NCBI RefSeq assembly: GCF_016446475.1
Contig: NZ_JAEHFP010000001.1
Span: 124,001-188,000 of the forward strand
Direction of reading: 5' to 3'
Source of the DNA: Paracoccus binzhouensis
GTDB lineage: Bacteria > Pseudomonadota > Alphaproteobacteria > Rhodobacterales > Rhodobacteraceae
Length of the DNA stretch: 64,000 nucleotides
Below, piece by piece: positions 1 to 64,000 of this stretch (positions are counted from its first letter, which is position 1; each line of letters begins with the position of its first letter). A model generated the notes under the pieces. That model saw nothing but the letters and a program-made list of their open reading frames with translations. It searched no databases and was not told where the DNA came from. Made by a program: the position numbers and the translations under genes.

Positions 1-2013
1 GACGGCATCGTCACGCAGATCGACCAGACTCTGCGCGCCCGCCAGACCTTCGCGCTGATCCGCAAGACGCCGTCGCCGCTGAACCCGGCGAACTGGCCGC
101 CGGCCATGGCCGAGGCGGCCCAGGTCGCCGGCCAGGTCTATGCCGAGGCGCGCGACCGCTGGGACAGCACCGGCGGCATGGGCGGCTTCACCGCGCGGCT
201 GCCGGCCATCGCCGGTTTCCTGCTGGTGGCGCTGTTGCTGCTGTCGCGCGGCCGGCACTGGATCGACTCGCTGCCGTCGCGGCTGTCGGCGCGGGCCAGC
301 GAGCGGTCGCGGGCGGCGCTGATCTTCGGCGTTTCTCTGGGCCAGATCGCCATTCCGCTGATCGGGGTGATCCTGTTCGCGGCGGCCCTGGGCGCCACCG
401 ACCTGTTCGACGACTGGGGACTGCCGCTGCTGCGCTCGGTGCCGGCGGCGGGCCTGTCCTTCTTCGGCGGCATCTGGCTGGCGCGGCGGCTGTTCCCGGC
501 CGCCGATACTGGGGTCCAGCCACCCCTGCCGATGAGCGAGGAGCGCCGCGCCAAGGCGCAGGTCCGCGCCGCGCTGCTGGCCGCGGCCCTGGCGCTGCAC
601 CAGCTTTTCGCCCGCACCATCCTGCCGCTCTCCGGCTTCAACAGCCAGAACGACAGCGACACCGTGCCGGAACGGCTCAGCGAGGCCTCGGCCGGGGTCT
701 GGCACTTCCTGCTGGTCCTGTTCGGCGCCTTCTGCCTGTTCCGGCTTTGCACCGTCCTGCGCGGCCTGCACCCGAGCGGGGATTCCGAGGCGCCGGATTA
801 CCGCATCCGCGTGGTGAATTTCCTGGCGATGGCCGGCCGGCTGCTGGCGCTGGCGACGCCGGTGCTGGTGGCGGTGGGCTATGTGACGGCGGGCAACGCG
901 CTGCTTTGGGCCGCGGTGCTGACCCTGGCGCTGGTCGGGCTGCTGATCATCCTGCAGGATTTCATCGCCGATTTCTACGCCATGGCCAAGGGCGGCGACC
1001 AGTCGGCGCGGGACGCGCTGATGCCGGTGCTGGTCGGATTCGCGCTGATCCTGCTGTCGCTGCCGCTGTTCGCGCTGATCTGGGGCGCGCGGGCCAGCGA
1101 CCTGGCCGAGGCCTGGACCAAGGCGCAGCAAGGCTTCGCCTTCGGCGGCGTGCGGCTGTCGCCCATGGCGATCCTGACTTTCCTGATCGTCTTCGCGGTC
1201 GGCTATTCGCTGACCAGCTTCGTGCAAGGCGCCTTCCGCAGCTCGATCCTGCCCAAAACCCGGCTGGACGCGGGCGGGCAGAACGCCGTCTCGTCGATGA
1301 TCGGCTATGTCGGGGTGGCGCTGGCGGCGGTCTTTGCCGTCACCTCGGCGGGGATCGACCTGACCTCGCTGGCCTTCGTCGCCGGGGCGCTGTCGGTCGG
1401 CATCGGTTTCGGCATGCAGCAGGTGGTGTCGAACTTCGTCTCGGGCATCATCCTGCTGGTCGAGCGGCCGATCGCGGTCGGCGACTGGATCGAGGTCGGC
1501 GGCCAGCAGGGCGTCGTTCGCCGGATGGCGGTGCGCGCCACCCAGATCGAGACCTTCGACCGCACCCAGGTGATCGTCCCGAACTCGAACCTGATCACCC
1601 AGCCGGTGACCAACTGGACCCGCGGCAGCCTGACCGGGCGGATCATCGTGCCGGTCACGGTGGGGGTGGCGACCGACAGCCGGCTGGTCAGCGACCTGCT
1701 GCGCGAGATCGCCGAGGACCAGCCGACGGTGCTGGTCAACCCGCCCCCGGCGGTGCTGCTGCGCAGCATCACCCCGACCGGCCAGAATTTCGAGCTGCGT
1801 GCCATGCTGGCAGACATCAATGGCGGCGTCTCGGTGGTGTCCGAGATCAACCACCAGATCCTGGAACGCTTCGCGGCGGCGGGCATCGTGCTGCCCGGCA
1901 GCGTGCGCACTGCCCAGGACATCTTCCTGCACCGGTCCGAGGACGAGGACGAGCCCGCAGAGGAAACCGCGCCCGGGGATGACCCGCCCGCGCCGCCGCC
2001 GAACCCGGCCTGA
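1..2013 (+). CDS. MscS-family mechanosensitive channel with long N-terminal (DUF3772-type) membrane region, 5' truncated
   Basis: The frame is open from base 1, so the true start lies upstream of the window; at least 670 codons are visible. The N-terminal part (about codons 1-70) looks like the end of a periplasmic DUF3772-type domain and is followed by about ten hydrophobic segments. The last membrane helix and the beta domain are typical MscS: a Gly/Ala-rich pore helix (GALSVGIGFGMQQVVSNFVSG) followed by ERPIAVGDWIEVGGQQGVV and IVPNSNLI. The role expected from the family is an inner-membrane channel that opens on hypo-osmotic shock. The C-terminus is an acidic, Pro-rich tail. It converges with the next gene with only 34 bp between the stops. 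The family call is safe; the physiological ligand or tension threshold cannot be read from sequence. Confidence 0.9.
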   Translation, partial: DGIVTQIDQTLRARQTFALIRKTPSPLNPANWPPAMAEAAQVAGQVYAEARDRWDSTGGMGGFTARLPAIAGFLLVALLLLSRGRHWIDSLPSRLSARASERSRAALIFGVSLGQIAIPLIGVILFAAALGATDLFDDWGLPLLRSVPAAGLSFFGGIWLARRLFPAADTGVQPPLPMSEERRAKAQVRAALLAAALALHQLFARTILPLSGFNSQNDSDTVPERLSEASAGVWHFLLVLFGAFCLFRLCTVLRGLHPSGDSEAPDYRIRVVNFLAMAGRLLALATPVLVAVGYVTAGNALLWAAVLTLALVGLLIILQDFIADFYAMAKGGDQSARDALMPVLVGFALILLSLPLFALIWGARASDLAEAWTKAQQGFAFGGVRLSPMAILTFLIVFAVGYSLTSFVQGAFRSSILPKTRLDAGGQNAVSSMIGYVGVALAAVFAVTSAGIDLTSLAFVAGALSVGIGFGMQQVVSNFVSGIILLVERPIAVGDWIEVGGQQGVVRRMAVRATQIETFDRTQVIVPNSNLITQPVTNWTRGSLTGRIIVPVTVGVATDSRLVSDLLREIAEDQPTVLVNPPPAVLLRSITPTGQNFELRAMLADINGGVSVVSEINHQILERFAAAGIVLPGSVRTAQDIFLHRSEDEDEPAEETAPGDDPPAPPPNPA

Positions 2014-2047
2014 GCCAGGCCCGCGCCGCCCTCCCCCCCCGCCGCGG

Positions 2048-3118
2048 CTAGCGGCGTAGCCGGCCGGAGGGCTCCTGCTCGGGGATGCCTTCCTGCGACA
2101 GCAGGATCGCGACCGGGCGCAGCCAGGGTATCTGGGCGCAGACGATCATCATGGCGACCATGATCGGCACCGCCAGGAAGGTGCCTGCAATGCCCCAGAC
2201 CGCGCCCCAGAAGGCCAGCGACAGGATGATGCCGAACGAGGACAGCCGCAGCGTCTGGCCCAGCAGCATCGGCTCGAGGATATTGCCGATCACGAAATGC
2301 ACCGCCGTCGCCATGCCGCCGACGATCAGCGTTCCGGTCGGATCGCCGGTCTGCGCCAGCACCATGGCGACGGCGATGACCGTGGCGACGATCGAGCCCA
2401 GGGTCGGGATGAAGTTCAGGATGAAGGTCAGCATGGCGACCGCGCCCGCCAGTTCCAGCCCGGCCAGCCGGAAGATCGCCCAGATCAGCGCGGCGGTGAC
2501 GGCGCTGATGCCGGTTTTGACTACCAGGTAGCGGTTCACCCGCCGCATGATGACATGTATCGTGCCGAGTGCCTGCCGGGCGCGGCCGGGATCGCCGGTC
2601 AGCCGCTCGACCTTCAGCGGGAAGCACAGCCGCTCGCTGAACATGAAGCCGACGAAGGTCAGGATCAGCACCGAGCCCGAGATCAGGTTCGAGGCCTGCG
2701 CCGCGGCCGAGCGCAGCCAGCCCGCGACGTCGATGCTGCCCATGAAGGTGCTGAGCGCCTCTTGCGCGCGCGGCCCCCAGCGCTGGCTGAGGTTGGACAG
2801 CACCGCCTGCGCTCGGTCGGCATAGGCGATGGCGGTCGAGACCACCTCGTTCACCTGCGCCACAACCGCCGTCGCCGCCCAGAGCAGGCCGATGGCAATG
2901 GCGATCAGTGCCAGGGCGGTGGCCAGCCAGTTCGGCACCCTGAGCCGCGCAAAGGCCGAGATCGCGTCGCTGGTCAGCGAGAAGATGATGATGGCGAAAG
3001 CCAGGCAGATCAGAATGAAACGGGCCTGGACCAGCAGGAACAGGATCAGGCCGAAGGCGATGACGCCCAGGAAGCCGGTCCGCAGACGCTCGCTCAGCTG
3101 CGAGTCATGCCCGTCCAA
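2048..3118 (-). CDS. AI-2E family transporter (PerM/YdiK-like permease)
   Basis: This 356-residue membrane protein has the family pattern: two or three N-terminal helices, a more polar central region (about residues 90-150), then a block of closely spaced helices. The C-terminal signature NILEPMLLGQTLRLS followed by the SFGIILSLAFWGAVWGIAG region is characteristic. The start is a TTG at 3116-3118, preceded by GAGGG seven bases upstream; no in-frame ATG fits as well. The family includes TqsA, linked to autoinducer-2 export, but most members have other or unknown substrates, so only the family is claimed. It is separated from gyrA by about 96 bp. Confidence 0.85.
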   Translation of the reverse strand: MDGHDSQLSERLRTGFLGVIAFGLILFLLVQARFILICLAFAIIIFSLTSDAISAFARLRVPNWLATALALIAIAIGLLWAATAVVAQVNEVVSTAIAYADRAQAVLSNLSQRWGPRAQEALSTFMGSIDVAGWLRSAAAQASNLISGSVLILTFVGFMFSERLCFPLKVERLTGDPGRARQALGTIHVIMRRVNRYLVVKTGISAVTAALIWAIFRLAGLELAGAVAMLTFILNFIPTLGSIVATVIAVAMVLAQTGDPTGTLIVGGMATAVHFVIGNILEPMLLGQTLRLSSFGIILSLAFWGAVWGIAGTFLAVPIMVAMMIVCAQIPWLRPVAILLSQEGIPEQEPSGRLRR

Positions 3119-3159
3119 TGTCGTTCCCTCATCTTGGCCCGTACCCCGGGCCGGCTGTC

Positions 3160-3192
3160 AGCCTGCCCGGCAAGGTGGGACCGGGGCAGGCT
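3160..3192 (-). terminator. Hairpin downstream of gyrA
   Basis: AGCCTGCCCGG and CCGGGGCAGGCT form a stem of about 11 bp with a 10-nt loop, 23 bp after the gyrA stop. There is no T-run, so intrinsic termination is only a possibility. Confidence 0.35.
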
Positions 3193-3214
3193 GGCGCGCC
3201 CGCCCCCCGGGCGT

Positions 3215-5959
<2,745 letters not shown>

Positions 5960-6053
5960 GGGGGAAACCTCAAGATCTTGTTGGGCATGGGTCTATCCCA
6001 TACCCGCCTTGGGTGCAATCTTGACGGGCCTGCGCCGGGCGGGAAATCCGCGC

Positions 6054-6548
6054 TCAGGCCAGCCCGGTCTCGCGCCGGCGGCCGCGGAGCGAGGCGAGCC
6101 ACAACGCCGACAGCCCGGCCGACAGGATGGCGTTCCAGCCGGCCATCGAGATGCCGAACAGGCTCCAGGCCACCTCGTCGCAGCGCACCACCGGGGCCTG
6201 TTCCAGCGCCGCCATCAGGTCCTGCGTGGACATGGTGGCCAGGCCCGACACGCCGCCCGAGCAATGCTGCGGCCCCTGCCAGATCTGCAGCTCGACCCCG
6301 GCGTGGTAGATGGCGAGGCCGGTGGCGCAAAGCGCGGCGATCAGCCCCAGCGCCGCCAGCCAGCGCCGCCAGCCCAGCCACCAGATCAGCCCGCCGATGA
6401 TCGCGGCGGCCAGGTGCGGCCAGCGTTGCAGGATGCAGAGCTCGCAGGGCGCATAGCCGAGGCTCTGGAAGGTCAGCGCCGCGGCCAGCAGCGCGGCGGA
6501 ACCGGCGCCGGCGATGACGGCGATATGCTTGCTCGAAAATCCGTTCAT
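6054..6548 (-). CDS. dsbB: Disulfide bond formation protein DsbB
   Basis: This 164-residue, four-helix inner-membrane protein would reoxidise DsbA and pass electrons to quinone. The first periplasmic loop has the redox pair in YAPCELCILQRWPH; the second loop has two further cysteines, in QHCSGG and VVRCDEVAW. The frame is open further upstream, but the ATG at 6546-6548 (MNGFSSKHIAVIAG) puts the first helix directly at the N-terminus as in the family, and the upstream extension is polar and basic. It lies 53 bp downstream of the DedA gene on the same strand, so the two may be co-transcribed. Confidence 0.92.
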   Translation of the reverse strand: MNGFSSKHIAVIAGAGSAALLAAALTFQSLGYAPCELCILQRWPHLAAAIIGGLIWWLGWRRWLAALGLIAALCATGLAIYHAGVELQIWQGPQHCSGGVSGLATMSTQDLMAALEQAPVVRCDEVAWSLFGISMAGWNAILSAGLSALWLASLRGRRRETGLA

Positions 6549-6601
6549 GGACTTTCGGTTAGGACCGCGCGCGGCGGCCGGCAAGTGCCAATCGCGTGAT
6601 C

Positions 6602-7198
6602 TCAATGCGGCTTCCAGGTGACGACGCGGTAAAGATAGATCGCCACAACGGCGATCACCACCAGCTTGGACAGTGGATCGACCCAATCCGCGACCAGCGC
6701 GTAGTTTTCATGCAGCATCAGCCCGGCGAATGTCAGCACCCCGGTCCAGAGCGCGCTGCCGATCACGGTATAAAGCAGGAATTTCCACATCGGCATGCGC
6801 GCCAGCCCCGCGGGGACCGAGATCAGGGTGCGGATCGCCGGGATCATGCGGCCGAAGAACACCGCCATGGCGCCGTGGCGCCGAAACCAGTCATGCGCGG
6901 CGTCGACATCCGAGGGCGAGAGGGTCAGCAGCCGGCCGTGGCGGGCGGCGAAGCGCTTCAGCCGCTCCTCGCCGAACCAGAGGCCGATATAATACCACAT
7001 CAGCGTGCCCAGCACCGAGCCCAGCGTGCCCACCAGGATGGTCAGGGTCAGCGACAGGCGGCCGCTGCCTGCCAGGAAACCGGCCAGCGGCATGATCACC
7101 TCGGACGGGATGGGCGGGAACAGGTTCTCGGCCACCATCAGCATCAGCACGCCGAGATAGCCCCAGCTTTCGATCGTCGAAACCACCCAGTCGAACAT
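6602..7198 (-). CDS. DedA family membrane protein
   Basis: This 198-residue protein has the VTT/SNARE-assoc domain. The signatures visible are the N-terminal ENLFPPIPSEVIMPLAGF and the central FGRMIPAIRTLISVPAGLARM, in which the conserved Arg and Pro residues are present. Members of this family (DedA, YqjA, YghB, UptA) act in the inner membrane, and some have been linked to undecaprenyl-phosphate or phospholipid recycling and membrane-potential homeostasis. Which of these functions applies here cannot be decided from sequence. The start is ATG at 7196-7198. Confidence 0.9.
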   Translation of the reverse strand: MFDWVVSTIESWGYLGVLMLMVAENLFPPIPSEVIMPLAGFLAGSGRLSLTLTILVGTLGSVLGTLMWYYIGLWFGEERLKRFAARHGRLLTLSPSDVDAAHDWFRRHGAMAVFFGRMIPAIRTLISVPAGLARMPMWKFLLYTVIGSALWTGVLTFAGLMLHENYALVADWVDPLSKLVVIAVVAIYLYRVVTWKPH

Positions 7199-7339
7199 GC
7201 CTGCCCCCGTCGTTTGGGGACGTGCTGCGGGCTGGGGCCGGAACTGTCAACCCCGCGTCGGTGTTGCGCCGGACCGGGCTTCGGATAACACTGGCGTCAA
7301 GCGACAGGGCCGGCGCGTTTGCCGGCGGGGGAGGTGGCG

Positions 7340-8191
7340 ATGGAATGGCGGGGCAGGCGCGGCAGCAGGAACGTCCAGGACCGGCGCGGCATGGGCCGGG
7401 CAGGTGCGGGCGGCATGGGCATCGTCGGCGTGCTGGTGGTGCTGGCGGTGGGCTATTTCTTCGGCATCGACATCTCGCCCCTGATCGGGGCCATCGACGA
7501 TGGCGGCCAGCAGCAGAGCCAGCCGCGCGAGCTGACCGCCGAGGAGCGGGAGATCGGCCAGTTCGTCTCGGTGGTGCTGGCCGATACCGAGGAGGTCTGG
7601 GCAGGCGTGCTGCCCGAGCAGGCTGGGGTCGATTACGCCGATCCGACGCTGGTGATGTTCTCGGGCATCGACAGCTCGGCCTGCGGCACGGCGCAATCGG
7701 CCATGGGGCCGTTCTATTGCCCGAACGACCGCACCGTCTACCTGGACACCGACTTCTTCCGCACCATGAGCGGCAAGATGGGCGCGGGCGGCGATTTCGC
7801 CTTTGCCTATGTCATCGCGCATGAGGTCGGGCACCATGTCCAGAACCTGCTGGGGATCCTGGGCCAGACCATGCAGGCCCGCCAGCAAAGCGACCAGGTG
7901 ACGGCGAACCGCATCTCGGTCCTGACCGAGCTGCAGGCCGATTGCTTCGCCGGGGTCTGGGCCAACCATGCCAGCCAGCAGTTCAACAGTATCGACGAGG
8001 GCGACATCGACGAGGCGATCAATGCCGCCGCCGCCGTGGGCGACGACACGCTGATGGAAAAGGCCGGCCGCGCGCCGATGCCCGACGCTTTCACCCATGG
8101 CTCGGCCGCCGAGCGGCAGGAATGGTTCAAGCGCGGCTTCGCCTCGGGGCAGATGGCGCAATGCGACACGTTCCAGGCGGCGGGGATGTAG
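7340..8191 (+). CDS. Neutral zinc metallopeptidase, YpfJ/KPN_02809 family
   Basis: This 283-residue protein has one N-terminal transmembrane anchor (about residues 22-45, GIVGVLVVLAVGYFFGI) and a large extracytoplasmic domain. The zincin motif HEVGHHVQNLLGI sits about two-thirds along. Further conserved blocks are CGTAQSAMGPFYCPNDRTVY upstream and ELQADCFAGVWANH downstream, the latter holding the likely third zinc ligand. The length and blocks match the putative neutral zinc metallopeptidase family (PF04228), whose substrates are unknown. The ATG at 7340 is preferred over an upstream TTG because GGGGGAGG stands just before it. A copy of a dispersed repeat follows the stop codon. Confidence 0.9.
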   Translation: MEWRGRRGSRNVQDRRGMGRAGAGGMGIVGVLVVLAVGYFFGIDISPLIGAIDDGGQQQSQPRELTAEEREIGQFVSVVLADTEEVWAGVLPEQAGVDYADPTLVMFSGIDSSACGTAQSAMGPFYCPNDRTVYLDTDFFRTMSGKMGAGGDFAFAYVIAHEVGHHVQNLLGILGQTMQARQQSDQVTANRISVLTELQADCFAGVWANHASQQFNSIDEGDIDEAINAAAAVGDDTLMEKAGRAPMPDAFTHGSAAERQEWFKRGFASGQMAQCDTFQAAGM

Positions 8192-8225
8192 GCCGGAAGC
8201 GGCGGTGCCGGTGGCGCGGCCGCAT

Positions 8226-8258
8226 GAGTATTTGGGGAACGAAGAAGCCGGGGCGCGG
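8226..8258 (+). repeat. Dispersed repeat, copy 1 (GAGTATTTGG-type)
   Basis: GAGTATTTGGGGAACGAAG followed by AAGCCGGGGCG lies 35 bp after the metallopeptidase stop. It shares the arrangement GTATTtGGGGaAcGAAGAAGCCGGgGCG with copy 2 (23622-23654) and the core with copy 3 inside the MOSC gene (24949-25001). It lies between converging genes. Whether it acts in termination or mRNA stability is unknown. Confidence 0.6.
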
Positions 8259-8293
8259 CTGCGGGAGGATTGGGAAACGGTGAAGGGACAGTC

Positions 8294-8482
8294 TTACGGT
8301 CGTGGCAGGTGCAGGCCGCGCGGCCGGTCCATGCTGGCCCAGTCCGGCCAGAGTCCGAAATGTTCGAGCCCCGCCAGCAGCAGGCCAAGCGCTATCACCG
8401 CCAGCACCAGCTTGACGGTGCGGGCCTTCGGCGGGTTGCGGGCCCAGCGCGAGGCCCGGATCAGCCAGATGAGGTTGTTCAT
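8294..8482 (-). CDS. Small single-span membrane protein, hypothetical
   Basis: This 62-residue product begins MNNLIWLIRASRWARNPP and continues with one hydrophobic helix (about residues 24-43, VKLVLAVIALGLLLAG). The C-terminus is short, polar and Pro-rich. The start is supported by AAAGGGG six bases upstream of the ATG at 8480-8482. It is divergent from the RatA-like gene across a 52-bp gap. I do not recognise a function. The strong ribosome binding site and a plausible amphipathic-then-membrane layout argue that it is real. Confidence 0.65.
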   Translation of the reverse strand: MNNLIWLIRASRWARNPPKARTVKLVLAVIALGLLLAGLEHFGLWPDWASMDRPRGLHLPRP

Positions 8483-8534
8483 CGCCCCTTTCCTTTGCTA
8501 GTGCTGCCCGAAACGAACGGCCCCGGACGATTCC

Positions 8535-8987
8535 TTGCCCCAGCACAGCGACAGCCGCATCCTGCCCTATACCGCCGACCAGATGTATGCCCTGGTGGCG
8601 GATATTGAAAGCTATCCCGAGTTCCTGCCCTGGAACACCGCCGCCCGCATCCGTTCGCGCCGGGCCGGCGCCTCGGGCAGCGAGGTGGTCGAGGCGGACC
8701 TGGTCATCAGCTTCAAGGTCTTCCGCGAGCGTTTCGGCTCGCGCGTGACGCTGTGGCCCGAGACCAGGCGCATCGACACCGAATACCTGGATGGGCCGTT
8801 CAAGTATCTGCGCAGCGGCTGGAGCTTCGCGGATCTGCCGGAAGGCGGCTGCAAGGTCGAGTTCTTCGTGGATTTCGAGTTCCGCAACGCCATCCTGGGC
8901 AAGGTGATCGGCGTGGTCTTCGGCGAAGCCATGTCGCGCATCGTCCGCGCCTTCGAGGATCGGGCCAAGGCGCTTTACGGGGCCTGA
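8535..8987 (+). CDS. RatA/COQ10-like SRPBCC (START-fold) protein
   Basis: This 150-residue single-domain protein has the polyketide-cyclase/START fold of the RatA-COQ10 family. The features seen are YTADQMYALVADIESYPEFLPW at the N-terminus, the central FKVFRERFGSRVTL, and the GPFKYLRSGWSF and VEFFVDFEFRN blocks. COQ10-type members bind ubiquinone and are needed for its proper use in respiration; E. coli RatA was described as acting on ribosome association. In alphaproteobacteria the ubiquinone role is the more likely one, but this is inference. The start is a TTG at 8535, since no in-frame ATG precedes the first beta strand. Confidence 0.85.
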   Translation: MPQHSDSRILPYTADQMYALVADIESYPEFLPWNTAARIRSRRAGASGSEVVEADLVISFKVFRERFGSRVTLWPETRRIDTEYLDGPFKYLRSGWSFADLPEGGCKVEFFVDFEFRNAILGKVIGVVFGEAMSRIVRAFEDRAKALYGA

Positions 8988-9075
8988 CGCGCCGCCGCCC
9001 GCCGGATCGCATCATGGTCCGGTGCCGGCGTCGCGTGCCCGGGCGGGGGCGGCGGTCCGGTCCAGGGCCGGCAAG

Positions 9076-9098
9076 GCGGGCCGGGAGCGCCGGCCCGC
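9076..9098 (-). terminator. Probable terminator of gdhA
   Basis: A perfect 9-bp stem (GCGGGCCGG / CCGGCCCGC, 5-nt loop) lies 7 bp after the gdhA stop. On the minus strand it is followed by CTTGCC, which is only weakly T-rich. Confidence 0.5.
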
Positions 9099-9105
9099 GC
9101 GGAGC

Positions 9106-10608
<1,503 letters not shown>

Positions 10609-10680
10609 TCAATCAGAAAGAAGATTTTATTCTGCCTGTTGATAGAGCAGCAGGTTTTCGCGCGCTTCCGCGAAGGAAAG

Positions 10681-10712
10681 GCCCGCCCGGCGCCTTCTCG
10701 CGCCGGGCGGGC
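10681..10712 (-). terminator. Terminator of ccr
   Basis: A perfect 13-bp stem (GCCCGCCCGGCGC / GCGCCGGGCGGGC) with a 6-nt loop lies 19 bp after the ccr stop. On the minus strand it is followed by CTTTCCTTCG. Confidence 0.75.
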
Positions 10713-10731
10713 CTCTGCGTTTCGGCCCGGG

Positions 10732-12021
10732 TCAGCGGCGCCCCGCCTCCAGCGCGTCCTCGAAGGTGCGCAGGCCGGTGACCGGCGACTGCACCAGCAC
10801 CGCCATGTTGCCGGGCTTGTGCTGGTTGCGCAGCATCTTCAGATGCGCCTGCGGGATCTCGGCCCAGGGGAAGACTTCGGACATGCAGGGGTCGATGCGG
10901 CGTTCCAGCATCAGCTTGTTGGCGGCACTGGCCTGTTTCAGATGCGCGAAATGGCTGCCCTGCAGACGCTTCTGGTGCATCCACATGTAGCGCACGTCGA
11001 AGGTGCAGTTGAAGCCCGAGGTGCCGGCGCAGATCACCACCATGCCGCCCTTCTTGCAGACCAGGGTCGAGACCGGGAAGGTCGCCTCGCCGGGATGCTC
11101 GAAGACGATGTCGACGTTGTTGCCCTTGCCGGTGATGTCCCAGATCGCCTTGCCGAACTTGCGCGCCTCGGCGAACCACTCCTTGTATTCGGGGGTGTTC
11201 ACCTTGGGCAGCTGCCCCCAGCACTTGAAGTCCTTGCGGTTGATGACGCCCTTGGCGCCCAGCGACATGACGAATTCGCGCTTGTCCTCGTCCGAGATCA
11301 CGCCGATGGCATTGGCGCCGGCCGCGTTGATCAGCTGGATCGCGAACGACCCCAGCCCGCCCGAGGCGCCCCAGACCAGCACGTTCATGCCCGGCTTCAG
11401 CTCATGCGGTTCATGGCCGAACAGCATGCGATAGGCGGTGGCCAGCGTCAGCGTGTAGCAGGCCGATTCCTCCCAGGTCAGGTGCTGCGGGCGGCGCATC
11501 AGCTGCTGGGCCTGGACGCGGGTGAATTGCGCGAAGGACCCGTCCGGCGTCTCATAGCCCCAGATGCGCTGGCTGGGCGAATACATCGGGTCGCCGCCGT
11601 TGCATTCCTCGTCATTGCCGTCGTCCTGGTTGCAATGGATGACGACCTCGTCGCCGACCTTCCAGTTCTTGACCTTGTCGCCCACCGCCCAGACGATGCC
11701 CGAGGCGTCGGAACCGGCGATGTGATAGGGCGCGCCATGGCCGTCGAAAGGGCTGATCGGCACGCCGAGGCCGGCCCAGATGCCATTGTAGTTGACGCCC
11801 GCCGCCATCACCAGGACCAGCACCTCGTTGCTGTCGATCGGCGGCGTCTCGACCACCTCGACCTGCATGGCCTTGTCGGGCTCGCCATGGCGTTCGCGGC
11901 GGATGGCCCAAGCATACATCTGCTTGGGCACGTAACCCAGGGGCGGCATCTCGCCGATCTCGTAAAGGTCCTTTTCCGGGGCGTCATAGGGCGCGATCGG
12001 GGTCGGTTGGTCCAGGGCCAT
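10732..12021 (-). CDS. ccr: Crotonyl-CoA carboxylase/reductase
   Basis: This 429-residue medium-chain dehydrogenase/reductase carries out the reductive carboxylation of crotonyl-CoA to (2S)-ethylmalonyl-CoA with NADPH and CO2. It is the key step of the ethylmalonyl-CoA pathway for growth on acetate and other C2 or fatty-acid carbon. The N-terminus (YEIGEMPPLGYVPKQMYAWA) and the blocks GSDASGIVWAVGD, GYETPDGSFAQF and the nucleotide-binding VLVWGASGGLGSFAIQLI match the Ccr family, as does GVINRKDFKCWGQLP. The start is the ATG at 12019-12021 (MALDQPTPIAPYDAPEKD). The frame stays open upstream, but that extension has no family resemblance. The usual partner gene for ethylmalonyl-CoA mutase is not next to it in this window. 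Confidence 0.96.
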   Translation of the reverse strand: MALDQPTPIAPYDAPEKDLYEIGEMPPLGYVPKQMYAWAIRRERHGEPDKAMQVEVVETPPIDSNEVLVLVMAAGVNYNGIWAGLGVPISPFDGHGAPYHIAGSDASGIVWAVGDKVKNWKVGDEVVIHCNQDDGNDEECNGGDPMYSPSQRIWGYETPDGSFAQFTRVQAQQLMRRPQHLTWEESACYTLTLATAYRMLFGHEPHELKPGMNVLVWGASGGLGSFAIQLINAAGANAIGVISDEDKREFVMSLGAKGVINRKDFKCWGQLPKVNTPEYKEWFAEARKFGKAIWDITGKGNNVDIVFEHPGEATFPVSTLVCKKGGMVVICAGTSGFNCTFDVRYMWMHQKRLQGSHFAHLKQASAANKLMLERRIDPCMSEVFPWAEIPQAHLKMLRNQHKPGNMAVLVQSPVTGLRTFEDALEAGRR

Positions 12022-12658
12022 CTCAGAGTCCTTTCTTGCCGCTTCCTTGTGCCGGGGCTTCCGCCGCGGCGCAGAATCAGCGCGGGTTGCCTGGCTGGTT
12101 TTACGAATCCGCGCGCAACAATGCAACATGGTTAGTAATGAAATTGTAATTTTCTGTCGTTTCTGTTTCTGCCTTGCCGCGATGCGGCGGGGATCGCGAT
12201 GGGCCGCCCCGCCCGCGAAATGCCAAGACCCAGCCATATGCATCCTGATCCGACGGGTGCTCGACCGGGTGATGACGGGCAGAACGCCCTGTCCCGTGTC
12301 GCGCGCGAGGACCGGGGCTTTCTCGGCCATGCCGAACGGGCGTTGGCGGTGATGAGCGGTCTGGCCCCCGGATCCGTTCGGCGCCGGGGCCGCTGTGCTC
12401 GCGCCAAGCCGAGATGCTGGCCGCGGCCAAGGCGGCGCTGGACGAGGGATCGGCAAAGGCCATGGGTGGAAGCGTCGTCGCGCCGGGCGATGCGCAATGG
12501 GTGCCCGCGTCCAGGCGCGCGCCATCAGCCGCCGGCCCGGTGATGGGGACGCGATCCCGCGATGTCCTGGTAATCGGCCGGAAGGCGGCGACGCAATCCC
12601 GGCGTCGATGGCCCCGCCACCCGCGGCCGGACAGCCGGTCGGTGGCGATGACGGGAAA
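12022..12658. other. Gene-poor region upstream of ccr
   Basis: About 640 bp without a convincing gene. The first 150 bp contain an A+T-rich patch (about 12105-12170) that probably carries the ccr promoter, with a direct repeat GCAACAatGCAACA at 12114-12127. From about 12199 to 12540 there are short plus-strand stretches in two frames that look weakly coding, the second including EMLAAAKAALDEGSAKAMGG, but no intact frame or ribosome binding site. It may be a decayed gene; I cannot name a parent family. Confidence 0.4.
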
Positions 12659-12682
12659 GGGCCACGGATCTCTCCGTGGCCC
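12659..12682 (-). terminator. Terminator of the Hint-domain gene
   Basis: A perfect 10-bp stem (GGGCCACGGA / TCCGTGGCCC) with a TCTC loop lies 29 bp after the stop codon of the Hint gene. On the minus strand it is followed by TTTCCC. Confidence 0.75.
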
Positions 12683-12711
12683 GCATGGGAGGATGGGCTG
12701 GAGCCTGCGAG

Positions 12712-13941
12712 TCAGCAGACCATGGCGCGGTGATGCTGGACGTGGCGCACGGCCAGCTTGCGCGCCTTGCGGCCGGAGGGCAGCGGCCGGGCCGGCGCCG
12801 GCACGAATTCCTTCTCGCGCAGCTCGGGGAACAGGGTGAAGATCTCCTCGCGCGCCGCCGGTCCCACGGTCCTGAGCGCCTGGGCGCCGGTATAGAGCGA
12901 CTCGGTCGCGGCGCCGTTCGAGTTCACCACCTCGTGCCGGTCGAAGAGGAAATGGAAATATTCCACGCTCTCGACATCCGTGGCGATGTCCACGCCCTCG
13001 ACCTGAAGCAGCTGCTTGGCCGCAACCAGCACCTCCATGGCCCCGAACATCTTCAGCGCCACCTTCGAGCGGACGAGCACCCGGTGCTGCGGCGACACGA
13101 GCAGGTCCGAGGACGGGGTTTCCCTGCCGAGTGCGCCGGCCTTGATGCGGATCGGCAGCAGCTTCGGCCTGGCCTTCAGCGCCGCGGCGCCAAGCTTCAC
13201 GGAACCGATCCAGCGGATGGGCTGATAGCCATTGTCCCGCGTGGCGACCAGATCGCCCACCCGGAGGTCCTCGACCGCCACGAAACCCCTTTCGGTCTCG
13301 ATCAGGGTGCCGGCCACGAAGCAGACGACCTCGTCATCGGTCAGGTCCAGGCTGCCGGCGACGTCATGGTCCATGGTGACGATGGCGGTGTTGGCCGTCG
13401 ACTGGATGAGATCGGCGGAAGCGCGGATGGTCGCGGCGGCCACCGGGCCCGCCAACGGAACAGCTTCAACGGCCGCGGCCAGGGTTTCGGTGATTTCGGA
13501 GATCGGGCCGGTGACGGAAATGGGAGTGCCGAGGACTTCGACCGTGGCCGTCACCGCCAGGTGGTCGTCGTCGAGCGGTTCCTCGCTTACGAAATAATAG
13601 GTGCCGCCGGCTTCCATCAGGTGGCCGCTGATCGGGTTCACCTGCAGACTGATATCCGCCAAACCCGGCAGGCCGATGGAAGTGGCAGCGTTCGCGACCG
13701 TGGTCGAGCCGAGATAGGTGCCGGCAGGCGTGAGAGGGGTGCCGTCGGCAGCCACCGGCGTCATGTTGTCGCCATAGTTCAGGGTGGTCGCGCCGTTGGA
13801 ATCGACGTCGTATTGCGCGAATTCCTGGGAGGTTTCGAAGGCGTTGAGCAGCGACGTGTCCGGCACGAAGGCGACGACGCCATCGAGGCCGACGGTGATG
13901 AGGCTTGAGGGGATCTCGGTAATATAGGGCATGAACGCCAC
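12712..13941 (-). CDS. Hint (hedgehog/intein) domain protein
   Basis: This 409-residue protein has a recognisable Hint domain at about residues 205-345. The likely nucleophile is Cys207 in CFVAGTLIETERGFVAVEDL, followed by VGDLVATRDNGYQPIRWIG and the conserved SPQHRVLV around His285. The first 200 residues are Ser/Thr/Gly/Ala-rich and acidic, without a signal peptide or cysteines, and resemble extracellular proteins exported by type I systems; I do not recognise a fold or RTX repeats. Hint domains of this type are common in large secreted proteins of Rhodobacterales and may self-cleave. The C-terminal 60 residues (ending HHRAMVC) are basic and contain a terminal Cys. AAGGTGG before the ATG supports the start. 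It is transcribed alone, away from ureD. Confidence 0.8.
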   Translation of the reverse strand: MAFMPYITEIPSSLITVGLDGVVAFVPDTSLLNAFETSQEFAQYDVDSNGATTLNYGDNMTPVAADGTPLTPAGTYLGSTTVANAATSIGLPGLADISLQVNPISGHLMEAGGTYYFVSEEPLDDDHLAVTATVEVLGTPISVTGPISEITETLAAAVEAVPLAGPVAAATIRASADLIQSTANTAIVTMDHDVAGSLDLTDDEVVCFVAGTLIETERGFVAVEDLRVGDLVATRDNGYQPIRWIGSVKLGAAALKARPKLLPIRIKAGALGRETPSSDLLVSPQHRVLVRSKVALKMFGAMEVLVAAKQLLQVEGVDIATDVESVEYFHFLFDRHEVVNSNGAATESLYTGAQALRTVGPAAREEIFTLFPELREKEFVPAPARPLPSGRKARKLAVRHVQHHRAMVC

Positions 13942-14515
13942 CTTTTGTCAGACCGGGCCAAGCTGGCTGGTCGATAGGTTGAGTTGAAAAAAAACCGGGA
14001 ACCGAGCAAGATAAACCGCACGCTTAAATCTGTGTGCAGTACTCTACTTATGAGCGATTCCCTGCCGACGATCAAACAAAATCACGGGTCCGTGTGCGCT
14101 TTTCTTGTGCAGAGTCCCGCCTCTGCCAGGCCGCCTGATGCCGTAAGCGCCCGCAAGCCGGGTTTCGCCCGCCCGGCTTTCGGTTGCCGATGACCGGCGC
14201 GATGGCTCTTGCGGTGGCTGTCGCATGATCGGGGCCGAGGCTTCCCGCCCCTGGTGCGCGACGGTCACGCAATGCCGCCTTCCGCGCCGCCGCCTGTTCC
14301 TGTCCTGCGCGTGAAACGGCAGTCGGTCGCGTCCCCAGCCCGCGCGCGCCGGTGCCGCGGTGGTCGGATCCGCATCTGCCCGGAAAACGGGCTCGATGCC
14401 GGAATATCGGACAGATCGCCCGGAAGACCACCGATGTCGCGGGCCGGGCACGGCGCTGCCGTTGATCCCGCCGCGCTTTCATGTCCGGGTCGGGGCAGAT
14501 GAATGGGGCCCGCTC
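13942..14515. other. Divergent intergenic region between the Hint gene and ureD
   Basis: No supported gene in 574 bp. The part near 13980-14100 is relatively A+T-rich with an A8 run and probably holds the promoter of the Hint gene. An isolated hairpin with an 8-bp stem (AAGCCGGG / CCCGGCTT, 9-nt loop) lies at 14155-14179. The last 300 bp before ureD must contain the urease promoter; I see no clear sigma-54 or NtrC-type site. Confidence 0.5.
14155..14179. terminator. Orphan hairpin
   Basis: A perfect 8-bp stem AAGCCGGG / CCCGGCTT with a 9-nt loop, not located after any recognised gene. It may be a relic terminator. Confidence 0.3.
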
Positions 14516-15310
14516 ATGGCGCTAGACCTTACCAACGCATCCCGGGCGGTGCCGCGCAGCGCCGGATCGGCCGAGCTGTCGCGCGACTGGGGGCGGCTGT
14601 GCCGGCTGCATCAGCAGGGCTGCCTGAAGATCCTGATCCCGCATGGCGGGACCGAGGCGGTGGTGGTCAACACCGCCGGGGGCATGACCGGCGGCGACAA
14701 GCTGGCGCTGAACATCCATGCCGGGGCGGGCGAGGCGCTGACCCTGACCACCCAGGCCGCCGAGCGCGTCTATCGCAGCGCCGGCGGGGCGGCGCAGGTC
14801 TCGACCGTCCTGACGCTGGGGCAGGGCGCCCGCATCGACTGGCTGCCGCAGGAGACGATCCTGTTCGAGGGCTCGGCCCTCGATCGCCGCCTGTCGGTCG
14901 AGATGGCCGCGGATGCCACCTTGCTGGCCGTGGAGAGCCTGGTCTTCGGCCGCATCGCGCATGGCGAGACGCTGCGGCAGCTGCAGCTGCGCGACCACTG
15001 GCGCATCCGTCGCGGCGGCCGCCTGGTCCATGCCGAGGCGCTGCGGCTGGAAAGGATGCCGACCAGCCCCGCCACCCTGGCGGGCGCAACCGCCGCGGCG
15101 ACGATGATCCTGGCGGCGCCGGGGGCCGAGCAGGGGCTCGACGCCGCGCGGGCAGCGCTTCCCGAAGGCGCCGAGGCCGGGGTCAGCGCCTTGCCGGGGC
15201 TGCTGGTGGCGCGCTTCCTGGCCCCCTCGTCGCAAGCCCTGCGGGCGGCGCTGGTTCCGCTGATCCGGCATTTCCGCGCGGGCCCGCCGCCGCGCCTGTG
15301 GCAATTGTGA
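14516..15310 (+). CDS. ureD: Urease accessory protein UreD
   Basis: This protein of 264 residues would join UreF and UreG in the complex that delivers nickel and CO2 to apo-urease. Typical blocks are [60 protein letters not shown] and [11 protein letters not shown]. The ATG at 14516 is chosen because the upstream open frame (from 14360) encodes a low-complexity Arg/Pro segment unlike the family; the ribosome binding site is poor. It is the first gene of the ure operon, with ureA seven bases after its stop. Confidence 0.93.
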
Positions 15311-15317
15311 GGACGGA

Positions 15318-15620
15318 ATGAACCTGACCCCGCGCGAAAGGGACAAGCTGCTGGTCGCCCTGGCCGCCATCGTCGCCCGCAACCGGCTGGCGCGCGGCGT
15401 GCGGCTGAACCATCCCGAGGCGGTCGCCATCATCACCGATGCCGTGGTCGAGGGCGCCCGCGACGGTCGCACGGTGGCCGACCTGATGTCCTGGGGCGCC
15501 GAGATCCTGCGCGCCGAGGACTGCATGCAGGGCGTGCCCGAGATGATCCCCGAGATCCAGGTCGAAGCCACCTTTCCCGACGGCACCAAGCTGGTCACCG
15601 TCCATCACCCGATACGCTGA
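15318..15620 (+). CDS. ureA: Urease gamma subunit
   Basis: This 100-residue structural subunit begins [20 protein letters not shown] and contains [21 protein letters not shown] and [24 protein letters not shown], all diagnostic. It has the normal length for the separate gamma subunit of bacterial (UreABC)3 urease in the cytoplasm. It is followed after 10 bp by ureJ rather than directly by ureB. Confidence 0.98.
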
Positions 15621-15630
15621 GGAGCCTGCC

Positions 15631-16197
15631 ATGAAGTACCCCCTTGCCGCCGCCGTCTCCGCCGCCGCCCCGGCGCTGATACCGGCAGCGGCCCTGGCCC
15701 ATCCCGGGCACGGCCATGCCGAGGCCGGGCCTTTCCTGGCCGGCCTGTCGCATCCGCTTGCCGGGGCGGACCACCTGCTGGCGATGGTCGCGGTCGGGCT
15801 CTGGGCGGCCAGCCTGGGCGGGCGGGCGGCCTGGGCGCTGCCGCTGTGCTTCGTCTTGGCGATGGTCGCGGGCGGGGCGCTGGGGGCGGCCGGGGTGGCG
15901 CTGCCGCTGGTCGAGCCGGCGATCCTTGCCTCATCCGTGGTCATCGGCGCGGCGATCGCGCTGGCCCTGCGCGCCGGGCTGGCGGTGGTGCTGCCGGTGG
16001 TGGCGGTCTTCGGCCTGGTGCACGGCCATGCCCATGGCGCCGAGGGGCCGGGGCAGGGACTGCTGGCCTATGGTGCGGGCTTCGTCATCGCCACGGCGCT
16101 GCTGCACCTGTCCGGCATCGCGCTTGGCCGCTTGCCGATGGTGCGCTGGCTGGGCGCCGTGACGGCGGCGGCCGGCCTTGCGCTGGCGGTGGCCTGA
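15631..16197 (+). CDS. ureJ: HupE/UreJ-family nickel transport protein
   Basis: This 188-residue membrane protein has a signal-like N-terminus ending near AAALA, a His-rich mature N-terminus (HPGHGHAE) and the family signature [19 protein letters not shown], followed by about five helices. A second His motif is [12 protein letters not shown]. HupE/UreJ proteins are thought to bring nickel into the cell for hydrogenase or urease. Its position between ureA and ureB supports nickel supply for urease. The stop is followed directly by the ureB ATG (one base between), implying translational coupling. AGGAG precedes the ATG. Confidence 0.9.
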
Positions 16198-16198
16198 G

Positions 16199-16504
16199 AT
16201 GATCCCCGGCGAAATCATCCCCGCCGAGGGCGAGATCACCCTGAACGCCGGCCGCCCGCGCCTGGTCCTGACCGTCGCCAATACCGGCGACCGCCCGATC
16301 CAGGTCGGCAGCCATTACCATTTCGCCGAAACCAATCCGGCGCTGGATTTCGACCGCCGGGCGGCGCGGGGGATGCGCCTCGACATCGCCGCCGGCACCG
16401 CGATCCGCTTCGAGCCGGGCCAGACCCGCGACGTGGGCCTGGTCCCCTTCGCGGGCGCGCGGCGCGTCTTCGGCTTCCGCGCCGCCGTCATGGGGAACCT
16501 GTGA
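16199..16504 (+). CDS. ureB: Urease beta subunit
   Basis: This 101-residue subunit begins [20 protein letters not shown] and contains [18 protein letters not shown] and [16 protein letters not shown], as in all UreB. The start is the ATG at 16199; the frame upstream overlaps ureJ and is not needed. The last base of its stop codon is the first base of the ureC ATG. Confidence 0.98.
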
Positions 16505-18195
16505 TGCCTGCCACGCTGTCCCGCGCCGATTACGCGGCGATCTACGGCCCGACCACCGGCGACCGCGTCCGACTGGCCGATACCGAGCTGTTCATCGAGG
16601 TCGAGCGCGACCTGACCAGCTATGGCGAGGAAGTGAAGTTCGGCGGCGGCAAGGTCATCCGCGACGGCATGGGCCAGTCGCAGAAATCCCGCGCCGAGGG
16701 GGCGATGGACACCGTCATCACCAATGCCCTGATCGTGGACGCGACCGGCATCTACAAGGCCGATGTGGGCCTGCGCGACGGGCGCATCGCGGCGATCGGC
16801 AAGGCGGGCAACCCCGACATCCAGCCCGCCGTCACCGTGCTGATCGGCCCGGGGACCGAGATCATCGCCGGCGAGGGGCGCATCCTGACCGCCGGCGCCG
16901 TGGATGCGCATATCCATTTCATCTGTCCCCAGCAGATCGACGAGGCGCTGCATTCGGGCGTGACCACCATGCTGGGCGGCGGCACCGGCCCGGCGCATGG
17001 CAGCCTGGCCACCACCTGCACCCCCGGCCCCTGGCATATCGGCCGCATGCTGCAGGCCGCCGAGGCCTTTCCCATGAACCTGGCCTTTGCCGGCAAGGGC
17101 AATGCCTCGCTGCCCGCGGCGCTGGAGGAGCAGGTCCGCGCCGGCGCCTGTGCGCTGAAGCTGCACGAGGACTGGGGCACCACCCCGGCCGCCATCGACT
17201 GCTGCCTTTCGGTCGCGGACCGCATGGACGTGCAGGTGATGATCCATACCGACACGCTGAACGAAAGCGGCTTCGTCGAGGATACCATCGCCGCCATTGC
17301 CGGCCGCACCATCCACGCCTTCCATACCGAGGGGGCGGGCGGCGGCCATGCGCCGGACATCATCCGCGTGGCGGGGCTGGCGAACGTCATCCCTTCCTCG
17401 ACCAACCCGACGCGGCCCTTCACCGTCAACACGATGGAGGAGCACCTGGACATGCTGATGGTCTGCCATCACCTCGACCGCCGGGTGCCGGAAGACATTG
17501 CCTTCGCCGAAAGCCGCATCCGGCGCGAGACCATCGCGGCCGAGGACATCCTGCACGACATGGGGGCGATGTCGATCATCTCCTCGGACAGCCAGGCCAT
17601 GGGCCGGGTGGGCGAGGTGCTGATCCGCACCTGGCAGACCGCCCACAAGATGCGGCTGCAGCGCGGACCCCTGGGCGAGGGCCCGGCCGACAATTTCCGC
17701 GTCCGCCGCTATATCGCGAAATACACCATCAACCCGGCCATCGCGCATGGCCTGTCGCACGAGATCGGCTCGGTCGAGGAAGGCAAGCGCGCCGACCTGG
17801 TGCTGTGGAACCCCGCCTTCTTCGGCGTCAAGCCCGAGATGGTGCTCTTGGGCGGCAGCGTCGCCATGGCGCAGATGGGCGATCCCAATGCCTCGATCCC
17901 GACGCCGCAGCCGGTGCATTCGCGCCCCATGTTCGGGGCTTTCGGCCGCTCGCTTACCCGCAGCGCCGTGACCTTCGTCAGCCGCGATGCCGAAACCGGG
18001 CATCTGGGGCTGGCCCGGGACATGGTCGCCGTGCGCGGCACGCGCGGCATCGGCAAGGCGGACATGGTGCTGAACGACGCCACCCCCGACATCCATGTCG
18101 ACCCCGAGACCTACGAGGTGCGCGCCGATGGCGAATTGCTGACCTGCCAGCCCGCCGAGAGCCTGCCGATGGCGCAACGCTATTTCCTGTTCTGA
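16504..18195 (+). CDS. ureC: Urease alpha subunit (catalytic)
   Basis: This 563-residue catalytic subunit holds the dinuclear nickel centre that hydrolyses urea to ammonia and carbamate. Nickel ligands and catalytic residues are visible: HIHF in [11 protein letters not shown], the carbamylated lysine and next His in [10 protein letters not shown], His in IHTDTLNE and [13 protein letters not shown], Asp in [10 protein letters not shown], and the flap Cys-His in [13 protein letters not shown]. The start could also be a GTG three bases upstream; the ATG at 16504 overlaps the ureB stop and is preferred. All key residues are intact, so the enzyme should be active once matured. Confidence 0.98.
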
Positions 18196-18707
18196 TGATG
18201 AAAGCCACATCCGTCCTTCACCCCCCGCTTGCGAGCGCCTCCATCGACCGGGTCGAACTGGATTACGACGCGCGCTTCCTGCGCCGCAAATTGCTGCGCA
18301 CGGCCCTTGGCGCCGATCTGCTGGTGGACCTGCCCAAAGCCACCGTGCTGAATCATGGCGACGCGCTGGAAACCGAGGCCGGCCCGGTCGAGGTCGCCGC
18401 CGCCGAGGAGCCGGTGCTGATCGTCACCGGCGACCTGCCGCGCCTGGCCTGGCATATCGGCAACCGCCACACGCCCTGCCAGATCGCGCCCTTCCACCTG
18501 GTGATCCGCGCCGATCACGTGTTGCGCGCCATGCTGGAGGGCCTGGGCGCCACCGTGACCGAGGCGCGGCGGCCCTTCATCCCCGAAGGCGGCGCCTATG
18601 GCCCGGCGCAGGTCATGGGCCACGCGCACGGTCATCGGCACGGTCATCGGCACGACCATCAGCATGGGCATCCGCACGACCATGGGCACGGGCATTCCCA
18701 TGGCTGA
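18195..18707 (+). CDS. ureE: Urease accessory protein UreE (nickel chaperone)
   Basis: This 170-residue metallochaperone has an N-terminal peptide-binding-like domain and a C-terminal metal domain with NRHTPCQIA. The C-terminus (about residues 138-170) is a His/Gly/Asp-rich tail with about 14 histidines, suitable for nickel storage; it is encoded by short GC-rich repeats (GGTCATCGGCAC twice in tandem). The start overlaps the ureC stop (ATGA-type), and an alternative ATG follows immediately. The end overlaps ureF by 8 bases. Confidence 0.95.
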   Translation: MMKATSVLHPPLASASIDRVELDYDARFLRRKLLRTALGADLLVDLPKATVLNHGDALETEAGPVEVAAAEEPVLIVTGDLPRLAWHIGNRHTPCQIAPFHLVIRADHVLRAMLEGLGATVTEARRPFIPEGGAYGPAQVMGHAHGHRHGHRHDHQHGHPHDHGHGHSHG

Positions 18708-19326
18708 CCTTGCCGGGCTGCAGCGGCTCTTCGCCTGGCTCTCGCCCGCATGGCCGGTGGGTGGCTTCGCCTATTCGCACGGGATCGAGCAGGCCATCGC
18801 CGAGGGCTGGCTGACCGGGCCCGACGAGGTGCAGGGCTGGATTGCCGAAATCCTGCGCCACGGCGCCGGCCGCAACGACGCCATCCTGCTGGCCCATGCC
18901 TGGCGGGGCGAGGATGTGGCCGAGCTGGCGCTGGCGCTGTCGGGCTGTGCCGAGCGCCGCCGCGAGACCGCCGAGCAGGGGGCGAGCTTCGCCCGCACCG
19001 CCTCGGCCGTCGAGGAAGCGCTGCCCGCCGTCCCCTATCCCGTCGCCATCGGCATGGCCGCCGCCCGCGCGGGCCTGCCGCTGGCAGAGGTGCTGGTGCT
19101 GTTCCTGCAGGCCTTCGCCTCGAACCTGGTCACCGCCTGCGTGAAATCCATCCCCATCGGCCCGACCCGGGGCCAGTGCATCCTGGCGGCGCTGATGCCG
19201 CTGATCCGCGAGGTCGCGGCCGAGGCCCAGGCCGCCACGCTGGACGACCTGGGCGGCTGCGCCTTTCGCAGCGACCTGGCGGCGATCCGCCACGAAACCC
19301 TGCAGCCGAGGATCTATCGCACATGA
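18700..19326 (+). CDS. ureF: Urease accessory protein UreF
   Basis: This 208-residue all-helical protein gates GTP hydrolysis by UreG in the UreDFG maturation complex. The blocks [21 protein letters not shown], the central AAARAGLPL region and [17 protein letters not shown] are typical. The ATG at 18700 is chosen over upstream ATGs, which lie inside the ureE His-tail and give repeats unlike UreF. It overlaps ureE by 8 and ureG by 4 bases. Confidence 0.96.
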
Positions 19327-19949
19327 CCAGCCCGAACGGCCCGCTTCGCATCGGCATCGGCGGCCCGGTCGGCGCGGGCAAGACCCGCCTGACCGAGGCC
19401 CTGTGCCGGGCATTGTCGCAAGACCTTTCCGTCGCGGCGATCACCAACGACATCTATACGCGCGAGGATGCCGAATACCTGATGCGCGTGCAGGCCCTGC
19501 CGCTTGGGCGCATCCGCGGCGTCGAGACCGGCGGCTGCCCGCATACCGCCATCCGCGAGGATTGCTCGATCAACCTTGCGGCGGTCGAGGAACTGACCGC
19601 GGCCTTTCCCGATCTCGACGTGATCCTGATCGAATCGGGGGGCGACAACCTTTCGGCCACCTTCTCGCCGGAGCTGGCGGACCTGACGGTCTATCAGATC
19701 GACTGCGGCATGGGCGACGACATTCCGCGCAAGGGCGGGCCGGGGGTCACGCGCTCGGACCTTCTGGTCGTCAACAAGATCGACATTGCCGATGCCGTCG
19801 GCTGCGACCGCGCCCGCATGGCCCGCGACGCGGCCCGGCAGAGGGGCGAGCGCCCGGTGCGCTTCTGCTCGCTGCGGACCGGCGAAGGCGTGGCCGAGGT
19901 GGTGGCCGAGATCCGCAGGCTGGGCGGGTTGGGCGCGCCGCCCCGCTAA
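19323..19949 (+). CDS. ureG: Urease accessory GTPase UreG
   Basis: This 208-residue SIMIBI-class GTPase powers nickel insertion into urease. The P-loop is GGPVGAGKT, followed by [14 protein letters not shown], the metal-binding [28 protein letters not shown] and the guanine-specificity motif VNKIDIAD. The stop codon TAA (19947-19949) is formed by the duplicated TA target of the downstream IS plus the first base of the IS. Removing the IS would leave TAG at the same place, so the protein is unchanged by the insertion. Confidence 0.97.
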
Positions 19950-19961
19950 AGCTTTGAGCTT

Positions 19962-20567
19962 TTAACCTGCGACATATCCGGCAGCCTTGAAGTAGTTCCA
20001 GCATTCGGTTGGGTCGAACATGTCGCAGACCCTTCCGATGGCGTCGAAGACTTGGATAAAGCTGCGCGCTCCGATGCTTCTGAGATGCGCCTTGAGCTTT
20101 GCAAATGCCATTTCTATCGGGTTCAGGTCAGGCGAATATGGCGGCAGGTAGAGAAACCAACAACCTGCCTGTCGGATTGCCCGTGTCGCCTCGGCATTGC
20201 GATGGGTGGCGAGATTGTCCAGGATGACGACGGTGCGTGGCGACTGTTCCGGGGCCAGCACCTCACGGATATAGGCAGCGAAAGCGTTTCCATCCATCGC
20301 CCCTTTGATGATCCAAGGCGCGATCAGTGCATCAGCCGTCAGGCCCGCGATGAACGTCTGGGTGCTCCAGCTTCCAAACGGCGCGTCGGTGATCAATCGT
20401 TGCCCGTGCAGCGCCCGCCCTCGCAAGCGGGTGAGATTGGTCTTAACCGAGGTTTCGTCAATGAACACAATCCGCTCAGGGTGCTCGCGCATCGCGGGCA
20501 TGCGCTGCCGGAACCAGTCCGAACGCAGTTGCTTTACGCGCGCGCAACACCGCTCGGAGGCCACCAA
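19962..20567 (-). CDS. IS630 family transposase, second frame (DDE catalytic domain)
   Basis: About 201 codons encode the RNase-H-fold catalytic part. The three acidic residues lie in VFIDETSVKTNL, VVILDNLATHRN and PPYSPDLNPIEMAFAKLK. The protein is probably made by -1 slippage from the upstream frame, so its own ATG at 20567 need not be used. The frame runs intact to the stop, so the element may be active. Confidence 0.9.
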   Translation of the reverse strand: MVASERCCARVKQLRSDWFRQRMPAMREHPERIVFIDETSVKTNLTRLRGRALHGQRLITDAPFGSWSTQTFIAGLTADALIAPWIIKGAMDGNAFAAYIREVLAPEQSPRTVVILDNLATHRNAEATRAIRQAGCWFLYLPPYSPDLNPIEMAFAKLKAHLRSIGARSFIQVFDAIGRVCDMFDPTECWNYFKAAGYVAG

Positions 20568-20935
20568 TGATTTTTCTTGTAGCGATAGCCCAGCTTGCGC
20601 AGAAAGCGCCCGATCGAGGCCGAATGGGCACAGATGCCGGTCGCATCCTCAAGCGCCCGCCCCAATTCGAGCAGGGTCATGTCGGCATCCTGTTTCAGCA
20701 GCTCCTCGAAAAAGCCGCGATGCGGCGCCAGCTTTCCATGGCCCCTGGGGCGACCTTGTGGTGCCGCGCCCGCATCGCCGATGGTCCGAACCAAACGCGC
20801 CCATCGCGCGCCCGTCGCCGGCGACAGCTTCAGGCGCGCCGCTGCCGCTCGTCCGCTCAGACCCTCCTCAATGTAGCGTTGAAACCGAACCCGAAGCGCC
20901 GATGGCAATGGTGCTGACATGATCCATCCTCCCAA
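20534..20935 (-). CDS. IS630 family transposase, first frame (DNA-binding domain)
   Basis: This 133-codon frame encodes the helix-turn-helix region (LSGRAAAARLKLSPATGARW) and a second winged-helix-like part ending LRKLGYRYKKNHWW. The AAAAAT run (plus-strand T5 at 20571-20575) within the Lys-Lys-Asn codons is the probable slippery site. A -1 shift there gives YKKSLVASERCC, which joins the second frame as in full-length IS630 transposases. Confidence 0.88.
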   Translation of the reverse strand: MGGWIMSAPLPSALRVRFQRYIEEGLSGRAAAARLKLSPATGARWARLVRTIGDAGAAPQGRPRGHGKLAPHRGFFEELLKQDADMTLLELGRALEDATGICAHSASIGRFLRKLGYRYKKNHWWPPSGVARA

Positions 20936-21001
20936 AGGAATGGAATCACGAAAAACCGCCGACAGGAATCCCCCGATTCAAGTTTCGGGCGCACCGCTTT
21001 A

Positions 21002-21308
21002 GGAGGGCGGGCGGCGGCGGTTGCGGCGCCGGAAAGCCAGGCAGATTTATCGTGGATCCGATCCGCCAGCTGCCGGGGCTGAGCAGCCAGGCGCTGCCAC
21101 GGGCTTGCGCGACCAGACCATGATCGTGCCGACGCGCATGGCTCGGTCCAAGCCTCGGCTTCACTCTGCAGGGCGGGCTCAACAGGATTGCGGGGAAGGA
21201 CTCGGGGGCAAAGACGCCCTGCGCAGATGCCGCGATTCCTTCCTGGATGCCACAAGGTCTGCAACGGCCTGAAATGGCTGGCCTGGCCCGAATTGCCAGG
21301 CGATCGCC
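21002..21308. other. Intergenic region between the IS and the MFS gene
   Basis: About 307 bp, without a supported gene. It would have been the original downstream flank of ureG before the IS arrived. A hairpin at its right end probably belongs to the MFS gene. Confidence 0.4.
21281..21301 (-). terminator. Hairpin downstream of the MFS gene
   Basis: A perfect 7-bp stem (GCCTGGC / GCCAGGC, 7-nt loop) lies 7 bp after the stop codon on the minus strand; there is no T-run. Confidence 0.4.
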
Positions 21309-22520
21309 TCATGGCAGCCTCTGCGCTGGCGGCTGATCGGTCCCGATCGTTCGCGCGCGACCGGCCAGCACGCCGAGGACCATCATCACAATCGAGAGGA
21401 CCATGCCGACATGCAGCACCGGGATCCAGCTGCCGGCAAGGTCGTGCAGCTTTCCCGCGAGCGTCGGGCCGCAGGCTGCCAGGCAATAGCCGACACATTG
21501 GGCCATGCCGGACAGCGCCGCGGCCTGGTGGGCGCTGCTCGCGCGCAGGCCCATGAACATCAGCGCCAGCAACACGCCGCCGCCCGAGCCCAGGCCAAAG
21601 CAGAACGCCCAGAGAGAGGCCGCGCCCGGGGCCATGGCGAAGCCGAACAGCGCCACGGCCATCAGCCCGCCCATGGTGGCCGCGACCAGCCTCTGGTCCC
21701 GCATCCGGCCGACGACGGGACCGAGCAACAGCCCGGGCACCGCCGAGGCGAACTGCATGATCCCGTGAAGCGAACCGGCAAGCGCCGGGGAAATCCCGGC
21801 GGAGGTCAGGATGGATGGCAGCCAGGCGACCAGCACATAATAGACCAGCGAATTGATGCCCATGAACAGGGTCACCTGCCATGCCAGGGCGGACCGCCAC
21901 ACCCGGCCGCCATGTGGCGGCGCCGCGGTGTCCCTGGCCGGTCCGGTATGGCCGCCCAGCTGGCTGCTCCAGACCAGCGCGGCGAGCAGGGGAAAGACCA
22001 GCGTGGCACCAAGTGCCCATCGCCATCCCAGCGCATGGCCCAGCGGCACGGCGCTCGCCGAGGCCAGCGCGGCCGCGCCGCCCATGGCGATCGCGCAGAC
22101 GCCCATGATCGCGGGCACCCTGGCCGGGAAGTCGCGCTTGACCAGGCTGGGAAGCAGCACATTGCCCACCGCGATGCCGGCACCGATGAAGCCCGTGCCC
22201 AGATACAGGGCCCATGCCGGGCCGGCAGAGCGCAGGACCACCGCGGCGCCGATCAGCAGCAGCGCCCCGAACAGCGAACGCTCCAGGCCGTATTCCCTCG
22301 CGAAGAGCGCGGCGAACGGCGAGATGATCCCGAATGCCAGCAGCGGCAGCGTGGTCAGGAGGCCCGCCTGGGCCGGCGAAAGCGCCAGCGCCGACTGCAA
22401 TGTTTCCAGAACCGGGGCAACGCCGGTGATCGGCGCGCGCAGGTTGGCGGCGATCGACAGAAGCCCCGCCATCAGCAAGGCCGGCCGGGCAACCGTCACG
22501 GCTGCATCGCGATTGGTCAT
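21309..22520 (-). CDS. MFS transporter, CynX/NimT family
   Basis: This 403-residue protein has 12 predicted helices. The start of the first helix region, ANLRAPITGVAPVLETLQ, is typical of the CynX/NimT (cyanate/2-nitroimidazole) branch of the major facilitator superfamily, as is GNVLLPSLVKRDFPAR. The substrate is unknown; family members move cyanate, 2-nitroimidazole or related small compounds. The gene is divergent from an AraC-type regulator across 98 bp, the usual layout for a regulator and its target efflux or uptake gene. GGAGG five bases before the ATG supports the start. Confidence 0.88.
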   Translation of the reverse strand: MTNRDAAVTVARPALLMAGLLSIAANLRAPITGVAPVLETLQSALALSPAQAGLLTTLPLLAFGIISPFAALFAREYGLERSLFGALLLIGAAVVLRSAGPAWALYLGTGFIGAGIAVGNVLLPSLVKRDFPARVPAIMGVCAIAMGGAAALASASAVPLGHALGWRWALGATLVFPLLAALVWSSQLGGHTGPARDTAAPPHGGRVWRSALAWQVTLFMGINSLVYYVLVAWLPSILTSAGISPALAGSLHGIMQFASAVPGLLLGPVVGRMRDQRLVAATMGGLMAVALFGFAMAPGAASLWAFCFGLGSGGGVLLALMFMGLRASSAHQAAALSGMAQCVGYCLAACGPTLAGKLHDLAGSWIPVLHVGMVLSIVMMVLGVLAGRARTIGTDQPPAQRLP

Positions 22521-22582
22521 TCATACCTCCAAGGGAAAAGCAGACAGGCGGCAGGTTACCGCTTGGGCCTCCGGCTGAATTC

Positions 22583-22603
22583 AGATAAAATGACAATTTA
22601 TCT
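22583..22603. promoter_or_regulatory. Palindromic operator candidate between MFS and araC-type genes
   Basis: Perfect 7-bp arms AGATAAA and TTTATCT surround ATGACAA. Outer bases continue the symmetry loosely (TTCAG / CTGAA). It stands 15 bp before the regulator's ATG in an otherwise G+C-rich neighbourhood. AraC proteins more often use direct repeats, so another regulator could also bind here. Confidence 0.45.
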
Positions 22604-22618
22604 CTGAATCCTGCCAAA

Positions 22619-23431
22619 ATGCATGCCATGGCCATGTCGCTGGAACCGGCGCTGAAGAATTTCGACGAGACCAGGATCCGCGGCCCGGTGGTCGGCATGC
22701 GCGTGGATATCGCCGCGCACAGAAGCGAGGTTCCGGTCCATCGGCATCGCCAGGGGCAGCTGGTCCTGGCGCTTCGGGGTGGCGTGACCTGCGAGGTGCC
22801 CAAGGCGCTCTGGATGGTCCCGCCGCGATGCGCCGTGTGGATCCCGGGGCAAATGCCGCACAGCGTCCGCGCCACCGCGAATGCGCGCATCTGCTATCTC
22901 TTTGTCCAGCCGGAGGCCGCGCGCCTTCCCGAGCGGTGCTGCACGCTTTCGATCACGCCATTGCTGCGGGAACTGGTGCTGCACATGGCCGACCAGCCGT
23001 CCGAATACCCGCCGGACAGCCCGGCGGCACGCAAGGCTGCGGTGCTTCTGGAGGAGCTTGCCGAAATGCCGGTCGCGCAGATGTGCCTGCCGACATCGGA
23101 CGAGCCGCGGTTGCGCAAGATCGCGGCGCTGCTCTCGGACGATCCCGCGGACCGAAGGACGCTTGCCGACTGGGCCAGGCTGGTCGCGATGAGCGAGCGC
23201 TCGCTGGCCCGGTTGGTCCTGCGGGAAACCGGCCTGACCTTCGGGCGCTGGCGCCAGCAGCTGCACCTGATCGTGGCCATGCGCGCGCTGTCTTCCGGGC
23301 AGACGGTGCAGCATGTCGCCGAGCAGCTGGGTTATGACTCGGTCACTGCATTCATCACCATGTTCAAGAAGGCATTCGGAAAGCCGCCGGCGCGCTATTT
23401 CGCCGAGCTGATGCAGGCCGCCGAGCCATGA
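22619..23431 (+). CDS. AraC-family transcriptional regulator
   Basis: This 270-residue protein has an N-terminal cupin-like sensing domain (VPVHRHRQGQLVLALRGGVT with paired histidines, and WIPGQMPHSVRA) and a C-terminal double helix-turn-helix (LADWARLVAMSERSLARLVLRETGLTF and VQHVAEQLGYDSVTAFITMFKKAFGKPPARYF). It probably controls the divergent MFS gene. The exact start is uncertain: ATGs at 22619 and 22628 are both possible and neither has a good ribosome binding site. Confidence 0.9.
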   Translation: MHAMAMSLEPALKNFDETRIRGPVVGMRVDIAAHRSEVPVHRHRQGQLVLALRGGVTCEVPKALWMVPPRCAVWIPGQMPHSVRATANARICYLFVQPEAARLPERCCTLSITPLLRELVLHMADQPSEYPPDSPAARKAAVLLEELAEMPVAQMCLPTSDEPRLRKIAALLSDDPADRRTLADWARLVAMSERSLARLVLRETGLTFGRWRQQLHLIVAMRALSSGQTVQHVAEQLGYDSVTAFITMFKKAFGKPPARYFAELMQAAEP

Positions 23432-23526
23432 TCGCCGGGCAGGAGCGCATGTCCCTAGGTGACGCGCAAGTATCTGCGCCGGATTGCCGGGCCCGTCCTG
23501 CGCCGCCCCTGGATCGGCTCGCTTCC

Positions 23527-23562
23527 GGATCGCCCGGATCGCCCAGATCGCCCGGATCGGGC
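23527..23562. repeat. 9-bp tandem repeat, four units
   Basis: GGATCGCCC twice, then AGATCGCCC, then an imperfect GGATCGGGC. It lies in the intergenic space after the AraC gene and is not in a supported reading frame. Confidence 0.6.
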
Positions 23563-23621
23563 CGCGACGGGCAGCCCATGCCCCTCGGCCGCATGCCCAA
23601 GGCGCTGTCGAACCTGCCCCC

Positions 23622-23654
23622 TCGGGTATTGGGGCAATGAAGAAGCCGGCGCGG
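23622..23654 (+). repeat. Dispersed repeat, copy 2
   Basis: TCGGGTATTGGGGCAATGAA followed by GAAGCCGGCGCGG ends immediately before the pdxY stop codon (which lies on the other strand). It matches copy 1 at most positions of GTATT-GGGG-AA-GAAGAAGCCGG-GCG. Confidence 0.55.
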
Positions 23655-24491
23655 TCAGCAGTCCAGCAGGGCGGCGCGGAACGCGGGGTCGGACAGCACC
23701 ACCTCTTTCGTTCCCAGCTCCGCCGCGCGCGACAGCGCCCGCGAGGTCTGGATCTGCGCGAATTCGACCGCCTGCGCCAGGCTGCGGCCTTGCCCCAGCG
23801 CCGCGGTGATCAGCCCGGCGAGCAGGTCTCCGGTCCCGGCCAGCGCCACCGGCAGATGCGGCGTCGGATGGCGCGTCAGCCCCTGCGGCCCCAGGATCAC
23901 GCTTTCCAGCAAGCCGGGCGCGGTCTCGCGCAGCCGGCAGCCGGTGACGATCAGCTGGGCCTCGGGCGCCATGCGCAGCCCTCGCGCGGCGCGGTGGATG
24001 TCGGCCAGCTCGGCGATGGGCTGGCCGGTCAGCCAGGCGACCTCGAACGGGTTGGGCGAGGCGATGTCGGCCATGGGCAGCAGCCGGTCGCGGAAGGTGT
24101 TGGCGATCTCACGGGGCACGTAGAGGCCCGGCTGCTCGTCGCCCAGCACCGGATCGCAATAATAGCGCAGGCGCGGGTTTGCCGCCTTGGCGCGGGCGAC
24201 GAAATCGGCGGTCAGCCGCGCCACCTCGACCGAGCCGATATAGCCGGTCAGCAGGAAATCCGCGCGCTCGGGCAGGCCGCGGTCCCAGAGGCCCTGCAAC
24301 AGGTCGGCGAAGAAATCGCCGGGCAGTGGCCGGCCGCGCAGGCTGGGATAATCCGGGGTGTTGGAAAAGATCACCGTCGGGACCGGCGCCACCTCCAGCC
24401 CCGCCGCCAGAATCGGGAACACCGCCGCCGAATTGCCGACATGGCCCATGACCACCTGGCTCTGGATCGAGATCACCAGCGGGCGGGTCAT
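23655..24491 (-). CDS. pdxY: Pyridoxal/pyridoxine kinase, PdxY-like
   Basis: This 278-residue ribokinase-fold enzyme phosphorylates pyridoxal in the vitamin B6 salvage pathway. The N-terminus MTRPLVISIQSQVVMGHVGN, the block YCDPVLGDEQPGLYVP, SPNPFEVAWLTG and the catalytic-base motif LAGTGDLLAGLI fit PdxY/PdxK. It is translationally coupled to the upstream MOSC gene by a 4-base ATGA overlap. The assignment to PdxY rather than PdxK is by overall resemblance. Confidence 0.9.
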   Translation of the reverse strand: MTRPLVISIQSQVVMGHVGNSAAVFPILAAGLEVAPVPTVIFSNTPDYPSLRGRPLPGDFFADLLQGLWDRGLPERADFLLTGYIGSVEVARLTADFVARAKAANPRLRYYCDPVLGDEQPGLYVPREIANTFRDRLLPMADIASPNPFEVAWLTGQPIAELADIHRAARGLRMAPEAQLIVTGCRLRETAPGLLESVILGPQGLTRHPTPHLPVALAGTGDLLAGLITAALGQGRSLAQAVEFAQIQTSRALSRAAELGTKEVVLSDPAFRAALLDC

Positions 24492-25240
24492 GCACCGCCC
24501 TCCAGCCGCCTGGACCAGTCCTCGACCCGGCCGCTCTCCAGCCGGCGCACGGCATAGCGCCGCCAGCCCTCGGCCAGCACGTCCAGCGCGGCGATGCCCT
24601 GCAGCTCGCCCAGGTTCAGCCGGTCCACGTAGAGCGCATGCCAGAGCCGGCGCAATGTCCAGTCGGGCGCCACGCGGTCGATCCGCTCCAGCCGGTCGCC
24701 GGGGGCGACGATGCCGGGCTGCAGGACGCGGTAATACCAGCCGGTGCGGCCGCTTTGCTGCACGCGCCGTGCCATGTCCCCGACGCCGAAGCGGCGGTTC
24801 AGCTTCCAGCAGGGCTGCCGGCCCTGCGAGACCTGCACCAGGGCCGAGCCGAGCCGGAAGATGTCGCCAACCGCCACATCCGCCTCGGTCAGCCCATCGG
24901 TCGAGATGTTCTCGCCAAAGGCGCCGGGCGTCTCCAGAAGCGCCTCGATTTCTTCGTTCCTCAAATACTCCACGGGGGGCCGGGGGTGTGAAACCCCCGG
25001 TGCTTCGGCCGGGCGCGGCCGCCCAAGTTCCGCGCGCCAGGCCGGGTAATGATCGAAGGGATAATGATGCACGGCCTTTTCCGGCCCGCCATGCACGCGG
25101 CGGTCGGCCTGTTCGTCGCCCTCGAACCCCTCGGGCCCAAGCGCCAGCGGCCGGTCCGCCGGGCGCTTGTCGATGCCGCTTTTCTGGTCGCTGCCCGGCA
25201 GCGGTGCCGCCTTGCCCGTCAGCAGGATGATCTGGGCCAT
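24488..25240 (-). CDS. MOSC domain protein, YiiM-like, with an inserted segment encoded by a dispersed repeat
   Basis: This 250-residue protein has a YiiM-type MOSC domain: EGFEGDEQADRRVHGGPEKAV, AFGENISTDGLTEADVAVGD and VQVSQGRQPCWKLN with the conserved Cys144. YiiM-type proteins depend on molybdenum cofactor and detoxify N-hydroxylated bases such as 6-N-hydroxylaminopurine. Between the HYP motif and AFGEN there are about 45 residues here against about 21 in E. coli YiiM, recalled from memory. The extra part, about residues 74-104, is encoded by repeat copy 3. It lies just before the AFGEN active-site region. The start is the ATG at 25238-25240; the frame is open far upstream but antisense to nasT. 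The gene is divergent from nasT. Confidence 0.88.
   Translation of the reverse strand: MAQIILLTGKAAPLPGSDQKSGIDKRPADRPLALGPEGFEGDEQADRRVHGGPEKAVHHYPFDHYPAWRAELGRPRPAEAPGVSHPRPPVEYLRNEEIEALLETPGAFGENISTDGLTEADVAVGDIFRLGSALVQVSQGRQPCWKLNRRFGVGDMARRVQQSGRTGWYYRVLQPGIVAPGDRLERIDRVAPDWTLRRLWHALYVDRLNLGELQGIAALDVLAEGWRRYAVRRLESGRVEDWSRRLEGGA
24949..25001 (-). repeat. Dispersed repeat, copy 3, inside the MOSC coding sequence
   Basis: Read on the minus strand there is first a hairpin (CCGGGGGT / ACCCCCGG, 24980-25000), then CCCCCGTGG, then GAGTATTTGAGGAACGAAG and AAAT. The GAGTATTTGnGGAACGAAGAA core equals copy 1 except for one base. It is translated in frame as about residues 81-98 (PGVSHPRPPVEYLRNEEI). 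Confidence 0.7.
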
Positions 25241-25468
25241 GGTTCCCCCGGCTTGCCTGGATGCGGACAGATTAGCCGGGGAACCGGCAGGCTCAAGGGG
25301 CCAAGGCTCACCTGGCCGCATCGATGCTCTGCCCGTTTCCCGCGCGCCGCGCCGCGCATCTGCCCGCGCGTTGTGCAGATCGCGGCTGTGCGGCGCGGCA
25401 GGCGCGGGATGCGTTGCCGGCACCCGACCCCGCTGGCACCTGCTGGAAGGGGAGAGAGCAGGAAGCAG

Positions 25469-26059
25469 ATGGACAAGCGCCTTTCGATCGTCGTCATCGA
25501 ACCCGACCCGGAACGCGCCGCCCCGATCGTGGACGGGCTGCGCGAGATCGGCGACCACGACATCCGCATCATCTCCGAGGAAACCGGCCTTGCGCGCCAT
25601 ATCGCCGAGTGCCGGCCCGACATCGTGCTGATCGACCTGGCCAACCCCTCGCGCGACGTGCTCGAGGAGCTGGCGCTGGCCTCGGGCCCCACCGAGCGGC
25701 CGGTGGCGATGTTCGTGGACCGCTCGGACGAGCACCTGACCCGGGCGGCGGTCGAGGCAGGGATCTCGGCCTATGTCGTGGACGGGCTGCGGCCGGACCG
25801 CATCAAGCCGGTGCTGGACGCGGCCGTCGCGCGCTTTCACATGTTCCAGCGCATGCGCGCCGAACTGGCCGCCACCCGCGCGGCGCTGGAGGAGCGCAAG
25901 GTGATCGACCGCGCCAAGGCCGTGCTGATGAAGGCGCGCGGCATCGACGAGGAGGCCGCCTATGCGCTGCTGCGCAAGACGGCGATGGACCAGGGCAAGC
26001 GCGTGGCCGAGATCGCGCAGCAGTTGGTCCTTGCCGCGGGGTTGCTGTCATGCCGCTGA
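25469..26059 (+). CDS. nasT: ANTAR-domain antiterminator NasT
   Basis: This 196-residue two-domain regulator has an N-terminal receiver-like domain (residues 1-125; VVIEPDPERA, DIVLIDLANPSRDVL) and a C-terminal ANTAR RNA-binding domain (VIDRAKAVLMKARGIDEEAAYALLRKTAMDQGKRV). In Paracoccus denitrificans NasT binds the nas leader RNA and allows transcription to proceed when NasS releases it in the presence of nitrate or nitrite. The ATG at 25469 follows GGAGAGAGCAGGAAG. It overlaps nasS by 10 bases. Confidence 0.95.
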   Translation: MDKRLSIVVIEPDPERAAPIVDGLREIGDHDIRIISEETGLARHIAECRPDIVLIDLANPSRDVLEELALASGPTERPVAMFVDRSDEHLTRAAVEAGISAYVVDGLRPDRIKPVLDAAVARFHMFQRMRAELAATRAALEERKVIDRAKAVLMKARGIDEEAAYALLRKTAMDQGKRVAEIAQQLVLAAGLLSCR

Positions 26060-27222
26060 CGCCCCTGCGCCTGGGCTATGTGCCGCTGATCGACGCAGCA
26101 CCGCTGATCGTGGCGCGCGAGCTGGGCTTTGCCGCCGAGGAGGGGCTGGAGTTCCGGCTGCTGCGCCTGGGCGCCTGGGCACAGGCCCGCGACATGCTGG
26201 GGGCCGGGCTGATCGAGGCGGCGCATATGCTGGTGCCGATGCCGGTCGCGCAGGCGCTGGGGCTGGGGCCGGCGCTGCCGGAGCTGGACCTGGTGATGTT
26301 CCTGTCGCAGGGCGGGCAGGCGGTCGCGGTCAGCGCTGCCCTTGCCGCCAGCATGCGCGAGCAGGGCCATGATTTCGATTTCCGCGATGCCCGCAAGGCC
26401 GCCCGTGCGCTGCAACGCGCCGCGCCCGGCCGGTTGCGGGTGGGCGTGCCCTTCCATTTCTCGACCCAACTGGAACTGATCCGCCACTGGCTGGGCGCCT
26501 GCGGCTTCGACCCGGTTCTGGAGGTCGTCACCGTGCCGCCGCCGCTGATGGCCGAATCCATGGCCGCGGGCGAGGTTGATGCCTTCTGCGTCGGCGAGCC
26601 CTGGGCGTCGAGCGCGGTGGATCGCGGCCTTGCCGCGCTGCTCTTGCCCGGCACGGCGATCTGGGCCTCGCCGCCGGAAAAGGGGCTGGTGCTGCGCCGC
26701 GACCTCACCGAAGCCGAGCCGCAGCTGACCGGCGCGCTGATGCGGGCCATCTGGCGCGCCGGGCGCTGGCTCGACGAGCCCGAGAACCGCGACACCGCCG
26801 CCGAGATCCTGTCGCGGCGCGAATATCTGGACCTGCCGGCCGAACTGGCCGAGCGTGGGCTGACCGGGCGGCTGCAGGTCACGCCCTCGGGCGAGATCCG
26901 CCATGTGCCGGGCTTCATCGCCTTCCATGCCGGGGCGGCGAATTTCCCCTGGAAAAGCCTTGCCGCCTTCTTTGCGCAGCGCATCGCCCTGCGCCACGGG
27001 CTGGACCCGGCGCCGGCGATGCAAAAGGCGATGGCGCATTTCCGCACCGATCTTTACCGCCAGCACCTGCGCGAGGCGGGGGCGGCCTTGCCCGGCGCCT
27101 CGGCGCGGCTGGAAGGCGCGCTGGCCGAGGACCGCGAGGTCGCGGCGGAAAAGGGCCAGATGATTCTGCGCGCCGATGCCTTCTTCGACGGCACCGTCTT
27201 CGAGCCGCCCTTCGCCGGCTGA
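26050..27222 (+). CDS. nasS: Nitrate/nitrite sensor NasS (NrtA/CmpA-like binding protein)
   Basis: This 390-residue protein resembles the periplasmic nitrate-binding protein NrtA but begins MPLTPLRLGYVPLIDAAPLI without a signal peptide, so it is cytoplasmic. It is the known partner of NasT: it holds NasT inactive until it binds nitrate or nitrite. Blocks such as HMLVPMPVAQALGLG, GVPFHFSTQLELIRHWLGACG and DAFCVGEPWAS are shared with NrtA/CmpA. It overlaps the end of nasT by 10 bases, which suits one-to-one production of the pair. Confidence 0.94.
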   Translation: MPLTPLRLGYVPLIDAAPLIVARELGFAAEEGLEFRLLRLGAWAQARDMLGAGLIEAAHMLVPMPVAQALGLGPALPELDLVMFLSQGGQAVAVSAALAASMREQGHDFDFRDARKAARALQRAAPGRLRVGVPFHFSTQLELIRHWLGACGFDPVLEVVTVPPPLMAESMAAGEVDAFCVGEPWASSAVDRGLAALLLPGTAIWASPPEKGLVLRRDLTEAEPQLTGALMRAIWRAGRWLDEPENRDTAAEILSRREYLDLPAELAERGLTGRLQVTPSGEIRHVPGFIAFHAGAANFPWKSLAAFFAQRIALRHGLDPAPAMQKAMAHFRTDLYRQHLREAGAALPGASARLEGALAEDREVAAEKGQMILRADAFFDGTVFEPPFAG

Positions 27223-27504
27223 GCGTTTTGCGGGCAGGCCGGGCGCGGGGCTGCCCGGCTTTCGGGCGCAGGCGGCCGCGGATGCTGCGATGCCGCATCA
27301 AGGCTTGCTCCGGCCCGTGTCCTGACCCAGTCTGATCCCATGGCCCGGCGCAACGGCGCGCCACCGGCCCGCTCGCAATGATGCGGCACGGATTCCCGCA
27401 AGGGCGCGGCGATCCTTCCCCGAAAGCGCAAATCCGCTGCGGCCTTCCGCCGCCCGGCCGCGCTTTCCGACAGCCTTCGCCATCAGCAACGCATCGGAGC
27501 CACC
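27223..27504 (+). promoter_or_regulatory. nas leader region (NasT target, attenuation)
   Basis: The 282 bp between nasS and nasA contain several G+C-rich inverted repeats. One is GCCGGGC / GCCCGGC followed by TTTC (27239-27262), a likely stop for the nasTS transcript. Another is GCGGCC / GGCCGC followed by GCTTTCC (about 27439-27468), near nasA, which could be the attenuator. Known biology of NasT predicts an ANTAR two-hexaloop motif here; I could not assign the loops with confidence. Confidence 0.55.
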
Positions 27505-28713
27505 ATGCCCGCCGTTTCCCCCGTTCCGCCCTCTGAGGCCAGCCGCGCTCTGGGCCTCTCGACCTTCGCCTTCACCATCTGCTTCGCGGTCTGGACCATC
27601 TTCTCGATCATCGGCCTGCAGATCCGCGAACAGCTTTCCCTGACCGAGACCCAGTTCGGCCTGCTGATCGGCCTGCCGATCCTGACCGGCTCGCTGGTGC
27701 GCATCGCCTTGGGCGTGCTGACCGACCGGCTGGGCGGGCGGCGCGTCTATACGCTGACCATGCTGGCCGCCGCCGGCGCGACCTTCCTGTTGTCCTGGGC
27801 CAGCACCTGGCCGCAGATGCTGCTGGCGGCGCTGGGCGTCGGGCTGGCCGGCGGCTCCTTTGCCGTGGGTGTCGCCTATGTCTCGCGCTTCTATGCCGAG
27901 GGGCGGCAGGGCACGGCGCTGGGCATCTTCGGCACCGGCAATGTGGGTGCCGCCGTGACCAAGTTTGCCGCGCCCTTCGTCATGCTGGCCCTGGGCTGGC
28001 AGGCGACGGCGCAGATCTGGGCCGGCGCGCTGGCGCTGACCGCGGTGCTGTTCTGGGTCTTCAGCAAGGAGGATCCAGTCACCGCAGCCGGGCAAGGCCG
28101 CAAGACGTCGCTGCGCGCCGAGCTCGCGCCGCTGGGCCAGATGCGGGTCTGGCGCTTCTCGGCCTATTATTTCTTCAGCTTCGGCGGCTTCGTCGCCCTG
28201 GCGCTGTGGCTGCCGCATTACCTGACCGAGGTCTACGGCTTCGGCATCGCCACCGCCGGCATGATCGGCGCCGCCTATTCCATCCCCGGCTCGATCTTCC
28301 GCGCCTGGGGCGGGGTGCTGTCGGACCGGATCGGCGCGCGGGCGGTGATGTATGCGACCTTCCTCGTCTCGCTGGTCGCGACGGCGATCCTGTCGATCCC
28401 CTCGGGCGTGCCGGTGCCGGTCTTCCTGGCGGTGATCTTCGTCCTGGGCTTCGTCATGAGCCTGGGCAAGGCCGCCGTCTACAAGCACATCCCCAGCTAT
28501 TACCCCGGCCATGTCGGCGCCGTCGGCGGGCTGGTCGGCATGATCGGCGGCCTGGGCGGCTTCGTGCTGCCGCTGCTCTTCGGCTGGCTGCGCGACCAGA
28601 CCGGACTGTGGTCCAGCTGCTTCATGGCGCTGTTCCTGCTGGTCGGGGCCTGCGCGCTCTGGATGCACGCCTCGATCCGCCAGATGGGCCGCGCCCCCCT
28701 GCAAGCCGCCTGA
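27505..28713 (+). CDS. nasA: Nitrate/nitrite MFS transporter NasA
   Basis: This 402-residue, 12-helix transporter of the nitrate/nitrite porter branch (NarK/NrtP-like) would import nitrate for assimilation. It shows VGLAGGSFAVGVAYVSRFY with GTGNVGAAVTKFAAP (first nitrate-signature region) and KAAVYKHIPSYYPGHVGAVG with GGLGGFVLPLLFGWL (second). It is the first gene after the leader. In P. denitrificans the gene at this position is called nasA. Note that nasA means nitrate reductase in Klebsiella. Confidence 0.93.
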   Translation: MPAVSPVPPSEASRALGLSTFAFTICFAVWTIFSIIGLQIREQLSLTETQFGLLIGLPILTGSLVRIALGVLTDRLGGRRVYTLTMLAAAGATFLLSWASTWPQMLLAALGVGLAGGSFAVGVAYVSRFYAEGRQGTALGIFGTGNVGAAVTKFAAPFVMLALGWQATAQIWAGALALTAVLFWVFSKEDPVTAAGQGRKTSLRAELAPLGQMRVWRFSAYYFFSFGGFVALALWLPHYLTEVYGFGIATAGMIGAAYSIPGSIFRAWGGVLSDRIGARAVMYATFLVSLVATAILSIPSGVPVPVFLAVIFVLGFVMSLGKAAVYKHIPSYYPGHVGAVGGLVGMIGGLGGFVLPLLFGWLRDQTGLWSSCFMALFLLVGACALWMHASIRQMGRAPLQAA

Positions 28714-28728
28714 GAAAGGAGTCCCGCG

Positions 28729-31161
28729 ATGAAGAAACTCGTCGTCATCGGCGCCGGCATGGCCTCGGGCCGCCTGCTGGAGCAGCTGTTCGAGGCCGCG
28801 CCCGGCGCATGGCATGTCACCCTGTTCAACGCCGAGCCGCGCGGCAACTACAACCGGCTGATGCTGTCGCCGGTCCTGTCGGGCGAAAAGACCTATGAGC
28901 AGATCGTCACCCATGACGCGGACTGGTATGCCGCGCATGGCGTCGATTGCCGCTTCGGCGAGCCGGTGGTGCGGATCGACCGCGCCAACCGTGCCGTCTA
29001 TTCCAATTCGGGAGGCGCGCCCTATGACGCGCTGGTCATTGCCACCGGCTCGGCGCCCTTCATCATCCCGGTGCCGGGCAGCGACCTGCCGGGCGTGGTG
29101 ACCTATCGCGACCTCGAGGACACCAACGCCATGATCGAGGCCGGGATCGCCGGCAAGGACGCGGTGGTGATCGGCGGCGGGCTTCTGGGCCTCGAGGCCG
29201 CGGCCGGCATGGCGGCGCGCGGCGCCCGCGTCACCGTCGTCCATCTGATGGGCCACCTGATGGAGCGGCAGCTGGACCCCGCCGCCGGCTACCTGCTGCA
29301 GCGCGACCTTGAGCGGCGCGGCATCAAGGTGCATTGCAAGGGCGCGACCAAGGCGATCCTGGGCCATGACCGCGCCGAGGCGGTGCTACTGGAGGACGGG
29401 ACCGTCCATCCCGCCGACCTGGTCTGCATGGCCGTCGGCATCCGCCCCGAGGTGCGGCTGGCCAATGACGCGCATCTGGAGGTCGAGCGCGGCATCGTCG
29501 TCGACGACGCCCTGCGCACCTCGGACCCGCATATCTTCGCGCTTGGCGAATGCGTCGAGCATCGCGGCCAGGTCTTCGGCCTTGTCGCGCCGCTTTACGA
29601 CCAGGCCAAGGTGCTGGCCCGGACGCTGCTGGGCGAGGAGGCCGAATTCCGCCCGGTCCAGACCGCCACCAAGCTGAAGGTGACCGGCTGCGACCTGTTC
29701 AGCGCCGGCGATTTCGCCGAAGGCGAGGGGCGCGAGGACATCGTGTTCCGCGATCCGGGTCGCGGCATCTACAAGCGGCTGGTGCTGGAAAACGACCGCA
29801 TCGTCGGCGTGGTCATGTATGGCGACACCGCCGATGGCAACTGGTTCTACGGGCTGATGAAGGACGAAACCGACATCAGCGAGATGCGCGACACGCTGAT
29901 CTTCGGCCCGGCCTTCCAGGGGGGGGCCGCGCTGGACCCTATGGCGGCCGTTGCAGCCTTGCCGCCTGAAGCGGAGATCTGCGGCTGCAACGGCGTCTGC
30001 AAGGGCACCATCACCGAGGCGGTGCTGAATGGCGCAACCACGCTCGACGCGGTGCGCGCCTGCACCAAGGCCTCGGGATCCTGCGGCACCTGCACCGGGC
30101 TGGTCGAGCAGGTGATGAAGCTGACCCTGGGCGACGGTTTCGTCGCGCCCGCGCCCGCCGGCATGTGCAAATGCACCGACCACAGCCACGAGGACGTGCG
30201 GCGGCTCATCAAGTCGATGGGGCTGAAGTCGATCCCGGCGGTCATGCAGGAGCTGGGCTGGAAGAGCGTCGGCGGCTGCCATTCCTGCCGTCCGGCGCTG
30301 AACTATTACCTGCTGGCCGAATACCCGCTGGAATACCAGGACGACCGCCAGTCGCGTTTCGTGAACGAAAGGAACCACGCCAACATCCAGAAGGACGGCA
30401 CCTATTCGGTGGTGCCGCGCATGTGGGGCGGCGTCACCACGCCGGCCGAGCTGCGCGCCATCGCCGACGCGGCCGAGAAATACGCCGTGCCCATGGTCAA
30501 GGTCACAGGCGGCCAGCGCATCGACCTGCTGGGCGTGAAGAAAGAGGATCTGCCGCATATGTGGGCCGACCTGAACGCCGCCGGGCTGGTCTCGGGCCAT
30601 GCCTATTCCAAGGGGCTGCGCACGGTGAAGACCTGCGTCGGCAGCGAGTTCTGCCGCTTCGGCACCCAGGATTCCACGGGCCTCGGCATCCGGCTGGAAA
30701 AGCTGCTCTGGGGGTCGTGGACACCGCACAAGGTCAAGCTGGGCGTCTCGGGCTGCCCCAGGAACTGCGCCGAGGCGACCTGCAAGGACGTGGGCGTGAT
30801 CTGCGTCGACAGCGGCTACCAGATCAGCGTCGCCGGCGCCGCCGGGATGGAGGTGAAGGAGACAGAACCCCTGGCCTCGACCCCGTCCGAGGACGAGGCG
30901 GTCGAGATCATCACCGCCTTCGTCCAGCTTTACCGCGAGAACGCGCGCTATCTGGACCGGCCCTACAAATGGGTGGCCAAGGTCGGGCTCGACTGGGTCA
31001 AGGCGCAGATCGGCGACCTGCCCACCCGTCGGGCGCTGGTCGAACGCTTCGAGATCAGCCAGTCGGTCTATCGCAAGGATCCCTGGGCCGAACATTCCAC
31101 CACCACCGAAACGCCCCGCTGGGCGCCCCTTGCCGATCTGACCCTGGAGGCCGCGGAATGA
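28729..31161 (+). CDS. nasB: Assimilatory NADH-dependent nitrite reductase, large subunit NasB
   Basis: This 810-residue flavo-siroheme enzyme reduces nitrite to ammonium with six electrons. In order it has an FAD/NAD(P)-binding reductase region (KKLVVIGAGMASGRLLEQLF; DAVVIGGGLLGLEAAAG), a BFD-like [2Fe-2S] domain (CGCNGVCKGTI and GSCGTCTGLVEQ, about residues 417-460), and the sulfite/nitrite reductase domains with the siroheme/[4Fe-4S] cysteines in TCVGSEFCRFGTQDSTG and GVSGCPRNCAEATCKDVG. AAAGGAG precedes the ATG. It overlaps nasG by 4 bases. Confidence 0.97.
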   Translation: MKKLVVIGAGMASGRLLEQLFEAAPGAWHVTLFNAEPRGNYNRLMLSPVLSGEKTYEQIVTHDADWYAAHGVDCRFGEPVVRIDRANRAVYSNSGGAPYDALVIATGSAPFIIPVPGSDLPGVVTYRDLEDTNAMIEAGIAGKDAVVIGGGLLGLEAAAGMAARGARVTVVHLMGHLMERQLDPAAGYLLQRDLERRGIKVHCKGATKAILGHDRAEAVLLEDGTVHPADLVCMAVGIRPEVRLANDAHLEVERGIVVDDALRTSDPHIFALGECVEHRGQVFGLVAPLYDQAKVLARTLLGEEAEFRPVQTATKLKVTGCDLFSAGDFAEGEGREDIVFRDPGRGIYKRLVLENDRIVGVVMYGDTADGNWFYGLMKDETDISEMRDTLIFGPAFQGGAALDPMAAVAALPPEAEICGCNGVCKGTITEAVLNGATTLDAVRACTKASGSCGTCTGLVEQVMKLTLGDGFVAPAPAGMCKCTDHSHEDVRRLIKSMGLKSIPAVMQELGWKSVGGCHSCRPALNYYLLAEYPLEYQDDRQSRFVNERNHANIQKDGTYSVVPRMWGGVTTPAELRAIADAAEKYAVPMVKVTGGQRIDLLGVKKEDLPHMWADLNAAGLVSGHAYSKGLRTVKTCVGSEFCRFGTQDSTGLGIRLEKLLWGSWTPHKVKLGVSGCPRNCAEATCKDVGVICVDSGYQISVAGAAGMEVKETEPLASTPSEDEAVEIITAFVQLYRENARYLDRPYKWVAKVGLDWVKAQIGDLPTRRALVERFEISQSVYRKDPWAEHSTTTETPRWAPLADLTLEAAE

Positions 31162-31493
31162 CCATCTTTGTCGATATCGGAGCCCTCGAGGACATCCCCC
31201 GCCAGGGCGCGCGGGTGATCCGCACCGCGCAGGGCTGCGTCGCGGTGTTCCGCACCCTGGACGACCGGGTCTTTGCCCTGGACGACCGCTGCCCGCACAA
31301 GGGCGGCCCGCTGTCCGAGGGCATCGTGCATGGCGATCGCGTCACCTGCCCGCTGCACAACTGGGTCTTCGACATGAATTCGGGGTCCGCGCAGGGCGCC
31401 GACCAGGGCCAGGTCCGCACCTGGCCCGTGCGCGTCGACCGGGGCCGGATCCTGATCGGCGCCGAACTCGTCTCCCGCTCGAACGCTGCCTGA
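31158..31493 (+). CDS. nasG: Rieske-type ferredoxin NasG (small subunit)
   Basis: This 111-residue Rieske [2Fe-2S] protein has the cluster ligands in DRCPHKGGPLSEG and TCPLHNWVFDMN. It resembles the NirD small subunit. In P. denitrificans NasG transfers electrons between the NADH-oxidising nitrite reductase NasB and the nitrate reductase NasC. The start is the ATG at 31158, overlapping the nasB stop. Confidence 0.95.
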   Translation: MTIFVDIGALEDIPRQGARVIRTAQGCVAVFRTLDDRVFALDDRCPHKGGPLSEGIVHGDRVTCPLHNWVFDMNSGSAQGADQGQVRTWPVRVDRGRILIGAELVSRSNAA

Positions 31494-31505
31494 AGGAGCT
31501 GCATC

Positions 31506-32348
31506 ATGTCCTATGTCAATCCTGCCGATTTCGCGAAGAAGATGATCGATGCCGGCGAGGCCAAGGTCTTCATGTCCACCAAGGACACGCTGATCCGCGC
31601 CTATATGGCCGGGGCGATCCTGGCGCTGGCCGCCGCCTTTGCCGTCACCGTCACCGTGAACACCGGCGAGCCGCTGCTCGGCGCGCTGCTGTTCCCGGTC
31701 GGCTTCTGCATGCTCTACCTGCTGGGCTTCGACCTGCTGACGGGCGTGTTCACGCTGGTGCCGCTGGCGTTGATCGACCGGCGCCCGGGGGTGACGGTCC
31801 AGGGCATGCTGCGCAACTGGGGCCTGGTGTTTGCCGGCAATTTCGCCGGCGCCTTCACCGTCGCGGTCTTCATGGCGATCATCGTCACCTTCGGCTTTTC
31901 CGAGGCCCCGAACGCCGTCGGCGAAAAGATCGGCCATATCGGCGAGGGACGGACGCTTGGCTATGCCGCGCATGGCGCGGCGGGGATGCTGACGCTGTTC
32001 ATCCGCGCGGTCATGTGCAACTGGATGGTCTCGACCGGGGTGGTGGCGGCGATGATGTCCACCAGCGTCTCGGGCAAGGTCATCGCCATGTGGATGCCGA
32101 TCCTGGTGTTCTTCTACATGGGGTTCGAGCATTCCATCGTGAACATGTTCCTGTTCCCGGCGGGCCTTTTGCTGGGCGGCCAGTTCACCATCGCCGATTA
32201 CCTGCTCTGGAACGAGATCCCGACCGTGCTGGGCAACCTGGTCGGCGGCCTGACCTTTGTCGGCGCGATGATCTATGCCACGCATCACAAGACCTCGCCC
32301 CGGCGCGAGCCCGAGGCCGCCGAGCCCGTCCCGGTCGCCGCCGAATGA
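31506..32348 (+). CDS. nasH: Formate/nitrite (FNT) channel NasH
   Basis: This 280-residue FNT-family membrane protein has six or seven helices. Characteristic stretches are FDLLTGVFTLVPLAL, NWGLVFAGNFAGAFTVAVF, CNWMVSTGVVAAMMS and GFEHSIVNMFLFPAGLLLGG, the last with the pore His. It probably carries nitrite in either direction across the inner membrane. AAGGAGC precedes the ATG, and the end overlaps nasC by 4 bases. Confidence 0.95.
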   Translation: MSYVNPADFAKKMIDAGEAKVFMSTKDTLIRAYMAGAILALAAAFAVTVTVNTGEPLLGALLFPVGFCMLYLLGFDLLTGVFTLVPLALIDRRPGVTVQGMLRNWGLVFAGNFAGAFTVAVFMAIIVTFGFSEAPNAVGEKIGHIGEGRTLGYAAHGAAGMLTLFIRAVMCNWMVSTGVVAAMMSTSVSGKVIAMWMPILVFFYMGFEHSIVNMFLFPAGLLLGGQFTIADYLLWNEIPTVLGNLVGGLTFVGAMIYATHHKTSPRREPEAAEPVPVAAE

Positions 32349-34960
32349 GCGTCGCCATGCAGACCATCCGCACCACCTGTCCCTATTGCGGCGTGGGTTG
32401 CGGCGTGCTGGCGACGCCCGACGGCAGGGGCGGGCTGGGCATCGCGGGCGACCCCGATCATCCGGCAAACCGGGGCCGGCTTTGCGTCAAGGGCGCGGCG
32501 CTTGGCGAGACGGTCGCCCATGCCGGCCGGCTGCTTGCCCCGCGCATCCATGGCCGCGAGGCCGGCTGGGACGAGGCGCTGGACCTGGTCGCGCGCCGGT
32601 TTTCCGAAACCATCGCCGAGCACGGGCCGGATTCGGTCGGCTTCTATGTCTCGGGGCAGCTGCTGACCGAGGATTACTATGTCGCCAACAAGCTGATGAA
32701 GGGCTTCATCGGTTCGGGCAACATCGACACCAATTCGCGGCTCTGCATGGCTTCGGCGGTGGCGGGGCACCGGCGGGCCTTCGGCACCGACACGGTACCG
32801 GGGCTCTACGAGGATCTGGAGCTGGCCGATACCGTGGTGCTGGTCGGCTCGAACCTGGCCTGGTGCCATCCGGTGCTTTACCAGCGGCTGGCCGCGGCGC
32901 GCGAGGCGCGGGGCACGCGGGTCGTGGTGGTCGATCCGCGCCGCACCGCAAGCTGCGACATCGCCGACCTGCACCTGCCGCTGGCGCCGGGTTCGGATGC
33001 GGCGCTGTTCAACCTGCTTCTGGCGGAAATCGGGAGGAGATCAGAGAATTGCGCCGATAACCTGGAAGGAATCGAGGATGCCATGGCTGCTGCGCGCCAG
33101 ACGCTGCCCTCGGCCACCGGGCTGGCGCACAGCCAGATCAGGCAGTTCCTCGACCACTGGCTGCACAGCGACAAGGTGGTGACGGTCTGGTCGCAGGGCG
33201 TGAACCAGTCCGACAGCGGCACAGACAAGGTGAATGCGATCCTGAACTGCCACCTGGCCAGCGGCCGCATCGGCCGGCCCGGCATGGGCCCGTTCAGCGT
33301 CACCGGCCAGCCCAACGCCATGGGCGGGCGCGAGGTCGGCGGGCTGGCCAACATGCTGGCCTGCCACCTGGAGATCGAGAACCCCGCGCATCGCGCGGCA
33401 GTGCGCGCCTTCTGGAACGCGCCGCGCATGGCCGAGCGGCCGGGGCTGAAGGCCGTGGACATGTTCCGCGCCGTCGAGGACGGCCGGATCAAGGCGCTGT
33501 GGATCATCTGCACCAACCCCGCCGTCACCATGCCTGAGGCCGATCGCGTCGCCCGCGCCATCGCCGGCTGCGATTTCGTCGTGGTCTCGGACATCATGGC
33601 ACGGACCGACACCACGCGGCTGGCGCATGTGGCCCTGCCGGCGACCGGCTGGGGCGAAAAGGACGGCACGGTGACGAATTCCGAGCGCCGCATCAGCCGC
33701 CAGCGCCGGACGCTGGCCCCCGCCGGGCAGGCGCGCGACGACTGGCGCATCCTGGCCGAGGTCGGGCGCCGCATGGGCTGGGCCCAGGCTTTCGGCTGGA
33801 CCAGCCCGGCCGAGGTCTTTGCCGAACACGCGGCGCTGTCCGGCGTCGCAGGCGGTCTGGGCAGCGATTTCGACATCTCGGCCCATGCCGGCATCACCGC
33901 GGCGGAATATGACGCGCTGCAACCCTTCCTGTGGCCGCATTCGGCGGCCAGGCAGGGCGGGCGGTTCTTTGGCGACGGGCGGTTTCATACGCCCTCGGGC
34001 CGGGGGCGGATGGTCGCGGTCACGCCGCGCGCGCCGCAGCCGGTCGGCGGGGATCATCCGTTCCGGCTGAACACCGGCCGGGTGCGCGACCATTGGCACA
34101 GCATGACCCGCACCGGCCTGTCGCCGCGCCTGTCCCGCCACCTGGCCGAGCCCTTCCTGGAGCTGCACCCAAGCGACGCGGCCCGGCTGGGCCTGGCCCC
34201 CGCCAGCCTGGCCGAGGTCGAAAGCCCGCATGGCCGCGCGGTGCTGCGGGTGCTGGTCAGCGACCGGGTGGCGCCGGGCCATCCCTTCGCGCCGATGCAC
34301 TGGACGGGCGAGACCGCGCCCTCGGGTCGGGTCGATGCGCTGGTTCCGGGTGCTGTCGATCCGGTCTCGGGCCAGCCGGCGCTGAAATCGGCGGCGGTGG
34401 CGATCCGGCCCTTTGCCGCGCGCTGGTTCGGCTTTGCCGTCTCGGCCGGCCGGATCAGGCCGGATTGCGCCTATTGGGCGCGGGCCACGCTGCCAAGGGG
34501 AGAGCAGGCCGAACTGGCCGGGCTGGAGGTGCCGCAGGACTGGACCGCCCATGCCCGCGCGCTGTTCGGCCTGTCAGGCGAGCCGCTGGCGCTGCTCGAC
34601 CGCGCCCGCGGACAGGTTCGGCTGGCCTTCCTGCGCGAGGGCCGGCTGCAGGCGGCGCTGTTCGTGGCGCCCGGGCCGGTGGGCCTGTCGCGCAGCCATG
34701 TCGCGGCGCTGCTGGGAGAGGAGGGCGCGGGCGCGCTGGCCGGCCGTCCCGGCGCCGACCGCCCGGACGAGGGCGCGCTGGTCTGCGCCTGTTTCGGCAT
34801 CGGCGTGAACAGCATCGTGCAGGCCATCGCCAGCCGGCGCCTGACCTCGGTCGAGGCGGTGGGGCAGGCGCTGCGGGCGGGCACGAATTGCGGCTCGTGC
34901 CGCCCCGAGATCCGGGCGCTGCTGGATGCCGGCACCGCCTGCCGGGCTGCGGCCGAGTAG
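32345..34960 (+). CDS. nasC: Assimilatory nitrate reductase NasC (molybdenum, Fe-S)
   Basis: This 871-residue cytoplasmic molybdoenzyme reduces nitrate to nitrite. The N-terminal [4Fe-4S] site is TTCPYCGVGCGV plus RLCVKG. The Mo-bisMGD region includes NIDTNSRLCMASAV, WSQGVNQSDSGT and TGQPNAMGGREVGGLANML. A C-terminal BFD-like domain (about residues 812-865, CACFGIGVNSI and GTNCGSCRPE) adds a second Fe-S site, as in some assimilatory enzymes. It takes electrons from NasB through NasG. It is the last gene of the nas operon; no clear terminator follows before the Pho boxes. Confidence 0.97.
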   Translation: MSVAMQTIRTTCPYCGVGCGVLATPDGRGGLGIAGDPDHPANRGRLCVKGAALGETVAHAGRLLAPRIHGREAGWDEALDLVARRFSETIAEHGPDSVGFYVSGQLLTEDYYVANKLMKGFIGSGNIDTNSRLCMASAVAGHRRAFGTDTVPGLYEDLELADTVVLVGSNLAWCHPVLYQRLAAAREARGTRVVVVDPRRTASCDIADLHLPLAPGSDAALFNLLLAEIGRRSENCADNLEGIEDAMAAARQTLPSATGLAHSQIRQFLDHWLHSDKVVTVWSQGVNQSDSGTDKVNAILNCHLASGRIGRPGMGPFSVTGQPNAMGGREVGGLANMLACHLEIENPAHRAAVRAFWNAPRMAERPGLKAVDMFRAVEDGRIKALWIICTNPAVTMPEADRVARAIAGCDFVVVSDIMARTDTTRLAHVALPATGWGEKDGTVTNSERRISRQRRTLAPAGQARDDWRILAEVGRRMGWAQAFGWTSPAEVFAEHAALSGVAGGLGSDFDISAHAGITAAEYDALQPFLWPHSAARQGGRFFGDGRFHTPSGRGRMVAVTPRAPQPVGGDHPFRLNTGRVRDHWHSMTRTGLSPRLSRHLAEPFLELHPSDAARLGLAPASLAEVESPHGRAVLRVLVSDRVAPGHPFAPMHWTGETAPSGRVDALVPGAVDPVSGQPALKSAAVAIRPFAARWFGFAVSAGRIRPDCAYWARATLPRGEQAELAGLEVPQDWTAHARALFGLSGEPLALLDRARGQVRLAFLREGRLQAALFVAPGPVGLSRSHVAALLGEEGAGALAGRPGADRPDEGALVCACFGIGVNSIVQAIASRRLTSVEAVGQALRAGTNCGSCRPEIRALLDAGTACRAAAE

Positions 34961-34961
34961 A

Positions 34962-35001
34962 CTGTCACGAAGATATCACGGCTCTGCCACGAAAGCGTTA
35001 C
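34962..35001 (+). promoter_or_regulatory. Tandem Pho boxes upstream of phoA
   Basis: Four 7-mers separated by 4-bp spacers: CTGTCAC-GAAG-ATATCAC-GGCT-CTGCCAC-GAAA-GCGTTAC, giving an 11-bp period. This is the arrangement of PhoB half-sites (consensus CTGTCAT). It begins one base after the nasC stop and ends 64 bp before the phosphatase ATG. Confidence 0.75.
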
Positions 35002-35060
35002 CCGGGGGGTTTAGGCGGGGCGTCGCGCCGCCCGGCGCAAGGACCGAGAAACCCCCGGGG
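35001..35060 (+). promoter_or_regulatory. Inverted repeat over the phoA ribosome binding region
   Basis: CCCGGGGGGTTT (35001-35012) can pair with AAACCCCCGGGG (35049-35060) with one mismatch. The downstream arm includes part of the purine-rich CGGGGGA before the ATG at 35066. It might limit translation, or it may only reflect base composition. Confidence 0.35.
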
Positions 35061-35065
35061 GACCC

Positions 35066-36577
35066 ATGAAATTCCAACTCCGCTCGCTGATGGCAGGCGC
35101 ATCGCTTCTGGTGCTGGCCACGGCCGCCGTCGCGCAGGACAATGTGCTGCAGGCCGAGGATTCCTATTTCACCGCCGCCAAGGCCGAGCTGGCCCGGAAG
35201 ATCGCCGACCAGCCGAATGTCGGCCGGGCCAAGAACGTCGTGCTGTTCGTGGTGGACGGGCTGTCGGTGCCGACCATCACCGCCGCGCGTATCTACGAGG
35301 GCCAGAGCCGCGGCGTGGACGGGGAATCGAACGTGCTTTCCTTCGAGGAACTGCTGCCCTACACGGCGCTGTCCAAGACCTATACCCATGACAGCCAGGT
35401 GGCCGATTCGGCGCCGACCGCGACGGCCATCGTCTCGGGCGTGAAGTCCCTGAACGGCACCATCGGCGTGACGCAGCAGGTCAAGGTCGAGGATTGCGCC
35501 AGCCAGAAGGGCGCCGAGGTCACGACGCTGTTCGAGCTGGCCGAGACCGCGGGCCTTTCGACCGGCATCATCTCAACTGCGCGCATCACCCATGCGACGC
35601 CCGCCGCCACCTATGCCAAGGTCGCGGGCCGCGACTGGGAGGCCGACAAGGACCTGCCCGAGGAAGCGGTGCGGAACGGCTGCAAGGACATCGCCGCGCA
35701 GCTGGTGGATTGGCCGGCGGGCGACGGGTTCGAGGTCGTCCTGGGCGGCGGCCGCGGCAATTTCATGCTGGAAAGCCAGCAGGACCCCGAGGATGAGACC
35801 AGGACCGGCGCGCGCAAGGACCGCGACCTGATCGCCGAGTGGAAGGCGCGCCACAACGACGGCGCCTATGTCTGGAACAAGCAGGAATTCGACGCGGTCG
35901 ATCCGGCCGGCACCGGCAAGCTCCTGGGCCTCTTCAACGCGAGCCACATGCAGTACGAGGCGGATCGCGAGAAGGATGCCGGCGGCGAGCCCTCGCTGGC
36001 CGAGATGTCGGTCAAGGCCATCGACATGCTCTCGAAGAACGAGAACGGCTATGTGCTGATGATCGAGGGTGGTCGCGTCGACCACGCCCATCACGCCGGC
36101 AATGCCGCCCGCGCGCTGACCGACACGGTCGCGGTGGCCGAGGCGGTGAAGGCGGTCTACGGCAAGGTCGACCCGGCCGAGACGCTGATCATCCTGACCG
36201 CCGACCACAGCCATGTCTTCTCGATCGCCGGCTATCCGGCGCGCAACAACCCGATCCTGGGCATCGCGGGGCAGGGCGACGACGGCAAGCCCTATACGAC
36301 GCTGGGCTACATGAACGGCCCCGGCGCCCGCCTGGACGAGCCGCGCGCCGACCTGACCGGCGTCGACACCACCGATCTCGACTTCCTGCAGCAGGCGCTG
36401 GTGCCGCTGGGCGAAAGCGAGACCCATGCCGGCGACGATGTGGCGATCTTCGCGCAAGGCCCCTGGGCGCATCTGTTCCACGGCGTGGTCGAGCAGAACC
36501 TGATCTATCACGTCATGGAACATGCGACCGGCCTGGCCAGCCGGGCCGCGCTGGCCACCAGCCAGGCGGCGAAGTGA
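35066..36577 (+). CDS. phoA: Alkaline phosphatase (PhoA type)
   Basis: This 503-residue protein has a signal peptide (MKFQLRSLMAGASLLVLATAAVAQ, likely cut after Ala-Val-Ala) and the alkaline phosphatase fold. The catalytic serine is in HDSQVADSAPTATAIVSG. Metal-binding regions are VVLFVVDGLSV, MIEGGRVDHAHHAGN and LTADHSHVFS. It would release phosphate from organic esters in the periplasm. The Pho-box array directly upstream indicates control by PhoB under phosphate limitation. Confidence 0.95.
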   Translation: MKFQLRSLMAGASLLVLATAAVAQDNVLQAEDSYFTAAKAELARKIADQPNVGRAKNVVLFVVDGLSVPTITAARIYEGQSRGVDGESNVLSFEELLPYTALSKTYTHDSQVADSAPTATAIVSGVKSLNGTIGVTQQVKVEDCASQKGAEVTTLFELAETAGLSTGIISTARITHATPAATYAKVAGRDWEADKDLPEEAVRNGCKDIAAQLVDWPAGDGFEVVLGGGRGNFMLESQQDPEDETRTGARKDRDLIAEWKARHNDGAYVWNKQEFDAVDPAGTGKLLGLFNASHMQYEADREKDAGGEPSLAEMSVKAIDMLSKNENGYVLMIEGGRVDHAHHAGNAARALTDTVAVAEAVKAVYGKVDPAETLIILTADHSHVFSIAGYPARNNPILGIAGQGDDGKPYTTLGYMNGPGARLDEPRADLTGVDTTDLDFLQQALVPLGESETHAGDDVAIFAQGPWAHLFHGVVEQNLIYHVMEHATGLASRAALATSQAAK

Positions 36578-36631
36578 TCCACGGGCGCCGCCGGGTCAGC
36601 CGGCGGCGCATCCCTTCCGACGGATGATGCC

Positions 36632-37057
36632 ATGAACCGCCGCGCCCTGCTGACCGCCTCGCTGCTGATGCCGCTTCTGCCCCGCGGCGCGCTGGCCGCG
36701 CCCGAGGCGCTGAAGTTCCGCGACCTTTACGTCCGCGGCCGCCAGCTGACGCCGCGCGCTGCCGCGCTGGCCGGGCAGGAGGTGACGATGATCGGCTACA
36801 TGGCGCCGCCGCTGAAGCCCGAGATCGACTTCTTCGTGCTGACCAAGCTGCCCATGTCCACCTGCCCGTTCTGCGAGACCGAGGCGCAATGGCCCGACGA
36901 CATCGTGCTGGCGCTGACCGACCATCCGGTGCGCCCGGTGCGCTATACCGACCTGATCCGGGCGACGGGCATCTTCGAGACCGGCTTTCAGACCGATCCC
37001 GAGACCGGCTTCATCAGCTTCCTGCGCCTGCGCGGCACCCGCTACGAGAAGCTGTGA
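36632..37057 (+). CDS. Exported small protein, DUF3299-like, of the ABC module
   Basis: This 141-residue protein has an N-terminal signal (MNRRALLTASLLMPLLPRGALA) and a small beta-rich domain with VTMIGYMAPPLKPEIDFFVL and STCPFCETEAQWPDD, the latter a CxxC-type pair. It resembles the DUF3299 family by eye. The gene is joined to the ATPase gene by a one-base stop/start overlap (TGATG). The link to an ABC ATPase and FtsX-like permease suggests a periplasmic partner of that system. The biochemical role is unknown. Confidence 0.75.
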   Translation: MNRRALLTASLLMPLLPRGALAAPEALKFRDLYVRGRQLTPRAAALAGQEVTMIGYMAPPLKPEIDFFVLTKLPMSTCPFCETEAQWPDDIVLALTDHPVRPVRYTDLIRATGIFETGFQTDPETGFISFLRLRGTRYEKL

Positions 37058-37713
37058 TGGCGCGGCTTTCGGTGCGCGGCCTGCGCCATGCCTTCGCTGC
37101 CGGGCCGGTGGTGGCGCTGGAGGCGCTGGAGCTGGAGCCGGGCCGGTTGACGGTTCTGACCGGCCCCTCCGGCTCGGGCAAGACCACGCTGCTCTACCTG
37201 CTCTCGGGGCTGATCCGGCCGCAGGCGGGGGCGGTGGTCTGGGACGGGGTGGACCTGGCGCGGCTGCCCGAGCGCGCCCGCGACCGCTGGCGGCGCGGCA
37301 ATGCCGGCTTCGTCTTTCAGGATTTCCACCTGCTGCCCGAGCTTTCGCCCCTGCAGAACGTGCTGATGCCGGCGCGCTTCGCCGCCTTCTCGGCCCGGCG
37401 CCATGCCGGGCGGGGGGCCGAGCTGTTGCGGCGTTTCGGCGTGCCCGACCGCCGCCGCGTCGCCCTGCTGTCGCGGGGCGAACGGCAGCGCACCGCGCTG
37501 GCCCGCGCCCTGCTGCTGGACCCGGCGGTGGTCTTTGCCGACGAGCCGACGGCCAGCCTGGACGCCGCGGCCGGGCGGGGGGTGGCCGAGGCGCTGCAGG
37601 CGCTGGCGGCCGAGGGGCGCTGCGTCATCGCCGCCAGCCACGATCCCGACCTGATCGCGCTGGCCGGGCGCCGCCTGCATCTGGAACATGGCCGGATCGA
37701 GGTCTTCGCATGA
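37057..37713 (+). CDS. ABC transporter ATP-binding protein, LolD/MacB-like
   Basis: This 218-residue ATPase has the Walker A TGPSGSGKTT, Q-loop FQDFHLLPELSPLQNV, a signature helix LLSRGERQRTALARALL, Walker B VVFADEPT and the switch His in ASHD. The ABC signature is LSRGE rather than LSGGQ, a deviation tolerated in some members of this family. It overlaps the permease gene by 4 bases, so the two form a pair. The LolD/MacB-like class usually drives mechanotransmission rather than solute import. Confidence 0.92.
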   Translation: MARLSVRGLRHAFAAGPVVALEALELEPGRLTVLTGPSGSGKTTLLYLLSGLIRPQAGAVVWDGVDLARLPERARDRWRRGNAGFVFQDFHLLPELSPLQNVLMPARFAAFSARRHAGRGAELLRRFGVPDRRRVALLSRGERQRTALARALLLDPAVVFADEPTASLDAAAGRGVAEALQALAAEGRCVIAASHDPDLIALAGRRLHLEHGRIEVFA

Positions 37714-39002
37714 ACCCCGTCCCCTTCGTCCGGGCGTTGCTGGCCCGCAACCCGCGCACCATCCGGCTGTTCGCGGCGCTGGTGGCGCTGGCCGCCGCCC
37801 TGGGCATCGCCGTCAGCGCGCAGGAGCGGGCGCTGCGCCAGGGCTCGGCCCGCGCCGCCGACCGCTTCGACCTGATCGTGGCGGCGCCGGGCAGCCAGAC
37901 CGACCTGCTGATGTCCGCCGTGTTCCTGCGCCCGACCCAGGTCGAGCTGCTGCCCGGTCCGCTGGCGCATCGGGTGCTGAGCGACCGGGACGCGGAATTC
38001 GCCGCGCCGCTGGCCTTTGGCGACAGCCATGGCGACAGCCCGGTGATCGGCACCACCGCGGATTTCGTCGCCCATCTGAGCGGCGGCCTGGCCGAGGGCC
38101 GCGGCTTCGCGCGCATCGACGAGGCCGTGGTCGGCGCGCTGGTCGAGGGCGAGATCGGCGCGGCCCTTGCGATCCGCCACGGCCATGCCGACGACGTGGC
38201 GGCCGGGCTCGATGCCGACCACGCGGCCGAGGCGCATGAGCACGAGCACCACCACGACCACGGCCACGACCATGCGGCCGAAGACGGCCATCACGAAGAC
38301 GGCCATCACCACGAGGATGTGGTGATCACCGGCCGGATGCGGCCGACCGGCACGCCCTGGGATCGCGCCGTGGTGGTGCCGGTGGAATATATCTGGTCGG
38401 CGCATGTCATGGGTACCGGCCATCCGCCGGGCGACGAGCGCATCGGCCCGCCCTGGCAGGCCGAGCTGATGCCGGGCCTGCCGGCCATCGTGATGAAGCC
38501 CGCCAGCGTCGCCGACGCCTACGGGTTGCGGGCGCGCTACCGGACCGAGGCCTCGACCGCCTTCTTCCCGGCCGAGACGCTGATCGAGCTTTACGCGGTG
38601 ATGGGCGATGCCACCCGGGTCATGCTGGGCCTGACCCTGGCCGCGCAGGTGCTGATCGTGGCCGCGATCCTGGCCGGCATCCTGGCGGTGCTGGACCTGC
38701 AGCGGCGCAGCTTCGCCGTGCTGCGGGCGCTGGGGGCGCCGCGGCGCTATGTCTTCCTGTCGGTCTGGCTTTATGTCGCGGTCATGGTGCTGGGCGGGGC
38801 GCTGGCCGGCCTGCCGCTGGGCTGGGCGGCCTCGCAGCTGGTCTCGGCCCTGATCTCGCGCGAGACGGGCGTGGCCTTCGCCGCCACGCTGGGCTGGTCC
38901 GAGCTGGCCATGGCCGGCCTGCTGGTCCTGGCCGGCTTCCTGCTGGCGCTGTTGCCGGCCTGGCGGGTCTATCGCCAGCCGGTGGTCGAGGGGCTGCGCT
39001 GA
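37710..39002 (+). CDS. FtsX-like ABC permease with His-rich periplasmic segment
   Basis: This 430-residue protein has one N-terminal helix (about residues 21-37), a large periplasmic domain, and three C-terminal helices (about residues 305-420) of the FtsX/MacB type. The periplasmic part contains a His/Asp/Glu-rich segment at about residues 170-203 with about 14 histidines, for example HEHEHHHDHGHDH. Such segments bind zinc, copper or nickel. Neighbouring genes for copper delivery follow directly. Similar ATPase-permease-DUF3299 groups have been reported among zinc-regulated genes in gammaproteobacteria, so zinc is equally possible. What is moved is unknown. Confidence 0.88.
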   Translation: MNPVPFVRALLARNPRTIRLFAALVALAAALGIAVSAQERALRQGSARAADRFDLIVAAPGSQTDLLMSAVFLRPTQVELLPGPLAHRVLSDRDAEFAAPLAFGDSHGDSPVIGTTADFVAHLSGGLAEGRGFARIDEAVVGALVEGEIGAALAIRHGHADDVAAGLDADHAAEAHEHEHHHDHGHDHAAEDGHHEDGHHHEDVVITGRMRPTGTPWDRAVVVPVEYIWSAHVMGTGHPPGDERIGPPWQAELMPGLPAIVMKPASVADAYGLRARYRTEASTAFFPAETLIELYAVMGDATRVMLGLTLAAQVLIVAAILAGILAVLDLQRRSFAVLRALGAPRRYVFLSVWLYVAVMVLGGALAGLPLGWAASQLVSALISRETGVAFAATLGWSELAMAGLLVLAGFLLALLPAWRVYRQPVVEGLR

Positions 39003-39010
39003 ACGCAAAG

Positions 39011-39029
39011 GCCCGGCCGAATGCCGGGC
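39011..39029. terminator. Hairpin after the permease gene
   Basis: A perfect 7-bp stem (GCCCGGC / GCCGGGC, loop CGAAT) lies 8 bp after the permease stop; no T-run follows on the plus strand. Confidence 0.4.
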
Positions 39030-39101
39030 TGCGGCACATTGTCCCTTTCCCTGCGCGCGGATTTCTGCCACCCCTGCGGCCGCAATCTCGCGGATGAAGG
39101 C

Positions 39102-39509
39102 ATGGGCGCGCTGGCCGGACGACAGCAGGCAAGGGGAAGCGGCCGCCGGCTGATCGGCTGGCTGGCCGTGCTGCCCTTCCTGCTGCTGTCACTGATCGTG
39201 CCGGGCACCATGCTGGCGCGGGATGCCCAGGGCGGCGTGACCGTGGTGCTCTGCGCCGGCGACGGCGTGGTCGAGATGATCATGGCCGCCGATGGCAGCC
39301 TGTCCCCGGTTGGCAAGGCCCCGCATGGCGACCATCGCCCCTGCGACTGGGCGCCGCACGGCCAGCCGCTTCTCGGCACCGACATCGCCGCGGCGCCGGC
39401 ACCGCTGCTGCAGGCGCTAGGCCTGGCGCGGGTGCTGGACCTGCCCGGCCATCTGCATCGCGCCGAGATGCTGGCGCCCTCGGCGCGGGGACCGCCGCCA
39501 CTCGCCTGA
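39102..39509 (+). CDS. Hypothetical membrane-anchored protein (DUF2946-like)
   Basis: About 135 residues from the ATG at 39102, with one hydrophobic segment (LIGWLAVLPFLLLSLIVPG) and an exported part with VVLCAGDGVVEMIMAADGS and HRPCDWAPHGQPLL. The paired Cys and nearby His residues and its position before the YcnI-PCuAC gene resemble small DUF2946-type proteins found near copper genes. The start is uncertain; the frame is open from 39021 and GAAGG stands very close to the chosen ATG. Confidence 0.6.
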   Translation: MGALAGRQQARGSGRRLIGWLAVLPFLLLSLIVPGTMLARDAQGGVTVVLCAGDGVVEMIMAADGSLSPVGKAPHGDHRPCDWAPHGQPLLGTDIAAAPAPLLQALGLARVLDLPGHLHRAEMLAPSARGPPPLA

Positions 39510-39575
39510 TCCGAGCTTTCCGATCCGCGCGGCCACGGGCCGGCGGTTCACGTCCCTATTCAGACGAGAACGATC

Positions 39576-40562
39576 ATGAAGAATCCTGTCTTTGGCGCGC
39601 TTTGCGCCTCGGCGCTGGCCCTGGCCGCCGCGCCTGCCCTTGCCCATGCCACGCTGGAACAGTCCGAAGCGCCCGCCGGCGCCGCCTATCGCGCGGTGAT
39701 CCGCATCGGCCATGGCTGCGACGGCCAGGCGACCAACACTCTGCGCGTGCAGCTGCCCGAGGGTTTCTACAATGCCAAGCCCATGCCCAAGGCCGGCTGG
39801 ACGCTGGAAACGGTGAAGGGCCCCTATGCCCAGCCCTTCGACAATCACGGCACCCCGATGACCGAGGGCACGCGCGAGGTGATCTGGTCCGGCGGCGATC
39901 TGCAGGACGACTGGTATGACGAATTCGTCATCCGCGGCACGATCGGCGCCGATGTGACGCCGGGCACGGTGCTGTATTTCTCGACCGTGCAGGAATGCGC
40001 GGAGAGCAAGGAGAAATGGATCGACGTCACCGGCAACAAGGAGACGCCGAACCCCGCCCCGGGCGTGACCGTCGTCGCGGGCAAGGCCGAGCATGGCCAC
40101 GGCCACGGCCATGGCGCCGCCGCCCCGGCCGGCAAGGCCGCGCCGGTCACGCTGGGCGATCTGACGCTCGGCGGGGCCTTCACCCGCGCCACGCCGCCCG
40201 GCGCGCCGGTGGCGGGCGGCTTCCTGACCATCGCCAATGCCGGTGCGGATGACCGGCTGGTCTCGGCCAGCGTCGATTTCGCCGGTCGGGCCGAGATCCA
40301 CGAGATGGCGATGGAGGGCGATGTCATGAAGATGCGCCAGCTGCCCGACGGGCTGCCGATCCCGGCCGGGGCGACGGTTGAACTGAAGCCCGGGGGCTAT
40401 CACCTGATGTTCATGGATCTGAAGCAGCCGCTGGTCGAGGGCGAGACCGTCAGCGTCACGCTGCAATTCGAGAAGGCGGGTGAAGTCGAGGTGCCGATGG
40501 CGATCGGGCCGATGAATGCCGGCAGGCATGGTGGAAAGGATGGTGGACATGGCGGACATTAA
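39576..40562 (+). CDS. YcnI-PCuAC fusion: periplasmic copper chaperone
   Basis: This 328-residue exported protein has a signal peptide ending AHATLE, so the mature N-terminal His of the YcnI (DUF1775) copper-binding domain is at the cleavage site. The YcnI domain covers about residues 24-165. A His/Gly linker (EHGHGHGHG) leads to a PCuAC domain (about residues 190-315) with the Cu(I) ligand pattern: His in EIHEMAMEGDVMKM, then HLMFMDL. PCuAC proteins hand copper to the CuA site of cytochrome oxidase. The C-terminus is another short His/Gly tail. It overlaps the Sco gene by 14 bases. Confidence 0.9.
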   Translation: MKNPVFGALCASALALAAAPALAHATLEQSEAPAGAAYRAVIRIGHGCDGQATNTLRVQLPEGFYNAKPMPKAGWTLETVKGPYAQPFDNHGTPMTEGTREVIWSGGDLQDDWYDEFVIRGTIGADVTPGTVLYFSTVQECAESKEKWIDVTGNKETPNPAPGVTVVAGKAEHGHGHGHGAAAPAGKAAPVTLGDLTLGGAFTRATPPGAPVAGGFLTIANAGADDRLVSASVDFAGRAEIHEMAMEGDVMKMRQLPDGLPIPAGATVELKPGGYHLMFMDLKQPLVEGETVSVTLQFEKAGEVEVPMAIGPMNAGRHGGKDGGHGGH

Positions 40563-41169
40563 GCAGGGCTCGCCGCTGCGCCCCCTGCGCTATGCGCTCT
40601 GGGCGTTGGTCGTGGTCGCGCTGGCGGCGGTCGGCTGGATGAAGTTCGGCGCCCCGCGCCTGGCCGAGGTCGCCGATGCCGGCACCGCCTCGCTGGGCCG
40701 CGGCGATTACCGGCTGGTCGCCACCGACGGCACCGAGTTCACCGAAGCGACGCTGAAGGGCCAGCCCTCGGCGGTGTTCTTCGGCTTCACCCATTGCCCC
40801 GATGTCTGCCCGACCACGCTGGGCGACATCGCCGGCTGGCAGGAGGATCTGGGCGCGGATGCCGGCAAGCTGCGGGTGTTCTTCGTCACCGTCGACCCCG
40901 AGCGCGACACGGTCGATGCGCTGCGCGACTATGTCTCGTGGGTGCCGGGGGTGGTCGGCGTCTCGGGCACGCCCGAAGAGGTCGCCAAGGCGGTGAAGGC
41001 CTTCCGCATCTATGCCCGCAAGGTGCCGCAAGAGGGTGGCGAATACAGCATGGACCATTCCTCGACCATGTTGCTGTTCGACAGCAATGGCGAGTATGCT
41101 GGGCTGATCGGCTACCAGGAAGACCCCGAGCGCGCCATGGCCAGCCTGCGGCGGCTGCTGGCAAGCTGA
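40549..41169 (+). CDS. Sco1/SenC family copper-delivery protein
   Basis: About 206 residues with an N-terminal membrane anchor (about residues 13-30) and a periplasmic thioredoxin-like domain. The copper ligands are the CxxxC of GFTHCPDVCPTTLGDI and the His in EYSMDHSSTMLLFD. The role is assembly of the CuA centre of cytochrome c oxidase together with PCuAC. The ATG at 40549, eight bases after AAAGGA, is preferred over upstream ATGs. Confidence 0.93.
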   Translation: MADIKQGSPLRPLRYALWALVVVALAAVGWMKFGAPRLAEVADAGTASLGRGDYRLVATDGTEFTEATLKGQPSAVFFGFTHCPDVCPTTLGDIAGWQEDLGADAGKLRVFFVTVDPERDTVDALRDYVSWVPGVVGVSGTPEEVAKAVKAFRIYARKVPQEGGEYSMDHSSTMLLFDSNGEYAGLIGYQEDPERAMASLRRLLAS

Positions 41170-41177
41170 ACCCCGGC

Positions 41178-41203
41178 GGCGCCGGCCGGGCCCGGCCGGC
41201 GCC
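41178..41203 (+). terminator. Terminator of the copper-delivery gene group
   Basis: A perfect 13-bp inverted repeat (GGCGCCGGCCGGG / CCCGGCCGGCGCC) without spacer, 8 bp after the Sco stop, followed by GTTTCCGTTTC. Pairing of the innermost bases would leave a small loop. Confidence 0.75.
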
Positions 41204-41419
41204 GTTTCCGTTTCGGGCCGGGGTTAGGGGGCATGCCCGGAATCGGCCATCCGAAATGTTTTGGAATCCTCCGGCGCCGGCCGATTCCCGGCGGCGCCGG
41301 ATGATTCGCGCCGCGCGCTCCGGCTTTGCCACCAAGCGGGCGCATGAATGTTAGCGCATGACATCGGCGAGGCCGGGCATGGGGCGACCCGCTTCGGCTC
41401 TGCTGCGCGCCTTCCCTTG

Positions 41420-41436
41420 GGAAACGCATGGTTTTC
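41420..41436. promoter_or_regulatory. Possible operator upstream of thuE
   Basis: GGAAAC-GCATG-GTTTTC is a 17-bp interrupted palindrome with one mismatch, 177 bp before thuE. It has the general shape of a LacI-family site, but no regulator gene for it lies in the window. Confidence 0.25.
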
Positions 41437-41612
41437 TGCCGCTCCCGGCAGGCCGCCGCCCGCCCGATGCCGCCATCCACCGGAATTCTTGACCGGAATC
41501 GGCGAATGCGCTAGGACTTCCCGAAAGGTTTCGGATCGACTTCGGCAAGCGCCGGAAAGGCGCCGGGACCGCAAGCGGCGCTGGGAGGCGCCTTGAGAAG
41601 GGGGAGGATTTG

Positions 41613-42890
41613 ATGGGGATTTTCAGTCGGGACGCGCTGCGTCCGGTGGCATTGGCCGCGCTTCTGGGCGCCGTCGCCTTGCCCGCCATGGCCGACGAGC
41701 TTTTCTATGTCGCGGGCGGGGTCGGCAAGCAGGCCGAGCATTTCAAGGAGCTGGTGAAGCCCTGGGAGGAGCGCACCGGCCATACCGTGACCCTGGTGCC
41801 GATGCCGCAATCCAGCTCGGACCAGTTCGCGCAATACCGGCTGTGGCTGGCGGCGGGGACCGAGGACGTGGACCTGTATCAGACCGACGTGATCTGGGCG
41901 CCGCAGCTTTCGGAATATTTCGTCGACCTGTCCCAGGCGGCCAAGGACATCGTTGGCGAGCATTTCCCCTCGGTCATCGAAAGCCAGACCACCGAGGGCA
42001 AGCTGGTGGCGCTGCCGCTTTATACCGACGCGCCGGCGCTTTACTACCGCAAGGACCTGCTGGAGAAATACGGCAGGGACGTGCCGAAGACCTGGGCCGA
42101 GCTGACCGAGACCGCGAAGCTGATCCAGGAGGGCGAGCGGACCGCCGGGCAGGGCGACCTGTGGGGCTTCGTCTGGCAGGGCAATGCCTATGAAGGCCTG
42201 ACCTGCAACGCGCTGGAATGGGTGAAATCCTTTGGCGGCGGCCAGATCGTCGAGCCGGACGGCACCGTTTCGATCAACAACCCGCAGGCGGTGGCGGCGC
42301 TGGAGCTGGCGGCCAGCTGGATCGGCACCATCAGCCCGCGCGGTGTGCTGGCCCACAAGGAGGAGGAAGCACGCGGCGTCTGGCAGACCGGCAATGCCGT
42401 CTTCATGCGCAACTGGCCCTATGCCTTCGCGCTGAGCGCCGGCGAGGACAGCGCCGTCAAGGGCAAGTTCGACGTGGCGCCGCTGCCCGCCGGCACCGCC
42501 GAGGTCGGCTCGGCCGCCACCCTGGGCGGCTGGAACGTCGCGGTGTCGAAATTCTCGACCAAGCAGGAGGCGGCGATCGACCTGGCGCTCTATCTCGCCT
42601 CGGCCGAGGCGCAGAAGCGCCGGGCGCTGCTGGACGGCAACCTGCCGACCGTGGTGGCGCTTTACGACGACCCCGAGATCGCCGAGGCGGTGCCGCTGAT
42701 CCCGCGCTGGAAAGAGGTCTTCGCCAATGCCGTGCCGCGCCCTTCGGGGCCGACCAGGAGCAAGTATAACGAGGTTTCGTCGAAATTCTGGTCGGCCGTG
42801 CATGACACGCTGTCGGGCAACGGCACCGCGGCCGAGAACCTGGAGCTTCTGGAACTGGACCTGACCGATCTGCAAGGCTCGGGCTGGTAG
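41613..42890 (+). CDS. thuE: Trehalose/maltose-type ABC substrate-binding protein ThuE
   Basis: This 425-residue periplasmic binding protein (extracellular solute-binding family 1) has a signal peptide (residues 1-27, ending PAMA). Blocks such as TLVPMPQSSSDQFAQYRLWL, DVDLYQTDVIWAPQLSEYFVDL and the sugar-contact region FMRNWPYAFAL are typical of trehalose/maltose binders. GGGGAGGA before the ATG supports the start. The order of this and the next five genes matches Sinorhizobium thuEFGKAB, which imports and uses trehalose and related disaccharides. Confidence 0.92.
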   Translation: MGIFSRDALRPVALAALLGAVALPAMADELFYVAGGVGKQAEHFKELVKPWEERTGHTVTLVPMPQSSSDQFAQYRLWLAAGTEDVDLYQTDVIWAPQLSEYFVDLSQAAKDIVGEHFPSVIESQTTEGKLVALPLYTDAPALYYRKDLLEKYGRDVPKTWAELTETAKLIQEGERTAGQGDLWGFVWQGNAYEGLTCNALEWVKSFGGGQIVEPDGTVSINNPQAVAALELAASWIGTISPRGVLAHKEEEARGVWQTGNAVFMRNWPYAFALSAGEDSAVKGKFDVAPLPAGTAEVGSAATLGGWNVAVSKFSTKQEAAIDLALYLASAEAQKRRALLDGNLPTVVALYDDPEIAEAVPLIPRWKEVFANAVPRPSGPTRSKYNEVSSKFWSAVHDTLSGNGTAAENLELLELDLTDLQGSGW

Positions 42891-42975
42891 GCCGCCTTGC
42901 GCGGGCCGGCGGGTTTCGCCGGCCCAGACTGGTCCTTCCCGACCGGCCATCGCGGCCCGACGAGGAGTTTTCCCC

Positions 42976-43934
42976 ATGACTGACCCCATCGCGGGCCGCG
43001 CCGGCGGTCCGAGCCTGCGGCAGCGTCGGCAAAGGGCGGCCTTCTGGTTCCTGGCCCCAATGCTGTTTGCGCTGCTCTGCGTCGCCGCCTGGCCGCTGGC
43101 GCGCACCATCTGGTTCTCGCTGACCAACACCACGCTGTCGAACCTCTATGGCGGCGAGTGGATCGGCTTCGACAATTACCTGTCGATGCGCACGCTGTCC
43201 TCGGGCCGGGTGGTCTGGCGCGGCACATTGGTCGATCCGGCCTGGTGGAACGCGGTCTGGAACACCGTCCGCTTCTCGCTGATCTCGGTCGGGTTCGAGA
43301 CGGTGCTGGGCCTGATCGTCGCGCTGGTGCTGAATGCCGAGTTCAGGGGCCGCGCCCTGGTGCGCGCCGCCATCCTGATCCCCTGGGCGATCCCGACCAT
43401 CGTCTCGGCCAAGATGTGGGCCTGGATGCTGAACGACCAGTTCGGGATCCTGAACGACATCCTGCTGCGGCTGGGGCTGATCGGCGAGAAGATCGCCTGG
43501 ACCGCCAGCACCGAGACCGCGATGACCGCCGTGCTGATCGTCGATATCTGGAAGACCACGCCCTTTATGGCGCTGCTGATCCTGGCCGGCTTGCAGATGG
43601 TGCCGCGCGACATCTACGAGGCGGCGCGGATCGACGGCGTCCATCCGGTCAGGGTGTTCTTCCGCGTCACCCTGCCGCTGATCAAGCCGGCGCTGATGGT
43701 GGCGGTGATCTTCCGCATGCTGGACGCGCTGCGCATCTTCGACCTGATCTATGTGCTGACGCCGAATTCCGCCGCGACCAAGACCATGTCGGTCATCAGC
43801 CGCGAGAACATGATCGACTTCGACAAGTTCGCCTATGGCGCGGCGCAATCGACGCTGCTCTTCGCGATCATTGCCGTCTTCGTCAGCGCCTATATCTGGC
43901 TCGGCCGCGTGGACCTGGGCGGGGAGGGCTCGAA

Positions 43935-43938
<4 letters not shown>
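42976..43938 (+). CDS. thuF: ABC sugar permease ThuF
   Basis: This 320-residue permease (MalF-like) has six helices and the EAA loop EAARIDGVHPVRVFFRVTLP, which contacts the ATPase. It overlaps thuG by 4 bases and forms the membrane channel with it. Confidence 0.93.
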
Positions 43939-44768
<830 letters not shown>

Positions 44769-44771
44769 ACC

Positions 44772-45773
<1,002 letters not shown>

Positions 45774-45815
45774 AATCACCACCCGCTCCCGCAGGGGAGC
45801 AACAAGGAGCGATGA

Positions 45816-46601
45816 ATGACCATCCGAGTCACTGTCTGGGGCGAGAACGTCCACGAGCAGAAGAACCAGACCGTCGCCGGGATCTACCCGGACGGCATGC
45901 ACAACACCATCGCCGCGGCGCTGAACCGCGATCCGGGCATCGCGGCCGGCAGCGTGACCCTGCAGGACCCCGAGCACGGGCTGACGGCCGAGAAGCTGGC
46001 CCAGACCGACGTGCTGATCTGGTGGGGCCATTGCGCGCATGGCGAGGTGCAGGACGCGGTGGTCGAGCGCGTGGCCGAGGCGGTCTGGTCCGGCATGGGC
46101 ATGATCTTCCTGCATTCGGCGCACTTCTCGAAACCCTTCAAGCGGCTGATGGGCACGCCCTGCAACCTGACCTGGCGCGAGGCGGGCGAGCGCGAGCGGC
46201 TGTGGCTGACCTCGCGCAACCATCCCATCGCCGCCGGCCTGCCCGATCATTTCGAGCTGGAGCACGAGGAGATGTATGGCGAGCCCTTCGGCGTGCCCGA
46301 GCCGCTGGAGACCGTCTTCGTCAGCTGGTTCGCGGGCGGTGAGGTGTTCCGCTCGGGCCTGACCTACAAGCGCGGTGCCGGGAACCTGTTCTATTTCCGC
46401 CCCGGCCACGAGACCTATCCGACCTATCACGACGCCAACGTGCAGCGGGTGATCCTGAACGCGGTGAAATGGGCGTATAACCCGGCCGCGCGGCTGGCCG
46501 AGCCGACCGTCGCGCCCAATGTCCCGGTCGAGCAGGCGCTGGAGCCGATCGAGGAACGCGGCCCCAAGCTGCATGCCGCCGGCGAGGAGGGCTATCGCTG
46601 A
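45816..46601 (+). CDS. thuA: Trehalose utilisation protein ThuA
   Basis: This 261-residue protein of the ThuA family (a glutamine-amidotransferase-like fold) has [23 protein letters not shown] at the N-terminus and [36 protein letters not shown] and [18 protein letters not shown]. In Sinorhizobium ThuA and ThuB convert trehalose or its 3-keto product. AAGGAG before the ATG at 45816 supports the start over an overlapping ATG four bases upstream. It overlaps thuB by one base. Confidence 0.94.
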
Positions 46602-47650
46602 TGGTTCGGCTTCTCGTCATCGGCACCGGCGGCATGGCGGCGAACCATGCCCGCGCCTTTGCCGCCCTTCCCGGCGTCGAGCTGGTCGGCGGCGTCGATC
46701 CGCGGCCTGGGCCGCTGGCCGCCTTCAACGCCGAGCACGGCATCGCGCGCGGCTTTGCCAGCCTGGACGAGGCGCTGGCCTGGGGCGGGTTCGATGCCGC
46801 GACCAACGTGACGCCGGATGCCGCGCATTGCCCGACCACCATGCCGCTGCTGGCGGCGGGCAAGCATGTGCTGTGCGAAAAGCCGCTGGCCACCAATGCC
46901 GCGGATGCCGGCGCCATGGCCGAGGCGGCGGCGCGGGCCGGCGTGGTGAACATGGTCAATCTCAGCTATCGCGACGTGCCGGCGCTGCAAAAGGCCGCGG
47001 CCATGGTGCGCGCGGGCGATATCGGCGAGGTGCGGCATTTCGAGGCGAGCTACCTGCAAAGCTGGCTGACCCAGCCCAGCTGGGGCGACTGGCGCACCGA
47101 TCCGAAATGGCTGTGGCGGGTCTCGACCGCGCATGGCTCCAAGGGGGTGCTGGGCGACGTGGGCATCCACATCCTCGACTTCGCCACCTTCATCGCCGGG
47201 CAGGACGCGGCGCAGGTTTCCTGCCTGCTCAAGGTCTTCGACAAGGCGCCCGAGGGGCGGATCGGCGATTATGTGCTGGATGCCAACGACAGCGCCACCA
47301 TGCAGATCGTGCTGGAGAACGGCGCGCTGGGGACGGTGGCGGCGACGCGCTTCGCCACCGGGCACCTGAACGACCTGCGGCTGCGACTCTATGGCGACCG
47401 GGGCGGGCTGGAGGTCGGCTTCGAGAACCGCGTCAGCCGGCTGCGCGCCTGCCTGTCGCCGGATCTGGAAACCGCCGCCTGGCACGAGGTCGAATGCCCG
47501 CCGGTGCCGACCATCTACCAGCGCTTCATCGCCGCGATCCGCGGCGAGGGCGCGGCCGATCCCGATTTCGCCCGCGGCGCGGCGCTGCAACGCCTGCTGG
47601 ACCGGGCCGAGGAATCCTCGGTCGAGTCCGGGCTCAGCCTCGCCGTCTAG
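46601..47650 (+). CDS. thuB: ThuB-like Gfo/Idh/MocA oxidoreductase
   Basis: This 349-residue NAD(P)-dependent sugar oxidoreductase has an N-terminal Rossmann domain (LLVIGTGGMAANHARAFAAL) and the family motif CEKPLATNAADAGAMAEAA with the catalytic Lys. It also has GSKGVLGDVGIHILDFATFI with a conserved Asp and His. It is the expected 3-keto-sugar-forming enzyme of the thu pathway. It is the last gene of the operon. Confidence 0.92.
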   Translation: MVRLLVIGTGGMAANHARAFAALPGVELVGGVDPRPGPLAAFNAEHGIARGFASLDEALAWGGFDAATNVTPDAAHCPTTMPLLAAGKHVLCEKPLATNAADAGAMAEAAARAGVVNMVNLSYRDVPALQKAAAMVRAGDIGEVRHFEASYLQSWLTQPSWGDWRTDPKWLWRVSTAHGSKGVLGDVGIHILDFATFIAGQDAAQVSCLLKVFDKAPEGRIGDYVLDANDSATMQIVLENGALGTVAATRFATGHLNDLRLRLYGDRGGLEVGFENRVSRLRACLSPDLETAAWHEVECPPVPTIYQRFIAAIRGEGAADPDFARGAALQRLLDRAEESSVESGLSLAV

Positions 47651-47807
47651 GCGCAAGCGATCCGGCGGCGGCCTCCTCCCTCCTGCCGCCGCCGGACAAC
47701 CGCTTCCCGGCCCATCGCCACCGCGGCATTGTCGCGCCGCTTCCATCGCGGCCATTGTTCCCGGCGCCCCCGCCATGCTACCCCGCGCCGCGAGAATGGA
47801 GGCGCGC

Positions 47808-48941
47808 GTGATCCTTTGCGAATTCGGTCCTGACGGCGGGCCGGTCCTGTTCCGGGACCCGCGGGAATTGCTGGTGGTGACCCGCCCCGAGGATGTGGCC
47901 TCCGCGCTCGACCATCTCGAGGCCCGGCGCCGGCAGGGGGCCTGGATCGCCGGCTACCTGTCCTATGAACTCGGCTATGCGCTGGAGCCGGTGCTGGCCC
48001 GTGACATGCCGGCGGAACGGCGCACGCCGCTGCTGGCCTTCGCCGTCCATGATGCGCCCGAGCCGGCCCCGCCGCTGCCGGCGGGCGACACGGCCCGGCT
48101 GGCGCCGCTGGCGCCGATGATCTCGCAGCAGGATTATGCCACCGCCTTCGCGCGGAGCCGCGACTATATCGCGGCCGGCGACTGCTACCAGATCAACCTG
48201 ACCTTTCCCATCGGCTCGCGCCTCGTCTCCGGCTCGGCGCTGGAGCTTTACGCCGCGCTGGCCGCGCGCCAACCGGTCGGCTTCGGCGCCTATGCTGACC
48301 TGGGGCAGGGCCCGGTCGTGGTGTCGCGCTCGCCCGAGCTGTTCTTCCGCCTCGACGCGCAGGGCCGGATCGAGGCGCGGCCGATGAAGGGCACCGCGCC
48401 GCGCGATCCCGATCCGGCGCGCGACGCGGCGCTGGCGGCGGCGCTGGCGGCATCGGAAAAGAACCGGGCCGAGAACCTGATGATCGTGGACCTGCTGCGC
48501 AACGACATCGCCCGCATCTCGCGCCTGGGCTCGGTGCGGGTGCCCGAGCTTTTCGCCGTGGACAGCTTCGCCACCGTCCACCAGATGAGCTCGCGCGTGG
48601 TGGGCCAGCTGGAGCGCCCGGCCGAGCTGGGCGCGATGCTGCGGGCGCTGTTTCCCTGCGGCTCGATCACCGGCGCGCCCAAGATCCGCGCCATGCAGAT
48701 CATCCGCGAGGTCGAGCCGTTCCCGCGCGGGGTCTATTGCGGGGCCATCGGCTGGATGGCCCCGGATGGCGCGGCCTGCTTCTCGGTCGCCATCCGCACG
48801 CTGTCGGTCTGGCCGGATGGCGAGGTGACGCTGAATGTCGGCGGCGGCGTGGTGCAGGATTCGACCGCCGAGGGCGAATGGGAGGAGGCGCTATGGAAGG
48901 CCCGCTACGCGCAGGATCTGACGACCCCGGGCTGCGGCTGA
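47808..48941 (+). CDS. pabB: Aminodeoxychorismate synthase component I
   Basis: This 377-residue chorismate-utilising enzyme makes 4-amino-4-deoxychorismate, a precursor of p-aminobenzoate and folate. Typical blocks are AGDCYQINLTFPI, ARPMKGTAPR, NRAENLMIVDLLRNDIARI, HQMSSRVVGQL, LFPCGSITGAPKIRAMQII and RGVYCGAIGWM. The GTG at 47808 is preferred because GGAGG stands five bases before it; an ATG at 47796 overlaps that site. The shorter N-terminal half is as in the PabB forms that occur with a lyase partner gene. Confidence 0.92.
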   Translation: MILCEFGPDGGPVLFRDPRELLVVTRPEDVASALDHLEARRRQGAWIAGYLSYELGYALEPVLARDMPAERRTPLLAFAVHDAPEPAPPLPAGDTARLAPLAPMISQQDYATAFARSRDYIAAGDCYQINLTFPIGSRLVSGSALELYAALAARQPVGFGAYADLGQGPVVVSRSPELFFRLDAQGRIEARPMKGTAPRDPDPARDAALAAALAASEKNRAENLMIVDLLRNDIARISRLGSVRVPELFAVDSFATVHQMSSRVVGQLERPAELGAMLRALFPCGSITGAPKIRAMQIIREVEPFPRGVYCGAIGWMAPDGAACFSVAIRTLSVWPDGEVTLNVGGGVVQDSTAEGEWEEALWKARYAQDLTTPGCG

Positions 48942-49528
48942 TCGAGACGGTGCTGTGGGACGGCGCTGGCTGCCCGCGGATCGAGGGGCATCTGGCGCGG
49001 CTGGCGGCTGGCGCGCGGGCGCTCGGCTGGCCCTGTGACGCGCAAGCCGCCCGCGCGGCGCTGGTCGTACCCCTGGACCGGCCGGCGCGGCTGCGGCTGA
49101 CGCTGGACCGCCTGGGGCGGATCGAGGTGACGTGCGCGCCCCTGCCGCAATCGCGGCCGGAATGGCGGCTGGCGCTGGCCGGCACCCGGCTTCGCTCGGA
49201 CGATCCCTGGCTGCGGCTCAAGACCACGCGGCGGGGGCATTACGACGCCGCCCGCGCCGCGCTGCCCGAGGGGATCGAGGAGGCGGTCTTCCTGAATGAG
49301 CGCGGCGAGGTCTGCGACGGCACCATCACCACGGTCTTCTTCGACCGCGGCCGGGGGCTTTGCACGCCGCCGCTGTCCTGCGGGCTGCTGCCCGGCGTGC
49401 TGCGGGCCGGGATGCTGGCCGCCGGCGCCTGCCGCGAGGATGTGCTGACCGCCGAGGATCTGCCGCATGTCCGGTTGTGGGTCGGCAATGCGCTGCGCGG
49501 GCTGATCCCGGCCGTTTGGATGGGCTGA
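48893..49528 (+). CDS. pabC: Class-IV aminotransferase / aminodeoxychorismate lyase-like protein
   Basis: This 211-residue PLP enzyme of the fold-type IV family is short compared with PabC (about 270). The PLP lysine is in LRLKTTRRGHYDAAR; the region FLNERGEVCDGTITTVFF and LSCGLLPGVLRAGML are conserved. It probably releases p-aminobenzoate from aminodeoxychorismate. It overlaps pabB by 49 bases, with GGAGGAGG before its ATG. Together they make the PabBC pair; in some organisms the two are fused. Confidence 0.85.
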   Translation: MEGPLRAGSDDPGLRLIETVLWDGAGCPRIEGHLARLAAGARALGWPCDAQAARAALVVPLDRPARLRLTLDRLGRIEVTCAPLPQSRPEWRLALAGTRLRSDDPWLRLKTTRRGHYDAARAALPEGIEEAVFLNERGEVCDGTITTVFFDRGRGLCTPPLSCGLLPGVLRAGMLAAGACREDVLTAEDLPHVRLWVGNALRGLIPAVWMG

Positions 49529-49533
49529 GCGGT

Positions 49534-50297
49534 TCAGACCAGTTCGGCCAGTTCCGCGGCGGCGCGACGCAGGGCCGGCAGGTGCGACATCATCGCCTGC
49601 ATCGACATGCGCTGGATCGGGGCATGGAAGGTCAGCAGCGCCAGCACCCGGCCGCGCCCGTCCAGTGCCGGGACCGAGGCGGCGACCATGCCGGGGATCA
49701 GCTCCTGGTTGTCGGTGGCATAGCCCTGCTCGCGGATGCGCAGGATCTCCTGCTGCAGGGCGGCGGCGCTGGACAGCGTCCGCTCGGTATAGGGTGCAGT
49801 TTGGCATGGCGCAGGTAATGCTCCAGGCTGCCGGGATTCATGAAGGCCAGGCAGGCCTTGCCCGCTGCGGTGGCATGCAGCGGCACCCGCGTGCCCAGCG
49901 CGATCACCAGCCGCAGCGGCCAATGCGTCTCGACCCGGTCCACATAGACCAGCGAATCGCCGTCGGGGATCGAGATCGAGCAGGTCTCGCCCACCGATTC
50001 GAACAGCCGCACCAGCACGTCATGGCGTGCCAGGTCGAACTGCGCCGCATGCATCACCCCCAGCATCATCCGCCGCAGCTTGTGGCCGGGCAGGTAGCTG
50101 CGCCCGTCGAGCTGCCGCGACAGGTAGCCCTCCTGCTCGAGATGGGCGACGAGGCGGTGGATGGTCGGCTTGGGCAGGCCCAGGTCGGCATTGATCTCGG
50201 TCGCGGTCAGCGGCCGGCCGGCGCGCGCCAGCACTTCCAGGATCTGCAGGTTGCGCAGGCTGGGCGAGGTGCCCGAACCGGGATGCGGATCTTTCAT
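49534..50297 (-). pseudogene. IclR-family regulator, disrupted by a one-base frameshift
   Basis: The N-terminal part (about 165 codons from the ATG at 50297) has the IclR winged helix (LQILEVLARAGRPLTATEINADLGLPKPTIHRL) and part of the effector domain, ending GSLEHYLRHAKL. The rest (APYTERTLSS ... RIREQGYATDNQELIPGMVA) continues in another frame. The shift is at about 49797-49798, where restoring one base would give AKLAPYTERTL. It could be a real mutation or a sequencing error. The target genes are unknown. Confidence 0.8.
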
Positions 50298-50573
50298 GGT
50301 CGGCTTTCATGGTCGGCCTCGACATTTCAGTCTTATTACCCCACCGTCCCGGCAGGTCCAGAGCCGGGGCGGCGAATATGCCCGGTTTTCCGCGTCCTTG
50401 CACGGGCAGTCCCGATCCGGGCCGAAGGCGTCGTCGCACTGCAGCATTATCGTTGCCCCAGCGTCATCCTTCCTTTAGGTAACGCGACTCACGACCCCGG
50501 CGGCACTGGTATCATCGCCCGGCCGCGCTATATCGGGGGCAGGCGCGACGCGGGCAGAGCCGGGGGGATCATC
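50298..50573. other. Divergent intergenic region between the IclR-type gene and nadA
   Basis: About 276 bp without a gene; it should hold both promoters. I see no clear NAD-regulator site. Confidence 0.4.
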
Positions 50574-51626
50574 ATGCTCGATCTGACGACCATTCGTGGC
50601 GAGCTGGCCTCGCATTACGATCTCGAGCCTTCGCTCGAGCTGGCCGAGCGCATGGCCGACATCCATGCGCGGATGGGCCGCGTCATGCCCTGGCCGGACT
50701 GGGCGATCCATGCGCCCTATGTCGCGGCGATCAACCGGCTGAAAAAGGAACGCAATGCCGTGGTGCTGGCGCATAACTACATGACGCCGCAGATCTATCA
50801 CGGCATCTCGGACGTGGTGGGCGACAGCCTGGCGCTGGCCATCGCGGCCACGAAGGTCGAGGAACAGGTGATCGTGCAATGCGGCGTGCATTTCATGGCC
50901 GAGACCTCGAAGATCCTGAACCCGCAGAAGACGGTGCTGATGCCCGACATGGAGGCCGGCTGCTCGCTTGCCGAAAGCATCACCGCCGAGGGCATCGCCC
51001 AGATGCGGGCGCGCTACCCGGGCGCGCCGGTGGTCAGCTATGTCAACACCACCGCCGAGGTGAAGGCGGCCTCGGACATCTGCTGCACCAGCGCCAATGC
51101 GGCGCAGATCGTCGCGGCGCTGGATGCGGACACGATCATCATGACGCCCGACAAGTGGCTGGCGCAGAACGTGGCGAACAAGGTGCCGCAGAAGCGCATC
51201 GTCTGGTGGGACGGCGCCTGCATCGTGCACGAGCAATTCACCGCCCAGGACCTGCGCGACTTCCGCGACTGGAACCCGGGACTGAAGATCATCGCCCATC
51301 CCGAATGCCCGCCCGAGGTGGTGGCCGAGGCCGACTATGCCGGCTCGACCGCCAATATCCAGGACTGGGTCGAGGCCGAGCGGCCGAAGCAGGTGATGCT
51401 GGTCACGGAATGCTCGATGGCCTCGAACATCTCGGACGCCAATCCGGAGGTCGAGTTCCTCGGGCCCTGCAACATGTGCCCCTATATGCAGAAGATCACG
51501 CTGGAGAAGGTGCTCTGGTCGCTGCACACCATGACCGGCGTGGTCGAGGTCGATCCCCAGGTCGCGGATCGCGCCCGGCTGGCCGTGCAGCGCATGATCG
51601 ACCTGTCGCAACGCCTGGCGGCCTGA
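50574..51626 (+). CDS. nadA: Quinolinate synthase A
   Basis: This 350-residue [4Fe-4S] enzyme condenses iminoaspartate with dihydroxyacetone phosphate to quinolinate in NAD synthesis. The cluster cysteines are in VQCGVHFMAETSKIL, DICCTSANA and LGPCNMCPYM. Other conserved blocks are VLAHNYMTPQIYHG and HPECPPEV. The start is the ATG at 50574, after CGGGGGGATC. It is the first gene of nadABC. Confidence 0.96.
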   Translation: MLDLTTIRGELASHYDLEPSLELAERMADIHARMGRVMPWPDWAIHAPYVAAINRLKKERNAVVLAHNYMTPQIYHGISDVVGDSLALAIAATKVEEQVIVQCGVHFMAETSKILNPQKTVLMPDMEAGCSLAESITAEGIAQMRARYPGAPVVSYVNTTAEVKAASDICCTSANAAQIVAALDADTIIMTPDKWLAQNVANKVPQKRIVWWDGACIVHEQFTAQDLRDFRDWNPGLKIIAHPECPPEVVAEADYAGSTANIQDWVEAERPKQVMLVTECSMASNISDANPEVEFLGPCNMCPYMQKITLEKVLWSLHTMTGVVEVDPQVADRARLAVQRMIDLSQRLAA

Positions 51627-51627
51627 G

Positions 51628-53193
51628 GTGCGCGAGGTCTCGACCGGCCGCGTCGTCATCGTGGGCGCCGGCCTGGGCGCGCTTTACGCGGCGCTGAAAC
51701 TGGCGCCGCGCCCGCTGCTGATGATCTCGCCCGAGGTGCTGGGGCAGGGCGCAAGCTCGGCCTGGGCGCAGGGCGGGGTGGCGGCGGCCATGGACCCCAC
51801 CGACAGCGCCGCGGCCCATGCCCGCGACACGCTCCGCGCCGGCGCCGGCACTGTCGATCCCGCCGTCGCCGAACTGGTCACCGAGGAGGCGCGGGCGCAT
51901 ATCCTGGACCTGACCCGGCTCGGCACCCCTTTCGACCGCAAGCCGGATGGCGGCTATGTGCTGTCGCGCGAGGCGGCGCACAGCTTCGCCCGCGTCGTGC
52001 GGGTGCGCGGCGACCAGGCCGGGGCCGAGATCATGCGGGCGCTGGTCGCCTGCCTGCGCGAGACCCCCTCGGTGCAGGTGCTGGAGGGAGTCATGGCCAC
52101 CGGGCTCTGCGTCGAGGACGGCGCCGTCTCCGGGGTCGAACTGGCGCTTTCCGGCCCGCAGGGCTCGGCGCCGCTGCTGATCCGGGCCCCGGCGGTGCTG
52201 CTGGCGGGCGGCGGCTCGGGTGGGCTTTATGCGCTGACCACCAACCCGCCGCGCATCCGCGGCCAGGTGATCGGCATGGCGGCGCGGGCCGGGGCCGAGA
52301 TCGCCGATGCGGAATTCGTGCAGTTCCATCCCACCGCCATCGATTGCGGCGAGGATCCGGCGCCGCTGGCCACCGAGGCGCTGCGCGGCGAGGGCGCGCA
52401 TCTGGTCAACCGCCTGGGCGAACGCTTCATGCTGGCGGTGCATCCCGATGCTGAATTGGCGCCGCGCGACGTGGTGGCGCGCGCCATCTATGCGCAGAGC
52501 CAGGCCGGGTTGCGGCCGATGCTGGACACCCGCGCCTGCCTGGGTGACCGCATCCTGACCGAGTTTCCGGCCGTGGCGGGGGCCTGCGCCCGGGCCGGGA
52601 TCGACCCGACGCGCGAGCCGATCCCGGTGGCGGCGGCAGCGCATTACCACATGGGCGGCGTGGCGGTGGACAGCGACGGCCGCGCCAGCCTCGACCGGCT
52701 CTGGGTCTGCGGCGAGGCGAGTTCGACCGGGCTGCACGGCGCGAACCGGCTGGCCTCGAACGGGCTTCTGGAGGCACTGGTCTATGCCCGCCGCTGCGCG
52801 CTCTCCATCGAGGCGCGGCTGGGTCCCGCGCAGGACGCGGCTCCGGTGACGTTGCCCGATCTGCCGCCCGGCCCGGTGCCCGACCCGGCGCTGGTCGCCC
52901 GCCTGCGCCGCGCCATGACCGAGGGCGCGGGCGTCTTGCGCGATGCCGCAGGCCTGACCCGCTGCCTGCGCGAGATCGCCGCCATCGAGGCGGCGCAGCC
53001 CGACTGCACGGCGCTGCTGAACATGACCGCTACCGCCACGCTGATCGCCGCTGCGGCGCTGATGCGGCAGGAAAGCCGCGGCGCGCATTGCCGCACCGAC
53101 TTCCCGCAGACCGCGCCCGAAGGCCGCCGCTCGCGCCTGACGCTGCCCGAGGCGCTGGCCCTGCGCGCCTCGCTTGAACCGGAGACGACATGA
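51628..53193 (+). CDS. nadB: L-aspartate oxidase
   Basis: This 521-residue flavoenzyme oxidises aspartate to iminoaspartate for NadA. The FAD-binding N-terminus VVIVGAGLGALYAALKLAP, the block SSAWAQGGVAAAMDPTDS and the substrate region HYHMGGVAVDSDG with LHGANRLASNGLLEALVYA are typical. The start is GTG at 51628, two bases after the nadA stop. It overlaps nadC by 4 bases. Confidence 0.96.
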   Translation: MREVSTGRVVIVGAGLGALYAALKLAPRPLLMISPEVLGQGASSAWAQGGVAAAMDPTDSAAAHARDTLRAGAGTVDPAVAELVTEEARAHILDLTRLGTPFDRKPDGGYVLSREAAHSFARVVRVRGDQAGAEIMRALVACLRETPSVQVLEGVMATGLCVEDGAVSGVELALSGPQGSAPLLIRAPAVLLAGGGSGGLYALTTNPPRIRGQVIGMAARAGAEIADAEFVQFHPTAIDCGEDPAPLATEALRGEGAHLVNRLGERFMLAVHPDAELAPRDVVARAIYAQSQAGLRPMLDTRACLGDRILTEFPAVAGACARAGIDPTREPIPVAAAAHYHMGGVAVDSDGRASLDRLWVCGEASSTGLHGANRLASNGLLEALVYARRCALSIEARLGPAQDAAPVTLPDLPPGPVPDPALVARLRRAMTEGAGVLRDAAGLTRCLREIAAIEAAQPDCTALLNMTATATLIAAAALMRQESRGAHCRTDFPQTAPEGRRSRLTLPEALALRASLEPETT

Positions 53194-54041
53194 TCGAGAT
53201 GCCCCCGCTGCCCGACCTAGTGCTGGAGCCGCTACTGCGCGCCGCGCTGACCGAGGATCTGGGCACCTATGGCGACATCACCACCCGCACGGTGATCCCG
53301 GCCGGCACCCGCTACCGGGCGCGGATCGTGGCGCGCGAGGCGGGCGTGGCCTCGGGGATGCAGCTGGCCGGCATCGCCTTCCGCCTGATCGACCCTGCGC
53401 TGGACTGGCGGCCGCACCGTCCCGACGGCAGCCGCTTCCAGCCCGGCGACACCCTGGCCGAGATCGAGGGCGAGGCGGCCTCGATCCTCTCGGCCGAGCG
53501 GGTGGCGCTGAACTTCGCCGGCCGGCTGTCCGGCATCGCCACCCAGACGGCGGCATTCGTGGCCGAGGCGGCGGGGACGAAGGCGCGCATCACCTGCACC
53601 CGCAAGACCACCCCCGGCCTGCGGCTGGTCGAGAAACAGGCGGTGCTGCATGGCGGCGGCTTCAACCACCGCTTCGGCCTGTCGGACGCGATCCTGATCA
53701 AGGACAACCACATCGCCGCGGCGGGCGGCATCCGGCCGGTCCTGCAGGCCGTGAAAGCCCGCGCCTCGCACATGATGCGGGTCGAGATCGAGGTGGACCG
53801 GCTCGACCAGTTGGCCCAGGTGCTGGAGGAGGGCGGTGCCGATGTCGTGCTGCTGGACAACATGGAGACGGCGGACCTGCGCGAGGCGGTGGCAATGACC
53901 GCGGGCCGCGTGGTGCTGGAAGCTTCGGGCAACATGCGACTCGGACGCGTGGCCGAGGTGGCGGCGACCGGGGTGGATTATATCTCGGTCGGGGCGCTGA
54001 CCCATTCCGCCCGCACGCTGGATCTGGGGCTGGATTTCTGA
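53190..54041 (+). CDS. nadC: Nicotinate-nucleotide diphosphorylase (carboxylating)
   Basis: This 283-residue enzyme converts quinolinate and PRPP to nicotinate mononucleotide. Conserved blocks are LTEDLGTYGDITTRTVIP, ERVALNFAGRLSGIATQT, TRKTTPGLRLVEKQAVLHGG, NHRFGLSDAILIKDNHI and EASGNMRLGRVAEVAATGVD. It completes the nadABC de novo NAD operon. Confidence 0.97.
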   Translation: MIEMPPLPDLVLEPLLRAALTEDLGTYGDITTRTVIPAGTRYRARIVAREAGVASGMQLAGIAFRLIDPALDWRPHRPDGSRFQPGDTLAEIEGEAASILSAERVALNFAGRLSGIATQTAAFVAEAAGTKARITCTRKTTPGLRLVEKQAVLHGGGFNHRFGLSDAILIKDNHIAAAGGIRPVLQAVKARASHMMRVEIEVDRLDQLAQVLEEGGADVVLLDNMETADLREAVAMTAGRVVLEASGNMRLGRVAEVAATGVDYISVGALTHSARTLDLGLDF

Positions 54042-54286
54042 TCCAGGCAGAGGAAAACCGAAAATCCGGAAACGGTTCAGGGGGCTGAACTGGACATCTC
54101 GAAAATGACCGGCCGCGGCTCGGTGTTTCTGCGCCCGGCCGTCAGCGGGCGTTTCCGCCACGATCCGCCGAAAATCAGTTATCGCTAACATTTTCCCTTG
54201 CACCGCTTGCGGTCTGTCGTGCTTTAAGCAGAGTTGGGAAACGGCCCGGATTTCCTTGCGGGCACGATGACTGGACAGGGGAAAGC
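54042..54286 (+). promoter_or_regulatory. Upstream region of the glycogen operon
   Basis: 245 bp between nadC and glgP, with moderately A+T-rich stretches at about 54170-54240 where the promoter most likely lies. No specific operator is recognised. Confidence 0.4.
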
Positions 54287-56683
<2,397 letters not shown>

Positions 56684-56701
56684 GGCCGCAAGGGGGGAAC
56701 C

Positions 56702-58897
56702 ATGGCGCAGATCGACCCCGACGACATCGCCGACCCCGCGGTGCTGGCCCGCATCGCCGAGGGGCGCTTCGACGATCCCTTCGCGGTCCTCGGCCCGCAT
56801 GAGCGTGGCGGCGCGCGCCATGTCACCGCCTTCGATCCCGGTGCACAGGAAATGGCGGCGGTGATGGGTGGCAAGGCGCATCCGCTGCACCCGGTTGAGG
56901 GCTGCCCGGGCCTGTTCCACGGCAAGGTGCCCGGCACGGAACCCTATCTGCTGCGCGGCCACCGCGATGGCGAGGAATGGCTGGTCGAGGACGCCTATCG
57001 CTTCGGCCCGGTGCTGGGCGAGCTTGACGAATACCTGCTGGGCGAGGGCAGGCATCGCCATCTGTGGCAGGCGCTGGGGGCGCATGCCATGACCCATGAG
57101 GGCACCCGCGGCACCCATTTTGCCGTCTGGGCACCCAATGCCCGCCGCGTTTCGCTGATCGGGGATTTCAACGCTTGGGACGGCCGCCGCCATGTCATGC
57201 GCCGCCGCGGCGCCACCGGCGTGTGGGAGATCTTCATGCCCGGCCTGGGCGAGGGCACCGCCTATAAATACGAGATCCTCGGCGCCTATGGCGGTCTGGC
57301 GCAAAAGGCCGACCCGGTCGGCTTCGGCGCCCAGCACCCGCCGGCCACGGCGTCGGTGGTGCGCGACATCTCGGGCTATGGCTGGTCGGATCAGGGCTGG
57401 ATGGGCAGCCGGGCCGAGGCGCAGCGCATCGACCGGCCGATCTCGATCTACGAGGTGCATCTGGGCAGCTGGCGCAGGAAGGACGGCGGCCGGCCGATCT
57501 CGTATCGCGAGGCGGCGGTGGAGCTGGTGGACTACGTCCGCGACATGGGCTTTACCCATATCGAGCTCTTGCCGATCAGCGAATATCCCTTTGACGGCTC
57601 ATGGGGCTACCAGCCGGTCGGGCTGTTCGCGCCGACCATCCGCTTCGGCCCGCCGCACGAGTTCCGCGACCTGGTGAACGCCGCGCACAAGGCGGGGTTG
57701 GGGGTGATCCTCGACTGGGTGCCGGGGCATTTTCCGACCGATCCGCACGGGCTGGTGCAGTTCGACGGCACCGCGCTTTACGAACATGCCGACCCGCGCG
57801 AGGGCTTCCACCAGGACTGGAACACGCTGATCTACAATTACGGCCGGGCCGAGGTGATGAACTACCTGACCGCGAACGCGCTTTATTGGCTTCGCGAATA
57901 TCACCTCGACGGGCTGCGGGTGGATGCGGTGGCCTCGATGCTCTACCGCGATTATTCCCGCGCCGAGGGGCAATGGATCCCCAACAAGGACGGCGGGCGC
58001 GAGAATTACGAAGCCATCGCCATGCTGCAGGAGATGAACCGCCTGACCTATGGCGAGGAACCGGGCATCATGACGGTGGCCGAGGAATCGACCAGCTACC
58101 CCAGGGTTTCGCGGCCGGTGCATGAAGGGGGCTTGGGCTTCGGCTTCAAGTGGAACATGGGCTGGATGAACGACACGCTGGATTACATCAAGCGCGAGCC
58201 GGTCCATCGCAAGCACCATCACCACCAGATGACCTTCGGCCTGCATTACGCCTTTTCCGAGAATTTCATCCTGCCGATCAGCCATGACGAGGTGGTGCAC
58301 GGCAAAGGCTCGATGCTGGCCAAGATGCCGGGCAGCGAATGGGAGAAATTCGCCAACCTGCGCGCCTATTACGGCTTCATGTGGGGCCATCCGGGCAAGA
58401 AGCTCTTGTTCATGGGCCAGGAATTCGCCCAGGGGTCGGAATGGAACCACGATGCCGAGATCGACTGGGCCTGCATCGGCAACCCGCTGCATTACGGCAT
58501 GCAATTGCTGGTGCGCGACCTGAACGCCCTTTATCGCAGCACGCCCGCGCTTTACGCGCGTGATTGCGACGGCGCGGGCTTCCAGTGGATCGAGGCGAAT
58601 GACGCCGCCCATTCCATCTATGCCTGGATCCGGCGCGGTGGCCCGGGCGATCCCGAGGTGGTGGTGGTCTGCAACTTCACCCCGGTCGAGCGCAGCGGCT
58701 GGCGCATGGGCTTTCCGCATGTGGGCCTGTGGCGCGAGATGCTGAACACCGATGCCGAGGTCTATGGCGGGGCCGGGCGCGGCAATCTGGGCCGCGTCAC
58801 CGCCCTGCCGGGCGAGAGCCATGGCCAGCCCGCCCATGCCGACCTGGTGCTGCCGCCGCTTTCGACGCTGATCTTCGTGAAGGACGATACGGTGTAA
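56702..58897 (+). CDS. glgB: 1,4-alpha-glucan branching enzyme
   Basis: This 731-residue GH13 enzyme has an N-terminal carbohydrate-binding region ([15 protein letters not shown]), a second beta-sandwich ([21 protein letters not shown]) and the catalytic barrel. Catalytic sites are seen in [18 protein letters not shown] (nucleophile Asp), [11 protein letters not shown] (acid Glu) and [15 protein letters not shown]. It introduces alpha-1,6 branches into glycogen. Confidence 0.97.
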
Positions 58898-58940
58898 CCA
58901 TCCCGCGCGCAGGCGCCGGGTAAAGAGGGAGGGGATAGAG

Positions 58941-60203
58941 ATGGCACCGCGTGAGGAAAGGCTTTCCAGACGATCCATGGCCTTCATTCTGGCCGGCGGC
59001 CGCGGCTCGCGCCTGCGCGAGCTGACCGACAAGCGGGTCAAGCCCGCGGTCTATTTCGGCGGCAAGTCGCGGATCATCGACTTCGCGCTGTCGAACGCGC
59101 TGAACTCGGGCATCCGCAAGATGGCGCTGGCCACGCAATACAAGGCCCACAGCCTGATCCGCCACGTCCAGCGCGGCTGGAACTTCTTCCGCGCCGAGCG
59201 CAACGAATTCCTCGACATCCTGCCCGCCTCGCAGCGCTATGACGAATCGATGTGGTATCGCGGCACGGCGGATGCGGTGGCGCAGAACATCGACATCATC
59301 GACAGCTACGGCGTCGATTACGTGCTGATCCTGGCCGGCGACCATATCTACAAGATGGATTACGAGCTGATGATCCGCCACCATGTCGAGGCGGGCGCGG
59401 ACGTGACCATCGGCTGCCTGACCGTGCCGCGGGCCGAGGCCTCGGCCTTTGGCGTCATGGCGGTGGACGAGAACGACGTCATCACCAGCTTTCTGGAAAA
59501 GCCCAAGGACCCGCCCGGCACGCCGGACGATCCGGATGTGACGCTGGCCTCGATGGGCATCTACGTGTTCCGCTGGGACTTCCTGCGCGACCTGCTGATC
59601 CGTGACATGCAGGACGACAATTCCAGCCATGATTTCGGCAACGACCTGATCCCGGCCATCGTGAAGAATGGCAAGGCACAGGCGCATCGCTTTGCCGACA
59701 GCTGCGTGCGCTCGGACGGCGATCCGGTCTATTGGCGCGACGTGGGCACGGTCGATGCCTTCTGGCGGGCGAATATCGACCTGACCGACTTCAACCCCGA
59801 GCTGAACCTCTGGGACCGCGACTGGCCGATCTGGACCTATTCCGAACTGGTGCCGCCCGCCAAGTTCATCCATGACGAGCCCGACCGCCGCGGCAGCGCC
59901 GTCAGCTCGCTGATCTCGGGCGGCTGCATCATCTCGGGCAGCGAGATCCGCGAGTCGCTGCTGTTCACCCAGGTCCATACCAATTCCTATTCCAGCCTGG
60001 AGCGCGCGGTGGTGCTGCCCTATGCCAATGTCGCGAGGCACGCGCGTTTGACCAATGTGGTCATTGACCGCGCCGTCAGAATCCCCGAAGGGCTCGTGGT
60101 CGGCGAGGACCCCGACGAGGACGCGAAATGGTTCCGCGTCTCGGAAGGCGGCGTCACGCTGATCACGCAGGACATGCTGGATCGAAGGGAAGCGTCTTTA
60201 TGA
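58941..60203 (+). CDS. glgC: Glucose-1-phosphate adenylyltransferase
   Basis: This 420-residue enzyme makes ADP-glucose, the committed step of glycogen synthesis. The N-terminal nucleotide-binding block [20 protein letters not shown], the region [28 protein letters not shown] and the C-terminal left-handed helix domain are present. Activity is usually set by allosteric effectors such as fructose-6-phosphate and pyruvate in this group. Its stop overlaps the glgA start. Confidence 0.97.
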
Positions 60204-61600
60204 GGGTTCTGTCCGTCGCCTCGGAATGCGTGCCGCTGGTCAAGACCGGGGGCCTTGCCGACGTGGCGGGGGCGCTGCCGGCGGCGCTGGCCGGGCACGG
60301 CGTCGGGATGAGGGTGCTGCTGCCCGGCTATCCGGCGGTGCTGGCCGCGCAGGCCAAGGCGCCGGTGCTGCGCGAGATCCCGGAACTGTTCGGCGGCCCG
60401 GCCCGCATCCGGCGCGGCGCGCTGGGGGATGCGGTGCTTTACATCCTCGACGCGCCGCATCTTTTCGACCGGCCGGGCGGCATCTACCTGGGGCCGGACG
60501 GCCGCGACTGGCCCGACAATCCGCAGCGCTTCGCCGCGCTGTCCAAGGCCGCCGCGCTGATCGCCGCCGAGGGGGTCGAGGACTGGCGCCCGCAGGTGCT
60601 GCACCTGCACGACTGGCAGGCCGGGCTGACCCCGGTCTATCTGCGCCAGGCCGGGGTGCGGGACGTGCGGACGCTGCTGACCATCCACAACATCGCCTTC
60701 CAGGGCCTCGCGCCGGCGCATATGCTGTCGGCGCTGCAACTGCCGGCGCATCTCTTCAACCCGCGCGGCTTCGAATATTGGGGCAAGATCTCGGCGCTGA
60801 AGGCGGGGATCGTCTTTGCCGACAAGGTCTCGACCGTCAGCCCGACCTATGCCGAAGAGCTGATGACCCCCGAATTCGGCATGGGGATGGAGGGGGTGCT
60901 GGCCGACCGCGCCGGCGATTTCACCGGCATCCTGAACGGCATCGACCTGGAGGCCTGGAAGCCGCCCTATGCCGCGCCCGAAGGCAAGGCGCCGCATCGC
61001 GCCGCGCTGCGCAAGGAATTCGGCCTGCCCGAGGCCGAGGGGCCGCTTTGCGTGGTCGTCTCGCGCCTGACCGGGCAGAAGGGGCTGGACCTGCTGATCG
61101 AGGCGCTGCCGGCGCTGCTGGAAAACGGCGGCCAGCTTGCGGTGCTGGGCTCGGGCGACCCAGAGCTGGAAGCGGCGTTTTCGCAGGCCGCCATCCGCCA
61201 TCCCGGCGTCGCGCTGCGGCTGGGCTATGACGAGCCGCTGTCGCGCCGCATGATCGCCGGCGGCGACGCCATCCTGGTGCCCTCGCGCTTCGAGCCCTGC
61301 GGGCTGACGCAGCTTTACGGGCTGCGCTTCGGCACCCTGCCGCTGGTGGCGCTGACCGGCGGGCTGGCCGACACCGTCATCAACGCCTCGGCGGCGGGGC
61401 TGGCTGCGGGCGTGGCGACCGGGGTGCAGTTCCACCCGGTCGATGCCCGGGCGCTGTCCCGGGCGCTGTCCCGGCTCTGCGCGCTCTGGCGCCAGCCTGC
61501 GGTCTGGCAACGCATGATGGGCAACGCCATGGCGCATCCGGTGGGCTGGGACGCCTCGGCCCGCGCCTATGCCGATCTGTTCGGGGCGATGGCCGCCTGA
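60200..61600 (+). CDS. glgA: Glycogen synthase (ADP-glucose)
   Basis: This 466-residue GT5 enzyme extends alpha-1,4 glucan chains from ADP-glucose. The N-terminal donor-site [16 protein letters not shown] and [27 protein letters not shown] and the C-terminal [21 protein letters not shown] are typical. The start is the ATG at 60200, overlapping glgC. A short exact duplication (CGGGCGCTGTCC twice, about 61449-61472) repeats ALSR near the C-terminus. Confidence 0.96.
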
Positions 61601-63693
61601 TGACCCAGCTGCGCATCCTCGAGGGCCGGGCGGAACCGCTGGGCGCCACCTTCGACGGCGAGGGCGTGAACTTCGCCGTGTTCTCGGAACATGCGCGCCG
61701 GGTGACGCTGTGCCTGTTTTCGCCCGACGGCCGGACCGAGACGCACCGGCTGGACCTGCCGGAACGCGACGGCGACGTCTGGCACGGCTATATCCCCGGC
61801 CTGCGCCCCGGCCAGCTTTACGGGCTGCGCGCCGACGGTCCCTATGCGCCCTCCGAGGGACACCGCTTCAATTATCACAAGCTGCTTCTCGACCCCTATG
61901 CCAAGCGGCTGACCCGGCATCCGGTCTGGCACGACGCGCTGATGGGCTACACGGTCGGCGCGCCCGAGGCCGACCTGAGCTTCGACAAGCGCGACAGCGC
62001 CCGCTTCATGCCGCGCTGCGTGGTCGAGGATCCGTCCTTCGCCTGGGGCCCCGACCAGCCGCCGCACCGCGACATCGCCGAGACGGTGATCTACGAAGCC
62101 CATGTCAAGGGCTTGACCGAAGCGCATCCCGATGTCCCGCATCGCGGCACATTCCTCGGCCTCGCCTCGGACCCGGTTCTGGAGCATCTGCAGAACCTGG
62201 GCATCACCGCGCTGGAGCTGCTGCCGGCGCAGGCCTTCCTGAACGACCGTTTCCTGCTGGAAAAGGGGCTGGTGAACTATTGGGGCTACCAGACGCTCGG
62301 CTTCTTCGCCCCCGACCCGCGCTATCTGGCCAAGGGCCAGATCGCCGAGTTCCAGCACATGGTCGCCCGGATGCACGCCGCCGGCATCGAGGTCATCATG
62401 GATGTGGTCTACAACCACACATGCGAGGGCAACGAGCTTGGCCCGACGCTGAGCTTCCGCGGCCTCGACAATCGCAGCTATTACCGGCTGCAAGAGGATC
62501 CGCGCTATTACATCAACGACACCGGCACCGGCAACACGCTGAACGTGAACCACCCGATGGTGCTGCGCATGGTCATGGACTCCTTGCGCTACTGGGTCGA
62601 GGTCATGCATGTGGACGGCTTCCGCTTCGACCTCTGCGCCACGTTGGGCCGGCGGGTGCGGGGCGGCTTCGACCGCAGCGCCTCGTTCTTCGACGCGATC
62701 CGGCAGGACCCGGTGCTGACCCGCGTGAAGCTGATCGCCGAGCCCTGGGACATCGGCCCGGGCGGCTATCAGCTGGGCGGCTTCCCGCCGCCCTTCCTGG
62801 AATGGAACGACAAGTATCGCGACGGCATCCGCCGCTTCTGGCGCGGCGATGCCCGGCAGGTGCCCGAGCTGGCCGACCGCATGGCGGGCTCGGCCCGGCA
62901 GTTCGACCATTCCGGCCGGCCCGCCACGGCCTCGGTGAACTTCCTGACCGCGCATGACGGCTTCACGCTGATGGACGTGGTCAGCTATTCCGAAAAGCAC
63001 AACGCCGCCAATGGCGAGGAGAACCGCGACGGCCATTCCGAGAATTTCTCGGACAACATGGGCACTGAGGGGCCCAGCGACGATCCCGCGATCCTGGACG
63101 CCCGCGCGCGGCGGCGCCGCAACCTGCTGGCGACGCTGCTTCTGTCGCAGGGCACGCCGATGCTGCTGGCAGGGGACGAGCTGGGCAATTCGCAGGCCGG
63201 CAACAACAACGCCTATTGCCAGGACAACGAGATCGGCTGGGTGCAATGGCAGGGCGTCGACCCGGCCTTCCTGGACTTCACCCGCCGGCTCATCGCCTTT
63301 CGCCGCGCCCATCCGATCCTGCGGCAGAAACGCTTCCTGCATTCGCGCCCGCGCCTGACCGACGGGCTGCCCGACCTGTTCTGGCTGCGCCCGGACGGCG
63401 CGCAGATGACCCCGGCCGACTGGGGCAACCCCGAGCTTCGCGTGCTTTGCGCCGAGCTGCGCATGGCCGCCGGCACCCCCGAATACGCGCAGCGCGAGGA
63501 GGCGATCTTCCTGGTCTTCAACAACGGCGAGCCGCTGGAGGTGGTGCTGCCCGAGCGCCCCGAGGGCTGGCGCTGGCGGCTGCACCTGGACACCAGCCGC
63601 CCCGACCTGGCCCCGCATGTGGTCGAGGCCGAGCGGCTGGCGGTGGACGGCCAGTCCGTGCTCGCCTTCGATCTGGAGCGCGCGGATGACTGA
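61600..63693 (+). CDS. glgX: Glycogen debranching enzyme GlgX
   Basis: This 697-residue GH13 isoamylase-type enzyme removes short branches left by phosphorylase. Blocks: LGATFDGEGVNFAVFSEHA, the barrel MDVVYNHTCEGNELGPTLSF, DGFRFDLCATLGR (nucleophile Asp), LIAEPWDIGPGGYQLGGFP (acid Glu) and FLTAHDGFTLMDVVSYSEKH. One-base overlap with glgA and an 8-base overlap with malQ imply tight coupling. Confidence 0.96.
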   Translation: MTQLRILEGRAEPLGATFDGEGVNFAVFSEHARRVTLCLFSPDGRTETHRLDLPERDGDVWHGYIPGLRPGQLYGLRADGPYAPSEGHRFNYHKLLLDPYAKRLTRHPVWHDALMGYTVGAPEADLSFDKRDSARFMPRCVVEDPSFAWGPDQPPHRDIAETVIYEAHVKGLTEAHPDVPHRGTFLGLASDPVLEHLQNLGITALELLPAQAFLNDRFLLEKGLVNYWGYQTLGFFAPDPRYLAKGQIAEFQHMVARMHAAGIEVIMDVVYNHTCEGNELGPTLSFRGLDNRSYYRLQEDPRYYINDTGTGNTLNVNHPMVLRMVMDSLRYWVEVMHVDGFRFDLCATLGRRVRGGFDRSASFFDAIRQDPVLTRVKLIAEPWDIGPGGYQLGGFPPPFLEWNDKYRDGIRRFWRGDARQVPELADRMAGSARQFDHSGRPATASVNFLTAHDGFTLMDVVSYSEKHNAANGEENRDGHSENFSDNMGTEGPSDDPAILDARARRRRNLLATLLLSQGTPMLLAGDELGNSQAGNNNAYCQDNEIGWVQWQGVDPAFLDFTRRLIAFRRAHPILRQKRFLHSRPRLTDGLPDLFWLRPDGAQMTPADWGNPELRVLCAELRMAAGTPEYAQREEAIFLVFNNGEPLEVVLPERPEGWRWRLHLDTSRPDLAPHVVEAERLAVDGQSVLAFDLERADD

Positions 63694-64000
63694 CCCGCGC
63701 CTGACCCTGGCCGGGCGCATGGGCGTGCTGCCGGGCTTTCACGACCTTGCCGGGCAATGGCGCGAGACCTCGGTCGAGACGGCGGTGGCGCTGCTTGCCG
63801 CCATGGGCCTTGCAGCGCCGACCGCGGCCGAGGCGCAGGCGGCGCTGGACGACCATGCCGACCGCTTGCCGCAGGACGTGATCTGCGCCGCCGGCGCGCG
63901 CCCGGACCTGGCCCTGGGCGACTGGCAACTGACGTTCGAGGATGGCACCGAGGCCGAGGGGAACGGCCCGCTGCCCGGGCTGCCGCTGGGCATCCACCGC
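63686..64000 (+). CDS. malQ: 4-alpha-glucanotransferase (amylomaltase), N-terminal part, truncated by the window end
   Basis: Only the first 105 codons are visible. The start MTDPRLTLAGRMGVLPGFHD, ETSVETAVALLAAMGLAAP and the predicted helices match the N-terminal domain of alphaproteobacterial MalQ. It would recycle the malto-oligosaccharides released by GlgX. The frame is open to the last base. Confidence 0.8.
   Translation, partial: MTDPRLTLAGRMGVLPGFHDLAGQWRETSVETAVALLAAMGLAAPTAAEAQAALDDHADRLPQDVICAAGARPDLALGDWQLTFEDGTEAEGNGPLPGLPLGIHR

Follow-up and report, generated by a model that had tools for sequence, protein, structure and literature searches.

In-frame capture of palindromic repeats by protein-coding genes is already known from Rickettsia and from several REP-rich genomes. 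Intragenic REPs and RPEs encoding 20-30 residues have been described (PMC3733652), and REPs themselves are defined as multi-copy, extragenic and palindromic sequences near gene ends (PMC12306157; for further background see PMC2267715 and PMC5107571). The main text of PMC3733652 and PMC12306157 names neither Rhodobacter nor Paracoccus. A literature search found no description of this gene-end element of Rhodobacteraceae, though one may exist in subscription papers, and a literal search for the sequence in papers gave nothing relevant-looking among the matches listed. The Paracoccus element described here resembles Rickettsia RPEs and intragenic REPs in being a dispersed repeat, with a clear hairpin in about half of its copies, that would be translated in frame in a conserved protein, and in belonging to a family that is mostly extragenic and located downstream of coding regions. 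It differs from both in that it has no GTAG or CGTC tag, carries a conserved core and tail after its hairpin, and shows in its in-gene copy a dialect match to the host genome, a feature that goes unmentioned in sections 6 and 15 of PMC3733652. Unlike RPEs, which occur in many genes, the Paracoccus element occupies a single target gene, yiiM, in the census of its own genome and in a sample of 127 places.

The REP/REPIN systems with RAYT (TnpAREP) are likewise composed of short gene-end repeats with about a hundred copies and at least two sequence types in a genome. In contrast to these, the Paracoccus element has no tag and a clear stem in about half of its copies, and the Y1_Tnp domain (PF01797) is absent from its own genome and was detected in two of ten insert-bearing and one of four other Paracoccus genomes. 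Like intrinsic terminators, the element lies just after stop codons in the sense orientation, in part as facing pairs and with some GC hairpins, but in the two window copies that were scanned it carries a GRRTATTT-nnn-tail arrangement instead of a T-run. DNA uptake sequences are dispersed short motifs with lineage dialects. The element shares with them the dispersed short motif and the lineage-specific variants and differs in that nearly all of its censused copies lie outside genes.

The element in the yiiM reading frame

The window, which is the whole stretch of 64,000 nucleotides of Paracoccus binzhouensis DNA that was analysed, encodes a 250-residue YiiM-type MOSC protein on the minus strand (24491..25240; start at 25240, stop at 24488-24490). 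The MOSC/YiiM identity proposed earlier is borne out by the translation, by the Pfam domains MOSC and YiiM_3-alpha (131.1 bits, and 50.1 bits against 22.7, the curated cut-off being passed) and by a match to the solved YiiM structures 1o65 and 5yhi. The invariant MOSC cysteine, described as C119 of gsYiiM in the structure paper, is C144 in the window protein, and the QPCWKL motif is retained in all 15 inserted rows of the alignment described below. The same paper describes the alpha1-beta5 loop as contributing to the floor of the cofactor cavity, and from the order in the sequence this loop would be the one that bears the insert; the predicted structure of the window protein, made with one relative, has a mean pLDDT of 32.6. 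The downstream gene (23655..24491, minus strand), whose P. ferrooxidans orthologue is annotated as a pyridoxal kinase, overlaps yiiM by 4 nt, the stop codon of yiiM and the start codon of the kinase gene being joined in an ATGA at window positions 24488-24491. This overlap suggests that the two genes may be translationally coupled. Two genomes hold two yiiM genes each, of which a single one carries the insert (G025 with loci L035 and L093, G076 with loci L036 and L092).

Within yiiM the repeat consists of a GC hairpin with an 8-bp stem in the fold (24980..25000, minus strand), which codes for residues 81-87, followed by the conserved 19-nt core GAGTATTTGAGGAACGAAG (24952..24970, minus strand), which codes for residues 91-97. 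The earlier observation of a hairpin and core lying in this reading frame is thus confirmed for residues 81-97. Both lie inside a 72-nt segment of 24 codons (24944..25015, minus strand) that is missing from the short YiiM forms, as judged from spans and alignment with edges uncertain by a few codons. GTAG and CGTC tetranucleotides are absent from both strands of this segment. The stability of the hairpin is unremarkable for such GC-rich DNA (z = 0.63), no Rfam family scores above its gathering score (the best, chrB-b, reaches 23.4 bits against 36.5 and lies on the opposite strand), and a terminator scan calls no site on the own strand of the two window copies, where the hairpin has no directly following T-run.

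The core had been said to occur twice elsewhere in the window, a count that holds in part. One good copy with 1 mismatch lies on the plus strand at 8226..8245, outside any coding frame and with no clear hairpin, its longest stem being 4 bp. The second is at most degenerate and follows directly, at about 8265..8286 (plus strand, from the alignment); at this locus GAGTATTT is intact in P. denitrificans, P. ferrooxidans and P. versutus. No match to the core is expected by chance in a window of this kind (0 in 100 shuffles).

Presence and absence of the insert

YiiM was detected in 66 of the 125 Paracoccus genomes and in 22 of 295 genomes of the family, the own genome being counted among the latter. 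For the alignment 86 loci were taken, of which three have no usable frame (L086, L206 and L208) and two are incomplete (L094 and L207), leaving 81 rows from Paracoccus (63) and other genera (18). Fifteen of these carry the insert and 66 do not, so that the segment is absent from 48 of the 63 Paracoccus rows and from all 18 rows of other genera. Two loci outside the alignment, L086 and L094, have the HHYP-FGEN span of short forms, and among the weaker YiiM matches that were left out, those in G022, G050:C1, G098:C59 and G108 split around the insert as the match does for short forms. The commonest insert adds 24 residues to the loop that precedes AFGEN, the other inserted rows varying in length. 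The distance from HHYP to FGEN amounts to 54 residues in the window protein. Of 40 short Paracoccus forms measured, 39 have a distance of 30, with 12 of 66 loci unmatched by the span script, and the alignment with E. coli YiiM (1o65) breaks at the position of the insert; the extra spacing of about 24 residues given in the earlier note was therefore correct. An exact span of 54 residues is found at nine loci (L031-L038 and L041), which correspond to eight genomes since L031 and L037 apparently stem from one P. versutus record.

In a tree calculated without the insert columns, 13 of the 15 inserted rows form one Paracoccus clade with a support of 99/94; of the other two, L046 is placed elsewhere with no firm support and the position of L045 is not resolved. 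An AU test does not reject one clade of 14 or of 15 inserted rows (p 0.40 and 0.44), the latter including the row with an unrelated repeat, and the tree is thus compatible with one insertion event or with more. The repeat DNA is identical in kind in 12 of the 13 species of the main clade. The idea that the segment was captured would fail if it were ancestral or encoded by different DNA in close homologues; the opposite is found, since 66 of 81 rows are without it and the same repeat DNA recurs in those 12 species. The inserted form is hence the derived state.

The insertion site itself shows variation. Hairpin and core are retained at the yiiM site in twelve species, and in one genome (G014) the hairpin has been doubled in frame. 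A second genome (G072) carries an enlarged insert from which the AT core has been lost, so the element is dispensable there, and a third (G032) has only a tail-like remnant at the site. A fourth (G082) contains at the same site an unrelated double-hairpin insert with a CCCTCGATGGG loop and the sequence GCCCTCGATGGGC (positions 1501-1602 of L334, inside yiiM). This insert matches six other places in its genome with E values from 7e-12 to 0.0017, of which about four resemble the same double hairpin; by eye, a stop triplet lies just upstream at three of them. The other two places (L343 and L345) look like weak or coding matches. Either the G082 insert was captured in this loop as a second event, or it replaced an earlier insert there.

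The repeat family outside genes

The P. binzhouensis genome contains 97 places within 2 mismatches of GAGTATTTNNNNAACGAAGA and none that match the reversed pattern. The element is laid out as GRRTATTT, three free bases and a tail some 7 nt long with GAA at its end, and the region upstream of the cores is GC-rich and variable. In a census that covered 94 of these places and used a codon-usage model to recognise coding-like frames, the same-strand stop codon of such a frame lies at most 300 nt upstream of 72 copies (median 40 nt) and a convergent gene end lies downstream of 50. A stem of at least 6 bp is present within 45 nt upstream of 44 of the 94 cores versus 15.4% of shuffles, and one of at least 8 bp upstream of 16 versus 1.2% of shuffles; about half of the copies, the yiiM copy included, have a clear hairpin. 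To call the element REP-like, as had been done, is therefore apt only in a loose sense, that of copy number and extragenic gene-end position, given the missing GTAG/CGTC tag, the lack of a transposase in the own genome and a stem of at least 6 bp in only those 44 copies.

Two of the 94 censused copies lie in a two-sided coding frame, one in yiiM and the other in a ribonucleotide reductase gene, and none of the remaining three places does. The ribonucleotide reductase match (L148) was rejected as a chance match without an insert, its protein being nearly equal in length to the family profile and its DNA having no stem above 4 bp. Two other candidates for in-gene copies were likewise discarded, L318 because no two-sided coding frame was found and no stem exceeds 4 bp, and L297 because on reading it lies before a start codon. 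The count of intragenic copies that had been called for thus gives yiiM as the sole genuine case in the own-genome census. At least two sense frames are open through each of five own-genome copies of the yiiM subtype.

The yiiM hairpin subtype, at up to 2 mismatches, is present in 79 of 125 Paracoccus genomes, the reversed controls giving 0. The general form CCCCCGG-NNTATTT occurs in 89 of 149 family genomes and its reversed pattern in none, which, together with the 72 of 94 own copies after stop codons, upholds the earlier link of such sequences to gene ends in Rhodobacterales. In the sample of 127 places, taken mostly from other Paracoccus and family genomes with some own-genome places included, 66 lie behind a same-strand stop codon (median 43 nt) and 23 have no detected gene end to either side; two yiiM orthologues are the only copies inside genes. 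The coding score was trained on the window and is weaker elsewhere: one of the yiiM copies (L128) was initially missed and recovered at a lower threshold. A search with the 19-residue repeat peptide matched 112 of 125 genomes, many rows lying within long open frames. In another search, two open-frame hits of the repeat peptide, in G070 and G116, have negative coding scores and were set aside as most likely antisense or spurious.

Among the places listed for other genera, tails appear by eye to be uniform within a genome. Three genomes (G251, G134 and G237) contain multiple tail dialects side by side, and in G251 the tails seem by eye to be linked to the heads GAGTATTT or GGGATATTT. Between the convergent genes dnaJ and metK a facing pair of elements is found (L106 at about 1400-1550; L327, L328 and L329). 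The facing copies vary together: P. versutus and P. ferrooxidans share a dialect, and P. pantotrophus and the own genome each have a different one. Paracoccus sp. SMMA_5 has neither copy. The extragenic family looks to be a large one, some genomes having several tail dialects.

Silent-site conservation and tail dialects

Across the 12 species, divergence at fourfold-degenerate sites is 0.045 in the 13 codons of the element versus 0.320 in the rest of yiiM, and all 202 of the 13-codon windows elsewhere in the gene are more divergent than the element, with a minimum of 0.112. Other copies of the repeat in Paracoccus genomes conserve this stretch as well, and translation alone is therefore not the reason for its conservation.

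After TATTT, the tail consists of a free three-base spacer and a genome-specific stretch, and it was compared between the yiiM copy and those extragenic copies that have a CCCCCGNGG head and start with GGATATTTnnnCA[N]. The variable base N is T in 11/11 and 12/12 extragenic copies of G045 and G086 (23/23), C in 10/10, 8/8 and 1/1 copies of G052, G076 and G038 (19/19), and A in 14/14, 11/11 and 9/10 copies of G058, G074 and G014 (34/35) as well as in the 1/1 copy of G000. The yiiM copy bears the tail letter of its own genome in all five testable genomes, a sample in which G045 and G086 are sisters and G038 offers a single extragenic copy for comparison. When labels were shuffled among ten genomes with relatedness uncontrolled, 2 of 20,000 shuffles were as good as the real pairing. 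As near relatives share dialects, inheritance accounts for part of this match. The yiiM copies of G025 and G058 have no own-genome copy within 1 mismatch at the dialect positions among the places listed for that comparison; the exact 20-mer of the G058 yiiM copy is present at five other places in G058.

Origin and possible role of the in-gene copy

Most likely yiiM holds a gene-end repeat that was captured in frame in a loop of YiiM, is translated, and still behaves at the DNA level like the extragenic copies. A dispersed gene-end element with an upstream GC hairpin would have inserted before AFGEN in an ancestor of the Paracoccus clade, probably in a single event. Two or three of the sense frames of the element are without stop codons and the loop is variable among YiiM proteins, which would explain how the gene stayed open, the element then giving, on translation, a proline-rich loop about 24 residues long. 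The in-gene DNA has nevertheless stayed nearly fixed at its silent sites and its tail carries the dialect of the host genome, as in the extragenic copies. With the Y1 transposase absent from the own genome and from eight of the ten insert-bearing genomes, a RAYT route is unlikely. As the force behind the dialect match, gene conversion between copies or a shared trans-acting factor is favoured over chance.

That an ordinary coding segment merely resembles the repeat is next to impossible. Chance matches to the core do occur, as in the ribonucleotide reductase gene of the own genome, but in yiiM the hairpin, linker, core and tail all fit a subtype found in 79 of 125 genomes with reversed controls of 0, and most orthologues are without the segment, which refutes coincidence. 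A peptide-level benefit, in which YiiM would have taken up the PGVSHPRTPVGYL loop for its function close to the cofactor cavity, is quite improbable. The residues are conserved across 12 species, and the alpha1-beta5 loop described at the cavity floor in the structure paper would by its inferred identity be the inserted one; selection on the peptide, however, leaves the silent-site conservation unexplained, the loop is wholly different in G072, G032 and G082, and copies at other places in the genomes conserve that sequence too.

The element could also be a neutral passenger that was captured once and then inherited, with compositional or hairpin constraint lowering the silent divergence and shared ancestry producing the dialect match. 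The one clade that holds 13 of the 15 inserted rows, the dialects common to near relatives and the retention of the gene in G072 after loss of the core all agree with such a history, which is a serious contender and still rather doubtful: a fourfold divergence seven times below that of the rest of the gene is not given by shared ancestry alone, and linked changes at this fixed site (GAACGAAG versus AAACGGAG; CATG versus CACG versus CAAG) match genome-wide variants. Alternatively, the in-gene copy may be a working regulatory site that acts as nucleic acid (an attenuator, a protein roadblock or an RNA decay site) on the yiiM-pyridoxal kinase pair. Its sense orientation, which is that of the gene-end copies, its conserved silent sites, its dialect match and the 4-nt overlap with the downstream gene are in keeping with this; the terminator scan nevertheless calls nothing at the element on its own strand and the element is lost or unrecognisable in G072 and G032, and a regulatory site is unlikely on balance.

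Capture of a gene-end repeat that has since stayed in step with its extragenic relatives is accordingly the preferred reading. A speculative extension of it, with a small chance of being right, is that the tail is the recognition site of a fast-evolving trans-acting factor, either protein or RNA, and that the yiiM copy is a working site doubling as coding sequence. Such a factor would set the dialects of each genome and keep the copies across the Rhodobacteraceae in step. The locus offers a clean case of capture, for which 48 Paracoccus rows without the insert serve as comparison, in a group that is tractable, that of Paracoccus denitrificans/versutus. Since yiiM is conserved and the position of its repeat is fixed, the in-gene copy permits a direct test of how repeats stay alike, separating gene conversion from re-insertion and from selection by a shared recognition factor. 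If a trans-acting factor does read the tail, the yiiM copy would report the dialect of its genome at a place in a conserved gene that does not change.
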